A stretch of DNA of 64,000 nucleotides from Holophagaceae bacterium (GTDB taxonomy: Bacteria > Acidobacteriota > Holophagae > Holophagales > Holophagaceae). The notes below the pieces were generated by a model, which had not been told where the DNA came from, did not search any database, and was given only the letters and a program-made list of their open reading frames with translations. Location: positions 20,967 through 84,966 of the forward strand of contig JANYBM010000115.1 in NCBI GenBank assembly GCA_025361125.1. The letters are read 5' to 3'. The number at the start of each line of letters is the position of its first letter. Position 1 is the stretch's first letter. Of this stretch, positions 1 through 64,000 are shown in pieces. The position numbers were made by a program, and so were the translations under genes.

Positions 1-29
1 ACGGGTGCATTCGCCTCTCGAACCAAGCT

Positions 30-1463
30 GTGACGGCTCTCTTCGACCTGGTTCGGGAAGGCGATGCGCTGGTCGTGGCGGATAAAGACCTGGTGGATGG
101 CCTGGGTCTGGGCCGACTGCATTTCGCGGGCGTGGCGGGAAGCGGGATGAGCGCCTTGGCACAATTCGTGGCGATGAAAGACGGTCAGGCCAGCGGCAGC
201 GACCGGGCTTTCGAGGGGGGTCAACGAATCGAGACACGCCACAGCCTCGAAGCCCTTGGGATAAAGATTTTCCCTCAAGATGGAAGCGGTTTGAAGGGGA
301 ACTGTTCGGCGCTGGTTGTGTCCACCGCCGTGGAGGACACGGTGCCCGACCTGGCCGCGGCCCGCGCCCTTGGCGTGCCCGTACTGCACCGGTCGGAATT
401 GCTGGCCCATTTCACGGCCACCCACCGCACCATCGCGGTCACCGGCACCAGCGGCAAGTCCACCACCACCGCCATGCTATTCGAGTTATTGCGCGGCACG
501 GGTTGGGATCCCAGCGTCATCACCGGCGGGGATCTGCGGGTCCTGCAAGCTGAAGGGTTGCTTGGCAACGCCTGGGGGGACGCATCGGATCTGCTGGTTA
601 TCGAGGCCGATGAAAGTGATGGCAGCGTGGTGCGTTACCACCCAGCGGTGGGTGTGGTGCTGAACCTGCAAAAGGACCACAAGGATGAAGCGGAGGTGGC
701 TGGAATGTTTCGGGAGTTCGTCCACAACATACGGGAATCATCGGTCGTGGGAGATGCCGAAAATCTTTCTGAATTCCGAGCAGGGGCGACCGTTTTCGGC
801 TTCGGGCAAAAGGCCCATGTTCGTGCCGAGCAGGTGAAGACTGGGATAGATTCCTCTCAATTCTGTTTAGATAATATTATTTTCGAATTAAATGTTCCCG
901 GCCTTCATAACGTCGAAAACGCCTTGGCGGCCCTAGCCGTGTGTCGCACATTGGGCGTGCCCATGGGTGATCTGGTGGCGCCTTTGCGGGATTTCAAAGG
1001 TGTCAGCCGTCGCTTCCAAGTCTTAGGCCAAGCAAATGGAATCACGGTAGTGGATGATTTCGGCCACAATCCGGCCAAGATTGCCGCTTCTTTGCGCACG
1101 GCGCACCTGCGAGTTGGGCGCGTGCTGGCAGTTTTCCAACCCCATGGGTTTGGCCCGTTGCGTTTCCTTCGAACCGAATTGCTCGAAACCTTCGCGGCGG
1201 AATTATCTTCCACAGACCAGCTCTGGATGTTGGAGGCTTTCTACGCGGGGGGAACCACCAGCCGGGATATCTCCAGCGTTGACCTGGTGAGGGATTTGCA
1301 AGCCAAAGGCTGTGTCGCGACCTTCGCAGATAGTCGAGATGAACTTGTGGACTCATTGCTGCATGAAGCCCGCACCGGTGACCTGATCCTTATCATGGGC
1401 GCCCGAGACCCAAGCCTTACCGAACTGGCAAAGGAGATTCTCGCGCGGCTAGCGACTCGCTAA
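30..1463 (+). CDS. Mur ligase family protein (MurC/Mpl-like UDP-N-acetylmuramate ligase); true start uncertain at window edge
   Basis: Contains HFAGVAGSGMSALAQ, the GTSGKSTTT P-loop, EADESDGS and HNPAKI motifs typical of MurC-like ligases. Confidence 0.85.
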   Translation: MTALFDLVREGDALVVADKDLVDGLGLGRLHFAGVAGSGMSALAQFVAMKDGQASGSDRAFEGGQRIETRHSLEALGIKIFPQDGSGLKGNCSALVVSTAVEDTVPDLAAARALGVPVLHRSELLAHFTATHRTIAVTGTSGKSTTTAMLFELLRGTGWDPSVITGGDLRVLQAEGLLGNAWGDASDLLVIEADESDGSVVRYHPAVGVVLNLQKDHKDEAEVAGMFREFVHNIRESSVVGDAENLSEFRAGATVFGFGQKAHVRAEQVKTGIDSSQFCLDNIIFELNVPGLHNVENALAALAVCRTLGVPMGDLVAPLRDFKGVSRRFQVLGQANGITVVDDFGHNPAKIAASLRTAHLRVGRVLAVFQPHGFGPLRFLRTELLETFAAELSSTDQLWMLEAFYAGGTTSRDISSVDLVRDLQAKGCVATFADSRDELVDSLLHEARTGDLILIMGARDPSLTELAKEILARLATR

Positions 1464-1486
1464 AAATGGCGACTGCCATCCCCATT

Positions 1487-2668
1487 CTATTTGGGGCGGT
1501 TCTTGTGGCCCTCGGATCCCTCGGAGCCTTCGGCGTGATATTCGGGATACAGCTCCTCGCTGCACTCTGGACAGATACCATGACTGAAGGTGGCTTCGGA
1601 TTTGGCACTGATGTAACTTTCCATGGGTTGCCAGCTGCCCTTGCCATCACGGATTTTTTTGCAGTTGGCGCAGATGGGCAATAGACCTGACAGCTGCTTG
1701 ACCTCATGAAGTGCCAAGCTGAGTCGCTCGATGGTAGATTCCAGTTCAGCCTCGGCCTCTTTCCTTTTGCCAAGTTCCCGACTTAACTCCGAGGTCCGTC
1801 GTTGCACCAATCGGCGCAGGGAAAAGGTCCAGACGATCTGCACCAAGAAACCAATGAGCAACAAGGCTGGAAGCAGAATCACCGCCATCTTGCGCGCGGC
1901 ACGCTTGAAGGGAAGTTGTGATTGTTCCAGACTTCCCAGGTGCCGTTCGTAGATTTCATCCAGCTTGCCACTGCTTTTCAATTGGAAGACGCCCTCGTTG
2001 AGCTTGGCAAGCAGGTTGGACTGGCCCTTTCGAACGGCAAAACAGACACGTTCCGGATAGATCTCGGTGGAAACCGCTTGCAGGCTGGCTAGGCTAAGCT
2101 TCTGCGACAGGTGCAACCAAGTGAACTTGGGCACCAGGATGGCGTCCCCTTCCCCGGCCACCAGTTCTGAGAGCCCGGTTTCATAATTTGGGATGCTGCG
2201 ATAACGAAGGCTTCGCGCGTTGGCGTATTGCATCATCGCACTGCGCTCCACCACCAGCAGTTCCTTTCCCTGAAGGTCGCGCTCGGATTGAATGCCAGCG
2301 GTTTCTTTTCGCACCAAAAGGAGGTAGGGCACATAGGCCAGCGGGACAGAAAAATCCACCCTTCCCAGGCGTTCCTCCGAATAAATGGCCGCACTGACAA
2401 GATCCAGCTCTCCGCGATCCACGGCTTCCCAAAGTTGGGTATTGGAGTAACGCCGGAATTCCAGATCCAACCCCTGGCTCTCAGCGCAGGCCAGCAGCAA
2501 CTCCACGCAATAACCCGTTAGCTAACCCTTCTCATCGGAATACTCATAAGGAGGCGTCTGGGTCCGCGTTCCCACCACAATCCTAGGGCTTGGAGCGCCC
2601 CACATCACCTGGACCAGGCAGCATCCAAGGAGAAGCATGCACTTCCCGAGCCGGCTCTTAATGCTCAT
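1487..2668 (-). pseudogene. Periplasmic substrate-binding (SBP_bac_3-like) domain + TM + C-terminal CxxC domain protein, interrupted by in-frame TAG at 2522-2524
   Basis: Reading the minus strand upstream of ORF 1487..2506 in the same frame gives MSIKSRLGKCMLLLGCCLVQVMWGAPSPRIVVGTRTQTPPYEYSDEKG*LTGYCVELLLACAESQG..., a continuous SBP N-terminus broken by one amber codon. Confidence 0.75.
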
Positions 2669-3560
2669 CCGGTTCTACAAAGAGGTGTTGGATCTGTGGG
2701 AACTGGGCTTTCAAGCGGACTTCAAGCGCGTTGATCGCTTCCACCAGAGCGCTGCCACTGGCTTGGTCTTTGAAGTGGATCTTCAGGGCAACCATGAGCC
2801 GCCCGCTGCCAATGACCACGGCGATAAGGTTCAACGTGGCTTCGACTTCAGGATCCCCGTCCACCGCTGCACGGATGGCGGCGCGAAGGCCCAAGGGCGG
2901 CGCTTCGTTCATCAGCAGGCTGGTGACTTCGGTACCGACAAAAACGGCTACGGTCATAAGAAGCAGGCCGATGAGAAAGCTACCGATGCCATCCCATATG
3001 GGGTTTCCGGTGGCCAAGGTCAACAGCACTGAGCAAAGTGCCAACCCCAAGCCCATAAGCGCAGCTGCATCTTCGGCCAGCACTACGATCAGCTCCGTGG
3101 CGCTGCTTTCCCGCAGGTAGCGCCGCAGGGATTTGCGCCCCCGCTCCGCCTTGGCTGCTTGCAATGCGCCCCGCATGGAGATGCCCTCAAGCAGCAGCGC
3201 GAAGATCAGCAATCCAATGGCCCAACCCAGGTCGTGGGGCGCTTCGGGGTGACGGATTTTATGAAGGCCTTCCACCATCGAATAAATACCACCCACTGAA
3301 AACAGCAGCAGGGCCACCAGGAAACTCGCCACGAAGGTGGCCTGCCCTTTCCCCAAGGGATGCAGGGCTGTGGCTGGTTTCTGGCCCTTTTTCATGCCGA
3401 TGAAAAGCAGCAGCTGATTGCCACAGTCGGCGGTGCTGTGAACGGCCTCCGTCAACATGGCGCTGGAATGGGTCAGCCCGAAAACCACGAATTTCGAAAT
3501 AGCGATACCGAGGTTCGCTGCCAGGGAGAGGGTGAGGGCTTTGGATGGATTCGTGCTCAT
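2658..3560 (-). CDS. Cation diffusion facilitator (CDF) family transporter
   Basis: HSTAD motif in TM2 region, multiple TM segments, C-terminal cytoplasmic domain of CDF type. Confidence 0.85.
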   Translation of the reverse strand: MSTNPSKALTLSLAANLGIAISKFVVFGLTHSSAMLTEAVHSTADCGNQLLLFIGMKKGQKPATALHPLGKGQATFVASFLVALLLFSVGGIYSMVEGLHKIRHPEAPHDLGWAIGLLIFALLLEGISMRGALQAAKAERGRKSLRRYLRESSATELIVVLAEDAAALMGLGLALCSVLLTLATGNPIWDGIGSFLIGLLLMTVAVFVGTEVTSLLMNEAPPLGLRAAIRAAVDGDPEVEATLNLIAVVIGSGRLMVALKIHFKDQASGSALVEAINALEVRLKAQFPQIQHLFVEPDEH

Positions 3561-4888
3561 GGGTTTGGATGAATTCGCAAAGCGCCAAGCAAATCCCCAA
3601 GCAGATAGAGAGATCCTGTTATCAGCCGAATTCCTTCTTCCTGCTCTTTTAGACGACCCGCAAGTTGCTGGACATCCAGGATGGCGAGTTCGTCGCCGAA
3701 CACGGAACGGAGCTTTTCCGCGTTAGCCCAGCGCTCTCCTTGCCCCACGATGCCCATGATCGAGCGGGGCGCCATTCGCATCAATTCCGCCCTCATCCCC
3801 ATCAGATCCTTATCCTTCATGGCGCCGAAAAAGAGGGTTGGATGCACATCGCAGGCCACGGCGTGATCGGCTAGAACCCTGGCACCATCAGGATTATGGG
3901 CACCATCCAGCCAGACATCCTGCAGGCCCGGTACTTCCCAAAGACGCCCCGGCCATTGGGTTTCCTCGATACCTTTCCACAGGGCCGCATCGGGGATGGG
4001 AAAGCCCAGGCAGCGAAGATGCCGCATGACTTCCAGGGCTGTCGCCAGGTTTTTCACCTGATGGGCGCCAGCGAGATTTAAACGATGTCCGTTCACCATC
4101 GAATGATCCCAGGCGATCGTTGAAGGCAATAAGACCGGCGCTGGAAAGATGGCGGGACGGCATTCCAGCAAGGGCCAAAGCCAATCGGGTTCCAGATCCT
4201 GGCCAACCACCAAGGTATGGCCATCCCGGGCGATGCAGAGTTTTTCCTTGGCGATGGCCTCCAGTGTAGTGCCCAGGTATTGCTGGTGTTCCAGGCCCAC
4301 ATTGGTCAGCACTGACACCATGGGTTCGCAGGCATTGGTGGCATCCCAACGACCGCCCAACCCGACTTCTACGATGGCGAGTTCCACCCCGGTCATGCGA
4401 AAAGCCGAAAATGCCGCCACGGTCATCAGTTCAAAATAGGTAGCTTCGAGACCCTCATCGCGCTCGATCTCGAAGGCTTCATTCAACAGCAGGTCCAAAG
4501 CTCCCGCGCCGATGTGAGAGCCGTCGGTCCAGATGCGCTCCAGGGATGTCACCAGATGAGGCGAGGTATACCAACCCACGACAGTGCCGGCGGCTTTCAT
4601 GGCATGAGCCAAAAGCGCTCCCACGCTTCCTTTACCGTTGGTCCCCGCGATCAAGACGATAGGATAGCCGCGGTCGGGGCGGCCCATGGCATTTAGGAGC
4701 GTCGTGGTATTGCCCAGGCCTTTCTTGATGCCCCAGTGGGCCCGTTTATCCAGTTTTTCGAGATGCGGCCAGTCCTCTGTCCGCCGCCAATGGGCATCGT
4801 CGGGACCTTGGTGTGGCGGGTCCGTGCGTTCCAGGTCCTGGCTGGGATCGGTGCTCAGGCGCCGGTCGGGAGCATCCATGCGAGACAT
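3557..4888 (-). CDS. folC: Folylpolyglutamate synthase / dihydrofolate synthase
   Basis: GTNGKGSVGALLAHAMKAAG, YTSPHL and LDGAHNPDGA motifs. Confidence 0.9.
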   Translation of the reverse strand: MSRMDAPDRRLSTDPSQDLERTDPPHQGPDDAHWRRTEDWPHLEKLDKRAHWGIKKGLGNTTTLLNAMGRPDRGYPIVLIAGTNGKGSVGALLAHAMKAAGTVVGWYTSPHLVTSLERIWTDGSHIGAGALDLLLNEAFEIERDEGLEATYFELMTVAAFSAFRMTGVELAIVEVGLGGRWDATNACEPMVSVLTNVGLEHQQYLGTTLEAIAKEKLCIARDGHTLVVGQDLEPDWLWPLLECRPAIFPAPVLLPSTIAWDHSMVNGHRLNLAGAHQVKNLATALEVMRHLRCLGFPIPDAALWKGIEETQWPGRLWEVPGLQDVWLDGAHNPDGARVLADHAVACDVHPTLFFGAMKDKDLMGMRAELMRMAPRSIMGIVGQGERWANAEKLRSVFGDELAILDVQQLAGRLKEQEEGIRLITGSLYLLGDLLGALRIHPNP

Positions 4889-5706
4889 GAGGCCACAAAC
4901 TCCTTGAGTTGATCCCGGGAAACAACTTTATCCACCATGCCGTGGGCCAGCAGGAACTCTGACCGCTGAAAGCCTTCTGGCAGGCTTTGCTTGATGGTCT
5001 GTTCGATGACCCGAGGACCCGCGAATCCAATGAGAGCCTTGGGTTCGGCGATATTGAGATCCCCAAGCATGGCAAAGCTTGCCGACACCCCACCGGTTGT
5101 GGGGTCCGTAAGAATGGAGAAATACGGCAGGCCTTCCGTATCCAATTTGGCAAGAGCAGCACTGACTTTCGCCATCTGCATCAGCGACAGCGTTCCTTCT
5201 TGCATGCGTGCGCCGCCGGAACAGCTGACGATGATGAAGGCGCTTTTTTTCGCAAGGGCCCGCTCAGCGCCGAGTTTCAATTTCTCGCCCACCACACTGC
5301 CCATGGAGGCTGCCAGAAAATCAAAATTCATGACGCCCATCACCACCGGATGGCCCGAGATGGCACCTTCCACGATCACCACAGCGTCTTCGGTCTGGCC
5401 TGCGGCTTCAAGTTTTTTGAGCTGATCAACGTAGGCTTTGGAAGCCACGAAATTCAAAGGATCGGCAGAACGCAGCTCCGAGAAAAGCCTGACCCAGCCT
5501 TCATCCATGAGATTCGCCAGACGTTCTTCCACACCAATGCGGAAGTGGTACCCGCATTTGGGACAGACGTTGTGGGTGTTCACCAGCTCAGCGCGGTAGA
5601 TAAGTTCGCGACAATTGTCGCACTTGATCCAAAGGCCTTCGGGCACCCGAACGGTCTTGGCCTCCACAGCGGTCTTCTGTTGGCGTTTTTTGATGAACCA
5701 GGACAT
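4855..5706 (-). CDS. accD: Acetyl-CoA carboxylase carboxyltransferase subunit beta
   Basis: Zinc ribbon CDNCRELIYRAEL...CPKCGYHFRI, then GGARMQEGTLSLMQMAK and TGGVSASFAMLGD. Confidence 0.93.
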   Translation of the reverse strand: MSWFIKKRQQKTAVEAKTVRVPEGLWIKCDNCRELIYRAELVNTHNVCPKCGYHFRIGVEERLANLMDEGWVRLFSELRSADPLNFVASKAYVDQLKKLEAAGQTEDAVVIVEGAISGHPVVMGVMNFDFLAASMGSVVGEKLKLGAERALAKKSAFIIVSCSGGARMQEGTLSLMQMAKVSAALAKLDTEGLPYFSILTDPTTGGVSASFAMLGDLNIAEPKALIGFAGPRVIEQTIKQSLPEGFQRSEFLLAHGMVDKVVSRDQLKEFVASCLAWMLPTGA

Positions 5707-5723
5707 GACCTAACCTCGGACAA

Positions 5724-6584
5724 CTACTTCTTTCGGGGTCCTTGCTTCATGGCTTCAAAAAGCCTATCCAGCTCGCCTTCGCTCCCGTAGTGAAGCATGA
5801 CGATGCCACCTTTGCCTTTGGCTCTGATCTCAACCTTGGTGGACCAGGCCAGGGTCAGTTCTTCTGCGGCGGCCTTGATGAAGACGGCGTGGGGATGTTT
5901 CTTCCGGCCTTTGGACTTGCCTTCCTTGTTCAGGTGCTGAAGCTTGGATTCCAGGGCCCGGACGCTGAGTTGTTGCTGGATCACGACCTGGGCCATCTGT
6001 TCCATTAACAGTGCATCTGGAAGACCCATGAGCACTTTCGCGTGACCCGTGGTGATCTGGCCCATGGCCACATACTCTTGAATGGCCGAAGGCAGGCGGA
6101 GCAGGCGCAAGGTATTGGCGACCTGCGATCGGCTCTTGGCGACACGATCGGCCACCTGTTCTTGGGTCAGCCTCAAGTGCTCGCCCAGTTGCCAGAAAGC
6201 TTTAGCTTCTTCGATGGGATTCAGTTCCTGGCGCTGGATGTTTTCGACCAAAGCAAATTCCAGCAGTTGATCGTCCGGGACTTCTTTGAGGACCACCGGC
6301 ACCATGGGAATGCCAGCTTTCCGAGCCGCCCGCCATCTGCGTTCGCCCGCGATGATCTCGAACTTTTCACCGACCTTACGGGCGATGATGGGTTGCACCA
6401 TGCCGTGCATCTTGAGGCTGGCCGCCAATTCATCCAGGGCCGTTTCATCAAAGTGCGTGCGGGGTTGCTGCCGGTTGGGAAACAATGAGCCCACCGGCAC
6501 TTCCCGCTGGGGAGCATCATCCGCTGCGTGCTGGCTCATCAGCGAGGTGAGCCCCCGCCCCAAAGCTTGGCGCTTGAGGTTCAT
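5724..6584 (-). CDS. parB: Chromosome partitioning protein ParB
   Basis: ALGRGLTSLM N-terminus, GERRWRAA, ENIQRQELNPIEEA, HTH region. Confidence 0.93.
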   Translation of the reverse strand: MNLKRQALGRGLTSLMSQHAADDAPQREVPVGSLFPNRQQPRTHFDETALDELAASLKMHGMVQPIIARKVGEKFEIIAGERRWRAARKAGIPMVPVVLKEVPDDQLLEFALVENIQRQELNPIEEAKAFWQLGEHLRLTQEQVADRVAKSRSQVANTLRLLRLPSAIQEYVAMGQITTGHAKVLMGLPDALLMEQMAQVVIQQQLSVRALESKLQHLNKEGKSKGRKKHPHAVFIKAAAEELTLAWSTKVEIRAKGKGGIVMLHYGSEGELDRLFEAMKQGPRKK

Positions 6585-7378
6585 TCCGCCTCCTTGTTCA
6601 AGGCTGAACTTGGTGTCGCGAGCTCAAGGCCCAACCATTCCCGGGCCAGATTTAGATAGGCCTGGGCGCCTTTGGATTTCAGGTCATAAAAGGCCACCGG
6701 TTTGCCGTGGCTAGGGGCTTCCGCCAAACGAATGTTGCGGGGGATAGTGGTACCGAAGACTTTACCGGGAAAGGCTTGGCGGACTTCGTTGGCCACGGCG
6801 GAGCCCAGGTTGGTGCGTTCTTCGGCCATGGTCAGCAGGATGCCACCCAGTTCCAATTTGGGATTCGGTCCCGCTTGGATCCGTCGGATGGTTTCCATCA
6901 ATTCCGCCAGACCATCCATCGCCAGGAATTCGCACGGCATGGGAATGATGACTTCATCTGCGGCGGTCAGGGCGTTGAGCGTAATCATCCCTAGCGCAGG
7001 AGGAGAATCCACCAGAATGAAATCGTAATTCTCGATCACAGGTTCTAGGGCTTTACGAAGCTCTTGCAGTTGCGGCAGCTCAAACAGCTCAAATTCCAAC
7101 TGCGCGAGATCCTTGCCAGCAGGCATCACTTGGAGCATGGGCACTTCGGTATGGAGGATCAACCCTTTGGCAGGCGCGCCTTTCATGAGCGCATACGATC
7201 CCGCGCGGTGATCGGGTTTGGGGAATCCGAGACCCGTGGTGCTATGGCCTTGGGGATCATAATCCACCAGCAGGACGAGCTTTTCCAACATTGCCAAAGA
7301 AGCCGCGAGATTAATGGCAGTGGTGGTTTTACCCACGCCGCCCTTCTGATTGGCCAGTACTACGATTCGAGCAGTCAT
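6581..7378 (-). CDS. parA: Chromosome partitioning ATPase ParA/Soj
   Basis: ANQKGGVGKTTTAINLAASLA deviant Walker A; DYDPQGHSTTGLG. Confidence 0.93.
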   Translation of the reverse strand: MTARIVVLANQKGGVGKTTTAINLAASLAMLEKLVLLVDYDPQGHSTTGLGFPKPDHRAGSYALMKGAPAKGLILHTEVPMLQVMPAGKDLAQLEFELFELPQLQELRKALEPVIENYDFILVDSPPALGMITLNALTAADEVIIPMPCEFLAMDGLAELMETIRRIQAGPNPKLELGGILLTMAEERTNLGSAVANEVRQAFPGKVFGTTIPRNIRLAEAPSHGKPVAFYDLKSKGAQAYLNLAREWLGLELATPSSALNKEAE

Positions 7379-7490
7379 CCTAGGCTCCGCCCTGGAAGCC
7401 CAGAGGGGCAGCAGAGGGCTGAATGACTTCTCGGATCACTGGACATCCTCAGGTGTGGAACACGCCAGGATAGCACGTTCCACAGCGGTG

Positions 7491-8310
7491 TCAGAGCAAG
7501 CCCAGCGAGGCATCAGGCGCCACGGTGGCGATGATCCGGACTCGCCCGGAAAGCCAAAGCTCTCGCCAGGAACCATCCGCCTTGATCTCAACGGAAACAT
7601 CCACGGTGTCTTCACCTTTGGGTTGTAATCGCCAGCAGGAAAGACCCGTGCGCTGGGCCAACCAAGCCACCGCCACAGCACACCCAGTGCCGCAGCAAAG
7701 GGTTTCCCCTTCAACCCCACGCTCCCAGGATCGAATACGGGCCGTACCCTTGCCCGTAGGTTGAAGAATGTTCACATTGGTACCTTCTGGAAAAACCGGA
7801 TGGTGACGGAGGGGTGGCGCGAAAGATGTTAGATCCACAGCATCCACATCCTCAACTTCTAAGACCAGTTGTGGATTTCCTACAAACCCAAAGGCTGCGG
7901 GTTCCAGAAACTTGATTGGCGGCACCTTGAGGCCGGACTCTGGGCCTTCTGGCATTCGAATGCCGGTGTAAAGATTCGGGCCACCTGTGAATCTTCGCAA
8001 CCGGATAGACTCCCCGCTGGAGGTCGCATCTACGAATTCCGACCTTGGTGCGCCCTGAAGCCCAAGCGCCGCACGGCTTCCGTTGGAGCAAAAAGAATAG
8101 GTGCCATCCGCATCCCAATGATCCATTGTCCATGGGCTGCCGGGTTCGGGCCGGTGAAGACGGAAGAGTCCATCCAAGCCCAAGCCAGATCCTTTCGCAC
8201 AGAGAACCCTGGCCCAAGTGGGCCCATTAAAGGCGCTTGGTAAATCATCTGCCCATGCGAAGGCGAAGGTGTTGCCCGATGCTGAAGCGATGGTAAACAA
8301 GGCAGACCTT

Positions 8311-8327
<17 letters not shown>
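7491..8327 (-). CDS. dapF: Diaminopimelate epimerase family protein
   Basis: SASGNTFAF, FCSNGSRAA and CCGTGCAVAVA motifs (the two Cys motifs of DapF). Confidence 0.82.
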
Positions 8328-9970
<1,643 letters not shown>

Positions 9971-9993
9971 AGTTAGAGCCTTAAAAAGCCCCG

Positions 9994-10446
9994 TTACTTC
10001 TTTGCTGGCTTTTTCGCAGCGGCCTTTTTAGGAGCAGCTTTCTTGGCAGCCGGTTTCTTGGCGGCGGCTTTCTTTGGAGCTGCCTTCTTGGCGGCGGCTT
10101 TCTTTGGAGCTGCCTTCTTGGCGGCGGCTTTCTTTGGAGCTGCCTTCTTGGCGGCGGCTTTCTTCGGCGCTGCCTTCTTGGCGGCGGCTTTCTTCGGGGC
10201 TGCCTTCTTGGCGGCGGCTTTCTTCGGCGCTGCCTTCTTGGCGGCGGCTTTCTTCGGCGCGGCCTTCTTGTCGGCGGCTTTCTTCGGGGCTGCCTTCTTG
10301 GCGGCGGCTTTCTTCGGCGCAGCTTTCTTAGCGGCCGGTTTCTTAGCGGCGGCCTTCTTCGGCGCGGCCTTCTTGGCGGCTGGCTTCTTCGCTGCAGCAG
10401 CGAGCGCAGCTGGCGTGCCAGCGGTCATGGGTTCGGTTTGTGCCAT
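9994..10446 (-). CDS. Candidate nested histone H1-like protein translated from internal start ([31 protein letters not shown]...), about 150 aa
   Basis: Internal ATG preceded by taaggag with 6-nt spacing, in frame with the tail of the trpC ORF. Confidence 0.5.
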
Positions 10447-11394
10447 TTTTGGCTCCTTAGGGCCCTTACGGGCAGGGTTAGAGGTGGAGCTTGGTGATGT
10501 TGCTTTGAGTGTAGGCAATTTTGTGGATTGCGCACCCTTCTCTTTACTTTTTATTTCAATTTCTTTTTTCGCGATGGTTGTGGAAACTTCCATCGGCTTC
10601 GCTTTCGGCTTCGATGGTTTCTTCGTAGGCTCAATGCCAGCAAGGATCTGCGCGAGTCGTTTGCCTGGATAGAACTCATCCAAAAGCGCATCCCCGATGA
10701 TGACGCCGTGGACGCCCATTGACTCGAGTTGTTTGATTTGGGCGAGCGTGTTGACCCCACACTCGATCATGCGAAGGCATTTTTTGGCCGGCACCTTTTT
10801 GAGCAAGGCGATGGCTGCATCCCAGGATGGCTCCCATGTATCAAGATTCCGGCCTACTACGCAGATGAGGTCCGCGCCGGCTTCGATAGCCTTTTGAAGT
10901 TCTTGCTCGCTGCTGACTTCCACCACCACATCGAGTGATTTCATCGCGGCCAGCTTCAGGAGAGCTTGCATGCGCTCAACCGTCAGGAGAGCCGCAACGA
11001 GGCTGATGGCATCGGCGCCAAGGATCTTGCTCTCCTCCACCTGGTATTCCTCCAGGATGAAATCCCGGCGGAGCAGGGGATTCTTCACCTGACCGCGAAC
11101 TTCGGAAAGATGCTTGTCCTCACCAAAATAAAGAAACCGATCCGTGGCGACGGAGATCGCGCGTGCGCCATTATCCACCAGGCTCTTGGCGTGGGTGGCC
11201 GCACGATAGGATTCACGGACTTGCCCGCGCAGTGGATTTCCACCCGCGACTTCAGCGATCACCGTAATTCCGGTTTGACTCAATTCCTCTTTCAGGGAAT
11301 GGTGACCTCGGTAAGCTTCCTTCACCGCCGCGGGTCCCCGTTGCTTTTTGATTTCGACATCAAGGGCTTTGAAGATGGCGATTTTTCTTAGCAT
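9994..11394 (-). CDS. trpC: Indole-3-glycerol-phosphate synthase with long C-terminal Lys/Ala/Pro-rich histone H1-like tail
   Basis: [63 protein letters not shown] (IGPS); C-terminal ([10 protein letters not shown])n; SD ggagg upstream of MLRKIAIF. Confidence 0.85.
10061..10380 (-). repeat. Tandem 30-bp repeat encoding ([10 protein letters not shown])n
   Basis: Repeated tgccttcttggcggcggctttctt(t/c)gg(a/c/g)gc units on + strand. Confidence 0.95.
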
Positions 11395-11627
11395 TTTGCT
11401 GCCTCCATGATCGCTGGCCCTGCTGCATCTAGCATCCATTCTCCGAAAAGAAAAACGGCTGAATCGTACTCATCTGAATTGTCCCTCTGGAATTCAATCA
11501 AAGCAGCGATTCCTTTAGGGTCAACCAAAAATTTAAATCAATCAAACTAATCTTGAGTCCGAGATGCCATCCGCGCAACCCTTCAATGTTATTTTCTGTC
11601 CTACGGAAACCCACTGCTGGAGCCAAA

Positions 11628-12254
11628 ATGCAGATCGTGATCCTCGATCACCCGCTCGCTCGACACAAGCTCGCGCTCTTGCGAGACCGCCGCACGCCGG
11701 TGATTTTGTTCCGTTCCCTCACGGTTGAGCTAGGGCTGATGTTGGCCGTGGAAGCGACCCGCAACCTCCACACCGTGGCCCTGGAGGTCGAGACTCCATT
11801 AGAAAATATGGTCGGCCAGGTCCTCACAAAAATGGATCCGGCGTTGGTGCCCGTCCTTCGTGCAGGGCTTGGCCTGGTTCCGTCGTTTTTAAAATTGTTG
11901 CCCACGGCCAAGGTCGGACACATCGGCATGTACCGCGACCATGCATCCCTTAAGCCCGTACCTTACTATCGAAACTTCCCACCGATGCTCGAAGCAAGAT
12001 CGGTCTATGTTCTGGACCCGATGCTTGCCACTGGCGGAAGCGCCTCTGAAGCTATCCAAGAAGTAAAGGATGCCGGGGCGGGAGATATCACCTTGGTATC
12101 TGTCATCGCCGCACCAGAAGGCATCGCCCGGCTGGAAAAGGATCACCCCGACCTCCGAATCGTGATCGGCGAAGTGGACCGTGAGCTCAACGAGAAGGGG
12201 TACATCCTCCCCGGCCTAGGGGATGCGGGCGATCGGATCTTTGGAACGATTTAG
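11628..12254 (+). CDS. upp: Uracil phosphoribosyltransferase
   Basis: DHPLARHKLALLRDRRTP, PVLRAGLGLV, YVLDPMLATGGSA, GLGDAGDRIFGT. Confidence 0.95.
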   Translation: MQIVILDHPLARHKLALLRDRRTPVILFRSLTVELGLMLAVEATRNLHTVALEVETPLENMVGQVLTKMDPALVPVLRAGLGLVPSFLKLLPTAKVGHIGMYRDHASLKPVPYYRNFPPMLEARSVYVLDPMLATGGSASEAIQEVKDAGAGDITLVSVIAAPEGIARLEKDHPDLRIVIGEVDRELNEKGYILPGLGDAGDRIFGTI

Positions 12255-12256
12255 GA

Positions 12257-13687
12257 TCATTCGGAGGGATCCCACCAGGACATGACATGCCGCCAGAAAG
12301 TTGGCTTGGGCTTAATGACTTTGGGCTCAGCCTCGACGGTCATGTCTACTTCTTGTGGAATGGGAAGTGACGGGTTCAACTCAATGGCTCTTCGATAATT
12401 CTGAGCCGCTTCAAGTTTGAAGCCTTTGCGATGGTAAAGCTCACCCATGAGCGCAAAGGGTTCACCCGCCGTGGGGCGCAGTTTGTTGGCTGCCTGTAAG
12501 GCATCCATGGCCCGAAGGATCCAGGCTGGGTTAGCCATGCGCAGCCTGCCGAGGAGCAGCCAGGAGTCGTAGGCTACGGAACCTTCTGGATCAATCCTCA
12601 CGGACTCTTCCAAAAGCCGAACCGTCTCGCTGGTGCGGTCTTGGATCAGCAAATACTTGGCGCGCTTGTAAAGTTTCAGGGCGCTCCGATCGGCGCTGGC
12701 AGCTTCTTCTTCGCTTTCCTGAACCACGCTTTCGAGGTGATCCAGCTCGATTCCGGCATTCACCGTCGGGGCAACCGTTGGTTTATCAAATTCGATGCGC
12801 ACTGGGGTTTGGGCAGCCTGTTGCTGAATTTTTGCCAGTGGATCAGGCGTTCGGGTAGGTGCAGCCTCAACCTTGGGCTTCATAGGATTCGGAGGCGCAA
12901 CGGATGCTGGAAGGATGGGAACCATGGGCGGCGTGATGGGCTGGTTTGGCTTTCGGTGTCGTGCGGGAGATGGCATTTCCCCCTTGGACAGGTTCAGTCC
13001 GGAAAGAGCCCAGAGCGTCACGATAAGGCGCGCTGTTTCTTCCTCTTTCATACCCGTGAGGGCGACCAGGGTTTCGAAACCCAACGGGTCCTTTCCCAGG
13101 AAAGTCAGAACATAGGCCATCTGAGGCGTGAGGGGAAGGTCTTTGAGCGAATCCAACAATTCTGGCGGAGCCTCCCAACGCCAATCCGGGGACGATTTGA
13201 AAAGATCACACACGTCGGACAAGGTCGCCAGATCCTGGAACGTCTCCCAAACCATGCGCCTGTAGTCTATGGGAAAGTACAAATCAAGATCGAGATCGCC
13301 ACCCAAAGACGCATCGTTCCACTTCATCTCCAGAATGGGATGTTCCATGGCATTGAGGAGGATTTGACGCATCAGAATATAGAGATGGTCGTCCCGCTCC
13401 TTTTCAGTCAGGAGACCCCACTTCACCAACCTGTCTCCGAATCGGATTCCTGATTTATCCGCGAGCAATTCCTGAAGGGCATCCCAATCAAGAACGCTTT
13501 GCCGAATGAGATAGTTCCCGAACTGCTCTCCTGCAACTTCGCTCTTCAAGTACACCAGGTTGCCACTCACCCAATATAAATAGCGGATGCCATCGCTTTG
13601 TTCGAGAAACAAGACACCATTTTGGGCTTCTTGACGAAGGCTTCCCATCAGCGCCGGCAAGAATTGTCGGGTACGGGGCTCAGTCAT
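12257..13687 (-). CDS. DUF4388-like N-terminal domain + TPR protein
   Basis: N-terminal GVLFLEQSDGIRYLYWVSGNLVYLKSE..., C-terminal TPR-like repeats. Confidence 0.5.
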   Translation of the reverse strand: MTEPRTRQFLPALMGSLRQEAQNGVLFLEQSDGIRYLYWVSGNLVYLKSEVAGEQFGNYLIRQSVLDWDALQELLADKSGIRFGDRLVKWGLLTEKERDDHLYILMRQILLNAMEHPILEMKWNDASLGGDLDLDLYFPIDYRRMVWETFQDLATLSDVCDLFKSSPDWRWEAPPELLDSLKDLPLTPQMAYVLTFLGKDPLGFETLVALTGMKEEETARLIVTLWALSGLNLSKGEMPSPARHRKPNQPITPPMVPILPASVAPPNPMKPKVEAAPTRTPDPLAKIQQQAAQTPVRIEFDKPTVAPTVNAGIELDHLESVVQESEEEAASADRSALKLYKRAKYLLIQDRTSETVRLLEESVRIDPEGSVAYDSWLLLGRLRMANPAWILRAMDALQAANKLRPTAGEPFALMGELYHRKGFKLEAAQNYRRAIELNPSLPIPQEVDMTVEAEPKVIKPKPTFWRHVMSWWDPSE

Positions 13688-13831
13688 GCTCGCTCCAGGT
13701 TGAGGGAAAAAATCTTTGTATAACCTGGGCTAAATTTGCCCAAAAAGAAAGGTACTTTGCTTGGGAATTCATTTCGGAACGTCCTATGCTTGGTCAACAT
13801 CACGGCACTAAGCCATAAAGGGGAAGAAACC

Positions 13832-15562
13832 ATGTTTGAAAAACTTGGCAAGTTTCACATTAAAAAGGTATTGGGCCAAGGGGCGATGGGGGAAGTATAC
13901 CTTGGCGAGGATCCCTCCATCGGGCGCGAAGTGGCTATCAAGACCATTCTTCCAAGCGCCGCTCAGGGGGATGACGCCAAAGATCGCTTTGAACGGGAAG
14001 CCAAGGCTGCCGGGGCGCTCAACCATCCCAACCTGGTCACCATCTATGAATTCGGTGAAGACCAAGGCGTGTTGTACATCGCCATGGAACTGGTGCCGGG
14101 CCATGACTTGCAAGATTTATTGCAGGAACAATCCCTGACTCAGACGGAAATTCTGGAGGTCTTGAGCCAGGTTTGTGACGGACTCGATTTTGCTCATCGT
14201 CAGGGCGTCGTGCATCGCGACATCAAGCCTTCGAACATTCGCGTTCAACGTGACGGTAAGAAGTTGCGGGCAAAGGTGATGGATTTCGGTGTGGCACGCG
14301 TTGCGAATTCCGACATGACAGCCACCGGAATGGTGATGGGTACTGTGAGCTACATGGCTCCGGAATATATTCGCAGTGGCAAGCCGGACCCACGCAGTGA
14401 CCTTTTTGCAGTCGGTGTGATCCTCTATGAGGCTTTAAGTGGACGCAAGCCATTCAACGGTGACACCACTCCGACCATTCTCTATAAAATTGTAAACGAG
14501 CCGCCAGAACCCATTGACCTGAGCATTCTGCAGGGCATCAGCCCCCTGGTTCGAAGCGTGCTTGATAAGGGTCTTTCCAAGGATCCTGAGACCCGCTATC
14601 AGAATGGTGAAGCCTTCTCAAAAGCCCTGCGTGCGGTGAAAGATCCAACCTTGCAGGGGGTTGTTCCCGAGGCCACTTTAATGTTGCAAAGTGGTGCCAT
14701 GGCGGCCCCCACCCCAACTTCAGCAGCCCCGACGGCAATGCTTCAGGCGGGGATCCAGAGTCCTGTCCTGCCCCCAACAGAAGTCATGGCTTCCGGTCCC
14801 ATTGCACCGCCGTCCCTGCCATTACATCCCGTTCCGGCACCCTCAACCAAATCTGGATCTGGCACCCTAGTGACCCTGCTCGTTGCAGGTGTCGTGGTGC
14901 TGGCACTCCTGGGTGGTGGGGGATTCATGGGATGGCGCTGGTGGCAGGCAAGACAGGACCAAGCCACCCTTGCCCAAGCTGCAACTTCCCCGGCTATTCC
15001 CCCGGCTGTCGGTTCAGCGATGGCGGCCGCCCCACCAACTCCCGCCCTGCCTGTAGCCGCTGAACTGAAATCCCCGTTGCCAGACCCGAAAGGGCGAACG
15101 CCCGGAGGCGTCAAGGCTCAACCAAACCCCGGTACCCCCGGTCAGCCTTCCACAATTATGGGTACGACACAAACCCCGAGCGACCAACCTCGTGAGGCCA
15201 TTCCCAGCGGGCGCTTCTCACCAGAAAACTTACATACGCTGAGCGCGGCAGAACATATCAGCTTAAGCAACCTAACCATGAGCGAAGCCACCGCCATGAA
15301 GGACACCAATCCAGACAAAGCCCTGGAAGGATTGCGAAACGCCATCGCGGCAGATTCTCGCAACGTTCGGGCCTATGCTTGGGGTCTCGTCATCGCATAC
15401 AACAACGGGCGCTATGGCGAAATGAAGGCTTTCCATCGCCAGGCCCGGAGAAACGGGTTGACGATGTCGCAATTAGAGTCTGTGAACTCCCAATTGAAGA
15501 CCATCCTCGATAATGAATCCTTCAACCATCGCATCCCCGGCGGGCTTGAGGGCAACGAATGA
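13832..15562 (+). CDS. Serine/threonine protein kinase (Hanks type) with one TM and C-terminal extracytoplasmic region
   Basis: GQGAMGEVYLGED, VVHRDIKPSNIRV, DFGVARV, GTVSYMAPE; TM TLVTLLVAGVVVLALLGGGGF. Confidence 0.93.
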   Translation: MFEKLGKFHIKKVLGQGAMGEVYLGEDPSIGREVAIKTILPSAAQGDDAKDRFEREAKAAGALNHPNLVTIYEFGEDQGVLYIAMELVPGHDLQDLLQEQSLTQTEILEVLSQVCDGLDFAHRQGVVHRDIKPSNIRVQRDGKKLRAKVMDFGVARVANSDMTATGMVMGTVSYMAPEYIRSGKPDPRSDLFAVGVILYEALSGRKPFNGDTTPTILYKIVNEPPEPIDLSILQGISPLVRSVLDKGLSKDPETRYQNGEAFSKALRAVKDPTLQGVVPEATLMLQSGAMAAPTPTSAAPTAMLQAGIQSPVLPPTEVMASGPIAPPSLPLHPVPAPSTKSGSGTLVTLLVAGVVVLALLGGGGFMGWRWWQARQDQATLAQAATSPAIPPAVGSAMAAAPPTPALPVAAELKSPLPDPKGRTPGGVKAQPNPGTPGQPSTIMGTTQTPSDQPREAIPSGRFSPENLHTLSAAEHISLSNLTMSEATAMKDTNPDKALEGLRNAIAADSRNVRAYAWGLVIAYNNGRYGEMKAFHRQARRNGLTMSQLESVNSQLKTILDNESFNHRIPGGLEGNE

Positions 15563-16284
15563 AAGGATTGAAGGGTATGGCGGCTTCAACAAGTAAAGAT
15601 GTCGAAGCTGCGATCCACTATCAATTTCGGGATGAAAGTTTGCTGAACCTGGCGCTGACCCACGGATCCGCGGGGAAGGGCCAGGACAATCAGCGGCTAG
15701 AGTACCTGGGTGATGCCCTGCTGAATTTTTGCGTGGCCAGGCTCATCTATCAGGAGCAGCCTGACTGGCCTGAGGGAGCCATGTCAAAGCTACGAGGCAT
15801 GCTGGTGTGTACCGATGCCTTGCATGATTGGGCCCGGAGTCTAGGTCTCTCCCTGACCACCGGCGCCAAAGCGCCTAAACAGCCGGGGGCGCTAAGAAAA
15901 CCCCTGGCGGATGCCGTTGAAGCTCTGCTGGCAGCCATGTACCTGGATGCTGAAGGTTCAGGAAAAAGTGGTATCGAAGTCATCATGGCCTTGGTGGCTC
16001 ATCGGCATCTGGGCGCCATCCGTTCGGCCTATCTTGGCATGTGGGAACATCGCGACAGCAAGACGACTTTGCAGGAAAAAGTGGCGGCTCTGGGGTTTCC
16101 CGCACCCCGCTACGAACAAATTTCACGCTCTGGCCCGGACCATCAACCCACCTTCAAGGTGCGGGTCAGTGTCGGGGAACTCCAAGCGGTAGCTAATGCA
16201 GGCAACCTTAAACAGGCCGAAATTCTAGCTGCGAGGGAACTCGTGGAGCAACTGGATCACATCACGAACGGTCAACCATCCTGA
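15559..16284 (+). CDS. rnc: Ribonuclease III
   Basis: RLEYLGDALLNF, LADAVEALLAAMYLDA, C-terminal dsRBD. Confidence 0.93.
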   Translation: MKGLKGMAASTSKDVEAAIHYQFRDESLLNLALTHGSAGKGQDNQRLEYLGDALLNFCVARLIYQEQPDWPEGAMSKLRGMLVCTDALHDWARSLGLSLTTGAKAPKQPGALRKPLADAVEALLAAMYLDAEGSGKSGIEVIMALVAHRHLGAIRSAYLGMWEHRDSKTTLQEKVAALGFPAPRYEQISRSGPDHQPTFKVRVSVGELQAVANAGNLKQAEILAARELVEQLDHITNGQPS

Positions 16285-16366
16285 TACGATTTAACACTCG
16301 CTTGCCAAGTGCGAGGATTGTTGGGTAAATGGCCAAGGCTCCGAGGTAAACTCCAAGCGGGCCTAG

Positions 16367-17113
16367 ATGCTTGTGAGGAATGACTCCGTGAAGGTTTTCC
16401 CGACACTTAACCTCCAACAGGGTCGCGTGGTACCCACTTTGGGCGCACATCCGCACGATCTGGCACCGATGGACCTCGTGGCCCGGCTCCTGAGTCATGG
16501 CACCTCTCGCCTTGCGCTGGTGGATGTAGACGCCGCTCACAATACAGGTCACAACCGCGAACTCATCGGGCGCATTCTGCAAGCCTGCTCAACTTTGGCA
16601 TCGCCCGTCTGCGTGCAGGTGGCCGGTGGCATCCGAAGTTCCGATCAGGCCCAGTTCTTTTTGGATCATGGGGCGTCATGGCTGGTGGTGGGAACCATCC
16701 TGCATAAGAGCCCCCTAATGGTCGAGAGTTTGGTGGCCCGCTTTCAGGGTCACCTCACCGCCGCCATAGATGCTCGGGGTGGCGAGGTACATTGTTCTGG
16801 CTGGGTGGATCAGGTGGGTCTTCAGGCCCAGAGCATGGCCATGAAAATTCGCGCCTATGGATTCAAGCGGCTTCTGTTCGTGGATATTCCATTGGATGCC
16901 AGCGCAAGCCCGGATTTCACTACCGCCCAGCAGATTGGTGAATCCACCAAATTACCCGTATTGATGGGCGGCAGCATTCTCACCCGGGAGCACTTGCAGC
17001 AAGCGGCCTCCTTCAGGGGACTTCAGGGTGTGCTCGTGGACGCATTGCTGTTTTTCGAAGATGCCCGATTGCTGGATCACCTCCCTTCTGGCGCGTGCAT
17101 AGATGAGCATTGA
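16367..17113 (+). CDS. HisA-like TIM-barrel protein (divergent)
   Basis: VFPTLNLQQGRVV, VAGGIRSSDQ, AAIDARGGEVHCSGW, GGSILTREHL aligned by eye to HisA. Confidence 0.7.
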   Translation: MLVRNDSVKVFPTLNLQQGRVVPTLGAHPHDLAPMDLVARLLSHGTSRLALVDVDAAHNTGHNRELIGRILQACSTLASPVCVQVAGGIRSSDQAQFFLDHGASWLVVGTILHKSPLMVESLVARFQGHLTAAIDARGGEVHCSGWVDQVGLQAQSMAMKIRAYGFKRLLFVDIPLDASASPDFTTAQQIGESTKLPVLMGGSILTREHLQQAASFRGLQGVLVDALLFFEDARLLDHLPSGACIDEH

Positions 17114-18902
17114 GCCCCAAGAAGAGCTCTCCTTCTTAAGCCTGCTTTCCAGGCAGGAGCAACTGCATTTCCGGAATCTCACCCTTATCCGACCTCAATT
17201 GCCCACGGATAAACAACTTCAACTCATTGAAGGCTTGGCGCGAAATCTTTCGGCACCGCGGCTCTTGACGCTCATTGCCCGCACCCCCCACTGGCTCATC
17301 TATGGACCGATTCTCCAGGCTTTGGCTGAGAATGAGCACACCCCCGAAGCCATCCGGCGCGACCTGGAAATGGCGGTTTCACTTTTTGACATGATGCGCG
17401 AGCTGGACCAGGCACCAATATCCGAAAAAGAAGAACGATCCGAGACCGTCAAGGCTGTCTATCAACAGTTGCGGCCTGATTTAAAGCCCATTGTCAAAGC
17501 CCAGGCCAAGCAGATGGCCAAGCAGGTCCACTCAACCGGCACAACCGCGGAACTGCCGCCTTTGCCCAATGTGGATCAGGATTGGGAAGCCTTAACGGCT
17601 CCTCCACGAGAGTCCGTCCAAATCGAAATTTCTCGTCCGCCCCTCTTACCAAAATCAGAAATATTGCTGCGCGCGGCAAGCACCCATCAAATCGAGGAAC
17701 TCTGCTTGTTCCTCATGGATCCAGACGCCGAGATCCGGTCTTCCGCGCTACATAATCCCATCGTCACGGAAGAAATTCTGGCCTCCTCATTACAGCAATG
17801 CCAGGTCCAGGAATTCTTTGATGAAGTCTACGGGGAGGCTCGGTGGTATTTCCGGGATGCAGTCCGCAGTGCCATCCGCCATGCACCCGCCAGCCCTAGC
17901 GACCTTTGCCGCAAGCTGGGGATCTCCGAGCACCTGCTCTATCGGCTGGATCAGGGTTCAAACAATCGTGCGGACATCCACCGCATCGTGAGCCTGTTCA
18001 CCCAACTGGATGAATCCGAATATCAATACGTCACCCTATGGGCCAAGCGGTCCGCCCCCAACATGCTGAGGGTTGTGAAGTATTTCTATGATCGGCTGCA
18101 GCGGCGGCGTTCCAGTCAAGCCAGCGGATTCACGGCTCCCCAGGCTGAAGGTCGGTGGGCTTCGCTGGAGGACCGGGTCTTTTCGGCGAACCAGGCCACG
18201 GCACCCGAGCAACTCTATGGCGCCTTGGTGGATCCGGATTTCAGCGTCTTTCTGGTAGTGCTCGAAAATCCTGGACTGTCGCCCAAGGAATTGCTGGCAT
18301 CCATTCCGTCTCTGGATCAGCTTCGGGCCGAGCGTCTGGCCAATCACAACTCCTGGGGCCAGAACCCGGCGGTTCAGGAAGCCCTGGTGCACAACATTCA
18401 TCTCTCAGAACATACAGCCCTTCGGTTGCTCGCCAATCTACAGACACCGCGCACCCTGCTGGACGTGCTGCGCGACCCACGAATTCCGCACATGGAAGTC
18501 AAAACCCAGGCCCAGAGCACCCTGCGTACCATCTACCTCGCCATGGATATCTCCCACCGGATCATCGCGTTGCGCTCCACAGGAGGGGAACTCATCCGTT
18601 ACCTGCCCGCCGAAATTCTCCAGGATGAAGCCACCCTCACCCAACTCGTTGGAGACCGGCAACTGGATCCGAGCATCCTTTTACGTTTGGCCAGGAACAA
18701 ACAGACTCCCCGCAGTGTTCTGGCCCTCATCACTCAGCACCCCATCATGATGGCGCACCCGCCGATCATGTCCGAGCTGCTGCTGAATCCAAAAACACCG
18801 CGAGATTCAGCAATCCGAATTTGGGGTCTGCTCTCGGAAAGCGAGCAACAGCAATTACTTAAGAGCCCGCATTTGCCAGCCACACTTAGGAATTTGGCCT
18901 AA
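17103..18902 (+). CDS. Uncharacterised alpha-helical repeat protein
   Basis: Long ORF in rnc-hisA-like cluster; HEAT/leucine-repeat-like helices; no family recognised. Confidence 0.6.
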   Translation: MSIEPQEELSFLSLLSRQEQLHFRNLTLIRPQLPTDKQLQLIEGLARNLSAPRLLTLIARTPHWLIYGPILQALAENEHTPEAIRRDLEMAVSLFDMMRELDQAPISEKEERSETVKAVYQQLRPDLKPIVKAQAKQMAKQVHSTGTTAELPPLPNVDQDWEALTAPPRESVQIEISRPPLLPKSEILLRAASTHQIEELCLFLMDPDAEIRSSALHNPIVTEEILASSLQQCQVQEFFDEVYGEARWYFRDAVRSAIRHAPASPSDLCRKLGISEHLLYRLDQGSNNRADIHRIVSLFTQLDESEYQYVTLWAKRSAPNMLRVVKYFYDRLQRRRSSQASGFTAPQAEGRWASLEDRVFSANQATAPEQLYGALVDPDFSVFLVVLENPGLSPKELLASIPSLDQLRAERLANHNSWGQNPAVQEALVHNIHLSEHTALRLLANLQTPRTLLDVLRDPRIPHMEVKTQAQSTLRTIYLAMDISHRIIALRSTGGELIRYLPAEILQDEATLTQLVGDRQLDPSILLRLARNKQTPRSVLALITQHPIMMAHPPIMSELLLNPKTPRDSAIRIWGLLSESEQQQLLKSPHLPATLRNLA

Positions 18903-18974
18903 CCCCACCCCTATCCTGTAACGGCCCTAAGCAATTGGACCATCCAGCCGTAACCCAAACCACTGGAGTCGTAA

Positions 18975-20006
18975 ATGCGTAGGGGCCGAGCAACAGGAGG
19001 CATGAACAGGGTCGCGGTTGGCTTTGCCTTGGCCACTGCAGTGCTGGTCGCATTCCCTGGCTGCCGGGCCAAAGGTTCCAAGGCTCCCGCCTGGTTGCAA
19101 GCAACGCCCGTTAACTGTTCCATGGCCATCTCGGGTCAAGTGGGGTGGCTGCTTGAGAATCCTGAATTCCAATCGGCCATGTCCCGCTTCCCGCTGGCCG
19201 AACAGACCCTTGATCTCTTCCTAAAAAAGGCCAAGATTCATCCGGAAGGCGAAACCGGCCGAATCACCTTCTTTATTTTTGACCTTCCCAAGGACAAGGG
19301 AAAGCCTGAAGACATGGCCGGAGACTTCCTCCTTCAGTTCGATGGGTTCAAGGATCCACAAACCTTGCAGATGGCGCTGGCCGAGTCCTTCCCACCGGAA
19401 GGCAGCCTAGTTCTGGACAAGAAGGAATGCCCGCTGTACGTAATGATGGACATCAACAAGGTGAAGATTCGCGCCTTGGTGGACCCAGAACAGCGGATTC
19501 TCATCGGCGATTTGCGCGCCTTGGGTCGTCGCGCCAGCCAAGGAACCCTTGCTCATGGACCAGCAGTCCATGCCCTCGGCGCAGGGGAATGGATAGATGG
19601 AACGGCTCCCATCGCAGGGTATGTGAACCCTGATGCGCTCATAGCGAGGCTTGGAAACAAGCTTCCGGGTGAAGTAGCGAAAGAGTTTCCCAAGGGGCTT
19701 GAGTCTTTGGTCTGGAGTGTTACGCCGGCCAAAAATCCGAAGGATCCTAAAGCCCCGCATCGCTTGGAACTGGCCATCGGGGGATCCCCCGAGGGCATCA
19801 ACCAAGCCTCCCATTGGATGCAGCGTCTAGTGGCCGCTGCCAGCCAATTGGGCGCCCAGCAACAACTCGCGCCAGTGCTGGTACAAGAGAAAACCCGGGT
19901 CGGTATCCGCTACAGTGCGTCCAACGAGCAACTCAACGCGATCCTTGGGAGCTTTGGCCAACCCTGGACTTTCGCTGATCCCCGGAAGATGCCACCCAAA
20001 GCATGA
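18975..20006 (+). CDS. Hypothetical lipoprotein
   Basis: Signal peptide with lipobox-like VAFPGC. Confidence 0.6.
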   Translation: MRRGRATGGMNRVAVGFALATAVLVAFPGCRAKGSKAPAWLQATPVNCSMAISGQVGWLLENPEFQSAMSRFPLAEQTLDLFLKKAKIHPEGETGRITFFIFDLPKDKGKPEDMAGDFLLQFDGFKDPQTLQMALAESFPPEGSLVLDKKECPLYVMMDINKVKIRALVDPEQRILIGDLRALGRRASQGTLAHGPAVHALGAGEWIDGTAPIAGYVNPDALIARLGNKLPGEVAKEFPKGLESLVWSVTPAKNPKDPKAPHRLELAIGGSPEGINQASHWMQRLVAAASQLGAQQQLAPVLVQEKTRVGIRYSASNEQLNAILGSFGQPWTFADPRKMPPKA

Positions 20007-20599
20007 GATCCACTGCTTCTGAAACCCAGGTGCCTCCACCAATAAGTCCAGAAATTTGGATGACTCGCCTAAAAGCAGGTCACGAAGAGGCCTTGGCCCA
20101 CCTTATGACCCGGTTCGAGAAACCGGTGTTTGCCTTCATCTACCGGCGCCTGGGCGGGGAGACCGGTGTGGTCCAGGAACTCACCCAGGAGGTTTTTCTT
20201 AAATGTCTCCAGCATTGTCAACGTTTTGAGGAGGGCCGTCCCGTGGCGGCATGGATTTTTACATTGGCGGCTAATGCAGCGACCGACCATCTGCGTAAAA
20301 GAGGTAGGGAGGTGGCCCCCCCTGAGTTCTTTGACGCACCCGACCCGCATCAACCCTCACCCTGGATGCAAGTGGATCAGGGCCGTAAACTCGCGGCTTT
20401 GCAGGAAGCCATAGCTGGCCTGACGCCCCGTCAAAAGGCCATGGTCATGGCTTATTACGTCCATGAGCAACCTGTTAAACGCATCGCCGAAGACCTTGGC
20501 TGCGCTGAAGGAACCGTCAAAGCAACCCTGTTCCAAAGTCTCGCCAAACTCCGAAAAAATCTCACTCCATCCTTCCAGGATGTGCCCCATGAAGCCTGA
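20003..20599 (+). CDS. RNA polymerase sigma-70 factor, ECF subfamily
   Basis: LTQEVFLKCLQ region 2, GLTPRQKAMVMAYYVHEQPVKRIAEDLGCAEGTVKATLFQSLAKLR region 4. Confidence 0.92.
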   Translation: MRSTASETQVPPPISPEIWMTRLKAGHEEALAHLMTRFEKPVFAFIYRRLGGETGVVQELTQEVFLKCLQHCQRFEEGRPVAAWIFTLAANAATDHLRKRGREVAPPEFFDAPDPHQPSPWMQVDQGRKLAALQEAIAGLTPRQKAMVMAYYVHEQPVKRIAEDLGCAEGTVKATLFQSLAKLRKNLTPSFQDVPHEA

Positions 20600-21254
20600 A
20601 CTCGACCCCAAAAACCTCCAAGACGCCGCAGCTTTCGATCTGCTGATGCAGCCGGAGGTTTGGCCCGCCGACCCCGCTGCTCAAGCGGAATTCGCTGAGC
20701 TGCTGGAACTGCACCTGGCGCTTCAGTCCCACAAGCATTCCCTGAACCTTGAGCTCAAGACCCGCCACAGTGCGGACTCCTGGTGGCTTGCAGCCGCAGC
20801 CGCGGCTGCGGTGCTCCTGCCCTCCCTCTACACCGTGAAACACGTGCAGACGCTTAAAGCACGTAGCCAGAATATCGCCCGCATTGATCAGGAAGCCAGT
20901 AAAAGGGCTCAGGACCGGCTATGGGCTGGCTTCTTCCAACAGACCTCCGATCTGCTCAAGAATTTCGAGAAGCATCCCGAGCTTTGCACCCTCAACATGG
21001 AAAACCGTGAGCGTGAGCGCGAAGCTGCGGTGTCCCTGCTCCTGGCGAGCCACCAATTGGCCGCCCAGGGCGCACCGGTGCCCGAGGCCGAGGCCATTCG
21101 CACGGATCTTCACGCCTGGCTTTCAGAGTTGGCGTTGGAGGATGGTTGCCTGAATCCCGAACGAGCCAGTGAGCTGCGCCGTTGGGCCAAGGACAGCAAT
21201 CTTGAGGGCCAGGCCGAACGCATGGGCAAGCTGCTCCGCAAGGAGACGGCCTGA
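20589..21254 (+). CDS. Putative membrane anti-sigma-like protein (one TM)
   Basis: Start codon overlaps the sigma-factor stop; single TM WWLAAAAAAAVLLPSLYTV; no recognised domain. Confidence 0.55.
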   Translation: MKPELDPKNLQDAAAFDLLMQPEVWPADPAAQAEFAELLELHLALQSHKHSLNLELKTRHSADSWWLAAAAAAAVLLPSLYTVKHVQTLKARSQNIARIDQEASKRAQDRLWAGFFQQTSDLLKNFEKHPELCTLNMENREREREAAVSLLLASHQLAAQGAPVPEAEAIRTDLHAWLSELALEDGCLNPERASELRRWAKDSNLEGQAERMGKLLRKETA

Positions 21255-22075
21255 TGCTCCCATTTTTTATCTGGGGGGCTGAGCCACCTGCGCCAAGGGC
21301 ACCAGCAGAGCCATCCGTGCTGGTCGCACCCGCCAGGGAGAGTCCTGCGGACCTGCTCTTTCGGCAGGCCAAGAACCTGCGTTATGGCCAGCGTTGGTAC
21401 GAGGCGGCTGTTATCTACCGTCAGATCCTGCATGAATATCCAACCTACTCGCGGCTTGCGGAGGCCCGCTTCTGGCTTGCATCAACCCTTGAATCGGACC
21501 AACGCTGGGATAGCGCAGCAGACGCCTATTCGGAATTCCTTAGCCAACATCCCGACCAGAAACTGCTAAGCCGCGAAGCCAAGCTCAACCGAATTCATTG
21601 CTGGGGGATTCGCCAGGGGCAAAGTCTCCAGGCGGCACCGGGGCTTCTATCCGCCCTGGACGATCCTTCCGATGAAATCCAGGTGGCCGCCGCCCTTCAG
21701 CTCTCCAAGACAGGAGATCGCCGCGCGGTGGAAGCCTTGCAGAAGGGCCTTATGATCGCATCCTGCTCCGAACCTTGCCGTCTGGCCTTGCTGGGCATGG
21801 GCATGGAACCAAAATCAGCACCATCCAAACTGAATGGACGCTTTCTCGTGCTACGCATCCAGGAAAAGGGCAAACCGGATACGGTAACCATCCGCTTGGC
21901 CATGGGCCTAGCCAAAGCGGTTGCCGGCTACTTGAGCGACGCCCAGATTCAACAGGCCAGGCATAAAGGCGTAGAGCCGGACCGGCTGATGGACATGGCC
22001 TTGAATGCCCCCAAGGGAACGGTCCTCCTCTCTGTGGATGACAAGGACAGCAGCATCACCATCACTACCGAATAA
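21254..22075 (+). CDS. TPR/HEAT repeat secreted protein
   Basis: LLFRQAKNLRYGQRWYEAAVIYRQILHEYPTYSRLAEARFWLASTLES TolA/YbgF-like TPR, then HEAT-like segment. Confidence 0.6.
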   Translation: MLPFFIWGAEPPAPRAPAEPSVLVAPARESPADLLFRQAKNLRYGQRWYEAAVIYRQILHEYPTYSRLAEARFWLASTLESDQRWDSAADAYSEFLSQHPDQKLLSREAKLNRIHCWGIRQGQSLQAAPGLLSALDDPSDEIQVAAALQLSKTGDRRAVEALQKGLMIASCSEPCRLALLGMGMEPKSAPSKLNGRFLVLRIQEKGKPDTVTIRLAMGLAKAVAGYLSDAQIQQARHKGVEPDRLMDMALNAPKGTVLLSVDDKDSSITITTE

Positions 22076-23444
22076 CCCGCTCCCCCAACATCTCGGCGAT
22101 TAGAAAGGCCATCTCCAAGCTTTGGGTTTGGTTGAGCCTCGGGTCGCACCCGGTTTCGTAAGCTTGGTGAAGGTCCAGTTCCGAGAGCTGCTGACTGCCC
22201 CCCAGGCACTCGGTAACCTCTTGCCCCGTCAATTCGAAATGCACAGCACCGAGATTCGACCCGAGCGCACGATGAACCTCCAGTGTCTGGTTCAATTCCG
22301 CAAGGATCTGGCCGAAGTCCCTGGTCTTGAGTCCATGCGCGGTCACAAAGCCATTGCCATGCATGGGGTCGCAGCTCCACAGCACCGGATGTCCCGATGC
22401 CTGCACGGCCTCGATCAGTTTCGGAAGCAAGGCACGCACATTATCCACACCCAAGCGGGGGATCAGTACCATGTGGCCCACTTCTTTACCGGGATCTAGC
22501 ACGGTCAGTAGTTCGCGAACATCTTCGGCGGAAACACCCGGCCCCAATTTGACCCCAATGGGGTTACGGATGCCCCGCAGGTACTCGATGTGCGCACCGC
22601 TCAAAGCTCGGGTGCGCTCGCCCACCCATAGCATGTGCGCACCCAGGTTGTAGTGGTGGCCCATACCCGTATCTTCCCGCGTGAGTGCTTCTTCATATGG
22701 AAGCAGCAGGGCTTCATGGCTGGTGAAAAATTCACCGGTCCGAAGGTAAATGCCCTTGGTCCCAGCGATGGCGTCCACGAAATCAATGGATTCCCGCACC
22801 CGTTCAAGAATGTGGCAGTAGGTGTCTATTTTTCGAGTAGAGCCTTGCAGGTCCCAGCGCTCCGGGTGGTGCAGGTCCGCGAAACCGCCCACCACGAGGG
22901 CTCGTAGATGATTCAGCGTTGCCGCGGCGTGGAAATAGGCTTCCACCATGCGCCTGGGATCCGGACGGCGCGCGGCTTCCGTGGCTTCCGCTGAATTGAT
23001 GAGATCCCCCCGGTAACTGGGAAGCTCCACCCCGTCCACGGTCTCCGTTTCCTTCGATCGCGGTTTGGCATATTGTCCCGCGATACGACCCACTTGGAAT
23101 ACCGAGCGGCGGCCTCCATGCGTGATGACAACAGACATCTGGAGAAGAATGCGCAATTTGTCGGAGATCGCATCGGGCTTGCAATCCGCGAATTGTTCCG
23201 CACAGTCGCCACCTTGCAACATGAAGCGCTTCCCGAAGCTCGCCTCCGCGATGTGCGCGCGCAAATCCTCCACCTCTTCGGGCACCACTAAAGGGGGCAG
23301 GCCACTTAGTTGGCGCAGATTCGTTTGGAGCCCTTCTTCATCCTGGTAGTGGGGTTGCTGCGCAGCGGGCCTATGCCGCCAGCTACTGGGGCTCCAGGTC
23401 AACGGTTCAACTCTGGTTTCGGGGATGGGGGCGAGGGCTGGCAC
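22065..23444 (-). CDS. 3-deoxy-7-phosphoheptulonate synthase, class II
   Basis: MLQGGDCAEQFADC, GRIAGQYAKPRS, GRTRALSGAHIEYLRGIRNPIGVKLGP, WSCDPMHGN; start chosen at GTG (PALAPIPETR) with caggag SD 6 nt upstream. Confidence 0.93.
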   Translation of the reverse strand: MPALAPIPETRVEPLTWSPSSWRHRPAAQQPHYQDEEGLQTNLRQLSGLPPLVVPEEVEDLRAHIAEASFGKRFMLQGGDCAEQFADCKPDAISDKLRILLQMSVVITHGGRRSVFQVGRIAGQYAKPRSKETETVDGVELPSYRGDLINSAEATEAARRPDPRRMVEAYFHAAATLNHLRALVVGGFADLHHPERWDLQGSTRKIDTYCHILERVRESIDFVDAIAGTKGIYLRTGEFFTSHEALLLPYEEALTREDTGMGHHYNLGAHMLWVGERTRALSGAHIEYLRGIRNPIGVKLGPGVSAEDVRELLTVLDPGKEVGHMVLIPRLGVDNVRALLPKLIEAVQASGHPVLWSCDPMHGNGFVTAHGLKTRDFGQILAELNQTLEVHRALGSNLGAVHFELTGQEVTECLGGSQQLSELDLHQAYETGCDPRLNQTQSLEMAFLIAEMLGERVIR

Positions 23445-23462
23445 GGGTGGCTCCTGAAAGGA

Positions 23463-23497
23463 AAACCCCCGATCCGCACTAGGCAAATCGGGGGTTT
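23463..23497 (-). terminator. Intrinsic-terminator-like attenuator hairpin in the DAHP synthase leader
   Basis: 11-bp perfect stem AAACCCCCGAT / ATCGGGGGTTT, 13-nt loop, followed on the minus strand by TTTTCCTTT. Confidence 0.85.
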
Positions 23498-23518
23498 AAG
23501 GTCTGGTTCTGTTCTTGG

Positions 23519-23593
23519 TTAGTTCAGGCCCCCTCCGACTCGCGCTGAGGTGCGAAAGCCAAAGTAATAAAAGGAGGTCCTAAGAATGTTCAT
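23519..23593 (-). CDS. Leader peptide MNILRTSFYYFGFRTSARVGGGLN (attenuation leader)
   Basis: 24-codon ORF directly upstream of the terminator hairpin, with a cluster of Phe/Tyr codons TTT TAT TAC TTT GGC TTT. Confidence 0.8.
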   Translation of the reverse strand: MNILRTSFYYFGFRTSARVGGGLN

Positions 23594-23695
23594 GAATCCT
23601 GCCACGCATGGCGCGTTCCTCCACCATGCCTGAAACCGCATAAAGGATCAAGGTCTCCGCCCTCATCCTCCTGGTCCCGATAAGCTAAGAGCACT

Positions 23696-25498
23696 ATGTC
23701 CGTCTTCCGCCGCTTCTTCAAAGAGCATCTCGCCAAGCGCCTGCCAACCATCCTCGGCGGGAGTCTGCTGCTGCTTGCCGCGGGGCTATGTCAGGGCTTG
23801 CTGCTTTTTACGCTGAACTTCGTCTTCAAGGACAGCCTTAAGATGGGTGGAGGTTCCACCACCGGTGTTTTCGCCTGGGCAGATCACGCCAAGGCCTGGC
23901 TGATGGGGCAACTCCCCACCGCGTCGAGCCTTCAGGAATCCACGCTCTTTGTCCCAGTCCTGCTGGTCTCCATTTATTTCATGAAGGGCCTGCTTACCTA
24001 TCTGGGCACGCTCACCATGGTGAAAAGCGGGCTTCGGGCCACCCTGGAATACCGGGAGCGACTGTTCGGGCATCTGTTGCAACAGGAACCGGCCTTTTTC
24101 CAGAATCACCCCGTTGGCGAGTTGCTCACGCGGAGCATAAGTGATGTGGGCGCCGTACAGGGCATCGCTTCCAATCAATTGGCCGAAGCCGTAAAGGAAA
24201 TCTGCGTGGCCCTGGCCATGCTTATCACCATCCTGTTCATGAACTGGCGATTAAGCTTGACGGTCTTCATAGCGGGCCCCTTGGTGGTTTTACCGATCCG
24301 CAATCTCAGCCGCCGCATCCGTAACGTGAACCACCGCAACCAAGAGGCCTCCAGCCGCCTGTTGCAACGCCTCAAGGAAGTTTTTTCCAACATCCGCGTG
24401 GTGCTTGGATTCGCGCGGGAACCTTACGAGCTGAACCGTTTTCACCTTCAAAACGAAGAACTCTTTCGCTTGGGAATGAAGAGCGCGCGGGCCTCGGCTC
24501 TCAGCACTCCGGTGATGGAGTTGGTGGGGGGATTTCTGCTGGCGGGCATGGTCATCTACGCCGCCAAGGCCATAGGAGCAGGGCGCACCACCGGCCCTGA
24601 ATTCTTTACCTACCTGATGGCGGTCTACTCGCTTTACGACCCCTTGCGGCGACTTACAAAACTCAACAACGATGTGCAGGTGGCCGGTGCCAGTCTGGAC
24701 CGGGTCTACGCTGTGTTGGACAGGGAACCCCAGTTGCCCGTGACGGCAAATCCGAAGCCCCTTTCAATCCAACCTCAACGACTCGCCTTCGAGGCTGTGG
24801 GTTTCTCCTACGACGAAAAGCATCAAGTACTCCGTGGTATCACGCTGGAGGTGAACCGCGGCGAAACTGTGGCACTGGTGGGCGGCAGCGGGGGTGGCAA
24901 GACTACTCTGGTGAATCTGGTGCCCCGATTTTTCGATCCCACTTCAGGTCGGATCACCTTGGACGGTACGGACCTTCGTGAATTCGACGTGCGCGCCTTG
25001 CGCCAGATCATCGGCTTCGTGAATCAGGAAACCCTGCTCTTCATGGACACGGTCCATGACAACATCGCGTATGGCAAGCCGACCGGCCGCGAAGCCGTTG
25101 AAGCCGCAGCGAAAAAAGCCCACGCCCATGAGTTCATCTCAACCTTAGCAAAAGGCTACGATACGCCATTGGCGGAAACAGGATCGAGCCTGAGTGGAGG
25201 CCAGCGCCAGCGCATCGCCATCGCCCGGGCACTGCTGCAAGATCCACCCATCCTCATTCTCGACGAAGCGACCTCAGCTCTGGACACCGAGAGTGAGCGG
25301 GCCGTTCAGGACGCGCTCGAAGCGCTCATGCGGGACCGCACCACTCTGGTCATCGCCCATCGCCTGAGCACCATCCAGAAAGCCACGCGCATCGTGGTCC
25401 TGAAGCACGGCCTCATCGCCGAAACCGGCACCCACACAGAACTGCTCGCCCTCGGGGGCGAATACGCCAGGCTGCACGGAATGCAGTTCCAGGAATGA
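23696..25498 (+). CDS. ABC transporter ATP-binding/permease protein, MsbA-like
   Basis: N-terminal TM domain; GGSGGGKTTLVNL, LSGGQRQRIAIARALLQDPPILILDEATSALD. Confidence 0.92.
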   Translation: MSVFRRFFKEHLAKRLPTILGGSLLLLAAGLCQGLLLFTLNFVFKDSLKMGGGSTTGVFAWADHAKAWLMGQLPTASSLQESTLFVPVLLVSIYFMKGLLTYLGTLTMVKSGLRATLEYRERLFGHLLQQEPAFFQNHPVGELLTRSISDVGAVQGIASNQLAEAVKEICVALAMLITILFMNWRLSLTVFIAGPLVVLPIRNLSRRIRNVNHRNQEASSRLLQRLKEVFSNIRVVLGFAREPYELNRFHLQNEELFRLGMKSARASALSTPVMELVGGFLLAGMVIYAAKAIGAGRTTGPEFFTYLMAVYSLYDPLRRLTKLNNDVQVAGASLDRVYAVLDREPQLPVTANPKPLSIQPQRLAFEAVGFSYDEKHQVLRGITLEVNRGETVALVGGSGGGKTTLVNLVPRFFDPTSGRITLDGTDLREFDVRALRQIIGFVNQETLLFMDTVHDNIAYGKPTGREAVEAAAKKAHAHEFISTLAKGYDTPLAETGSSLSGGQRQRIAIARALLQDPPILILDEATSALDTESERAVQDALEALMRDRTTLVIAHRLSTIQKATRIVVLKHGLIAETGTHTELLALGGEYARLHGMQFQE

Positions 25499-26565
25499 AA
25501 CGCTCGGACTTTCATTTCGTTCTACCCGAAGAGTTGATTGCCCAACACCCGGCGGCACAACGGGATGGGGCGCGGTTGCTGGTGGTAGATGCGCAGATGA
25601 AAACGCTTGCGCACCACATGATCCATGACTTGCCAGACCTCATTCCGATGAATTCAGTGCTGGTGCCCAATGACGTGAAGGTCCGCCACGCGCGGTTGAT
25701 CCTGCGGCGCAAGGGCGGTGGGGCCGGTGAAGCATTGTTGCTTCGGGCTTTCGGCGATGGAACCTTTGAAGCCATGGTGCGACCCGGGGCGCGATTGAAA
25801 CCCGGGGCCATCGTGAAAGTGGTCGCCCCGGAAACGGGTGCTGAGCTGGCTGAATTGCAGATTGGCGAGACTCTGGATGAAGGTCTCCGCCGGGTTCGCG
25901 TTGTCCACGATGGCGAAGCTATGGATTGGGATTCAATAGATAGGATTGGTCGCCTTCCCTTGCCTCCATATATTTCCCATCTCGCGAATGCAACAGACGA
26001 AAGTCGCTATCAGACTGCCTTTCATGCGAGTGAAGGCGAAGCTGTTGCCGCTCCCACGGCGGGCCTGCACTTCACCCCTGAGTTGATTACAGCCTTGCAG
26101 TCCAAGGGCTGTGATTGGCTCCCTGTGCGGCTTCACGTGGGACTTGGAACGTTTCGCCCCATGACGGCGAACAACCTGGAGGACCACGCCATGCATGAGG
26201 AGCGCTTCGAGATCCCCGAGGCCACCTCATCGGCACTGTTGCCCACCTTGAGAGATCACACTCGCCCATTGGTTTGCATCGGCACCACCAGTTTGAGAAC
26301 GCTGGAAGCCGCCTGGGACGGTCATGAGCTCAAGCGATCCGGGTCCACCCGCATTTTCATCAAGCCCGGCTACTGCTTGCGCACTGCGGATCATCTCCTC
26401 ACTAATTTCCATCTGCCTGAAAGCACGCTCTTCGTGCTCGTCTCTGCTCTACTCGGGTTGGAGTTCGCCAAGGCCGCCTATGCCGAGGCTGTGGCTCAGC
26501 GCTACCGCTTCTTCAGCTACGGCGACGCGATGCTCATCCTCAATGCGCGGACGCGGCCAAGCTAA
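25495..26565 (+). CDS. queA: S-adenosylmethionine:tRNA ribosyltransferase-isomerase
   Basis: FHFVLPEELIAQHPA, AAPTAGLHFTPEL, HVGLGTFRP, TNFHLPESTL. Confidence 0.95.
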   Translation: MKRSDFHFVLPEELIAQHPAAQRDGARLLVVDAQMKTLAHHMIHDLPDLIPMNSVLVPNDVKVRHARLILRRKGGGAGEALLLRAFGDGTFEAMVRPGARLKPGAIVKVVAPETGAELAELQIGETLDEGLRRVRVVHDGEAMDWDSIDRIGRLPLPPYISHLANATDESRYQTAFHASEGEAVAAPTAGLHFTPELITALQSKGCDWLPVRLHVGLGTFRPMTANNLEDHAMHEERFEIPEATSSALLPTLRDHTRPLVCIGTTSLRTLEAAWDGHELKRSGSTRIFIKPGYCLRTADHLLTNFHLPESTLFVLVSALLGLEFAKAAYAEAVAQRYRFFSYGDAMLILNARTRPS

Positions 26566-26588
26566 GCCTGCCTAACGCCCAGAGCCGA

Positions 26589-26981
26589 CTATAAATACTC
26601 AATGAACTGGTGGATCACGGGAATCTTGTGCCGCTTGCCCTTGGAAGCTTGCAGGACGGATGTGACGGACATTCCCAGGCACCATAGCAGCCATATGGGC
26701 AATAGGACACGAAGCGCGAGGATTCCGAAAATCGGGAAAAGACCGGTCAGCACAAGTGCCAAGGCGACGATGATCTCTGTGAGCGCCAGCAACACGCCCT
26801 GCCGGGCGTTCCAAAGCATCTCTTCGTCTTCACGACACTGCAGGTAAGGGGCAAAAGCCCATGGCCCGGCGTAGCAAAGAATGAGATCCCTCAGGCGCTC
26901 GCCCTCGTAAAGCGGACCTTGCGCTTCCAGCTGCACGAAAACCTCCCCTTGGAGATTAAGCCGTGGTTCAAAAAACACCAA
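26589..26981 (-). CDS. Small membrane protein, DUF4870-like
   Basis: CYAGPWAFAPYL...MLWNARQGVLLALTEI, multiple TM segments. Confidence 0.45.
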   Translation of the reverse strand: MVFFEPRLNLQGEVFVQLEAQGPLYEGERLRDLILCYAGPWAFAPYLQCREDEEMLWNARQGVLLALTEIIVALALVLTGLFPIFGILALRVLLPIWLLWCLGMSVTSVLQASKGKRHKIPVIHQFIEYL

Positions 26982-27112
26982 GCCGTCAGAACGGCTTTGA
27001 GAGCCCTTCGCAAAGATTTCTAAACCATTCCGGGGTTCTGGTGTCCATCCATGAACCCATCCTTGCCCGGCAGGCTTTCCTCGTGGATGCTGGGACGTAC
27101 CCTTGAGGACCC

Positions 27113-27610
27113 ATGCGCCCAGGACGTTTCAGCTATCTGCTCGTCGTACTGCTAGCCGGTTGCGGAAGCGGAGGGGGAACCACCACCAACGGAGGGGGGA
27201 CCACGCCTCCTCCAGCCACGACCTGTCCTTTGCCCACGCCCATTGCCACACCAAGGTTCAGCACGGACATCTATCCGGCCCTAACGGGAGGAAGCTGCGG
27301 AGGCGCAAGCGCGACCAGTTGCCATGGGGGAAGCGCTTTGCCCAGCGGGCACATCAATTATTTCGCCACGGGGGCACGCTCCATCACCGATGTCTATAAC
27401 GACCTGGTGAATGTGGTTCCCTCGAACGCCCCTCCGGGATATTTCCGGATCGCAAGGCGTGATCCGGCCCATTCCTGGCTGCTGGTGAAAATCACGTCCG
27501 ATAATCCGGGCGGCGGGTATGGCACCCGCATGCCTCAAATCGGGGCGAACGTATGTCAGGCCACCGTTGACAACATCACCACCTGGATCAATGCAGACGC
27601 TCCGTACTGA
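27113..27610 (+). CDS. Lipoprotein with cytochrome c-like domain (atypical CX7CH)
   Basis: Lipobox LLAGC; STDIYPALTGGSCGGASATSCHGG...MPQIGANVCQATVDNITTWINADA. Confidence 0.6.
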   Translation: MRPGRFSYLLVVLLAGCGSGGGTTTNGGGTTPPPATTCPLPTPIATPRFSTDIYPALTGGSCGGASATSCHGGSALPSGHINYFATGARSITDVYNDLVNVVPSNAPPGYFRIARRDPAHSWLLVKITSDNPGGGYGTRMPQIGANVCQATVDNITTWINADAPY

Positions 27611-27643
27611 TGTTTCAGGTTTACACCACTGAAGTGAGGACCC

Positions 27644-29182
27644 ATGGCCACCTTTGATAGCCAGCAGAATTCCTGGACAGCTGCCGATGTGATGCATTTC
27701 GCTCGGCGGGCTGGCTTTGGCGTGACGCCCGAAATCGCAGCCACACTGGCTGCCCAGTCCCCATCCAGCACCATTGACGCCTGGATCAATCAGACCGCTG
27801 ATATGACCGCCTTCAATACGGCCCTGGCCAAAGCCGACGTAGTCAGCACCGGGGTCAATCAGTCCATACCGGCGGATCCCGCCCCGCACCCCTTCCGGCT
27901 GGAAGGCTGGCGTCGGCAAGGCGGCATTCCCAACGCCCAAGGGCATTTCGCCTGGCGCATGCAATTCAACCCGAATCCGCTTCAGGAAAAACTGGCCCTC
28001 TTCTACCACCAGCTGTTTGCCACCGGCGCCGAAAAAGTGGACAACACGGCCTTCACCGTGAAACAGATTGACCTATTCCGCGCCATGGGTACCGCCAAGT
28101 TCGGCGATCTGTTGCTGGCAGTCAGTAAGGATCCGGCCATGATGATCTGGCTGGATACGATTCTGGATCGCGTCCGTCCGGGCTCCAGCGATGTTCCCAA
28201 TGAAAATTACGCCCGCGAAGTGATGGAACTCTACTCCTTGGGCGTGGACAACGGCTACAACCAGCAGGACATCACTAACCTTGCCAAGGCCATCTCCGGC
28301 TGGACCTACACGCCATTGGACATTCAGACGGATCCCAATAATCCCCAGGTCCAACGAGGCAACGATGGGACCTTCCACGTGAACATGACCTACCACGCGA
28401 CCGGGACCATCCAGTTTCTGGGCGGCACCTTCGATATTGGCGCCCCCACTACTTACGGGGAGGGTTGTATCACTGCCATCCTCACCCAGCGAGGCAGCAA
28501 CTGCGCCGCCTTCCTGGCCAAACGCCTGCTGACCTTCTTCGTAAATCCGAATTTCAGTTCCGCAGCCTTGACGGATCTCCAGGCTTTGGTCCTTGCCCAG
28601 AATTTCGACATGAAGGCCATTCTGAAAGCCGTCTTCAAATCGGCCTACTTCTTCGATATCAGCAACCACTACAACCTCTACGAGGGCCCCGTGGCCTGGA
28701 TCGTGCGCATGAGCCGAATGCTCTGCCCAAGCCTTGCTGCCGCGACGGTGCCAACTCTGCCCAGCTTCCCGGCCTGGCGGGCCGTCGCGCCATACTTCCA
28801 CAATTCCGGCCAAAATATTCTGGATCCCGCCGGCCCCAACGGTTGGGCCGAACATACCGGCTGGATCAATAGCAACACCGCGCGCTACCGCGGAAAGCTG
28901 GCGGCTTCCTTGGCCCTCGGTGAAGTCCTGACCGGCTCGCAGCAGCTCTTCCCTTCCACTGTGGCAAGTTGGTTTCCTACCACGCCATCTTCGCCGCAGG
29001 CGGTCTACGACCGCTTGGCAGCACTGCTCCAACCCGCAACCGTTCCCGCCCCGGTCCAGGCCACCTGGCTGAACGGGCTATGGACCTCTGGCTTCTCATG
29101 GGACAACTCCACTGCGACCCAAGTCAAAGTGCGAGAACTGGCCTTCCTGATCCTCTGCTCTCCCCACGCCCAACTACACTGA
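27644..29182 (+). CDS. DUF1800 family protein
   Basis: MHFARRAGFGVTPE, PLQEKLALFYHQLF, NENYAREVMELYSLGVDNGYNQQDITNLAKAISGWT. Confidence 0.9.
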   Translation: MATFDSQQNSWTAADVMHFARRAGFGVTPEIAATLAAQSPSSTIDAWINQTADMTAFNTALAKADVVSTGVNQSIPADPAPHPFRLEGWRRQGGIPNAQGHFAWRMQFNPNPLQEKLALFYHQLFATGAEKVDNTAFTVKQIDLFRAMGTAKFGDLLLAVSKDPAMMIWLDTILDRVRPGSSDVPNENYAREVMELYSLGVDNGYNQQDITNLAKAISGWTYTPLDIQTDPNNPQVQRGNDGTFHVNMTYHATGTIQFLGGTFDIGAPTTYGEGCITAILTQRGSNCAAFLAKRLLTFFVNPNFSSAALTDLQALVLAQNFDMKAILKAVFKSAYFFDISNHYNLYEGPVAWIVRMSRMLCPSLAAATVPTLPSFPAWRAVAPYFHNSGQNILDPAGPNGWAEHTGWINSNTARYRGKLAASLALGEVLTGSQQLFPSTVASWFPTTPSSPQAVYDRLAALLQPATVPAPVQATWLNGLWTSGFSWDNSTATQVKVRELAFLILCSPHAQLH

Positions 29183-29201
29183 TCGCCGACCGGAGGGGAC
29201 C

Positions 29202-30521
29202 ATGTCTTCACGCCGTCAATTCATCCGAACCACGCTGGCTGGAAGCGCCGCCCTGGCAGGGCTCACCGCCTGTAGCGGAGGCAGTGGCACTTCAACCAAT
29301 GGAGGCGGACCGCCGCCACCGCCTACTCCTGCTATCACAGGGCCCATCCTTGTGCTGGTGCAGATCCAGGGCGGCAATGACTGGCTCAGCATGACGCCAC
29401 CCAACAGCGGCGCCAACGGTGGAGCCTATGCGAACAACCGCCCCGTCCTTTCGGCCATCACCGCCAACAACCTCACGGACCTGGGCAGCGGCGTGGGACT
29501 GAACAAGGATTGTACAGGTCTGGATTTACTCCATGCTGCGGGTAAGATCGCCTGGATGCCTGGGGTCGGAATGCCGAATCCGAACCTTTCACATTTCACC
29601 TCCACCGACTACTGGGGTGAAGGCGCCGCGGTACCCGACGGCACCGGCTGGCTGGGGCGCTGGGGGGACGCCGCCTTCTCAGCCTCGGACATTCTGCGGG
29701 GCGTGACCACGACTTCTGACATCATCCTGATGAATCATGGCCGTAAGCGGGATTTCGTGGCCGTCACCAGTTCGGCGGATTTCAACTACCCGACCTACTT
29801 GCGGAGCAGCGCACAGGTTCCAGATTCCAATTTTCTGAAGAGCGGATACGCCTACAACCTGAACAATCCCGGAACAACCATCGATGTCGCCGCCGCCGCC
29901 TCGGAAGGGAAGCTATTCTATGACGCGGCCAGCCAGTTCAGCACCCTGATCACTACCCGCACACCCTCGGTGCCCTATCCTGGAGACACCGGTTACGCCA
30001 TTGCGAACGTGAGCAACCAGCTCAGCACCCAACTGAAATTGGTGGCGCAAATGATCGCCAGCGGCATTCCCGGCCAAGTCTACACCGTACGCCTGGGGGG
30101 CTTCGACACCCACAGCAACCAGGTGAACGACTATCCCAAACTCATGCGGGCCCTGGGCGGCAGCATCAAAGCCTTCTATGACGATCTGGCCACCATCACT
30201 ACCACCGTGAACAGCCAGTCCGTCAAGGCTCAGGACCGGGTCATGGTGGTGGGGTGGAGCGAATTCGGTCGCCGCATCAAGGAGAACAACGGCGGCACGG
30301 ATCATGGCACCGCCATCCTTTCCTTCGCCCTGGGCAACATGGTTAAGGGCGGCTTCTACGGCCAGGGCTACCCGGATCTCACCAAGCCCGACACCAACGG
30401 GAACATGGTTTTCACCACGGATTTCCGCAGCCTCTACGCCACCCTTTTGGAGAAATTCCTGGGCTACAGCGATAGCAAGGGCATCCTGGGCGCTACTTAT
30501 CCGACACTCGGGTTTCTTTAA
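29202..30521 (+). CDS. DUF1501 family protein with Tat-type signal and lipobox
   Basis: SRRQFIRTTLAGSAALAGLTAC; QIQGGNDWLSM, LGGFDTHSNQ, WSEFGRRIKENNGGTDHGTAI. Confidence 0.92.
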   Translation: MSSRRQFIRTTLAGSAALAGLTACSGGSGTSTNGGGPPPPPTPAITGPILVLVQIQGGNDWLSMTPPNSGANGGAYANNRPVLSAITANNLTDLGSGVGLNKDCTGLDLLHAAGKIAWMPGVGMPNPNLSHFTSTDYWGEGAAVPDGTGWLGRWGDAAFSASDILRGVTTTSDIILMNHGRKRDFVAVTSSADFNYPTYLRSSAQVPDSNFLKSGYAYNLNNPGTTIDVAAAASEGKLFYDAASQFSTLITTRTPSVPYPGDTGYAIANVSNQLSTQLKLVAQMIASGIPGQVYTVRLGGFDTHSNQVNDYPKLMRALGGSIKAFYDDLATITTTVNSQSVKAQDRVMVVGWSEFGRRIKENNGGTDHGTAILSFALGNMVKGGFYGQGYPDLTKPDTNGNMVFTTDFRSLYATLLEKFLGYSDSKGILGATYPTLGFL

Positions 30522-31777
30522 TTCCTCTCCATGAAATCCAGATCCCTTCCATGGGTATCCTCCAGCCCAGCCAGGCTGACCGCCGCCAAGGCGAAACAGG
30601 CAAGCCCCACGACCCAGGCGGCACCCAGTAGGCCCATCGACGTTTTGAGCATCAGGAAACCGCTCGTGATGAGAACCACTGAACCCCGAAGGAAATTCGG
30701 CACGGTGGTGGCAACAGTGGCTCGCAGATTGGTTCCGAACTGTTCCGCGGCGATGGTCACGTAGACCGCCCAGTAACCCGCGGCCAGACCCATATAGGCC
30801 ATCAGGACGTACATCCAGAACGTTGTGAAGCCCCGGCTCAGGAGAAACGCCGCCACACCGATGAAAGCCGCAGCCATGAAGATGCCTACAACTTTGGTGC
30901 GGCTGCCCCAGGCTTGGCTCAGGAAACCCGAGGCCAGGCTGCCCACGGTTACGCCGCTGTAGCAGCAGGCGATGGCTACGGCGGTATTCAGCTTCCCTAC
31001 CACGCGTAGGCTCAGTCCGAACTCCGGTGCGAAAAAGATCAGGATGCCCATGATGAACCACATGGGCAGGCCGATGAGGATGCAGCGCAGATAACGTCCA
31101 AAGCGGCTCCAGGCGGTGAACAGGCTCAAGAAGTCGCCCCGTTTCACTGAGGCATCCTGGGTCTTTTTGAACATCAGGCTTTCACGCATGCCCATCCGCA
31201 AGCAAAGCAACAGAAGGCCAAGGGCACCACCCGCCAGGTAGGCATGCTGCCAAGTCAGATACCGTCCAACCAAGGCTGCGGTCACCGTACCGAAAACTCC
31301 CACCGACGCCACCACCGCGGTTCCGTAGCCGCGCAATTCCTTGGGCAGAACTTCGGATACCAGCGTTACCGCCGCGCCCAGCTCGCCCGCCAGACCAAGC
31401 CCCGCCATGAACCGCCAAAAGGCATAGCTGGGTATGCCTGTCACGAAGGCGTTGGCGATATTCGCCACTGAATACAGCGCGATGCTGCCAAAGAGCGTAG
31501 AGAGGCGGCCCTTGCGATCTCCCAGCACACCCCAGAAAATGCCACCCAGCAACATGCCCGCCATTTGGGCGTTGAGCAGCAAGGCACCTATGTTGATCTG
31601 CGGATCCCCTAATGGAATACCAAGCGCCGTCAGGCTCGGCTGCCGCACGATGGGAAACAGCAATAGATCGAACATGTCCACAAAGTAACCAAGGGCGGCC
31701 ACGAGAACAGTCAAGTTCAAGATGTTTCGAATCGGTGGGCGGGTCATAAGAAAAAGGTAGCCGATCGCAGGCAGCAA
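30518..31777 (-). CDS. Major facilitator superfamily transporter
   Basis: 12-TM-like protein; GDRKGRLSTLFGS loop motif. Confidence 0.9.
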   Translation of the reverse strand: MLPAIGYLFLMTRPPIRNILNLTVLVAALGYFVDMFDLLLFPIVRQPSLTALGIPLGDPQINIGALLLNAQMAGMLLGGIFWGVLGDRKGRLSTLFGSIALYSVANIANAFVTGIPSYAFWRFMAGLGLAGELGAAVTLVSEVLPKELRGYGTAVVASVGVFGTVTAALVGRYLTWQHAYLAGGALGLLLLCLRMGMRESLMFKKTQDASVKRGDFLSLFTAWSRFGRYLRCILIGLPMWFIMGILIFFAPEFGLSLRVVGKLNTAVAIACCYSGVTVGSLASGFLSQAWGSRTKVVGIFMAAAFIGVAAFLLSRGFTTFWMYVLMAYMGLAAGYWAVYVTIAAEQFGTNLRATVATTVPNFLRGSVVLITSGFLMLKTSMGLLGAAWVVGLACFALAAVSLAGLEDTHGRDLDFMERN

Positions 31778-31799
31778 CGATCAACGAAACCTGAAGCCC

Positions 31800-32579
31800 C
31801 TACTTCTTCAGCGCCAGCAACACGGCCGCAAGCACCACGAGACCTGCAAAGGCTCGGCGCAGATGCGTGCTCCTGATGCGCGTGGCGCCTCGGGCACCGA
31901 GGTAGGCTCCGGCGGCAAAACCAAGGCCCACGCCGCCCATGAGGGCCCATGGAAAACCTGATTGGGCCTGGGCGTAAACCAGAACGCCAGGCAGACCGAT
32001 GGGTGGCAGCATCACCGCAAGGCTCGTGACCTGCGCCTCGGTTTGCGAAAAGCCAAGCCACCAGGCCACCAGTGGAATGATGATGAGGCCGCCGCCTATC
32101 CCCAACAGCCCTGATGCCAGGCCACCCGCAAATCCAATGATGAGCCCCGGAATCCAATACTCACCGGTGGGGTGGTCCATGGCGCCGACTTTGGCGTTGC
32201 CGCCGCTCTTCTGTGTGATCATCCGCAAAGCCACAAGCAGCAGGAAAAAGACGAAGCCCCATCGCATTGGCCTTTCGGGAATTGAATTTGCAAGCAGGCT
32301 TCCAGCCAGAACGCCGAAGAGAAACCCCAAAACAAGGATGCCCACCAGGGTCCAAAGAATTCGTACGCCACTGCGGCGATAGTGCAACACCGCTGGCAGC
32401 CCGACAGGGAGGAGCATCACCGCAAGCGTCACGCCTTGGGCCCTGTGTTGATCCAGGCCCAACGCCAGCGCCAGGAGGGGTACCAGCACGATTCCTCCAC
32501 CGATCCCGAAGAGCCCCGAAAGCACGCCCCCGACCAATCCCGCACCGATGCCCGCCGCTAGTTGCAGGCCTGGGTTCAT
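31800..32579 (-). CDS. Sulfite exporter TauE/SafE family protein
   Basis: VGGVLSGLFGIGGGIVLVPLL and AGGLASGLLGIGGGLIIIPL repeats. Confidence 0.92.
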   Translation of the reverse strand: MNPGLQLAAGIGAGLVGGVLSGLFGIGGGIVLVPLLALALGLDQHRAQGVTLAVMLLPVGLPAVLHYRRSGVRILWTLVGILVLGFLFGVLAGSLLANSIPERPMRWGFVFFLLLVALRMITQKSGGNAKVGAMDHPTGEYWIPGLIIGFAGGLASGLLGIGGGLIIIPLVAWWLGFSQTEAQVTSLAVMLPPIGLPGVLVYAQAQSGFPWALMGGVGLGFAAGAYLGARGATRIRSTHLRRAFAGLVVLAAVLLALKK

Positions 32580-33076
32580 GGCGCACTCAAGGGTAGGAGG
32601 GGGTGTTGCATGTCGAAGGTGCAGCCCAGCCGCTGCCCCTCGGCTTCGAGGGTGATGTAATTTTTCTGCCTGCGACTTTGTTCAAAAAGCACGGCGTTCC
32701 TCAGTCTCCAACCCTTTGAAGCTTGGAGTGACGCCTCCAGCGTGAAGACGATTTCTTCGATGCCGATCTCCTGGTTAACGATCTTGAATGGCATCACTTT
32801 ACCCTTGGGTGAAACCAACTCTAGGCGCCCTTTGAAGTAGGCTTCCAGAAGGCCCACTTCGTATCCTGCATCCTTCATTTCCAGATGGCCGCCGGTGAAG
32901 GCTTCCAGCGCAGGGTGCAGGTTATGCACCGAAATTCGTATGCGCAAACGTACCAAGCCTGGGGTCAGCGTAAGTGTTCCGTAACTGATAGGAAAGATGT
33001 GGGCCGAGAGCCCCATCGAAGCCACGCTCATGGCCACCAGAACCGTATTTCTCGAGAATTGCTGCAGGTTGCTCAC
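32576..33076 (-). CDS. Hypothetical exported protein
   Basis: N-terminal signal-like segment; overlaps the TauE/SafE start by 4 nt. Confidence 0.55.
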   Translation of the reverse strand: MSNLQQFSRNTVLVAMSVASMGLSAHIFPISYGTLTLTPGLVRLRIRISVHNLHPALEAFTGGHLEMKDAGYEVGLLEAYFKGRLELVSPKGKVMPFKIVNQEIGIEEIVFTLEASLQASKGWRLRNAVLFEQSRRQKNYITLEAEGQRLGCTFDMQHPLLPLSAP

Positions 33077-33079
33077 AGC

Positions 33080-35461
33080 CTAGATTGTCCCGCCCTTTTT
33101 CGTCGGTGCTAGCTTCGATTCCCCTGTTTTATGCTGCATAGGGTTAGACGGATTGGCGGGATTTTTGATGAGGTTCAAAGGCTTCGGTGTGCCAATGTGC
33201 CGCGGAAAACTATTGTTGCTTTCGTCCACATCTGGAAGTTCGTGAAGCGGATCGAGTTCCACAGATATCAACTGCTTTTCGGTGATCACCAGTTTCGCAA
33301 ACCGTTCTTCGTTTTGCAGCCAGGCCTGGACTGGAATTCGCAATATCTCATGGCTCCCATCGGCGTAGCTGAGCTTGGCCAGGATGGGCATCGGAAATTT
33401 ACCTACGTTGCGGAAGGATATGCGGTAGAGGGTCTGTTTGAAATTCAGAGCCTCACGTTCCTCAGGCTTGAGACCTTTCAGCAGAACCTCCAACTTTTGT
33501 TGCTCGTTGGCGTCCACCGCATAGGGGTCGTAAGCGCCATTGCTATAGAAATCTTGAAGCCCCAGGCGTTTTTCTTCGCCACCTTCAGGAATGATCCCCT
33601 TGTCGTGAAGCCTTGAAACATTGGCGTCTTTTTGGGTGTCTTCTTCCTTCAGCCGCTGTTTCTGCTTCACGGAATCCAGGTCCGAAATGCGGAAGGCTTC
33701 CACATTTTCAACCGCTAAGTCTGGCGCCAGTGTGGTGTAGAACCACCCGCGCCAGAACCAGTCCAGATCCATTCCAGAAGCATCGCTCATGGTCCGGAAA
33801 AAATCTGCGGGTTGGGGCCGTTTGAACTTCCAACGCCGTGCGTACTCCTTGAATGCGAAATCAAACAGTTCGCGGCCCATCAATGTTTCGCGGAGCATAT
33901 CCAGACCTGCCGCAGGCTTGGCGTAGGCATTGAGTCCACCATGCCGAACCGCCTCGCTTTGGGTCATGATGGGGGTCGCATCCGGGAATTTCAGATAGTC
34001 CACAATGCGCTGCTGCTGTCCCGTGGCGCCAGGAAAGGCTGGGTCCCATTCGCGTTCCGCAAGATGCTGCAGGAAGGTGTTGAAGCCTTCGTCCATCCAG
34101 GTCCATTGCCGCTCATCGGTGTTCACGATCATGGGAAAGAAGTTGTGGCCAACTTCGTGAATGATGACGCCCACCAGGCCAAGTTTCGTTCGCTGGCTAT
34201 AGGTACCGTCCTTTTCAGGACGCGGGCCGTTGAAGCAGAGCATCGGGTATTCCATGCCACCGCCACCCCCCAAACCCAGGCAGCTGGCCGCGGCGGGGTA
34301 TGGATAATCGAAGGTGAAGCGACCGTAGACCCGCAGCGTGTGGGCCACGGCGGCAGTGCTGTACTTGTCCCACAGAGGCATTCCTTCCTTGGTGTAGCCA
34401 CTCTGCGCCATCACCACATGATCATTGATCTTCACGCCTTGGGCATCCCAGATCAGACGCTTGCAGGCGTTCCACGCGAAGTCGCGAACATTCGTAGCCT
34501 TGAATCGCCAGGTCAGGTCACCGCTCCCAGGTGGTCTGGATTCTGGCTTTCCAGCTTCTTCCGGTGGCGCGATCATGATGGGTTTTTCGCTGCTTCGCGC
34601 TTTGTCCAGCCGATCTCGTTGTGCTGCTGTGAGTACTTCATTCGGATTTTGCAGCTCCCCGGTGGCCAGCATCACAAAATCATGGGGAACGCTTATCTCC
34701 ACATCCCAATCACCGAATTCCAGGGTAAATTCGCCCTGTCCCAGATACTGCTCCAGCTGCCAGCCCGTATCATCGGTGTAGGCTGCGGCCCGTGGCTGCC
34801 ACTGGGCTATGTTGTAGAGCCGTGCGCCACCCTCCAGTTGCTCATAGCCACTGCGTCCGCGCGCCAGCTTGTAGTTGTTCACGGTGTAATCCCACCCCAT
34901 GGAGAGCTGCACGAGTTCCCCGGCCTTGAGAGGTTGAGGAAGGTCCACGCGCATCATTGTGTCGTTCACCACCTGATGCAGGGGGGTACCATTGGCATCC
35001 TTCACAAAATGAATGGTAAAGCCGTCGACCCGGTCATTCTTCGTCAGGGCGTCGAAAGCACGAAAGGGGAGGCCTTTACCCATGTCGCCCGCCATGGCAC
35101 CAAGCTCTATGGCATTGCGGCTATTGCGCCCCACGCTGCCAGCTTTCTGAATGTTCTGGTCCAACTGGAACCAGAGGTAGCGCAGCTCATCGGGCGAATC
35201 ATTGTGGTAAGTGAGGTCTTGGGTGCCACTGATTTTCTGGGTAACGTCGTCCAGACTTACCTTGATTTTGTAGTCCACGCGCTGTTGCCAGTACTTGTGC
35301 CCTGGCGCACCGCTGGCAGCGCGATAGACGTTGGGCGTGGGCAGAGTATCGAGCTTTCGGAAAGAGCTTTCGTTACCCTTCGAGACATTCACCGGATACT
35401 GTGGGGTTTGGGCAGCAAGACTGAGCATCAACACAGAAAAAGCCAGAGCCGGAATGCGCAC
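33080..35461 (-). CDS. M1 family metallopeptidase
   Basis: HEVGHNFFPMIVNTDERQWTWMDEGFNTF (HEXXH-X18-E); start moved to the GTG before RIPALAFSVLML signal peptide, clearing the divergent gene. Confidence 0.88.
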   Translation of the reverse strand: MRIPALAFSVLMLSLAAQTPQYPVNVSKGNESSFRKLDTLPTPNVYRAASGAPGHKYWQQRVDYKIKVSLDDVTQKISGTQDLTYHNDSPDELRYLWFQLDQNIQKAGSVGRNSRNAIELGAMAGDMGKGLPFRAFDALTKNDRVDGFTIHFVKDANGTPLHQVVNDTMMRVDLPQPLKAGELVQLSMGWDYTVNNYKLARGRSGYEQLEGGARLYNIAQWQPRAAAYTDDTGWQLEQYLGQGEFTLEFGDWDVEISVPHDFVMLATGELQNPNEVLTAAQRDRLDKARSSEKPIMIAPPEEAGKPESRPPGSGDLTWRFKATNVRDFAWNACKRLIWDAQGVKINDHVVMAQSGYTKEGMPLWDKYSTAAVAHTLRVYGRFTFDYPYPAAASCLGLGGGGGMEYPMLCFNGPRPEKDGTYSQRTKLGLVGVIIHEVGHNFFPMIVNTDERQWTWMDEGFNTFLQHLAEREWDPAFPGATGQQQRIVDYLKFPDATPIMTQSEAVRHGGLNAYAKPAAGLDMLRETLMGRELFDFAFKEYARRWKFKRPQPADFFRTMSDASGMDLDWFWRGWFYTTLAPDLAVENVEAFRISDLDSVKQKQRLKEEDTQKDANVSRLHDKGIIPEGGEEKRLGLQDFYSNGAYDPYAVDANEQQKLEVLLKGLKPEEREALNFKQTLYRISFRNVGKFPMPILAKLSYADGSHEILRIPVQAWLQNEERFAKLVITEKQLISVELDPLHELPDVDESNNSFPRHIGTPKPLNLIKNPANPSNPMQHKTGESKLAPTKKGGTI

Positions 35462-35535
35462 GTGAGCCTCGCGAAACAGTGATCCATCGTAACACGATGG
35501 CTTAGACCGGGACAGATCGCTGCCCTCGTGTTCCA

Positions 35536-36354
35536 ATGGAGAACTGCGCCATCCCGGCTTCCGAGTGCTTGTTACACATGCAGATCCAGCTTTCAGACGA
35601 TGTTCACCTCGATAGCCGCCGCGCCATTTGGCTGCCCCGCCAGGGGACTTTGGTACTCTCGGATTTTTTTCTGGGTCTTGGCGCCGCCCGGCGTAAACGC
35701 CCAGACGCCATGCCTCTCGGCGGTCAGCAAGATGTTTGGGAGCGCCTTTTCGCGCTGCTAGATGAGCTCCAGCCCAAGCGCGTGGCCCTTCTGGGCGATG
35801 TGAAGCCCAATCAGGGATCCCTGGAGGGGGAAGAGGCCGAAGAACTGCGCAGCACGTTCCGCAAGATCGCCAAACACGGTCGTGAAGTCGTCCAAGTGGT
35901 GAGTCATCCCGAGCGGGCCTGGGGTCCTGCCATGGAAGGCACCGGGGTCCAACCCGCGGAAACCTACCGCGTGGGGCCTTATACACTCATGCATCGCCGC
36001 CGAATTTTCGTCTATCCACGCCATGACCAACCCGGTGGATTCTGGATCAATGGTGGCGTTCATCCCCTCTTCGCCGCACCCATGGATACCGTGGATGGCC
36101 AACCCATCTGGCATCGCCATCCCGCCTTTCTCTACACCGGTTTCGCGCTCATCATGCCGCCCTTTGTAGGCTACGCCCAAGGTTGGGAAGTCATGCAGCC
36201 TGAGCGGCTGCCCCGGCAGGCCAGGGCCTGGAAGCTTCTCGGGGAGCATATCGCCCCCTTGGATATCACCTCACTCCCGCCTGCCCCCGAAGGAATGCGA
36301 AGCCTCCAGCGCCCCACCAAGGGAAAGCCGAGGGAAGTGGTGAAGGGGGAGTAG
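35536..36354 (+). CDS. Degenerate PdeM-like metallophosphoesterase family protein
   Basis: LVLSDFFLGLGAARRKRPDAMP, VALLGDVKP, GPYTLMHR, INGGVHPLF match the family layout but lack several metal ligands. Confidence 0.6.
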   Translation: MENCAIPASECLLHMQIQLSDDVHLDSRRAIWLPRQGTLVLSDFFLGLGAARRKRPDAMPLGGQQDVWERLFALLDELQPKRVALLGDVKPNQGSLEGEEAEELRSTFRKIAKHGREVVQVVSHPERAWGPAMEGTGVQPAETYRVGPYTLMHRRRIFVYPRHDQPGGFWINGGVHPLFAAPMDTVDGQPIWHRHPAFLYTGFALIMPPFVGYAQGWEVMQPERLPRQARAWKLLGEHIAPLDITSLPPAPEGMRSLQRPTKGKPREVVKGE

Positions 36355-36458
36355 GCCAGGATGGCGGTGGGCGTTAGGCCCTCATTCCCAAGTCCCATGG
36401 CAAGATACATCACAAGGCATGTAAATACTTAAACTCACCTAGCAAAATTTTGGACCTG

Positions 36459-36980
36459 TTATTTCGTCTTTCGCTTGGGTTTTGCGGGTGCTTTTTCTGC
36501 GGACGCGGACGCGCCGCCCACGACGGGTGTACCGTCGTCAAGCTTCAGATCCCAGCCGATGCGATCGCCCTTTTTCAGGCCGATGCGCTTGATGGTTCCC
36601 ACCGTGAATTCGACGAAATGACGCGCGGGTACTGTTCCACCATAGGCTGGGCAATCATCGCCGCGCAGCGGGGAGCAGGGTGGCACATCGGCGACCATCT
36701 CCACCACTCTGCCCTCGGCTGAAAGCCACACCACATCCAGAGATATGAAGCAGTTCTTCATCCAGATACCGTGGGATCCGTCCTCTTGGTAAATGAAAAT
36801 CATGCAATGGTCTTTGTCCATGGACTTGCGCCCCATGAGTCCCTTCTGTTGTTCCAGGGGTGTCACGGCGACCTCGGCCACAAAGCGATGGCCCTTAGCC
36901 GTCACCATGCCGCTGCCCGCGCCAAAGGCCGCGATCGAACTTAGGCTTCCAAGCAGGGCGGGTCGAATGAATCGGCGCAT
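36459..36980 (-). CDS. DUF192 domain protein
   Basis: QQKGLMGRKSMDKDHCMIFIYQEDGSHGIWMKNCFISLDVVWL. Confidence 0.9.
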   Translation of the reverse strand: MRRFIRPALLGSLSSIAAFGAGSGMVTAKGHRFVAEVAVTPLEQQKGLMGRKSMDKDHCMIFIYQEDGSHGIWMKNCFISLDVVWLSAEGRVVEMVADVPPCSPLRGDDCPAYGGTVPARHFVEFTVGTIKRIGLKKGDRIGWDLKLDDGTPVVGGASASAEKAPAKPKRKTK

Positions 36981-37187
36981 GCAAACTCCAAGGTGACCTA
37001 CCATTCTAAGTCGTTGCATCAAAATAGACTGACCGACTCGGGAATGCGCCGACATAAGGTGCCGTAGCAATATAACCTGAACTGTACAGGTCATTTTGGC
37101 ACGCCCCTAATGCCTCTCCCGACCAAGAAGTCTGTTGCATCCTCGCGTCTTGAGGCATAGCCTATATCACTTCACCTGGGTTGGTCT

Positions 37188-39620
37188 TTGAAGCCGTTTT
37201 CCCCTCTCGCATGTTGCCTCCTTGCCTTTGCTCCCCTTACGGCGGCACAGGGCAGTAATCCTGCGCCCTTGCGGGCGCTTCGAACCAGGGAACCCATCCA
37301 TCTTGATGGCAAACTGGAGGAACCCATTTGGGCGTCTGCGCCCGTGGCCAGCGGGTTCACCGAGACGTGGCCGATCTATGGCAGCACCGCCAAGGTACCC
37401 ACCGAAGTAAGAGTTCTTTACGATGACCACTTTATTTATGTGGGGGCACGGATGCGCCATATTGCGGGCCAGGGACCCGTGATCCGCCGCATCCATCGCC
37501 GGGATCAGGACAGTGCCAGCGACTGGTTCACGGTTTACATAGACAGCCTGCATGACCGTCGCACCGCGTTTTCCTTCGGGGTGAATGCCGCCAACGTCCA
37601 GTCGGATTCCGTTTTTTTCAGCGATACCAATTCAGATAGATCCTGGGACGGCGTATGGGAAAGCGAGGTTTCAGTGAATGCGGATGGTTGGACCGCTGAG
37701 ATCAAGATCCCGCTTGCCTTGTTACGGATCAAGCCCAGCGAGGGGCCTCAAACCTGGGGGATCAATTTTTCCAGGAATGATCAAGGTTCAATCCGCCAAT
37801 CCAGTAGCTGGCAAGTACCCCCCCGAGGAGAGAACGCCTTCGTAAGCCGCTTTCCTGATCTCACGGGGATCGAAGGCATACGCCCCCAGCCGCGTCGGGA
37901 ATTCATTCCGTATTTAAGCGCCCAGCGGAAATTCGAAACGGCCCAGAATTTTGACGATCGGAAAGCGGAAGGCCGGGCGGGCCTCGACGCCCATTGGGGC
38001 CTCAGCACCCAATCACAATTGGATCTCACGGTCCGGCCCGACTTCGGTCAAGTGGAAGTGGATCAAGCTGTGTTGAATCTCAGCACAGTGGAAACTTTTT
38101 TTCCGGAAAAGCGGGCTTTCTTTTTGGAGGGGGCTGAAATATTCAACACCGTGGGCGGGCAACTGTTCTACAGTCGCCGGATCGGGAAAGCAGCGCCATT
38201 ACTTGATCTTGGGATCGGAGAAACCCTTACCGACCAGCCCCTTGTCACGGATATCACCGCCGCTGCCAAGTACACAACTAAAATAGATGGCATCAATCTC
38301 GGTGTCCTTGGCGCCAGTGTGGAACCCGCGCATGCAACGATTCGGGATGACACCGGTTCGGTCAGGAAACGTGAGGTTTCACCCCTGACAAATTATGGCG
38401 TGGCCAGACTTCAAAAAAGTCTTGATGATTCTGGAAGTTACCTGGGTGGCTTCACATCCTACGCCCATGAGGCTGGTCTTTCTGGCCGCGACGCATTGGT
38501 TGGTGCCCTGGACGGTTCTCTGAGATCAAAAGATCGAAGTCAGACTCTGGCTTTCGCGTTGGTCCACAGCGAAGCAGGCCCGCTCGATTCAAAGGAAGCG
38601 GGCTGGTACGGATATCTTAGCGGTGTCAAGACCTGGTCCAACGGCTGGCGCGTCGGGGTTCAAACCTTCAATGCGGGGCGCAGTTTCAATCCGAATGATC
38701 TGGGTTACTTTTCGGACAGCGACAACAAGCGGATCTTCTGGAGTGCCTCACGCCAATGGGACCAAACCTGGGGATCCTTGCGCAACTGGCAGGTCTATAC
38801 AGAACAGGGCTATGACACGGATCAGGCCGGACAGAAAGTTCACCACCATATCTATGCTAACGGCCGCACGGATTTCACGAATTTCTGGTCGGTTTGGGCG
38901 GGTCTGGGACACAATTTTCAGATCCAGGACAACCGTGAACTGCGAACGTTCAGCCAACCCCATCGTCAATACTTAGAACGCCCAGGCAACACCTTTGCAA
39001 ATGCAGGCTTCGACACCGCTGGCAACAAACCGTGGTATGTGCGGTTGGAAGTCAATCGTGAATGGTTTGCGGGCGGTCCATCTACGAACACAGACTTATT
39101 CCAAAACATCAAGCTTGGGTCTCGAATGGAATTGCAACTGCAGACATCCCTGGTCCGTGATGAGGGCGAAGTGCGTTGGCTGGAAACCCTGCACACCGAT
39201 CCCGTCAAAGGGTATGGAGGTACGCCGGTGGTGGGCCTACGCCGACTCAGCGAATTCAACCAGACGCTACGCCTGGCCTATGCTTTTTCGCCCCGATTGA
39301 CGGTACAGCTCTTCAGTCAATGGCTGGCGGTGGCTTGGGCCTTCCGGGATCTTCAGGCCTACTTGAACGATCATCAACTTCAGCCGACCACGACCACTGA
39401 TGCCGCCGCTTTCAGTTACCGGCTTTGGAACGTGAACCTCATCACGCGCTGGGAATTCCGTCCCGGCTCTACGGCATACCTGGTCTACACCCACGGCGCC
39501 ACCACCGATGCGCTCATCAACGATCACGCGAGCCTCAGTCCCCGCTCAGATCTTTCCCAGCTTCGGCACTTGCCCTCGGATGACGCGGTGCAGATCAAAT
39601 TCAGTTGGCTGTTCCGCTAA
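37188..39620 (+). CDS. Carbohydrate-binding family 9-like / DUF5916 outer-membrane protein
   Basis: IHLDGKLEEPIWASAP...; PEKRAFFLEGAEIF; C-terminal beta-barrel-like region ending IKFSWLFR. Confidence 0.85.
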   Translation: MKPFSPLACCLLAFAPLTAAQGSNPAPLRALRTREPIHLDGKLEEPIWASAPVASGFTETWPIYGSTAKVPTEVRVLYDDHFIYVGARMRHIAGQGPVIRRIHRRDQDSASDWFTVYIDSLHDRRTAFSFGVNAANVQSDSVFFSDTNSDRSWDGVWESEVSVNADGWTAEIKIPLALLRIKPSEGPQTWGINFSRNDQGSIRQSSSWQVPPRGENAFVSRFPDLTGIEGIRPQPRREFIPYLSAQRKFETAQNFDDRKAEGRAGLDAHWGLSTQSQLDLTVRPDFGQVEVDQAVLNLSTVETFFPEKRAFFLEGAEIFNTVGGQLFYSRRIGKAAPLLDLGIGETLTDQPLVTDITAAAKYTTKIDGINLGVLGASVEPAHATIRDDTGSVRKREVSPLTNYGVARLQKSLDDSGSYLGGFTSYAHEAGLSGRDALVGALDGSLRSKDRSQTLAFALVHSEAGPLDSKEAGWYGYLSGVKTWSNGWRVGVQTFNAGRSFNPNDLGYFSDSDNKRIFWSASRQWDQTWGSLRNWQVYTEQGYDTDQAGQKVHHHIYANGRTDFTNFWSVWAGLGHNFQIQDNRELRTFSQPHRQYLERPGNTFANAGFDTAGNKPWYVRLEVNREWFAGGPSTNTDLFQNIKLGSRMELQLQTSLVRDEGEVRWLETLHTDPVKGYGGTPVVGLRRLSEFNQTLRLAYAFSPRLTVQLFSQWLAVAWAFRDLQAYLNDHQLQPTTTTDAAAFSYRLWNVNLITRWEFRPGSTAYLVYTHGATTDALINDHASLSPRSDLSQLRHLPSDDAVQIKFSWLFR

Positions 39621-40539
39621 GTGAGATGCCTTCCAGCTCGCTCACTTCGTAGGCATTGAAACTGCTGCGCACCAGGGGACCCGCGTACACGGTCTTGAAT
39701 CCCAACTGGTTAGCCTTTCGCCCCAATTGAGCGAATTCATCTGGATGGACATAGCGTTTTACTGGCAGTTGGTAGCGTGTGGGACGCAGGTATTGTCCGA
39801 GCGTAAGAATGTCCACACCGTTGGCCACCAGCGCCTCGAAAACCACCATGAGCTCGTCTTCGGTTTCACCCAAGCCCAACATGAGTCCGCTCTTGGTACG
39901 GAAACGCTCACCAAAAAGGGCCGAACCGAGGCTTTTTGCTTCTCGCAAGACCGCGAGGCTGCGCTCAAATCGACCCGCCGGTCGCACCATTGGGTAAAGG
40001 CTGGGCACGGTTTCGGTATTGTGATTGAAGACCACGGGACCCGCGGCCACCACCTTTGCCACGGCCTCCAGATCGCCCATGAAATCAGGCGTCAAGACTT
40101 CCACGGAGACGTTTGGGCAGCGCCGTCGGATGGCGGAGATCGTGGCGGCGAAATGCGCGGCACCGCCATCAGGCAGGTCATCGCGATTGACCGACGTAAG
40201 CACCGCAAAGCGCAGCCCAAGCGCTTCTACCCGCGAAGCTGTCTCTTCGGGCTCATGGGGATCCAATAATTTCGGCTTGCCGCTTTGAATGGCGCAGAAC
40301 CCGCAAGCCCGCGTGCAGGTGTCGCCCATCAACAAGAAGGTGGCCGTGCCATGGCTAAAACAATGGGCGCGGTTGGGGCAGCGGGCCTCTTCGCAAACCG
40401 TGTGCAGGTGGCTGTCGCGTAGGCCCACCTTCATTTCGTGCAATTCACGAAAATTCACCCGTTCCTGGGTAATCCATTGGGGTAAGCGCGGGTGATCACT
40501 CAAGGCCTCGCGGCCAGTTCGTTTCGGAAAGCGGGGCAT
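39601..40539 (-). CDS. lipA: Lipoyl synthase
   Basis: CEEARCPNRAHCFSHGTATFLLMGDTCTRACGFCAI radical-SAM and auxiliary cluster motifs. Confidence 0.96.
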   Translation of the reverse strand: MPRFPKRTGREALSDHPRLPQWITQERVNFRELHEMKVGLRDSHLHTVCEEARCPNRAHCFSHGTATFLLMGDTCTRACGFCAIQSGKPKLLDPHEPEETASRVEALGLRFAVLTSVNRDDLPDGGAAHFAATISAIRRRCPNVSVEVLTPDFMGDLEAVAKVVAAGPVVFNHNTETVPSLYPMVRPAGRFERSLAVLREAKSLGSALFGERFRTKSGLMLGLGETEDELMVVFEALVANGVDILTLGQYLRPTRYQLPVKRYVHPDEFAQLGRKANQLGFKTVYAGPLVRSSFNAYEVSELEGISLSGTAN

Positions 40540-40565
40540 GGATGGGATGGACCTCCGCCTTCAGG

Positions 40566-41360
40566 TTATCGGAAACCCTCGATAGCACCCTTCGCCCTGA
40601 AACCGCTGAGCAAATCCAGCACCTCCTCCAACTCCAGATTCAAGACCGAAGCGGCCGTGCCAATGGGCTCGTCTTCCATGCAACGAGCCAGGAAAGCCGA
40701 TGCATGGGCGCTCAGTTCCGAGTAGTTGAAGTCGCCTTCGGTATCGCGATAACCCAACAGGAAGGTCTCGCCAGCTGTGGGTTTCGGGTCTTCTTTAGTG
40801 GCTTCGTGCACCCGATAGGCATAGGCCAGGTTCCGTGTGGCGCCACCAAAGACAACCTGCCCATCCGCCGTGGGCTTGGTTTTTAGTTCTTTCGATAGCG
40901 GATCATCCGGCCAGCGCAGGATTTCCACTTCGATGTACTCGAAGTGGGCCAGCTGGAGCAGGAAGGGCCATCGATCCTGGCCCCAAGTGCTGTTGGCTAG
41001 CCAGGTCACGAAGGCTGGATTCACATCGCGATAATAGGGGCTTTGAATGGTCCGGCTGGCTAGAAATGCGTCAAGGCAAGCGTCCCAAAGTTCAGCTCCC
41101 TCCAGCAGCGTATGGGTGATGGGGAAGCAGTCTGGTAGAGGGTCCTCAAGGGCATTTCGGGCAAGTCCGCGATAGGTGAGCAGGCGGGACTGGAAGGTTT
41201 CAAGGGCGGCCTGATCAGCCTTTCCCAAGCTCCGTTCCGCGCCGAAGGCCTTTGGGTCAGCAGCGAAGGCTTTCGCTCCTTCCGCATTGAGAATCAGATC
41301 GGTCATGCAGCGCTGAAGCTGCCACGTTGAAGTGATAAATGGCTCGGGTGCCTCAACCAT
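40566..41360 (-). CDS. DUF2063 family (HvfC/MbnC-like partner protein)
   Basis: LLTYRGLARNALEDPLPDCFPITHTLLEG; directly downstream of and overlapping the DUF692 gene. Confidence 0.85.
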   Translation of the reverse strand: MVEAPEPFITSTWQLQRCMTDLILNAEGAKAFAADPKAFGAERSLGKADQAALETFQSRLLTYRGLARNALEDPLPDCFPITHTLLEGAELWDACLDAFLASRTIQSPYYRDVNPAFVTWLANSTWGQDRWPFLLQLAHFEYIEVEILRWPDDPLSKELKTKPTADGQVVFGGATRNLAYAYRVHEATKEDPKPTAGETFLLGYRDTEGDFNYSELSAHASAFLARCMEDEPIGTAASVLNLELEEVLDLLSGFRAKGAIEGFR

Positions 41361-42204
41361 GTTGAACCCCCACGGTCGCAAAGGCATCGTCGTAGGCCTT
41401 TTGCAAGGACACACGCTCGGCCAACAGCACTTCCAGTTCCGGGATCTCGTTATCCCGCTCCAACAACACCGGCACGGGCCTGCCGATGCGCGGTAGCACC
41501 CATTGCATCAGCTCGATGACGGGGTCGATAACAGGCGCGCCGTGGGTATCAATGATGATCTGATCATCCTCATACCAGGTGTGCCCGGCAATATGCATTT
41601 GCTGAACACGTTCGAGGGGCATGCCTTCCAGCCATTCCTTCGCGTCGAAACCGTGGTTGCGGCTATTGACGTAGATGTTGTTGATGTCCAGCAACCAGCC
41701 GCAGTCAGCACCCTCCAACACTTCAGCGAAAAAGTCCTTCTCGCTCATCTCAGACACGCCCAGGCAGGCGTAATAGCTGACATTCTCGAACAGGAAAGGC
41801 ACCGGCAATTCCGCTTGGAGGCGCTTCGCTCGCTCGACCGTGTGGCGCACCGAATCCCGGGTGAAGGGCATGGGCAACAATTCATGGGTGGTGGCCCCAC
41901 CAAAACTGCTCCAGCAAAGATGCTCGGAATGCCAGGGAGATTGGGTTTCTTTCAAGAATCCCTTCAGGTTTTCCAAGACATCCCGATCCCAGGCATCAAA
42001 CCCGCCGATGGACATGGAAAGCCCATGGGTGATGATCGGATCCCGCTCCAGGATTTTCATCACCTGACGATGTCGGCTACCCCCCTGCCCCACGACATTT
42101 TCCGGGGCGATCTCCCAAAAAGGCACGGGGCTGGACGCCAAGGCTGCCACCTGTTGCAAATGGGGCCTTCGAAGACCAACGCCGACTCCTGTAAAGGGGT
42201 TCAC
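41353..42204 (-). CDS. DUF692 family multinuclear non-heme iron-dependent oxidase (MNIO; HvfB/MbnB-like)
   Basis: GVGLRRPHLQQV, ISMSIGGFDAWD-like region, HSEHLCWSS, LLDINNIYVNSRNHGFD, HIAGHTWYEDDQIIIDTHGAPV. Confidence 0.9.
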   Translation of the reverse strand: MNPFTGVGVGLRRPHLQQVAALASSPVPFWEIAPENVVGQGGSRHRQVMKILERDPIITHGLSMSIGGFDAWDRDVLENLKGFLKETQSPWHSEHLCWSSFGGATTHELLPMPFTRDSVRHTVERAKRLQAELPVPFLFENVSYYACLGVSEMSEKDFFAEVLEGADCGWLLDINNIYVNSRNHGFDAKEWLEGMPLERVQQMHIAGHTWYEDDQIIIDTHGAPVIDPVIELMQWVLPRIGRPVPVLLERDNEIPELEVLLAERVSLQKAYDDAFATVGVQHG

Positions 42205-42224
42205 TGCCAAACCTTTCACGAAAC

Positions 42225-42250
42225 AAGGGGGGAGACCAAGCTCCCCCCTT
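42225..42250 (-). terminator. Terminator-like hairpin between RiPP precursor and DUF692 gene
   Basis: 10-bp perfect stem AAGGGGGGAG / CTCCCCCCTT with 6-nt loop, followed on the minus strand by GTTTC. Confidence 0.75.
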
Positions 42251-42270
42251 CGTTATGAAACAGGATTGAT

Positions 42271-42675
42271 TCAGTTCTTGGAGCCGCAGGAGCCCTTGCC
42301 ACAAGACGCATCTTTCTTGTCCTTGTCACCTTTTGCTTCAGGGGTGGCCTTGGCGCCCTTGGCGTGCTTCTTACCCTTACCGCACTTGCCATCCTTCATG
42401 TCCTTACCGCACTTATGCTCCTTGCCACACTTGCCGTCTTTCATGTCCTTGCCACATTTGTGGTCTTTCATGTCTTTGGCGTCGTTGTCGGTTTTCTTAT
42501 CGGCACTACAAGTGGCTTCCTTGCCATCCTTTTTGTCGGCGCCGCAACCCACTTCAAGCAAAGCCTTGTCGGAGTTGGATCGGGTAGAAGCCGCTGTAGC
42601 TCGAGGGGCTCCGGAGATGGCTACGACCGCGCCAGCGGCGAACATGGTGGCCAGGGTGGTTAGCTTGCGATTCAT
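42271..42675 (-). CDS. Secreted Cys-rich RiPP precursor (HvfA/bufferin-like, KCG repeats)
   Basis: Signal peptide MNRKLTTLATMFAAGAVVAISGAPRATAA; core HKCGKDMKDGKCGKEHKCGKDMKDGKCGKG...SCGKGSCGSKN; adjacent DUF692/DUF2063 genes; aaggag SD. Confidence 0.85.
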   Translation of the reverse strand: MNRKLTTLATMFAAGAVVAISGAPRATAASTRSNSDKALLEVGCGADKKDGKEATCSADKKTDNDAKDMKDHKCGKDMKDGKCGKEHKCGKDMKDGKCGKGKKHAKGAKATPEAKGDKDKKDASCGKGSCGSKN

Positions 42676-42858
42676 GGTTGCTCCTTGCGGCGAAGCCGCG
42701 GGGGACGTCCCTAGTTGGGAAAGTCCGGGTGAATGGGGGCCACTGAAGCAGTGGGCGACGTAACTTAGGGTGCGAAGTCTAAGCCGAGTGTGACGAATGT
42801 CACTGAATAATCTGGGATCGATGGGCACGCTCTTAATAAATGGGGCGTGACTCAGGTC

Positions 42859-42919
42859 CTGGAACCCTTCATAATCCTGGTTCCCCTGGTCGGGGACTGA
42901 GGAAAGTCAGGGGTTCCGG
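42859..42919 (+). ncRNA. Candidate three-way-junction structured RNA upstream of the KimA-like gene
   Basis: P1 ctggaaccc/gggttccgg (9 bp with one G-U), P2 tcccc-tggtc-gggga, P3 ctga-ggaaag-tcag, no unpaired nt between P2/P3 and P3/P1'. Confidence 0.4.
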
Positions 42920-43065
42920 TGGAGTGGGACATTCGGTTTTTTCGGTGTAGTACGGGTCTCCGGTCTTGATGGCTTCCCCATGAATTATATTAAAGGCTTT
43001 GTTTGTAGCGTTCTTGAATTGATGGTTTTCCGCAGGGCTGCACCCCGCGTTCTGACAGGTCGTCC

Positions 43066-44985
43066 ATGTTAAGTTTCCGTCGTGCTTTACTTGGCCGCCG
43101 TCTGGCAAGCGAGGAAATCCATCAGACCAAGATCAGCAATCCAATCGGCCTGGCGGTTTTCAGTTCCGATGCACTTTCTTCCGTGGCCTACGGTACCCAA
43201 GCCATCATGGACACCATCGGTTTGGCCGCACCGGCGGCTGGCTTGGGGGGAGCCCTCGCGCTGGGGGCCATGGCTTGGTCCTGGCCCGCGGCCCTGGGGA
43301 TCACGATCCTGTTGTTCATCCTGATGTTCAGCTACAACCAGACCATCCATGCCTACCCGAGTGGGGGCGGGGCCTACCTGGTTGCCAAGGACAATCTGGG
43401 AGAGGTATCCGCCCAGACGGCAGGGGCCTCATTGCTGATCGACTACATCCTCACGGTCGCCGTGTCGGTGAGCGCCGGTATTTCTGCCATCACCTCGGCC
43501 TTTCCGGTGCTTCAACCCCACCGCGTGGGTCTGGCTTTGCTGGTGATCGCCTTCATTGCCATGATGAATTTGCGGGGGGTGAAGGAGAGCGGCGCTTTTT
43601 TCGCCGTCCCCACCTATGGATTCGTGCTTTGCATCCTGACTCTCATAGGCATTGGGCTCTTCAAGGCATGGGTGCATAGCGATCAGGAATTGATTGAAGT
43701 GGTGCAGCATCAGGTCCCCTCGCTCAGCATCACAGGGAAACTGGCGGGTATTTGGCTGTTCGCGCGGGCCTACGCCGCAGGGTGTACGGCCCTAACAGGG
43801 GTGGAGGCCATCTCAAACGGAGTGACGGCCTTCAAGGAACCGGTCTCAAAGAATGCCGCCATGACCATGCGGACGATGGTGGTGCTCCTGGCCATCATGT
43901 TTCTGGGCATCACCTACCTTTCCAACCACTTTCATTTGACGCACTACTTCGCGACGGATGAAACCTTGCTCTCCATGCTGACCAAGAAGATCGTGGGCGG
44001 TGGCGAGCACGGCGCAGGGAAGGCCTTCTACCTCGCGACTCAGGGATTCACCATGGCGATCCTGGCCGTAGCGGCGAACACTTCGTACGCGGACTTTCCC
44101 AGGCTGGCGGCGCTGCATGCGAAGGATGGCTTCCTACCGCGGCAGTTCACCAGCCAGGGGGACCGCCTGGTTTTCTCCAACGGCATCATCATCCTTAGCG
44201 TGGCCGCGGCCGCGCTGGTGGTCATGTTTCATGCGCGTGAGGACCACTTGTTGGATCTTTATGCTCTGGGAGTGTTCATAGGATTCACCATCAGCCAGAC
44301 GGGGATGGTGGTGCACTGGAGGAAGGAGAAGGGGCCGCAATGGCAATTCAAGGCCATTGTGAATGGGCTTGGAGCACTCACGACTTTTTCCGTAATGGTA
44401 GTCATCATCGCCACCAAGTTCACCCATGGTGTTTGGGTGGTGGTCATCTTGGTGCCTTCCCTGGTCTTCCTCTTCTTCAATATCCACCGACATTACATCC
44501 GTGTGCGAAGCAAACTGGCCGCCAGCCGGACCGACACGATTTATCCACACAAGAACCGCGTTCTGGTACTGGTGTCCGGTATCCATCACGGGGTCGTCCA
44601 TGCCCTCAGCTATGCCAGCACCATCGCTGAATTTGGTGAAATCGAAGCCATCACGGTGGATTTTCCCGACACGCAAGGGCGCGATAGCCAGGCCCTTGAA
44701 AAACTCAAATCCGATTGGCCGAAGTATTGCGAAGGCGTTCCCCTAAGGTCCATCCGTAGTCCCTACCGGAAGGTCGTGGAGCCGCTCCTGGAGGAAATTG
44801 ACCGCATGCGCCGGGCCGAGCCAGAGTACATCCTCACAGTGATCATCCCGGAATTCGTGACCCGCCACTGGTGGGAAAACCTGTTGCATAACCAGACTGC
44901 GCTACGGATCAAGACATCCCTGCTCAGCAAGTCCAAAGTCATCGTTATCTCAGTGCCCTACCACCTGGACCCGGTATTGGATTAA
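43066..44985 (+). CDS. KimA-like APC superfamily potassium transporter, copy 1
   Basis: FSSDALSSVAYGTQAIM, LLIDYILTVAVSVSAG, CTALTGVEAISNGV, cytosolic C-terminus ending VISVPYHLDPVLD. Confidence 0.85.
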   Translation: MLSFRRALLGRRLASEEIHQTKISNPIGLAVFSSDALSSVAYGTQAIMDTIGLAAPAAGLGGALALGAMAWSWPAALGITILLFILMFSYNQTIHAYPSGGGAYLVAKDNLGEVSAQTAGASLLIDYILTVAVSVSAGISAITSAFPVLQPHRVGLALLVIAFIAMMNLRGVKESGAFFAVPTYGFVLCILTLIGIGLFKAWVHSDQELIEVVQHQVPSLSITGKLAGIWLFARAYAAGCTALTGVEAISNGVTAFKEPVSKNAAMTMRTMVVLLAIMFLGITYLSNHFHLTHYFATDETLLSMLTKKIVGGGEHGAGKAFYLATQGFTMAILAVAANTSYADFPRLAALHAKDGFLPRQFTSQGDRLVFSNGIIILSVAAAALVVMFHAREDHLLDLYALGVFIGFTISQTGMVVHWRKEKGPQWQFKAIVNGLGALTTFSVMVVIIATKFTHGVWVVVILVPSLVFLFFNIHRHYIRVRSKLAASRTDTIYPHKNRVLVLVSGIHHGVVHALSYASTIAEFGEIEAITVDFPDTQGRDSQALEKLKSDWPKYCEGVPLRSIRSPYRKVVEPLLEEIDRMRRAEPEYILTVIIPEFVTRHWWENLLHNQTALRIKTSLLSKSKVIVISVPYHLDPVLD

Positions 44986-45060
44986 ACGAACTATAAGTTT
45001 GGTGGATTCTAGATTTAGTGTTTTCCTCAGAGCTTCACGTCATGTTCTAACAGGCCACCC

Positions 45061-47007
45061 ATGCTCAATCTCCGCCGTGTTCTCCTTGGCCGACGACTTG
45101 CCAGCGAGGAGTCTCACCACACCAGGATCAGCAACCCCATCGCCTTGGCGGTGTTCAGTTCGGATGCGTTGTCGTCCGTTGCCTATGCCACTCAGGAGAT
45201 CATGGCGTCGCTGTCCATGGCTCTGCAACATGGCGCGGGCGCGGCCGTGGCGGTCGGGGTTGCCGGGCACGCTATTTTCGGGCTCTCGATACCAGTGGCC
45301 TTGGGGATTGTCGGGTTGCTGATCATCCTTGCCACCAGCTACCGGCAGACGATCAAAGCCTATCCAGGCGGTGGTGGCGCCTACATTGTCGCCAAAGACA
45401 ATCTTGGGGAGATGCCTGCATTAATTGCAGGTTCCTCGCTGCTGGTGGATTACATCCTGACCGTAGCGGTGTCCGTGTCTTCCGGCATCGCCGCCATCAC
45501 GGCCGCGCTGCCCCATCTCGCGGGTCATAACGTTTCGCTGACCCTACTGGCCATTGCGTTTATCGCAATTATGAATTTACGGGGCATTCGGGAGAGCGGC
45601 GCACTCTTCGCCGTTCCGACCTACGGGTTCATCTTTTGCATGTTGACCCTTCTTGGTATCGGAACCTTCCGCTGGATCACGGGCGCACAGATTACATCCC
45701 ATGAAGTCCAGACAGCGGCTCAGCAAGGATCAGGGGTCGCCGGATTGGCCCTGATGTGGGTCTTCATGCGCGCTTATTCAGCTGGTTGTACTGCACTTAC
45801 TGGTGTTGAAGCCATCTCCAACGGTGTCCCGGCCTTCAAGGAACCCGCTGCAGAAAACGCATCCAACACCATGCTCTGGATGGTGGGCCTCCTGCTCACC
45901 ATGTTCCTTGGCATCACTTTCCTTGCCAACCATTACGGAGTTGTCTACCAGCACAACTTGGACCCAGCGGTGGTGCAGGAGACCCTACTTTCTAAATTAG
46001 CTATCCAGATCCTGGGTACCGGTGGCCAGGTCACGGGCATGGCCAAGGCTTTCTACTACGCAGTGCAGGGCTTCACCTTTGCAATCTTGGTGGTAGCCGC
46101 CAATACCTCTTACGCCGATTTCCCGCGCTTGGCCGCTTTGATGGCTAAAGACGGATTTGTACCTCGCCAGTTTTCAAGCCAGGGTGACCGTCTCGTTTTT
46201 TCCAACGGCATTCTCATTCTCACGATCGTGGCGGGCATTCTGGTTTGGACTTTCCACGCCAACACCGACGTCCTGTTACCCCTATACGCCGCGGGTGTTT
46301 TCATTGGATTCACCCTTAGCCAGGGAGGCATGGTACGCCATTGGATGAAAATTCGAGGGCGTCATTGGCAAGGAAAGGCCTTTGTTAATGGCCTCGGCGC
46401 GATCACGACGGGCATCGTGCTGGCCGACATTCTCATCACCAAGTACCGGGGCGCTGGCATTGTGGTCATTTTAGTCGCCCTGCTGGTTGTGCTCTTCTAC
46501 AACATCCACCGGCACTACATCCGCGTACGCAGCAAACTGGCCTCCAGTCGGACCGACACCATTTATCCCCACAAGCATCGCGTCCTGGTGCTGGTTTCTG
46601 GCATTCATCACGGCGTGATCCATGCCCTGGGTTACGCCCGTTCCATCGCGGACTACAATGAAATCGAAGCCATCACTGTGGATTTCCCGGACGCCCAGGG
46701 TCGGGACAGTCAGTCCCTGGAGAAACTTAAATCCGACTGGCCAAAATACTGCGAAGGGGTCCCCCTAAGGTCTCTCCGCAGCCCCTACCGGAAAATTGTG
46801 GAACCTATTCTGGATGAGATTGATCGCATGCGTCGCGCGGAGCCGGAGTACATCCTCACGGTCATCATCCCGGAATTCGTGACCCGCCATTGGTGGGAAA
46901 ACCTGCTGCATAACCAGACGGCCCTGCGGATCAAGACATCGCTGCTGAGCCGGTCCAAAGTCATCGTGATCTCCGTGCCGTATCACTTGGATCCAATCTT
47001 GGACTAA
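45061..47007 (+). CDS. KimA-like APC superfamily potassium transporter, copy 2
   Basis: Tandem paralogue of 43066..44985; FSSDALSSVAYATQEIM; near-identical C-terminus. Confidence 0.85.
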   Translation: MLNLRRVLLGRRLASEESHHTRISNPIALAVFSSDALSSVAYATQEIMASLSMALQHGAGAAVAVGVAGHAIFGLSIPVALGIVGLLIILATSYRQTIKAYPGGGGAYIVAKDNLGEMPALIAGSSLLVDYILTVAVSVSSGIAAITAALPHLAGHNVSLTLLAIAFIAIMNLRGIRESGALFAVPTYGFIFCMLTLLGIGTFRWITGAQITSHEVQTAAQQGSGVAGLALMWVFMRAYSAGCTALTGVEAISNGVPAFKEPAAENASNTMLWMVGLLLTMFLGITFLANHYGVVYQHNLDPAVVQETLLSKLAIQILGTGGQVTGMAKAFYYAVQGFTFAILVVAANTSYADFPRLAALMAKDGFVPRQFSSQGDRLVFSNGILILTIVAGILVWTFHANTDVLLPLYAAGVFIGFTLSQGGMVRHWMKIRGRHWQGKAFVNGLGAITTGIVLADILITKYRGAGIVVILVALLVVLFYNIHRHYIRVRSKLASSRTDTIYPHKHRVLVLVSGIHHGVIHALGYARSIADYNEIEAITVDFPDAQGRDSQSLEKLKSDWPKYCEGVPLRSLRSPYRKIVEPILDEIDRMRRAEPEYILTVIIPEFVTRHWWENLLHNQTALRIKTSLLSRSKVIVISVPYHLDPILD

Positions 47008-47780
47008 TCGAAGCGTGACAGCGGCTTGAGAAAAATTTCCTGACCCGTGAGCAATTCCGCCAAAGTGCGGTGATTGGGCGTAAGCACCATGCAGAGAAAC
47101 GACAAGGGAAAAGCCAATACCGAAAATAGATGAAACAGGGAAAAGGCCAGTCTGCGTTCAGGTTGTTCCGAGGCCAAGAGCAAGCCCATGGGCACCATGA
47201 ATAGCGATTGCCCCGCGAGCACCATGGGAACCAGCACCATCACCCATGAAAAAGCCAGGTGAAGGCTTACCAGATAGGGCCAAAGCTCGGTATAACAGCG
47301 CGCTATCGGTGCTCCCAGTTGCCAACTGACCACCAAGGCCAGAAGCACATTGGTGATGAGCAGGGTCCCAGCCTCCAGAATCTCCAGCTTGACCAAGGAC
47401 CAGAAACTGGAATCCGTAACTTCCGATTCGGATTCCAAGGTTTGCGTCATGGGTAGCCTGAGGGCCAGACCTGAACTTTCATTTGTGCGACCTGGCTCTT
47501 GTATGGGGACGGGGGTTACGCGGCCCAGAGCTGGGGATACGATGCCTTGATGGTGGGTGGCGGGGGCCGGTGTCGCCGTTGGAAGGTTTTTGGAGGGAGC
47601 GGTAGAGGATTGGAAAACCGAAGCCTGGAAAAGCAAAGGACGCGGAAGCAACTGCCCGCCCATATTCAAACCACACACCGGGCACTCCACGCCGAGAGGA
47701 GAGAGCCGATGACCACAACTGGGGCAGGTCTTGCGAAGATGGGCGGGCCTTGAATCAGGTGTCATGAGGGATTCAGCCAA
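47004..47780 (-). CDS. Zinc-ribbon + RDD-like membrane protein
   Basis: CPSCGHRLSPLGVECPVCGLNM; C-terminal TM region with TPNHRTLAELLTGQEIFLKP. Confidence 0.55.
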   Translation of the reverse strand: MAESLMTPDSRPAHLRKTCPSCGHRLSPLGVECPVCGLNMGGQLLPRPLLFQASVFQSSTAPSKNLPTATPAPATHHQGIVSPALGRVTPVPIQEPGRTNESSGLALRLPMTQTLESESEVTDSSFWSLVKLEILEAGTLLITNVLLALVVSWQLGAPIARCYTELWPYLVSLHLAFSWVMVLVPMVLAGQSLFMVPMGLLLASEQPERRLAFSLFHLFSVLAFPLSFLCMVLTPNHRTLAELLTGQEIFLKPLSRFD

Positions 47781-49620
47781 GGAAGGCGATCCAGCCCGGA
47801 CGCTCGGTTTTGGGCTGATTTGGAATTATTTCCAGAAGCTTGATTCTCCCCTGCCAAGCTGGATCGGCTGGATTCAATGCCCTGCCTTTCCTTAACGCAT
47901 CTTTGGCCTCAGCCCACCGTTCCTTGGCCGCTTGGAACTGGGCGAAAATCAGGTAGAGACGCGAAGCCCGCTGCATCAGATCACTATTGTCGGGATTGAG
48001 CCTCAAGAGTGCGTCCATATCCGCTTCGGCTGATTCCAGATCTCCTTGCGCCAAGTGCTTTTGATAGTCACCTAAAGTCGCCGTTCTAGGTGTGCCTTCA
48101 TTCAGGGCCACCCGGGCCCGGTCCACCAGTTGAGCTGCAGTTATATCACTGGGATTCAGGCGCAGGAATTCCTTGGCCCGGTGGTAGGCACGCACAGGGT
48201 CGTCCCCGAGGGCCAATTCAGCCTCGGTGCGGATGCTGGCGGGGGTTTCAGTAAGATCAGGGGCCTCGTTGCCTCTTGACACTTTGGCGAGGGCGGAATT
48301 TGAGAAATAGGCGCGGTCAGAGGCGAGTTTTGCATCCATCTGGCGCTGGTGAAAAACGTACCCCCCCACAATTGAAACAAAAATTAGACCGACCAAGCCC
48401 CCCCACGCCCCCTTGGACTTCATCCATGGGTAATCTCGAACCAGCTCCGTAACCGCATTAGGCAAGGGCAGACCGCTCCGAACGGGTTTGCCTGGCGCTG
48501 TCAACGTCGCTGGTGGCGTGACCACGACGTTTTCAATACCCAGCCCGGATTCAGAGGTGGATTCCGGCGGGCTTTCAGCAAGCAGGTCGCTGACCTGTTG
48601 AAGGCCTCGCAGGGCTCTTTCATGCTGCGGCTCATGGGTAAGCACGAGTTTAAATGCGAATTCGGCCTGCTCCAATCTTTTCAAGCGCATGAGCCGCTCA
48701 CCTTGGCGGCATTTCTGCTCTAAGGCTTCAGCATCCAGAGGTTTCCCTGGGGCTTTGATCATGTAACTTCCGGTAGCGCGGCCCACCTCCATGAGCGAGA
48801 TGGCACTGGTGTCTTTTTGAGCCATGGAAAGGTAGGCCTTGGCATCTTCATTGTCGGGGTCAAGGGACAGCATTTCCCGCCAGCGGGCCATGGCGCCGTC
48901 GGTATTCCCTTTGTCGTAGAGCTGAAGGCCCTCCTGAAGCAGGGAGAAGAGGCGGCCCTCGAAAATGCCCTCTCCTGTGTCCTCGGAAGCTAGTTCCGGC
49001 AAGGGCAAGGAGACCGCGCCTGGTTCGGACAATATTGCGGCTGCTTGCGGTAGGGAATTGGAACCTTGCTTGGCCATTTCCTGGCGTGCGCTGGCCACAT
49101 ATTCAAGGGCCAAGGGATGGTTTGGCTCAATCCTGAGTACCTCTTCCCATCTGGAAAGAGCATCTGCGATCTGGTCCATGTCAAAAAGGGTGCAGCCTTG
49201 GCGTATCAGCAAATCAATATCAATTTCTTCGGCTGGTATTTTGAGCTGGGGGAGTTCTGCTTCCACTGGCGAAGGGATGATGGGTTGAGGCGCCGCTTGG
49301 GCCGGAGCGTCTAGGCTAGGCGGAGTCTGAAGGGTGGGTGGCTGGACTACCGGCTGGCTGGAGGCTGGGCTGGTCGGGGATAGATTTTCTAAGTCTGCCA
49401 GGCCCTGCGTCTGCGCTGCCAGTACGACAGGATCGCCCGCTTTCTGCCGCTCATCGAGCCAATGCTTGACATGTACCAGACAGGCTCGCGCCCCCGCATG
49501 GGTTGGATTCTTTCGCAGAACAGCTTGCCAAATCTGCCCAGCGGCGATGACCTCTCCTGCCTGGAAGAGGTCCTGGGCGCGCTGTAGATGGGCAGCAAAC
49601 GGATCCTGGGTTTCGGACAT
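47773..49620 (-). CDS. TPR repeat protein with one TM
   Basis: Multiple TPR-like repeats (ALSRWEEVLRIEPNHPLALEYVASA; AMARWREMLSLDPDNEDAKAYLSMAQ). Confidence 0.7.
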   Translation of the reverse strand: MSETQDPFAAHLQRAQDLFQAGEVIAAGQIWQAVLRKNPTHAGARACLVHVKHWLDERQKAGDPVVLAAQTQGLADLENLSPTSPASSQPVVQPPTLQTPPSLDAPAQAAPQPIIPSPVEAELPQLKIPAEEIDIDLLIRQGCTLFDMDQIADALSRWEEVLRIEPNHPLALEYVASARQEMAKQGSNSLPQAAAILSEPGAVSLPLPELASEDTGEGIFEGRLFSLLQEGLQLYDKGNTDGAMARWREMLSLDPDNEDAKAYLSMAQKDTSAISLMEVGRATGSYMIKAPGKPLDAEALEQKCRQGERLMRLKRLEQAEFAFKLVLTHEPQHERALRGLQQVSDLLAESPPESTSESGLGIENVVVTPPATLTAPGKPVRSGLPLPNAVTELVRDYPWMKSKGAWGGLVGLIFVSIVGGYVFHQRQMDAKLASDRAYFSNSALAKVSRGNEAPDLTETPASIRTEAELALGDDPVRAYHRAKEFLRLNPSDITAAQLVDRARVALNEGTPRTATLGDYQKHLAQGDLESAEADMDALLRLNPDNSDLMQRASRLYLIFAQFQAAKERWAEAKDALRKGRALNPADPAWQGRIKLLEIIPNQPKTERPGWIAFLG

Positions 49621-49623
49621 GGC

Positions 49624-50376
49624 CTATTCGAGTGAAAACTGATCTTCGGGGCGGATAAGCAGCATGAAGGTGCTCTTGCCACAAGTGAATTCCTGGCGAT
49701 CCATGATTGGAACGGTGCCGTGGATGCTTTGGCCATCAACGAACGTGCCATTGGTGCTTTGCAGGTCCGTGAGCCATACCGTCCCATCGCTATGAATTGA
49801 AAGAGATGCATGCTGCCGCGAGGTTTCAGGGTCGTGGGTGATGATCTCGCCCTGGTCGCGTCCGATGACGAGACTCGGCCTGTCTATGACGCGCACCGTC
49901 GAAGACAGGGGTCCCGTTAGGAAAGCCAAACTGAATTTAATCCCCTTGGGCATGATGCCCGCATGAATCCCATCGAGCATGCTTTGCCTATCCCTACGAG
50001 CGGTAGAGTGGGCGGTGGATGACGGCGACTCGGTGGGGGGCGGGGGAAGCGGGGGTTGAGGCATGTCCTCCTGGGGAATCGTCTGGTATGCATTCGGATT
50101 GGGGGCCAACCCAAGTGGGAGATCAAACGGATCCACCGGTGGTGGCGTGAAGGCTTGGGTTCTTTGCACCACCGGGGCTCCCGGAACAGCAGGGACCTCA
50201 ACAAAGACCTGATCAAAAAGTTCTTCAGAATCCACGGCTGCGATGGGTTGCACCGGGTTGAAGACCTCGAACACATGACTGCACTTGGGACAGCGGAAAC
50301 GTTTGCTGACCGCCCCCTGAAAGCGCGTCTCGTCATATTGGAAGCGGGCGGAACAAGATGGACAAACCACAATCAT
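49624..50376 (-). CDS. FHA domain protein with N-terminal MJ0042-type zinc finger
   Basis: MIVVCPSCSARFQYDETRFQG...RCPKCSHVFEV; FHA core SLVIGRDQGEIITHDPETSRQHASLSI...DLQSTNGTFVDG. Confidence 0.88.
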   Translation of the reverse strand: MIVVCPSCSARFQYDETRFQGAVSKRFRCPKCSHVFEVFNPVQPIAAVDSEELFDQVFVEVPAVPGAPVVQRTQAFTPPPVDPFDLPLGLAPNPNAYQTIPQEDMPQPPLPPPPTESPSSTAHSTARRDRQSMLDGIHAGIMPKGIKFSLAFLTGPLSSTVRVIDRPSLVIGRDQGEIITHDPETSRQHASLSIHSDGTVWLTDLQSTNGTFVDGQSIHGTVPIMDRQEFTCGKSTFMLLIRPEDQFSLE

Positions 50377-50411
50377 AGGAATCCTCGGTGTGCTGCTTCC
50401 CTAGTGTAGTT

Positions 50412-51101
50412 TTATTTCTTCCTTGTCGCGAAAAAGCTGAACTCGGATCTAAGGGGAACACCTCCAGGCAGTTTGAAGTTTGAAACACTTTGGGGCAACG
50501 GCTGGTTCACCTGAAGGGTCCCCAGCTCCAGTTGCCAGGAGTCGCCGCTTCTTTCAACCCACTGAAGCTGCCGGGGTAGGTTGGATTCACGGTCTACCCA
50601 GATATAAAGGCTCTGCATGCGTTTTTTCATGCCCAGCGTGCGGGGGGTGAGCATCAGGAAGTAAGTGCCAGCCACATCCTTGGACTGGCCAAGCCCAATC
50701 TGGAAATATTCCCCAAGAAAGGAAAGCTTCTGGCCCAGTCCCATGAATTTCCGGTTGTGGTTTTTGATGACGCCAATCTTCAGGAATTCGGCTTCCTTGG
50801 CACCTGGACTGTAGGAGATCAGTGCTTTAGGGGTGAGGTGAAGCACCAAGTCCTCTGGGGAGGCAAAGCTGAAGTGCGCAAAATCTGAGCCCTGAAGATA
50901 AAGGGTGCCTTTCGTTATCGTGGGCGTTTTCAACATGGAGCGCCGCATGGTGAGCGTGAAGGGCGCCTGCAAGGTGTCAACTTTGGCCTGGGCCGCGTCA
51001 AATCGCTCAACGAGTTCCTTCAGCTCGGGCATGGTCTGGGCCGTCATGGGTGGGCCCAAAAGCAGGACTAGAAAGGGGAGAAGCAAATGGGTCAACTTCA
51101 T
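50412..51101 (-). CDS. LolA-like outer-membrane lipoprotein carrier
   Basis: Signal peptide then LKELVERFDAAQAKVDTLQAPFTLTMRR...; LYIWVDRESNLPRQLQWVE. Confidence 0.75.
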   Translation of the reverse strand: MKLTHLLLPFLVLLLGPPMTAQTMPELKELVERFDAAQAKVDTLQAPFTLTMRRSMLKTPTITKGTLYLQGSDFAHFSFASPEDLVLHLTPKALISYSPGAKEAEFLKIGVIKNHNRKFMGLGQKLSFLGEYFQIGLGQSKDVAGTYFLMLTPRTLGMKKRMQSLYIWVDRESNLPRQLQWVERSGDSWQLELGTLQVNQPLPQSVSNFKLPGGVPLRSEFSFFATRKK

Positions 51102-51130
51102 ACGGAATCCTTTGGGGTCGCCGGTTTCGA

Positions 51131-51922
51131 CTAAGGTGCCGCCAAGGTCATGGCGAGTTCCAGCCGCAGCGGATCGCGCTGGTGCGCCAGATACAGCGTG
51201 GTCTGCCATCCCCGCAGCACCTCCGCGGCCACCACACGCACCAGTTCAGGGTCATTGTTTTGTTCGCTCAGGTGAGCCATGACCACTGTTTTCAATCTGG
51301 GCGAGAGCGCAGACGCCAGCAGTTCGGCCATGGCGACATTGCTTAGATGCCCCACACGACTGAGGATGCGAGCTTTCAGGGGCGGTGGGTATTCGCCATC
51401 GCGCAACATATCCACATCATGGTTGGCCTCCAACACCAGCAAATCCAAATCGCGGCAGTGGTCCAGCACCAATGCCGTTGGATGGCCCAGGTCCGTCACC
51501 ACCGCCGCGTTGAAACCATTCGACTCCACCCGGTAGGCCACTGGGTCCGCAGCGTCATGGGGAAGCGCGAAGGGCTGCACCCGCCAGCCACACCAGTCCG
51601 CCGCGAAGCCCGCCCTGAGTGGAATCCAGCGATTGCCTGGGATCTCTATCCCATGAATTCGCTCCACCACCACCTTCGTTTCGGGCGTCGCGAGAAAGGC
51701 CCAATCGGTATTGCGCAGCATCACGCCCACGGCGCCAATGTGATCCGAATGCTCGTGGGTGAGGGCCACGGCCCTGACGGTGTGATGATCCAGGCCAACG
51801 GCCTCCATGCGCAACCGCACCTGTTTAAGTGAAAGGCCTGCATCCACGAGAAGCGTGCGCTCGCCATCGCAAAAAGCGTGGCAATTGCCCTTCGAACCCG
51901 ATGCCAGTGCGGCGTAATGCAT
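51131..51922 (-). CDS. MBL-fold metallo-hydrolase (YycJ/WalJ-like)
   Basis: ALASGSKGNCHAF, THEHSDHIGAV, LEANHDVDML. Confidence 0.85.
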   Translation of the reverse strand: MHYAALASGSKGNCHAFCDGERTLLVDAGLSLKQVRLRMEAVGLDHHTVRAVALTHEHSDHIGAVGVMLRNTDWAFLATPETKVVVERIHGIEIPGNRWIPLRAGFAADWCGWRVQPFALPHDAADPVAYRVESNGFNAAVVTDLGHPTALVLDHCRDLDLLVLEANHDVDMLRDGEYPPPLKARILSRVGHLSNVAMAELLASALSPRLKTVVMAHLSEQNNDPELVRVVAAEVLRGWQTTLYLAHQRDPLRLELAMTLAAP

Positions 51923-51965
51923 ATTCCAGGATAGCCCTTCACCAGGTTCCGCGCGATGATGGCCC

Positions 51966-52466
51966 ATGGATTTCACCTTGCGGCCATCAACCCTATCCGA
52001 CCTGGAACTTCATGTGCAGCATCGGGTGGTCATGTTTGCCGACATGGACTATGGGGATGAAGCTGGGCGGGAACGCATGGCCACCACTTTCAGGGATCGC
52101 CTGCGCACCTGGCTCAGCACCGGCGAAGTGTGCGGTGTGCTCGCCGAATCTGATGACCAGGTGGTTGCAGGAGCCTTGCTTCAATTCAAGGAAGCGCTGC
52201 CCAATCCATTGAGCACCCAGGCTGTGCGAGGTTACCTGTTCAACGTCTTCACCGATCCCACCTACAGAGGCCGGGGTTTGGCTCGAACCATGACCACCGC
52301 CCTCGTGGAGGTGGCCAAAGCCCATGGCATCGGCATGGTGGAACTCCATGCCAGCAAACACGCCGAAGCCCTTTATCGCTCCATGGGTTTCGAGCCCACA
52401 CCAGAATTCAGGCTCATCCTGGATGAGAGCATCCAGAAGCCCGGGCAGTGGACCGACCGGCGCTAA
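51966..52466 (+). CDS. GNAT family N-acetyltransferase
   Basis: LFNVFTDPTYRGRGLARTMTTALVEVAKAHGIGMVELHASKHAEALYRSMGF. Confidence 0.88.
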   Translation: MDFTLRPSTLSDLELHVQHRVVMFADMDYGDEAGRERMATTFRDRLRTWLSTGEVCGVLAESDDQVVAGALLQFKEALPNPLSTQAVRGYLFNVFTDPTYRGRGLARTMTTALVEVAKAHGIGMVELHASKHAEALYRSMGFEPTPEFRLILDESIQKPGQWTDRR

Positions 52467-52468
52467 AA

Positions 52469-52867
52469 ATGCCAGCAATTCTTTTTTTCGATGGGCACTG
52501 TGGGCTATGCCATCAGGCGGTATTGTTCACGTTGAGGCGCGACGTTGGCTCAAGCATCCAATTTGCCCCCCTTCAGGGAACAACCCTGCGGGAGCATCTG
52601 TCCCCAGAGCAGGTGGCGACCCTGCCGGACAGCCTGGTGATTCTGGACGGAAACAAGGTCTTTGTGAAATCCCAAGCCGTGCTCCATTTGCTGCGCCGTA
52701 TGGGTGGCCCCTGGAGTTGGGCAGGTCGTGTCGCCTCCTGCTTTCCCACAGCACTAGGTGATGTGCTCTATGATCTGCTCGCCCGGATCCGCCATCGCCT
52801 TTTTACCCCCCCACGGGAATTTTGTCCCCTTGTCCCAGCAGAGCTGCGGAAACGATTCCTGCCTTGA
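52469..52867 (+). CDS. DUF393 (DCC thiol-disulfide oxidoreductase family) protein
   Basis: ILFFDGHCGLCHQAV; C-terminal YDLLARIRHRLF. Confidence 0.88.
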   Translation: MPAILFFDGHCGLCHQAVLFTLRRDVGSSIQFAPLQGTTLREHLSPEQVATLPDSLVILDGNKVFVKSQAVLHLLRRMGGPWSWAGRVASCFPTALGDVLYDLLARIRHRLFTPPREFCPLVPAELRKRFLP

Positions 52868-52906
52868 TCTGCCCTGCAGCTCGCCATCACCCGACGGAAG
52901 CCTGCT

Positions 52907-53665
52907 TCAGACCTGCACCACACCCCCATCAAGATTCAGACATTGGCCCACCTGCATGGTGTTGGCAGGAGCAAGCAACCAAGCGATGCCGTGGGCGATT
53001 TCTTCCGGCTGGAAGAAGCGCTGCACCGGAACCACTGCTTCCGCCTTGAGGCGGGCCTGGTCCTCGGAAATACCAAACCCTTCGGCCATGGCGCGGATGC
53101 CGGTCTGAGCCATGGCTGTATCCACCCAGCCCGGCGCTACGGCATTCACATAGATGCCCTTGGGAATGAGTTCCAGCGCCAGAGCTTTGGTGAGGCCCAG
53201 CAGTCCGTGCTTGGCAGCGCAATAGGCGCCGTAGCCGGGCACACCGAAACGGCCCAACACCGAGGACACCAGAACAATGTGACCGCCCGCGCCAAGCTTG
53301 GGTGCGAAGGCCCGCACGGTGTTCCAACACCCCGTCAAGTCTGTCTGCAGGATTTCATCAAAGTCAGCATCCACGTCGGCCAGTTCACTGTCCACCGGTG
53401 TTATGCCGGAAATGCCAGCTGCGGCCACCAGACCATCCAGCCTCGAAATGCGTTCACTCACAACCCGTAGGGCGACCCGATCCGTGACACTGGCGCAATG
53501 GATGTGGGCCCTGCCACCAGCCGTTACCACCGCTTCGGCCACGGTGGCCAGCGCGGTTTCATCACGTCCCAGTAGATGAATTTCACTTCCCAATGCAGCG
53601 AAATGAAGCGCCACAGCGCGACCAAGGCCGCGAGACGCTCCGGTGATTAGAAGACTGTGGGTCAT
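52907..53665 (-). CDS. Short-chain dehydrogenase/reductase
   Basis: TGASRGLGRAVA, YGAYCAAKHGLLGL. Confidence 0.9.
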   Translation of the reverse strand: MTHSLLITGASRGLGRAVALHFAALGSEIHLLGRDETALATVAEAVVTAGGRAHIHCASVTDRVALRVVSERISRLDGLVAAAGISGITPVDSELADVDADFDEILQTDLTGCWNTVRAFAPKLGAGGHIVLVSSVLGRFGVPGYGAYCAAKHGLLGLTKALALELIPKGIYVNAVAPGWVDTAMAQTGIRAMAEGFGISEDQARLKAEAVVPVQRFFQPEEIAHGIAWLLAPANTMQVGQCLNLDGGVVQV

Positions 53666-54510
53666 CCTTCAACTCCTCCGTTTTCTTGGTGGGGCTTCCA
53701 AAAGGCCAGGCCCAGGATGGCGGCCCCACATAGAATGGCGCAAGGAAGGCTGGCTTCAAGGCCGAAGGCACCACCCGTGAGCCATTCAGGGCGACCGTCG
53801 AAAACCGGGTTCACCCAACCGCGGGCGTCCACGGTGCCGCTCACGCCAAAACCCAACAGACTGCCTTGTGTCCAGTTCCACCCCAGATGGATGCCCATGG
53901 GCAAGGCCAAGCGTCGTGTCTTAAAATAGGCGAGGCCCAGGAGCAACCCCGCCAGAAAAATATTGAGGGTGGCCCAAACCTTGACGGAACCGGCCATGCC
54001 GGGATTGTCCCAGTGGGCGTAAGCAAACCAGAGCCCCATGAGCAGCAACGCGATCCAAGTACCCGTGCCTTTCAGAAGGCGTTGGAAGGGATAACCTCGA
54101 AACAGCAACTCCTCATTGACGGCTACCGCCAGGTAAAACCAAGCGCCAGCCATCAATTCTCGAAGTCCCCCACCGCCAACGCGTTGCCAATGAAGTCCAT
54201 GGAAGGCGAAGATGCAGCCCGCCACCAGCAGCATCAGCAGCAGACCCGCCGCGGCTCCGACTGTGAACTCTACTCCCCACCGCAGGGATGGTTTCATTCC
54301 CAGCACAGGCAGGGGCTCCTGCTCCAAGCGCAGGCAGAGGATCGTCGCCGTTAGGACAGCCAACGCCGTGGCCCACTCAAAGCCCAATACCTCCCAGAGC
54401 CCGAATAGGCTTAGGAGCATCATGCAGAGATATAAAATGCCTGCGAAGCCCAAAATCTTCCACCCATTTCGGACTGACCCGGTAGGCGCGAGAAAGACAT
54501 CCTTCAGCAC
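53662..54510 (-). CDS. CPBP family intramembrane metalloprotease
   Basis: VNEELLFRGYPFQRLL, FAYAHWDNP, GLAYFKTRRLALPMGIHLGWNW. Confidence 0.9.
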   Translation of the reverse strand: MLKDVFLAPTGSVRNGWKILGFAGILYLCMMLLSLFGLWEVLGFEWATALAVLTATILCLRLEQEPLPVLGMKPSLRWGVEFTVGAAAGLLLMLLVAGCIFAFHGLHWQRVGGGGLRELMAGAWFYLAVAVNEELLFRGYPFQRLLKGTGTWIALLLMGLWFAYAHWDNPGMAGSVKVWATLNIFLAGLLLGLAYFKTRRLALPMGIHLGWNWTQGSLLGFGVSGTVDARGWVNPVFDGRPEWLTGGAFGLEASLPCAILCGAAILGLAFWKPHQENGGVEG

Positions 54511-54513
54511 GAC

Positions 54514-55122
54514 CTAGTGGCCCGCTTCGGCAAAGGCCTTAGCGACTTCCAGATATACCTTTTCTTCACCAGGCTTCAAAATGCAGGCTCTCGAAAACCA
54601 CGCAGCGGCTTCCTTGCGGCGGCCACCCACCAAAAAGGCCCTGCCAAATTCTACAAAGCGGTGCCAGTCCCCGCCATCCATGGTGGCCGCGACCTGAGCA
54701 AAGCGATTGGCTTCGTTGGCTAGACCTGATTCTGCCAAATCAACCGCGATGAGGCCCATGACTTCACGGTTCCCCGGGTCCCGGCTAATGACCAGGTCGT
54801 AGGTGGCCAGGGCCTCTTTGCGCTGCCCCTGTTTCAATTGAGCAAGGCCCATCAATCTGAGGACCCTACCATCCTTGGGTTCCAGCGTCGTGGCGATCAA
54901 GAAAGCTTCGTCGGCGGATTTTGAATCTCCACCTGCCATGAAATAGCGCCCGCACTCCGCCAGGAGCTTGGAATCCCGCGGCTTGATGCTGCGGGCCTGC
55001 CCGGCACACGCTTTCAAGATCGCCTTGCGGTCCCCCATGAAGAAAGACTCGCTGAAGGGTGTCTGGCCAACGAGTGTTGAGACAGAAAACAACAGGGTCG
55101 GGATCGTTATACCGCGCAACAT
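54514..55122 (-). CDS. Secreted TPR-like protein (paralogue A)
   Basis: SFFMGDRKAILKACAGQARSIKPRDSKLLAECGRYFMAGG... Confidence 0.65.
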   Translation of the reverse strand: MLRGITIPTLLFSVSTLVGQTPFSESFFMGDRKAILKACAGQARSIKPRDSKLLAECGRYFMAGGDSKSADEAFLIATTLEPKDGRVLRLMGLAQLKQGQRKEALATYDLVISRDPGNREVMGLIAVDLAESGLANEANRFAQVAATMDGGDWHRFVEFGRAFLVGGRRKEAAAWFSRACILKPGEEKVYLEVAKAFAEAGH

Positions 55123-55292
55123 GGGTCCTCCGGGAAAGGGCTGAGTCTACACGCAGTCCGTCATTCTGCCCATCTCCGCCCATTCCAAGAAGGGTACAAT
55201 TTTGAAACAATCCACCAACTTTTTATCAATCGAACCTATTGCGGGTCTTGCCTCTCCTTATTCTTTCGTCCTTTTTCTTTGAGGTTCCTTTC

Positions 55293-57179
55293 ATGAGGCG
55301 ATGCATCCTTGCCCTTGTAGCGGTCGTGTGTTTCGCCCCAAACGGAATGGCGGGGACCGAACCTGTGCTCAGGTACGCCTTCAAACCGGGGTCGCGCCTG
55401 GAATATGTCCAATCTTATCGTTCCAAAACCCTATCTGATGCACGTGCCCTTTTTCAGGCGGGCACGGATGGTTCTGACAATGACTCGCTGGTCATGGATC
55501 TCCAGATGGATTTGCGCGGAAGGATGATCATCCTGGTCGCCGATCGGGATCCCCAAGGCTTCTTACTTTTGGTTCACTGGGAAGGCCTTCGGGGAGGCGT
55601 GACCGCGAACAGTCAGAACCAGTCAAGCTTTCTGGAAGCCATCCGAAAAGGGCTTGCCGAGCCAGTGCTGGTGCGTATGGATGACCAGGGGCGGATCGTC
55701 GCACTCTGGCTCGATCCCGACTTGGATCCGGGCGTGCAGGGTACCGCCAGGATGTTGCTTGCGGAGATTCAGTGTGTCCTACCGACGGGAGCCGAATCAG
55801 CCTGGAAGACCACGGAGCTGGACGCCTCGGGAACCTTCGAGGTCCGCTACGAGCTGGATCCTGCAACGCCGAAAAACGGCCTTACTCGGATCTGGAAACA
55901 CCTCGCGCAATACCTCCCCTCCACTGACACAGGAAGGCCCCTTTCCAGCAACTTGAAAGTAGAGCGGAGCATTGAGGTGGAGGGAGCCCGCCAGATCCTA
56001 TTCAATCCACTTGCAGGCCGCCTGGAGCGGTTGGAGGCTCGTGAAATCCATCGCACCAACATTGCACAGAAACTGGTAGCAGCTTCAGATACGCGTTTTG
56101 CACTCCGACGTTCGCGAACCTCGCGATCAGATGCCAGGGCATCCGCAAAAGCAAAGCTAACTTCGGCTGATCTGCAACTACGCTATCCCGCCACAGAACT
56201 GTTCGTGGTGATTGGCCCTCAGCAACAGGAGGAGGCCGTCCAACGGAAGGAGCTTGGGGCTTCCACCATAGAAGAACTCTTTGCCACACTCAATACCGCA
56301 GAAACACAGGGGCTTCAGGATGAAGGACCCCTCTATTTGAAATTCAAAGCAGTGGCACTTATTCATCCTGATACCTGCTCAACGATGGGCGAACTCCTGG
56401 CGAACGCAAACCCAGAAGGGCTCTCGATGCGACTGCTGGCTTCCGTCCTGGGAGTTACGGGGTCGCCCCAGGCCCAGCAAGCCTTGGCAGATGCCATCCG
56501 GCGGCGCCGTGAGGACTGGCCTGCCCAGGCTTTTCTCCTCCCTGCCCTGGGCCAGTGCGCCGAACCTTCTACGGCCTCAATCAACCTACTGGAAGAGCTT
56601 GCCTACAATTCGCTTCACGTACCCATCGCTTCAACCGCCCAACTCATGCTTGGAACCATGGCTTTCAATCTGGCTCGCCAAGGGAAGCCTGAAAAAGCGG
56701 CGGTCATCGTGGAGTCAGCACTCTCGCGATTGAGCCAGTCGACTTCGGTCCCCCTGACAACCCGGTACCTCCTCTGCCTGGGGAACGCCGGATCCCTCAG
56801 TGCCCTTCCCGCTTTGCAGACCTGGATCTCCAACAGCGATGCCGAGCTTCGGGCTTCAGCGATCTACGCCCTCCGTTGGATCGAAGCTCCTGAAGTGGAT
56901 CCCATACTTTTGCACGCCCTGGATTCCGACCCCGCGCCGGAGGTCCGTTTAAAAGCCATTGATGCGCTCAAATTTCGAAATAGTACCGGGGCGGTTGTCT
57001 CGGCGCTCAAAGGTGTGGTTATCGGAGATGCCTCACCAAGAGTGCGGCTGGCTGCTCTGGGAAACCTTTGGGACCTTCGTTCGACTTTTCCCGATGTGCT
57101 TCCCGCGGTCGAAGCCGCCTGCAAAGACTCGGACGAGGATATTCGTAACCTGGCCGAGTCAATGCTCGGCAAGAAGTAA
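55293..57179 (+). CDS. Secreted HEAT-repeat protein
   Basis: Signal peptide MRRCILALVAVVCFAPNGMAG; C-terminal HEAT-like repeats (ASAIYALRWIEAPEVDPILLHALDSDPAPEVRLKAIDAL). Confidence 0.7.
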   Translation: MRRCILALVAVVCFAPNGMAGTEPVLRYAFKPGSRLEYVQSYRSKTLSDARALFQAGTDGSDNDSLVMDLQMDLRGRMIILVADRDPQGFLLLVHWEGLRGGVTANSQNQSSFLEAIRKGLAEPVLVRMDDQGRIVALWLDPDLDPGVQGTARMLLAEIQCVLPTGAESAWKTTELDASGTFEVRYELDPATPKNGLTRIWKHLAQYLPSTDTGRPLSSNLKVERSIEVEGARQILFNPLAGRLERLEAREIHRTNIAQKLVAASDTRFALRRSRTSRSDARASAKAKLTSADLQLRYPATELFVVIGPQQQEEAVQRKELGASTIEELFATLNTAETQGLQDEGPLYLKFKAVALIHPDTCSTMGELLANANPEGLSMRLLASVLGVTGSPQAQQALADAIRRRREDWPAQAFLLPALGQCAEPSTASINLLEELAYNSLHVPIASTAQLMLGTMAFNLARQGKPEKAAVIVESALSRLSQSTSVPLTTRYLLCLGNAGSLSALPALQTWISNSDAELRASAIYALRWIEAPEVDPILLHALDSDPAPEVRLKAIDALKFRNSTGAVVSALKGVVIGDASPRVRLAALGNLWDLRSTFPDVLPAVEAACKDSDEDIRNLAESMLGKK

Positions 57180-57190
57180 ACCTACGGGGC

Positions 57191-57250
57191 GGTACACCCT
57201 CTCCCGCATCGCACCCGGTGCGTGCTCCCGCTCGCTATGCTCTTGGACGC
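57191..57250 (+). repeat. Dispersed intergenic repeat, copy 1
   Basis: 33-nt core gtgcgtgctcccgctcgctatgctcttggacgc (57218-57250). Confidence 0.75.
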
Positions 57251-57311
57251 AAGCTGGAACCTTTAGGGTAGGTCCAGCCTGCGCATCGCCAAGTTAGGTT
57301 GCCGCAACGGC

Positions 57312-58916
57312 TCAATTCACGGGTAGGGGCCGCGAGGCGTCAATGGAGATCAGATCGCCCTCGGAATGGAATCCACTCCAGTTAAAGAGGTTCACCGTGG
57401 CTGTGTTGTGGCATGAATTCCAGAAGTCCGGCACGCAGGGGTGGTTGAACTGGGCATAGGCGTAAACCCGTCCACTGAGCATGTCCAACTTGTTGTGAAT
57501 GACAAACTTTTCCCGGATGCCGAAAGCAAAGAGCCAGATGACTCCAGCCTCACCTGAGATTTCCATTTCATTGTTGAGCAGGGTCATGTTCGCTCCCACT
57601 CCACCTTCAACTCCCAGCCAACTGCCCCCGATGCAGACCCCTGCTTGGGCATAAACGCTGGTATGAACAAAGGGATCCACCCAAACACGCACGAGCGGCA
57701 ACCCGCCATAGACGCCGGCACCATATTCCAATCCAGCATCGCCATGGACCCCCACCTTGATATTGAGGGAGAGGGGACCGATGGGAATGGGAATGGTCGT
57801 ACTGAGATCGGTGCCTTTGACAAACCGCTGGCTCCGCGTCCATTGCCCGGGTGCCGATTCGTTCACGTTGAAGATGGTTTGGCCGACCACAGTCACATTC
57901 ATCTTGGCGGTGACGTGCTTGGCAGAAGTGGAGAAGTCCGCATTGGCATTGGCCAGCGTGAAGCCCACCCCGAACACAGCGCCGCCAGCCGTGGCGTCCC
58001 CGTGGAACGTGAAGTGGCTCGCATTATTGTTGAGATCATCACTTGCGGGCGGATTCGGGATTGAGTACGCCACACCGTCAATGGTTCCCTTCCCGCGCAG
58101 GTAGGCCTGGAAACTGCTCGCGTTACCCAGCTCAAAATTGAAGGGGTAGTTCTGATGAATGGGATAGGCCCTGCGGTTCGGCGTATTGATGCCGATTTTG
58201 ATCGGGATGCGCGACGTCGCTAATTTGGTGGCCATTATGGTGTGCAACGGGCTAACCCCGGCGAGGCTGACAGCGGCGGATTCTTGGATGTGGGTCTGAT
58301 ACTGCTGGGCACTGATCCCAAGCTTCTTGGCATCTCCTTCTGACACGAAGCTCTTTAGCTGAGCAGCCACGGGCTCCTTGGCGGTGGCCAGGGAGAAGCG
58401 CTGCAATTCGATTTTGGGAAGCTGTTTGTGAAAGGCGCTGATGGTCCGGGTCTGTGTTAAAAGGGTGCCCTCATTAATGACGGCGCGGCGAAGCACGGGC
58501 AGTGGAGTCTTGTTCTTGAGGGAGTACCCGTTCTTGTTGAGGTAGGACTCCATCGCGTTGAGTTGATCGTAGTACTCCCCTGCGGGGACCTGCCGACCAT
58601 CAGGAAGGGTGATCTTGTCGGTGCGGCCCACAGCTCTGCGGGTCTTGGGATCCATGAGCGCGAAGGGCTGGTGTTGGATCGCAGGCAGCTTTATGTCCTC
58701 AAAGGCAGTGGGCGGTGGCGTGGCGTTTTTCAAAGCCAGGGAGATTGTCGCGACCCCTGGCGCAAGCTTGATCTGCCGCTCGTTCACGATGGGCTTGAGC
58801 TTCAAGGCAAGGGCATTGGATTTGGGTGGAATTTGGGCAAGCGCGGGGGTCGTGGCACCAACCAAAGCCAGACCAAGCACAGACAGATGAACGGACAGAC
58901 CGAAGCGCTGGGGCAC
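57312..58916 (-). CDS. Hypothetical secreted protein
   Basis: Signal peptide LSVLGLALVGATTPALA; no recognised domain. Confidence 0.65.
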   Translation of the reverse strand: MPQRFGLSVHLSVLGLALVGATTPALAQIPPKSNALALKLKPIVNERQIKLAPGVATISLALKNATPPPTAFEDIKLPAIQHQPFALMDPKTRRAVGRTDKITLPDGRQVPAGEYYDQLNAMESYLNKNGYSLKNKTPLPVLRRAVINEGTLLTQTRTISAFHKQLPKIELQRFSLATAKEPVAAQLKSFVSEGDAKKLGISAQQYQTHIQESAAVSLAGVSPLHTIMATKLATSRIPIKIGINTPNRRAYPIHQNYPFNFELGNASSFQAYLRGKGTIDGVAYSIPNPPASDDLNNNASHFTFHGDATAGGAVFGVGFTLANANADFSTSAKHVTAKMNVTVVGQTIFNVNESAPGQWTRSQRFVKGTDLSTTIPIPIGPLSLNIKVGVHGDAGLEYGAGVYGGLPLVRVWVDPFVHTSVYAQAGVCIGGSWLGVEGGVGANMTLLNNEMEISGEAGVIWLFAFGIREKFVIHNKLDMLSGRVYAYAQFNHPCVPDFWNSCHNTATVNLFNWSGFHSEGDLISIDASRPLPVN

Positions 58917-59243
58917 GGCATTTCTCCTTTTTCAAGATGCGGTTTTTGGATAATTACATTCAGCATAGGCCTTTCGAAGAGGGTGTCGAACTTATTTTTC
59001 ACACGAGGGTTGAAACGCTACGCCAAGTTTCTTCACTTCAGCATTAAGCCAAGACTCCTGCCCTGAACCTGAGGCTAGCCCCCTTAGGCAAAGGAGAGCC
59101 GTCAATCACATAGCCTTAGCGACTCAACTGGAAATAGGTTGCAGTGGGTCGCTTCGGCCTGGCCTCGCAGCACCAACCATCACGTCGCCCTGCGGTCGGC
59201 ATAGCGGTTTCGTCTCTGCGAACGCAGTGAGCAGGGAGGCTCC

Positions 59244-59304
59244 GCGTCCAAGAGCGTAACGAGTGGGAGCACGCACTGCGAGCGATACGTGGGGAGGGCG
59301 CACT
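59244..59304 (-). repeat. Dispersed intergenic repeat, copy 2 (inverted relative to copy 1)
   Basis: Reverse complement contains gtgcgtgctcccactcgttacgctcttggacgc, 3 mismatches in 33 to copy 1. Confidence 0.75.
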
Positions 59305-59356
59305 GCACCCGATGGCTGGAGAGGCCGTATCAGTGCTGGCCACCCTGTAATAGCCC

Positions 59357-60025
59357 CTAATTATGCTCAGCCCCACCATCGGCGTAGACCAGGGCCAGCT
59401 CGTTCCACATGCGCTCTTCCTTGGGCTTGGCTTCGACGGTGTGCAGGGCCCATTCAGCGGCAAGATCCACCTTACCGTTGCGGACCGCGGCGCGGGTGAA
59501 TTCAGCGCAATTCTGCCAGTCCTTCGGATCCAGGATCCAGGCGCGCTTCATGAGTTCCACAGCCTTGTCGGTCATCGCGGCATCCAGCAAATTCACCGCG
59601 GCCTTGGAAAAGGCATTTTTCGCTTTGGGATCCATGATGACCATCTTGTCCAGAGCCGCCACGGCCTCAGCCTTGAATCCATTCTTAAGCCAGGCGTAGG
59701 CGATGAGGCGGTGGGTTTCTCCGTCCTTCGCGTCATCGATCAGCGCCGCCGCGAAGGCTTCCTCGGCCTTGGCCCGGTTGCCGCTTGCCAGGTAGGCCCG
59801 GCCATACTCCGCGAGCAGACGGCTGTCTTTGGGTTTGATGGCCCGGGCGCGATCGGCGCATCCGGCCATCACGGTGCGGGGATCACCCTTGAAGAAGGTC
59901 TGGTCGACGCCAGCGGGGGCCTGGGCCATGAGGGGTGCCGCGAGCATTAGGATGGCCAAATTGCGCATGATGACTCCTGGAACCAGTGGGATTCTGGCTA
60001 TTCTGGCACGGGCCCAAAGAGTCAA
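59357..60025 (-). CDS. Secreted TPR-like protein (paralogue B)
   Basis: [40 protein letters not shown]..., alignable to paralogue A. Confidence 0.65.
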
Positions 60026-61560
60026 AGCGGAATGTTTCCATGCTTCTTGGGCGGCGTCGTATCGCGCTTGGTGTCTAGCAGGGCCAAGGCACGAACAAGT
60101 TTTTTCCGGGTCTCGCGGGGCAGGATGACTTCGTCCACGAATCCGAATTCCGCGGCGATATACGGATTGGCGAACTTCTCGTTGTAGTCGGCGATGAGCT
60201 CTGCCCGCTTGGCCACCGGATCCGCTGCACCTGCTACGGCTTTGCCATGGAGGACGTTCACCGCGCCTTCGGCGCCCATGACCGCGATTTCCGCGGTGGG
60301 ATACGCGAAATTGAAATCCGTGCGGATGTGCTTGGAGGCCATCACACAGTAGGCCCCGCCGTAGGCCTTGCGGGTGATGATCGTGATCTTTGGAACTGTG
60401 GCTTCACAGAAAGCGAACAGCAGCTTGGCTCCGTGGCGGATGATGCCTCCGTGTTCCTGGTTCACGCCAGGCAGGAAGCCTGGGACATCTTCAAAAGTGA
60501 TGATGGGGATGTTGAAGGCATCGCAGAAGCGCACGAAGCGGGCGCCTTTCTCCGACGCCGAGATGTCGAGCACACCCGCCAGGAAGGCCGGCTGGTTGGC
60601 CACGATGCCCACGCTGCGGCCCTCGATGCGGGCAAAGCCGACCACAAGGTTGGGCGCAAAGGCTTCCTGCACTTCGAAAAAGTTTCCGTCGTCCACGGTG
60701 CCTTTGATGATGAGGCGGATGTCGTAGGGCTTGCCGGCATCATCCGGCACGATGCTGTCGAGGTCCGGATTCTCCAGCGGTTGGGCCACGCGCGGCGCTT
60801 TGCGGGGCGCTTCGCCCAAGTTGTTACTGGGCAGGAAGGAGAGCAATTCGCGGGTATGCGCGAGTGCCGCCAGGTCGCTGGGTTGCACGAAATGGGCGAC
60901 GCCGCTTCGCGCGCTGTGGGTGGTGGCGCCGCCCAGCTCTTCCTTCGTGACTTCCTCATGGGTGACGGCTTTGATGACATCAGGCCCCGTCACGAACATG
61001 TAGCTGGTCCCACGAACCATAGTGATGAAATCCGTGATGGCGGGGCTGTAGACCGCCCCCCCAGCGCAGGGTCCCATGATCAGCGAGATCTGCGGAATCA
61101 CACCGCTGGCGAGGGTGTTCCGCAGAAAAATATCCGCGTAGCCGCCCAAGGAGACCACGCCTTCCTGGATCCGAGCCCCGCCGCTGTCATTGAGGCCGAT
61201 GACTGGGCAGCCAATCTTCATCGCAAGGTCCATCACCTTGCAGATTTTTTTTGCATAGCCTTCGGACAGCGAGCCCCCGAACACCGTGAAGTCCTGCGCG
61301 AATAGCGCCACAGGACGACCGTCCACGCGCCCGAACCCCGTGATCACGCCGTCCCCGGGAATCTTTTCCAGGTCCGGTGTGCGGTGCACCATCAGCGCAT
61401 CCATCTCCTCGAAAGAGCCTTCGTCGAGAAAGGCCGCGATGCGTTCCCTGGCCGTGAGCTTACCGCCTTCATGTTGCTTTAAAACCCGCGCCGCGCCACC
61501 ACCCTCATGGGCAGCGGCGTGCTTGAACTTGAGGGTCTCGATTTTTTTCTCAAGCGTCAT
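60022..61560 (-). CDS. Acyl-CoA carboxylase carboxyltransferase (beta) subunit, PccB-like
   Basis: [86 protein letters not shown]. Confidence 0.93.
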
Positions 61561-61626
61561 GGGGGCTCCATTCGAAGCGGCTGGGCAATGCCAGTCGGCC
61601 CAGTTTAACCGGTGGTGGGAACTGGC

Positions 61627-62325
61627 TTACTTAATCGCCTGTTGGACCACAAAACGGGCAAACTTATCGGCCCACTTGTCCACTTTGTCTTCAAGGTTCG
61701 ACATTACCGAGGCACTCACCACCCGGTGGTGGATAGCCATAAGCAACTCGTGTGATTTGGGGTCCACAATCTTCATGTCCCAGGTCAGGGTGGCGCTACC
61801 CGCGCCCCACCCGATCATGAATTTGGCGGCCTTGCTGCCAGCATTGCAGTCCACCACACGACCCACCAACTCCAAGTCCCCCTCGGTCCGGCTCACCTTA
61901 GCCTTGCCGCTGAAAGCACCGGCCAAGGCACCGCGAATCTGGCTGGGCATAGCATCTGTCAGGGCCGTGGCTTTGGAATTATCTTTGCCATCTCTGCCCT
62001 TTTCCAGCATGACCACGTCATCCCAGTTTTTGAACGCGATGGTGCGGCCCGTCAGATTTACGCCCGGCTTGATCCAGTAAAAATCAATGTCTTCGCCCTT
62101 GGTGAAGGGAACCTTTTCTCCGAACCAAGCCATTTGAAGCAGTCCCTTATCCAGGGTCTCGGTGATCTCAGGCTTGGGAGCTGCCGCAACCGGCGCCGTG
62201 GCTGCAGTTGTAATGGGGGTGATGGTAGGGGCGGCAACAGGCACCGGCGCGGGTTCCACTTTGACATTTTCTTGAGCCACCAGGCCAAGGGAAAGCAAGG
62301 CCGCGAGCGCGACGGATAGACGCAT
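61627..62325 (-). CDS. Hypothetical secreted protein
   Basis: Signal peptide MRLSVALAALLSLGLVAQ, Pro/Ala linker, C-terminal domain of unknown function. Confidence 0.55.
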   Translation of the reverse strand: MRLSVALAALLSLGLVAQENVKVEPAPVPVAAPTITPITTAATAPVAAAPKPEITETLDKGLLQMAWFGEKVPFTKGEDIDFYWIKPGVNLTGRTIAFKNWDDVVMLEKGRDGKDNSKATALTDAMPSQIRGALAGAFSGKAKVSRTEGDLELVGRVVDCNAGSKAAKFMIGWGAGSATLTWDMKIVDPKSHELLMAIHHRVVSASVMSNLEDKVDKWADKFARFVVQQAIK

Positions 62326-62391
62326 GAAAACTCCAGAATAAAAAAGTGAAAATGAATTGAATAACGAAAACGAAGTGGGTTCTGAAAGGTA

Positions 62392-62898
62392 TCAAGGCTC
62401 TCCAGGGGTAACGCTCTTCACCCGCACCGCATCCGCGGGCAGGGGCTCGCCGCCCACGACGTGGAAATGCAGGTGGAACACGGATTGGCTGGCGTCCTTG
62501 CCGGTATTCACGATGATACGGAAACCCGAAGTCGCGATACCAGCTTCCCGAGCCACTTTTACGCAGACCGTGAGCAAGGCGCTACGTGTTTCCATAGGAA
62601 GCTGCTCAAGTTCCGTAAGGTTTGAGACATGCTGCTTGGGGATCACCAGCAGATGCACCTTTGCCCGGGGTTTGATGTCCCAAAAAGCCAACACATGGTC
62701 ATCTTCATAGACTTTTTTCGAGGGCGCCTTATCCGCAATGATTTTGCAGAAAATGCACTGGGGATTGGCATGGAATTCAGGATGCGCATCAACCCATGAA
62801 ACCGAAGTCGTTGGCAGCGGTGCTTGGGGTGGCGCCTGGACAGCTTGACCCAGCAGGGGCAGAGCAAGGAAAAGGGGAAGAAGAATGCGAACCTTCAT
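62392..62898 (-). CDS. HIT family hydrolase with predicted signal peptide
   Basis: [40 protein letters not shown]-terminus [22 protein letters not shown]. Confidence 0.85.
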
Positions 62899-63542
62899 CG
62901 TCCGCCCTTTTTCCAGTCCGCCAGGAAGTTCTCAATTCCCTGGTCCGTGAGGGGATGCCTGAGCATCTGATCAAAAACCTTGGGCGGGATGGTGGCGATG
63001 TGCGCGCCTGCCAGCGCTGCGTCCGTGACGTGACGGGGGCCGCGGATGGACGCCGCCAGCACCTGCGTGTCCAATCCATAGTTGTCGAAGATCTGCACCA
63101 AATCCTCGATCAACTCCATCCCGATGTGATTGATGTCGTCGAGACGGCCTACGAAGGGTGAAACCATGGTCGCGCCCGCCTTGGCGGCCATTAGCCCTTG
63201 GGTCGCGCTGAAGCACAGCGTCACGTTGGTGTGGATGCCCTCTTGGCTGAAGGCATGGCAGGCCTTGAGCCCCTCGGCGGTTAACGGGACCTTCACCACC
63301 ACGTTTTTGTGGATCTTGGCGAGCTTACGGCCTTCCATGATCATCCCAGGAGCATCCGTGGCGATGACCTCCGCGGAAATGGGTCCGTCCACGATGCCGC
63401 AGATCTCTTGGATGATCGCCTCGAAGGGTTTGCCGCTTTCCTTGGCGATGAGGCTCGGATTGGTGGTGACCCCGTCCAGGATTCCCAGCTCATTGATGCG
63501 CTTGATGTCCGCGATGCTGGCGGTATCGACAAAAAATTTCAT
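62895..63542 (-). CDS. Transaldolase, TalC/FSA-type
   Basis: [58 protein letters not shown]. Confidence 0.92.
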
Positions 63543-63620
63543 AAAAACTCCAAATAACTCCGAGACGGAAGCTTTCATTGTCTCAGGGCCTGCGCCAAGC
63601 TCAAAGGAATGGAGTTCACG

Positions 63621-64000
63621 ATGACCCAAACGCCTCAAACGCCTCAATCCGAAATCACCGTCCTTGACAAAGGCTTTGTCCGACTGGTGGATGCCATGGG
63701 CTCGGACCTGTCCGTGGTGAATGCGGCGCGGGTGAGCTTTGGCAAGCGCAAGGATACGTTCGACGATGGCGACAAGAAGCTCATCAAGTATCTGGCGACC
63801 CACGAACACACCTCACCCTTCCGTCACGCCTACATGCAGTTCCATGTGAAGGCGCCGATCTTCGTGTTCAGGCAGTGGATGAAACATCAAATCGGGTGTT
63901 CCTGGAATGAAATCAGTGGCCGGTATGTGGAGTTCGCGGATGACGAGTTTTTCGTGCCCGCGAACTTCCGCCAACAGGCCAAGGTGAACAAGCAGGGCAG
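63621..64000 (+). CDS. thyX: FAD-dependent thymidylate synthase (partial, runs off window)
   Basis: Translation [43 protein letters not shown]...[45 protein letters not shown]. Confidence 0.93.

Follow-up and report, generated by a model that had tools for sequence, protein, structure and literature searches.

A probable family-wide attenuator plan precedes aromatic amino acid genes

The class II DAHP synthase gene in the window (the whole 64,000-nucleotide stretch of Holophagaceae bacterium DNA that was analysed) is preceded by an element that is very likely, with a probability of about 0.88, a classical ribosome-mediated transcription attenuator that responds to charged tRNA-Phe and probably also to charged tRNA-Tyr. 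The element contains a short leader ORF in which codons for the pathway products form a run; this run, FYYFGF, is kept in relatives, and the downstream gene acts in the biosynthesis of the amino acids that are putatively sensed. We describe here the anatomy of the element, the energies of its alternative structures and its conservation among relatives.

All features lie on the minus strand. The product of the regulated gene (22065..23444) matches Pfam PF01474 with an E value of 1.3e-184, which bears out the earlier assignment, made from the letters only, of a class II DAHP synthase behind the leader; its best NCBIfam match, TIGR01358, scores 606.6 bits, slightly below the 614.7 cut-off. The leader peptide ORF, MNILRTSFYYFGFRTSARVGGGLN, occupies 23519..23593, with the codons for Phe-Tyr-Tyr-Phe-Gly-Phe, the putative regulatory codons, at 23555..23572. 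When re-read, the letters and coordinates of this Phe/Tyr leader ORF, of the Shine-Dalgarno-like CAGGAG (23456-23451) and of the GTG start at 23444 proved to be as given in that sequence-only reading. A candidate promoter, TTGATC-N17-CATGGT, can be read at 23623..23651. It has counterparts at matching hexamer positions, also with a 17-nt spacer, in two other genomes of the genus (TTGATT-17-CATCGT in G001 and TTGATC-17-CAGGTT in G004), so that the pattern TTGAT(C/T)-N17-CAnnnT, which falls below the threshold of our promoter scan, is common to the three genomes.

The predicted terminator and antiterminator are mutually exclusive

All 200 shuffled sequences fold less well than the 197-nt region (z = -3.3). 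Its predicted terminator is a hairpin at 23497-23463, beginning 21 nt after the leader stop, in which region 3 (the 5′ arm, AAACCCCCGAUUUGC, 23483..23497) and region 4 (the 3′ arm, GCGGAUCGGGGGUUU, 23463..23477) form 15 pairs, G-U included, around a 5-nt loop (-24.3 kcal/mol); an interrupted U-tract, UUUUCCUUU (23457..23465), follows the stem. The 11-bp perfect stem proposed earlier was thus correctly positioned but too short. The other two segments lie within the leader ORF. Region 2 (GCGAGUCGG-A-GGGGG, 23529..23543), identified by duplex folding as the 5′ strand of the antiterminator, resembles region 4 (GCGGAUCGGGGG), which is required if region 3 is to be the partner of both. Region 1 (UUAGGaCCUCCUU, 23571..23583) is the partner of region 2 in the fold of the untranslated leader, and relatives have an analogous helix.

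The helix between regions 2 and 3 comprises 12 bp with one bulge and, at -23.8 kcal/mol as a duplex, nearly equals the terminator (-24.3); a pairing as good was found in 1 of 1000 shuffles (p = 0.001). The sequence-only reading had proposed a GGGGG:CCCCC antiterminator. Its exclusive pairing with the terminator 5′ arm was upheld, but the 5-bp extent was dropped in favour of the 12-bp helix obtained by duplex folding. When the RNA of the stalled state was folded to the end of the terminator 5′ arm, GCGAGUCGG-A-GGG paired with CCCCCGAUUUGC (-21.7 kcal/mol in context). Folding with region 2 masked gave the terminator, and the untranslated RNA folded into the 1:2 hairpin plus the terminator. The folding check proposed with the original reading has returned two exclusive structures, the antiterminator in the stalled state and the terminator when region 2 is masked. 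In the full-length RNA the balance of energies favours the terminator (-36.8 versus -21.8), and the switch must therefore be kinetic, decided during transcription.

From this architecture we infer coupling of transcription to translation, ribosome stalling, termination and the identity of the sensed amino acids, as follows. RNA polymerase would transcribe the leader while a ribosome initiates at 23593. Under a shortage of Phe or Tyr, the ribosome would stall at codons 8–13 and cover region 1, leaving region 2 (23543-23529) free; once its A site has reached the Phe-Tyr-Tyr-Phe run, the RNA would be free from about codon 13. Region 2 could then pair with the terminator 5′ arm before the 3′ arm exists, and transcription would continue into the DAHP synthase gene. 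When Phe and Tyr suffice, a ribosome reaching the stop codon (23519) would cover the G-rich part of region 2, allowing the terminator to form and stop transcription short of the gene. In the case of no translation, region 1 would pair with region 2 and the terminator would form as well. The Phe/Tyr leader, the exclusive terminator and antiterminator, the cognate gene and the conservation of the plan with varying sequence together support the pheL/trpL-type logic first suggested for this locus.

The leader recurs in the genus and the family

We searched 93 genomes of the class for the FYYFGFRT codons. Exact matches were found in three of the five genomes of the window's genus, namely the window genome itself (G000, MNILRTSFYYFGFRTSARVGGGLN), G001 (MNLSATFFYYFGFRTLARVGGVLN) and G004 (MTPPCTFFYYFGFRTPVRVGGVLR); the FYYFGF codons differ synonymously among them (TTT/TTC, GGC/GGA). 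G004 has the whole arrangement. The copy in G001 is split, with the leader at the end of one contig and the terminator tail opening another, so that only two complete sequences of the element are available within the genus. The window-type DAHP synthase is missing from G002 and G003.

Two inexact matches to the same codons turned out to be leaders preceding pheA. We then searched for pheA through the class and read the upstream regions. In the Geothrix genus group (g4), a homologous leader stands before pheA in all 37 pheA-bearing genomes; these leaders have 21–22 codons (for instance MLTSRRFFAFSFRTSGARVGGV) and are accompanied by a CCCCCGAG...CTCGGGGG hairpin. The gene after pheA is a DAHP synthase at every locus examined in this group; in Geothrix limicola Red804, for instance, the order is leader, pheA, class II DAHP synthase. 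Variants of the leader occur in g3 (one genome) and g11 (two genomes), and genera g6, g8 and g10 have leaders that are unrelated in sequence and follow the same plan (for instance MTAHSATFTFTPAARRYYYGGGGGLVEAWSPNS). In the three g6/g10 genomes in which the gene behind the Phe/Tyr leader was checked, it encodes a chorismate mutase-prephenate dehydratase-ACT-class I DAHP synthase fusion (L186:132-2144, L187:1412-3454 and L188:173-2191). Wherever the downstream genes were checked, the arrangement places a DAHP synthase under the switch, and it is mostly pheA-DAHP synthase operons that carry leaders of this family. The sequence-only reading had staked its proposal on the leader and hairpin being conserved in relatives, and both recur across the genus and the family. 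Among 80 class II DAHP synthase loci from a genome collection, mostly of other phyla, none had a similar leader and terminator directly upstream, indicating that class II DAHP synthases do not carry the switch as a rule.

In a tree of 39 DAHP synthase sequences, the clade of the window enzyme and the pheA-linked class II enzymes are sister groups (SH-aLRT 92). A second class II DAHP synthase of the same genome (L002) has no leader and belongs to a separate clade, whose members mostly sit after a response-regulator gene. The pheA copies of G001 and G003 are located elsewhere and lack a clear leader, and a search of the window genome, which comprises 3.1 Mb on 181 contigs and is 92% complete, found no prephenate dehydratase. 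The simplest reading is that the leader and the window DAHP synthase once belonged to a leader-pheA-DAHP synthase operon that pheA later left.

Two further observations concern these loci. Geothrix-group leaders (for instance L127 and L144) have a candidate promoter, TTGC/TTGA-N17-(C/T)A(A/G)GGT, that ends about 12–13 nt before the leader ATG, which implies a very short leader 5′ UTR. Draft contigs break at or beside attenuator hairpins (L180/L181 of G001 and L277:1-24 on C1 of G000), and attenuators are therefore probably undercounted in assemblies.

Pairing is conserved across aligned leaders

We aligned 39 leaders for tests of pairing. The terminator stem is paired in 99.7% of cells, against 25–64% in slid controls, and at one pair the window's genus has G-C exchanged for U-A. 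The Geothrix-type 2:3 helix is paired in 91% of cells versus 35–56% when slid; in the window's genus its role is taken by a segment that lies several codons later, which is analogous and occupies different columns. The 1:2 helix is paired in 83.5% of cells in relatives, with covariation no better than in shuffles. In 20 representatives of 7 genera the stalled-state fold sequesters the terminator arm. The shuffle test of the 2:3 pairing was not significant in several relatives (p = 0.54 for L154, 0.23 for L178 and 0.20 for L179), and exchanges of regions 2 and 3 among genera gave only limited information, as GC-rich sequence is common to all of them.

Codon usage in the Geothrix leaders was also examined. 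At Phe codons 7, 8, 10 and 12 the third base varies at least as much as the first two, which are mostly kept, whereas at codons 13, 16–18 and 20–21 it is almost invariant, as expected where the RNA must pair. TTT accounts for 88 of 152 Phe codons in the leaders versus 47 of 281 in the pheA genes; we set aside codon selection as a reading of this excess, since RNA pairing may hold positions 10 and 12.

Alternative explanations

It is possible, though we consider it the less likely case, that the same attenuator responds to Phe only and that the Tyr codons contribute little: the Geothrix-group leaders are nearly pure Phe (on average 4.1 Phe and 0.24 Tyr residues), and PMC11802643 reports that Tyr availability had no effect on the C. 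glutamicum aroR leader. Against this stand the two adjacent Tyr codons that all three leader-bearing genomes of the genus retain; in these the leader is followed by a DAHP synthase gene without pheA.

Control of translation by masking or coupling of the ribosome-binding site, or an action through a protein or Rho in place of intrinsic termination, appears improbable. The U-tract is poor in several relatives (GGGGGCUUUC, GGGGGUUUUCGCA), as such a mode of action would allow, but in the leader set the stem generally has T-rich sequence after it, and the Shine-Dalgarno-like sequence lies outside the hairpin and is unmasked in the predicted leader and terminator folds.

An ordinary intergenic hairpin beside a chance short ORF, with no regulation, is more improbable still. 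Our promoter/terminator scan, which demands at least 5 T in the 8 bases after a stem, called neither the candidate promoter nor the terminator at this locus. However, the neighbouring gene upstream of the DAHP synthase gene is divergent, so that the only gene the hairpin could terminate is the DAHP synthase gene after it, and the leader, the hairpin and the 2:3 pairing all recur across the family. A tRNA- or metabolite-binding riboswitch, of the T-box or another type, with an accidental leader ORF can be dismissed almost entirely, as an Rfam covariance-model search of the element gave no match at the gathering threshold, T-box included, and nothing relevant up to E = 10, and the aromatic codons are conserved at the amino acid level.

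Leaders with other codons precede other amino acid genes

A covariance model built from the 39 leaders was searched over the phylum and the class. It recovered the training loci and many weaker matches, of which we fetched 60; 55 of these proved to be leaders before amino acid genes, namely asnB (21), proC (11), class I DAHP synthase (9), proB (8), hisG (3), an asnA-like gene (2) and ilvA (1). Gene identities were checked with Pfam and NCBIfam on fragments, the remaining members of each class being placed by inspection of the N-terminal protein sequence. The leader residues correspond to the genes: asnB leaders bear Asn (MTLQRFNLNNNRPLRADRAWDGEVLS), proB and proC leaders Pro (MIPVATLNPIPSQPIPGAPVGGI), class I DAHP synthase leaders Tyr-Trp (MTPRFHRYYWFPRTDRAWHGEGPA) and hisG leaders His (MILTSCHHARHHVAHRVKGEAF). 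The residue-gene match scored 16.5, whereas the best of 10000 permutations reached 10.3 and none did as well; this comparison is optimistic because the set contains related sequences.

Asn-rich leaders with a terminator precede asnB at L225, L226 and L227 (same genus as the window), L220, L224, L228, L232 and L238, and likewise at L246, L254, L256, L258, L267, L271 and L275. The 2:3 pairing is present in those asnB leaders that were folded, and we regard them as candidate asparagine-responsive attenuators. In the window genome, the asnB contig opens within a terminator of this kind, its first letters, AAAGCGGATCGGGGGTTTTTCTTT, making up the 3′ half. Pro-rich leaders with a terminator, candidate proline-responsive attenuators, precede proC at L219, L222, L229, L235, L236, L237, L240, L245, L259, L261 and L262, and proB at L230, L249, L255, L257, L264, L265, L272 and L273.

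Tyr-Trp leaders (for instance RFHRYYWFPR) precede class I DAHP synthase genes at L217, L218, L223, L239, L241, L243, L260, L263 and L269, so that different DAHP synthases may have leaders of their own within one family. His-rich leaders are found before hisG at L231, L251 and L268, and an Ile-containing leader before ilvA at L221. At L233:636-1886 and L248 an Asn-rich leader precedes the asnA-like protein, which has no Pfam match and matches asparagine synthetase A of NCBIfam only weakly, below threshold; it is possibly a divergent asparagine synthetase.

These results suggest that the window element probably belongs to a family-wide set of Holophagaceae attenuators, built on one scaffold with swapped codons for Phe/Tyr, Tyr/Trp, His, Ile, Asn and Pro. 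We know of no leader-peptide attenuator of biosynthetic genes with Asn or Pro specificity, and a literature search of partial coverage found none.

Discussion

Attenuation of pheA by pheL in E. coli is textbook knowledge. The window element shares with it the Phe-codon leader, the terminator and the antiterminator, and the Geothrix group also the position before pheA (chorismate mutase-prephenate dehydratase). It differs in its target, a DAHP synthase, in its inclusion of Tyr codons and in having no match to an Rfam leader family. The four-region logic of protector, antiterminator and terminator is also that of E. coli trpL and the classical his, thr, ilv and leu attenuators. Those act with other codons on other genes; in the window, region 2 closely resembles the terminator 3′ arm, and in some Holophagaceae genera, unlike in the classical systems, the loop of the 1:2 hairpin contains the regulatory codons. 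T-box leaders likewise sense tRNA charging upstream of amino acid genes, but they bind the tRNA directly, and the window element has no T-box match.

The aroF enzyme of C. glutamicum is a class I DAHP synthase, not class II. The aroR-aroF system of that organism, which belongs to a different phylum, is similar to the window element in having a leader with Phe-Tyr-Phe codons before a DAHP synthase gene, and when Phe is limiting, ribosome stalling there increases transcription (Neshat et al. 2014, cited through PMC11802643). For Actinobacteria, a survey in 2005 reported that Phe and Tyr operons were not preceded by conserved RNA structures (PMC1262725), and in a 2010 survey almost no predicted attenuator of Acidobacteria had an assigned function (PMC2965389). 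Our literature search, of partial coverage, found no paper describing this Holophagaceae leader family. The mechanism itself would be classical, with aroR-aroF as a precedent; the newer part is the family-wide set with its putative Asn and Pro sensors.

One predicted acidobacterial attenuator now has a clear gene, sensor and predicted switch, conserved across a family that includes a cultured species, Geothrix limicola, in which the switch can be tested. It would link regulation of the first step of the shikimate pathway to the Phe/Tyr branch. The family-wide set deserves a study of its own. The additional leaders suggest that codon-specific attenuation is a general scheme of amino acid control in the whole family, with Asn and Pro among its inputs.
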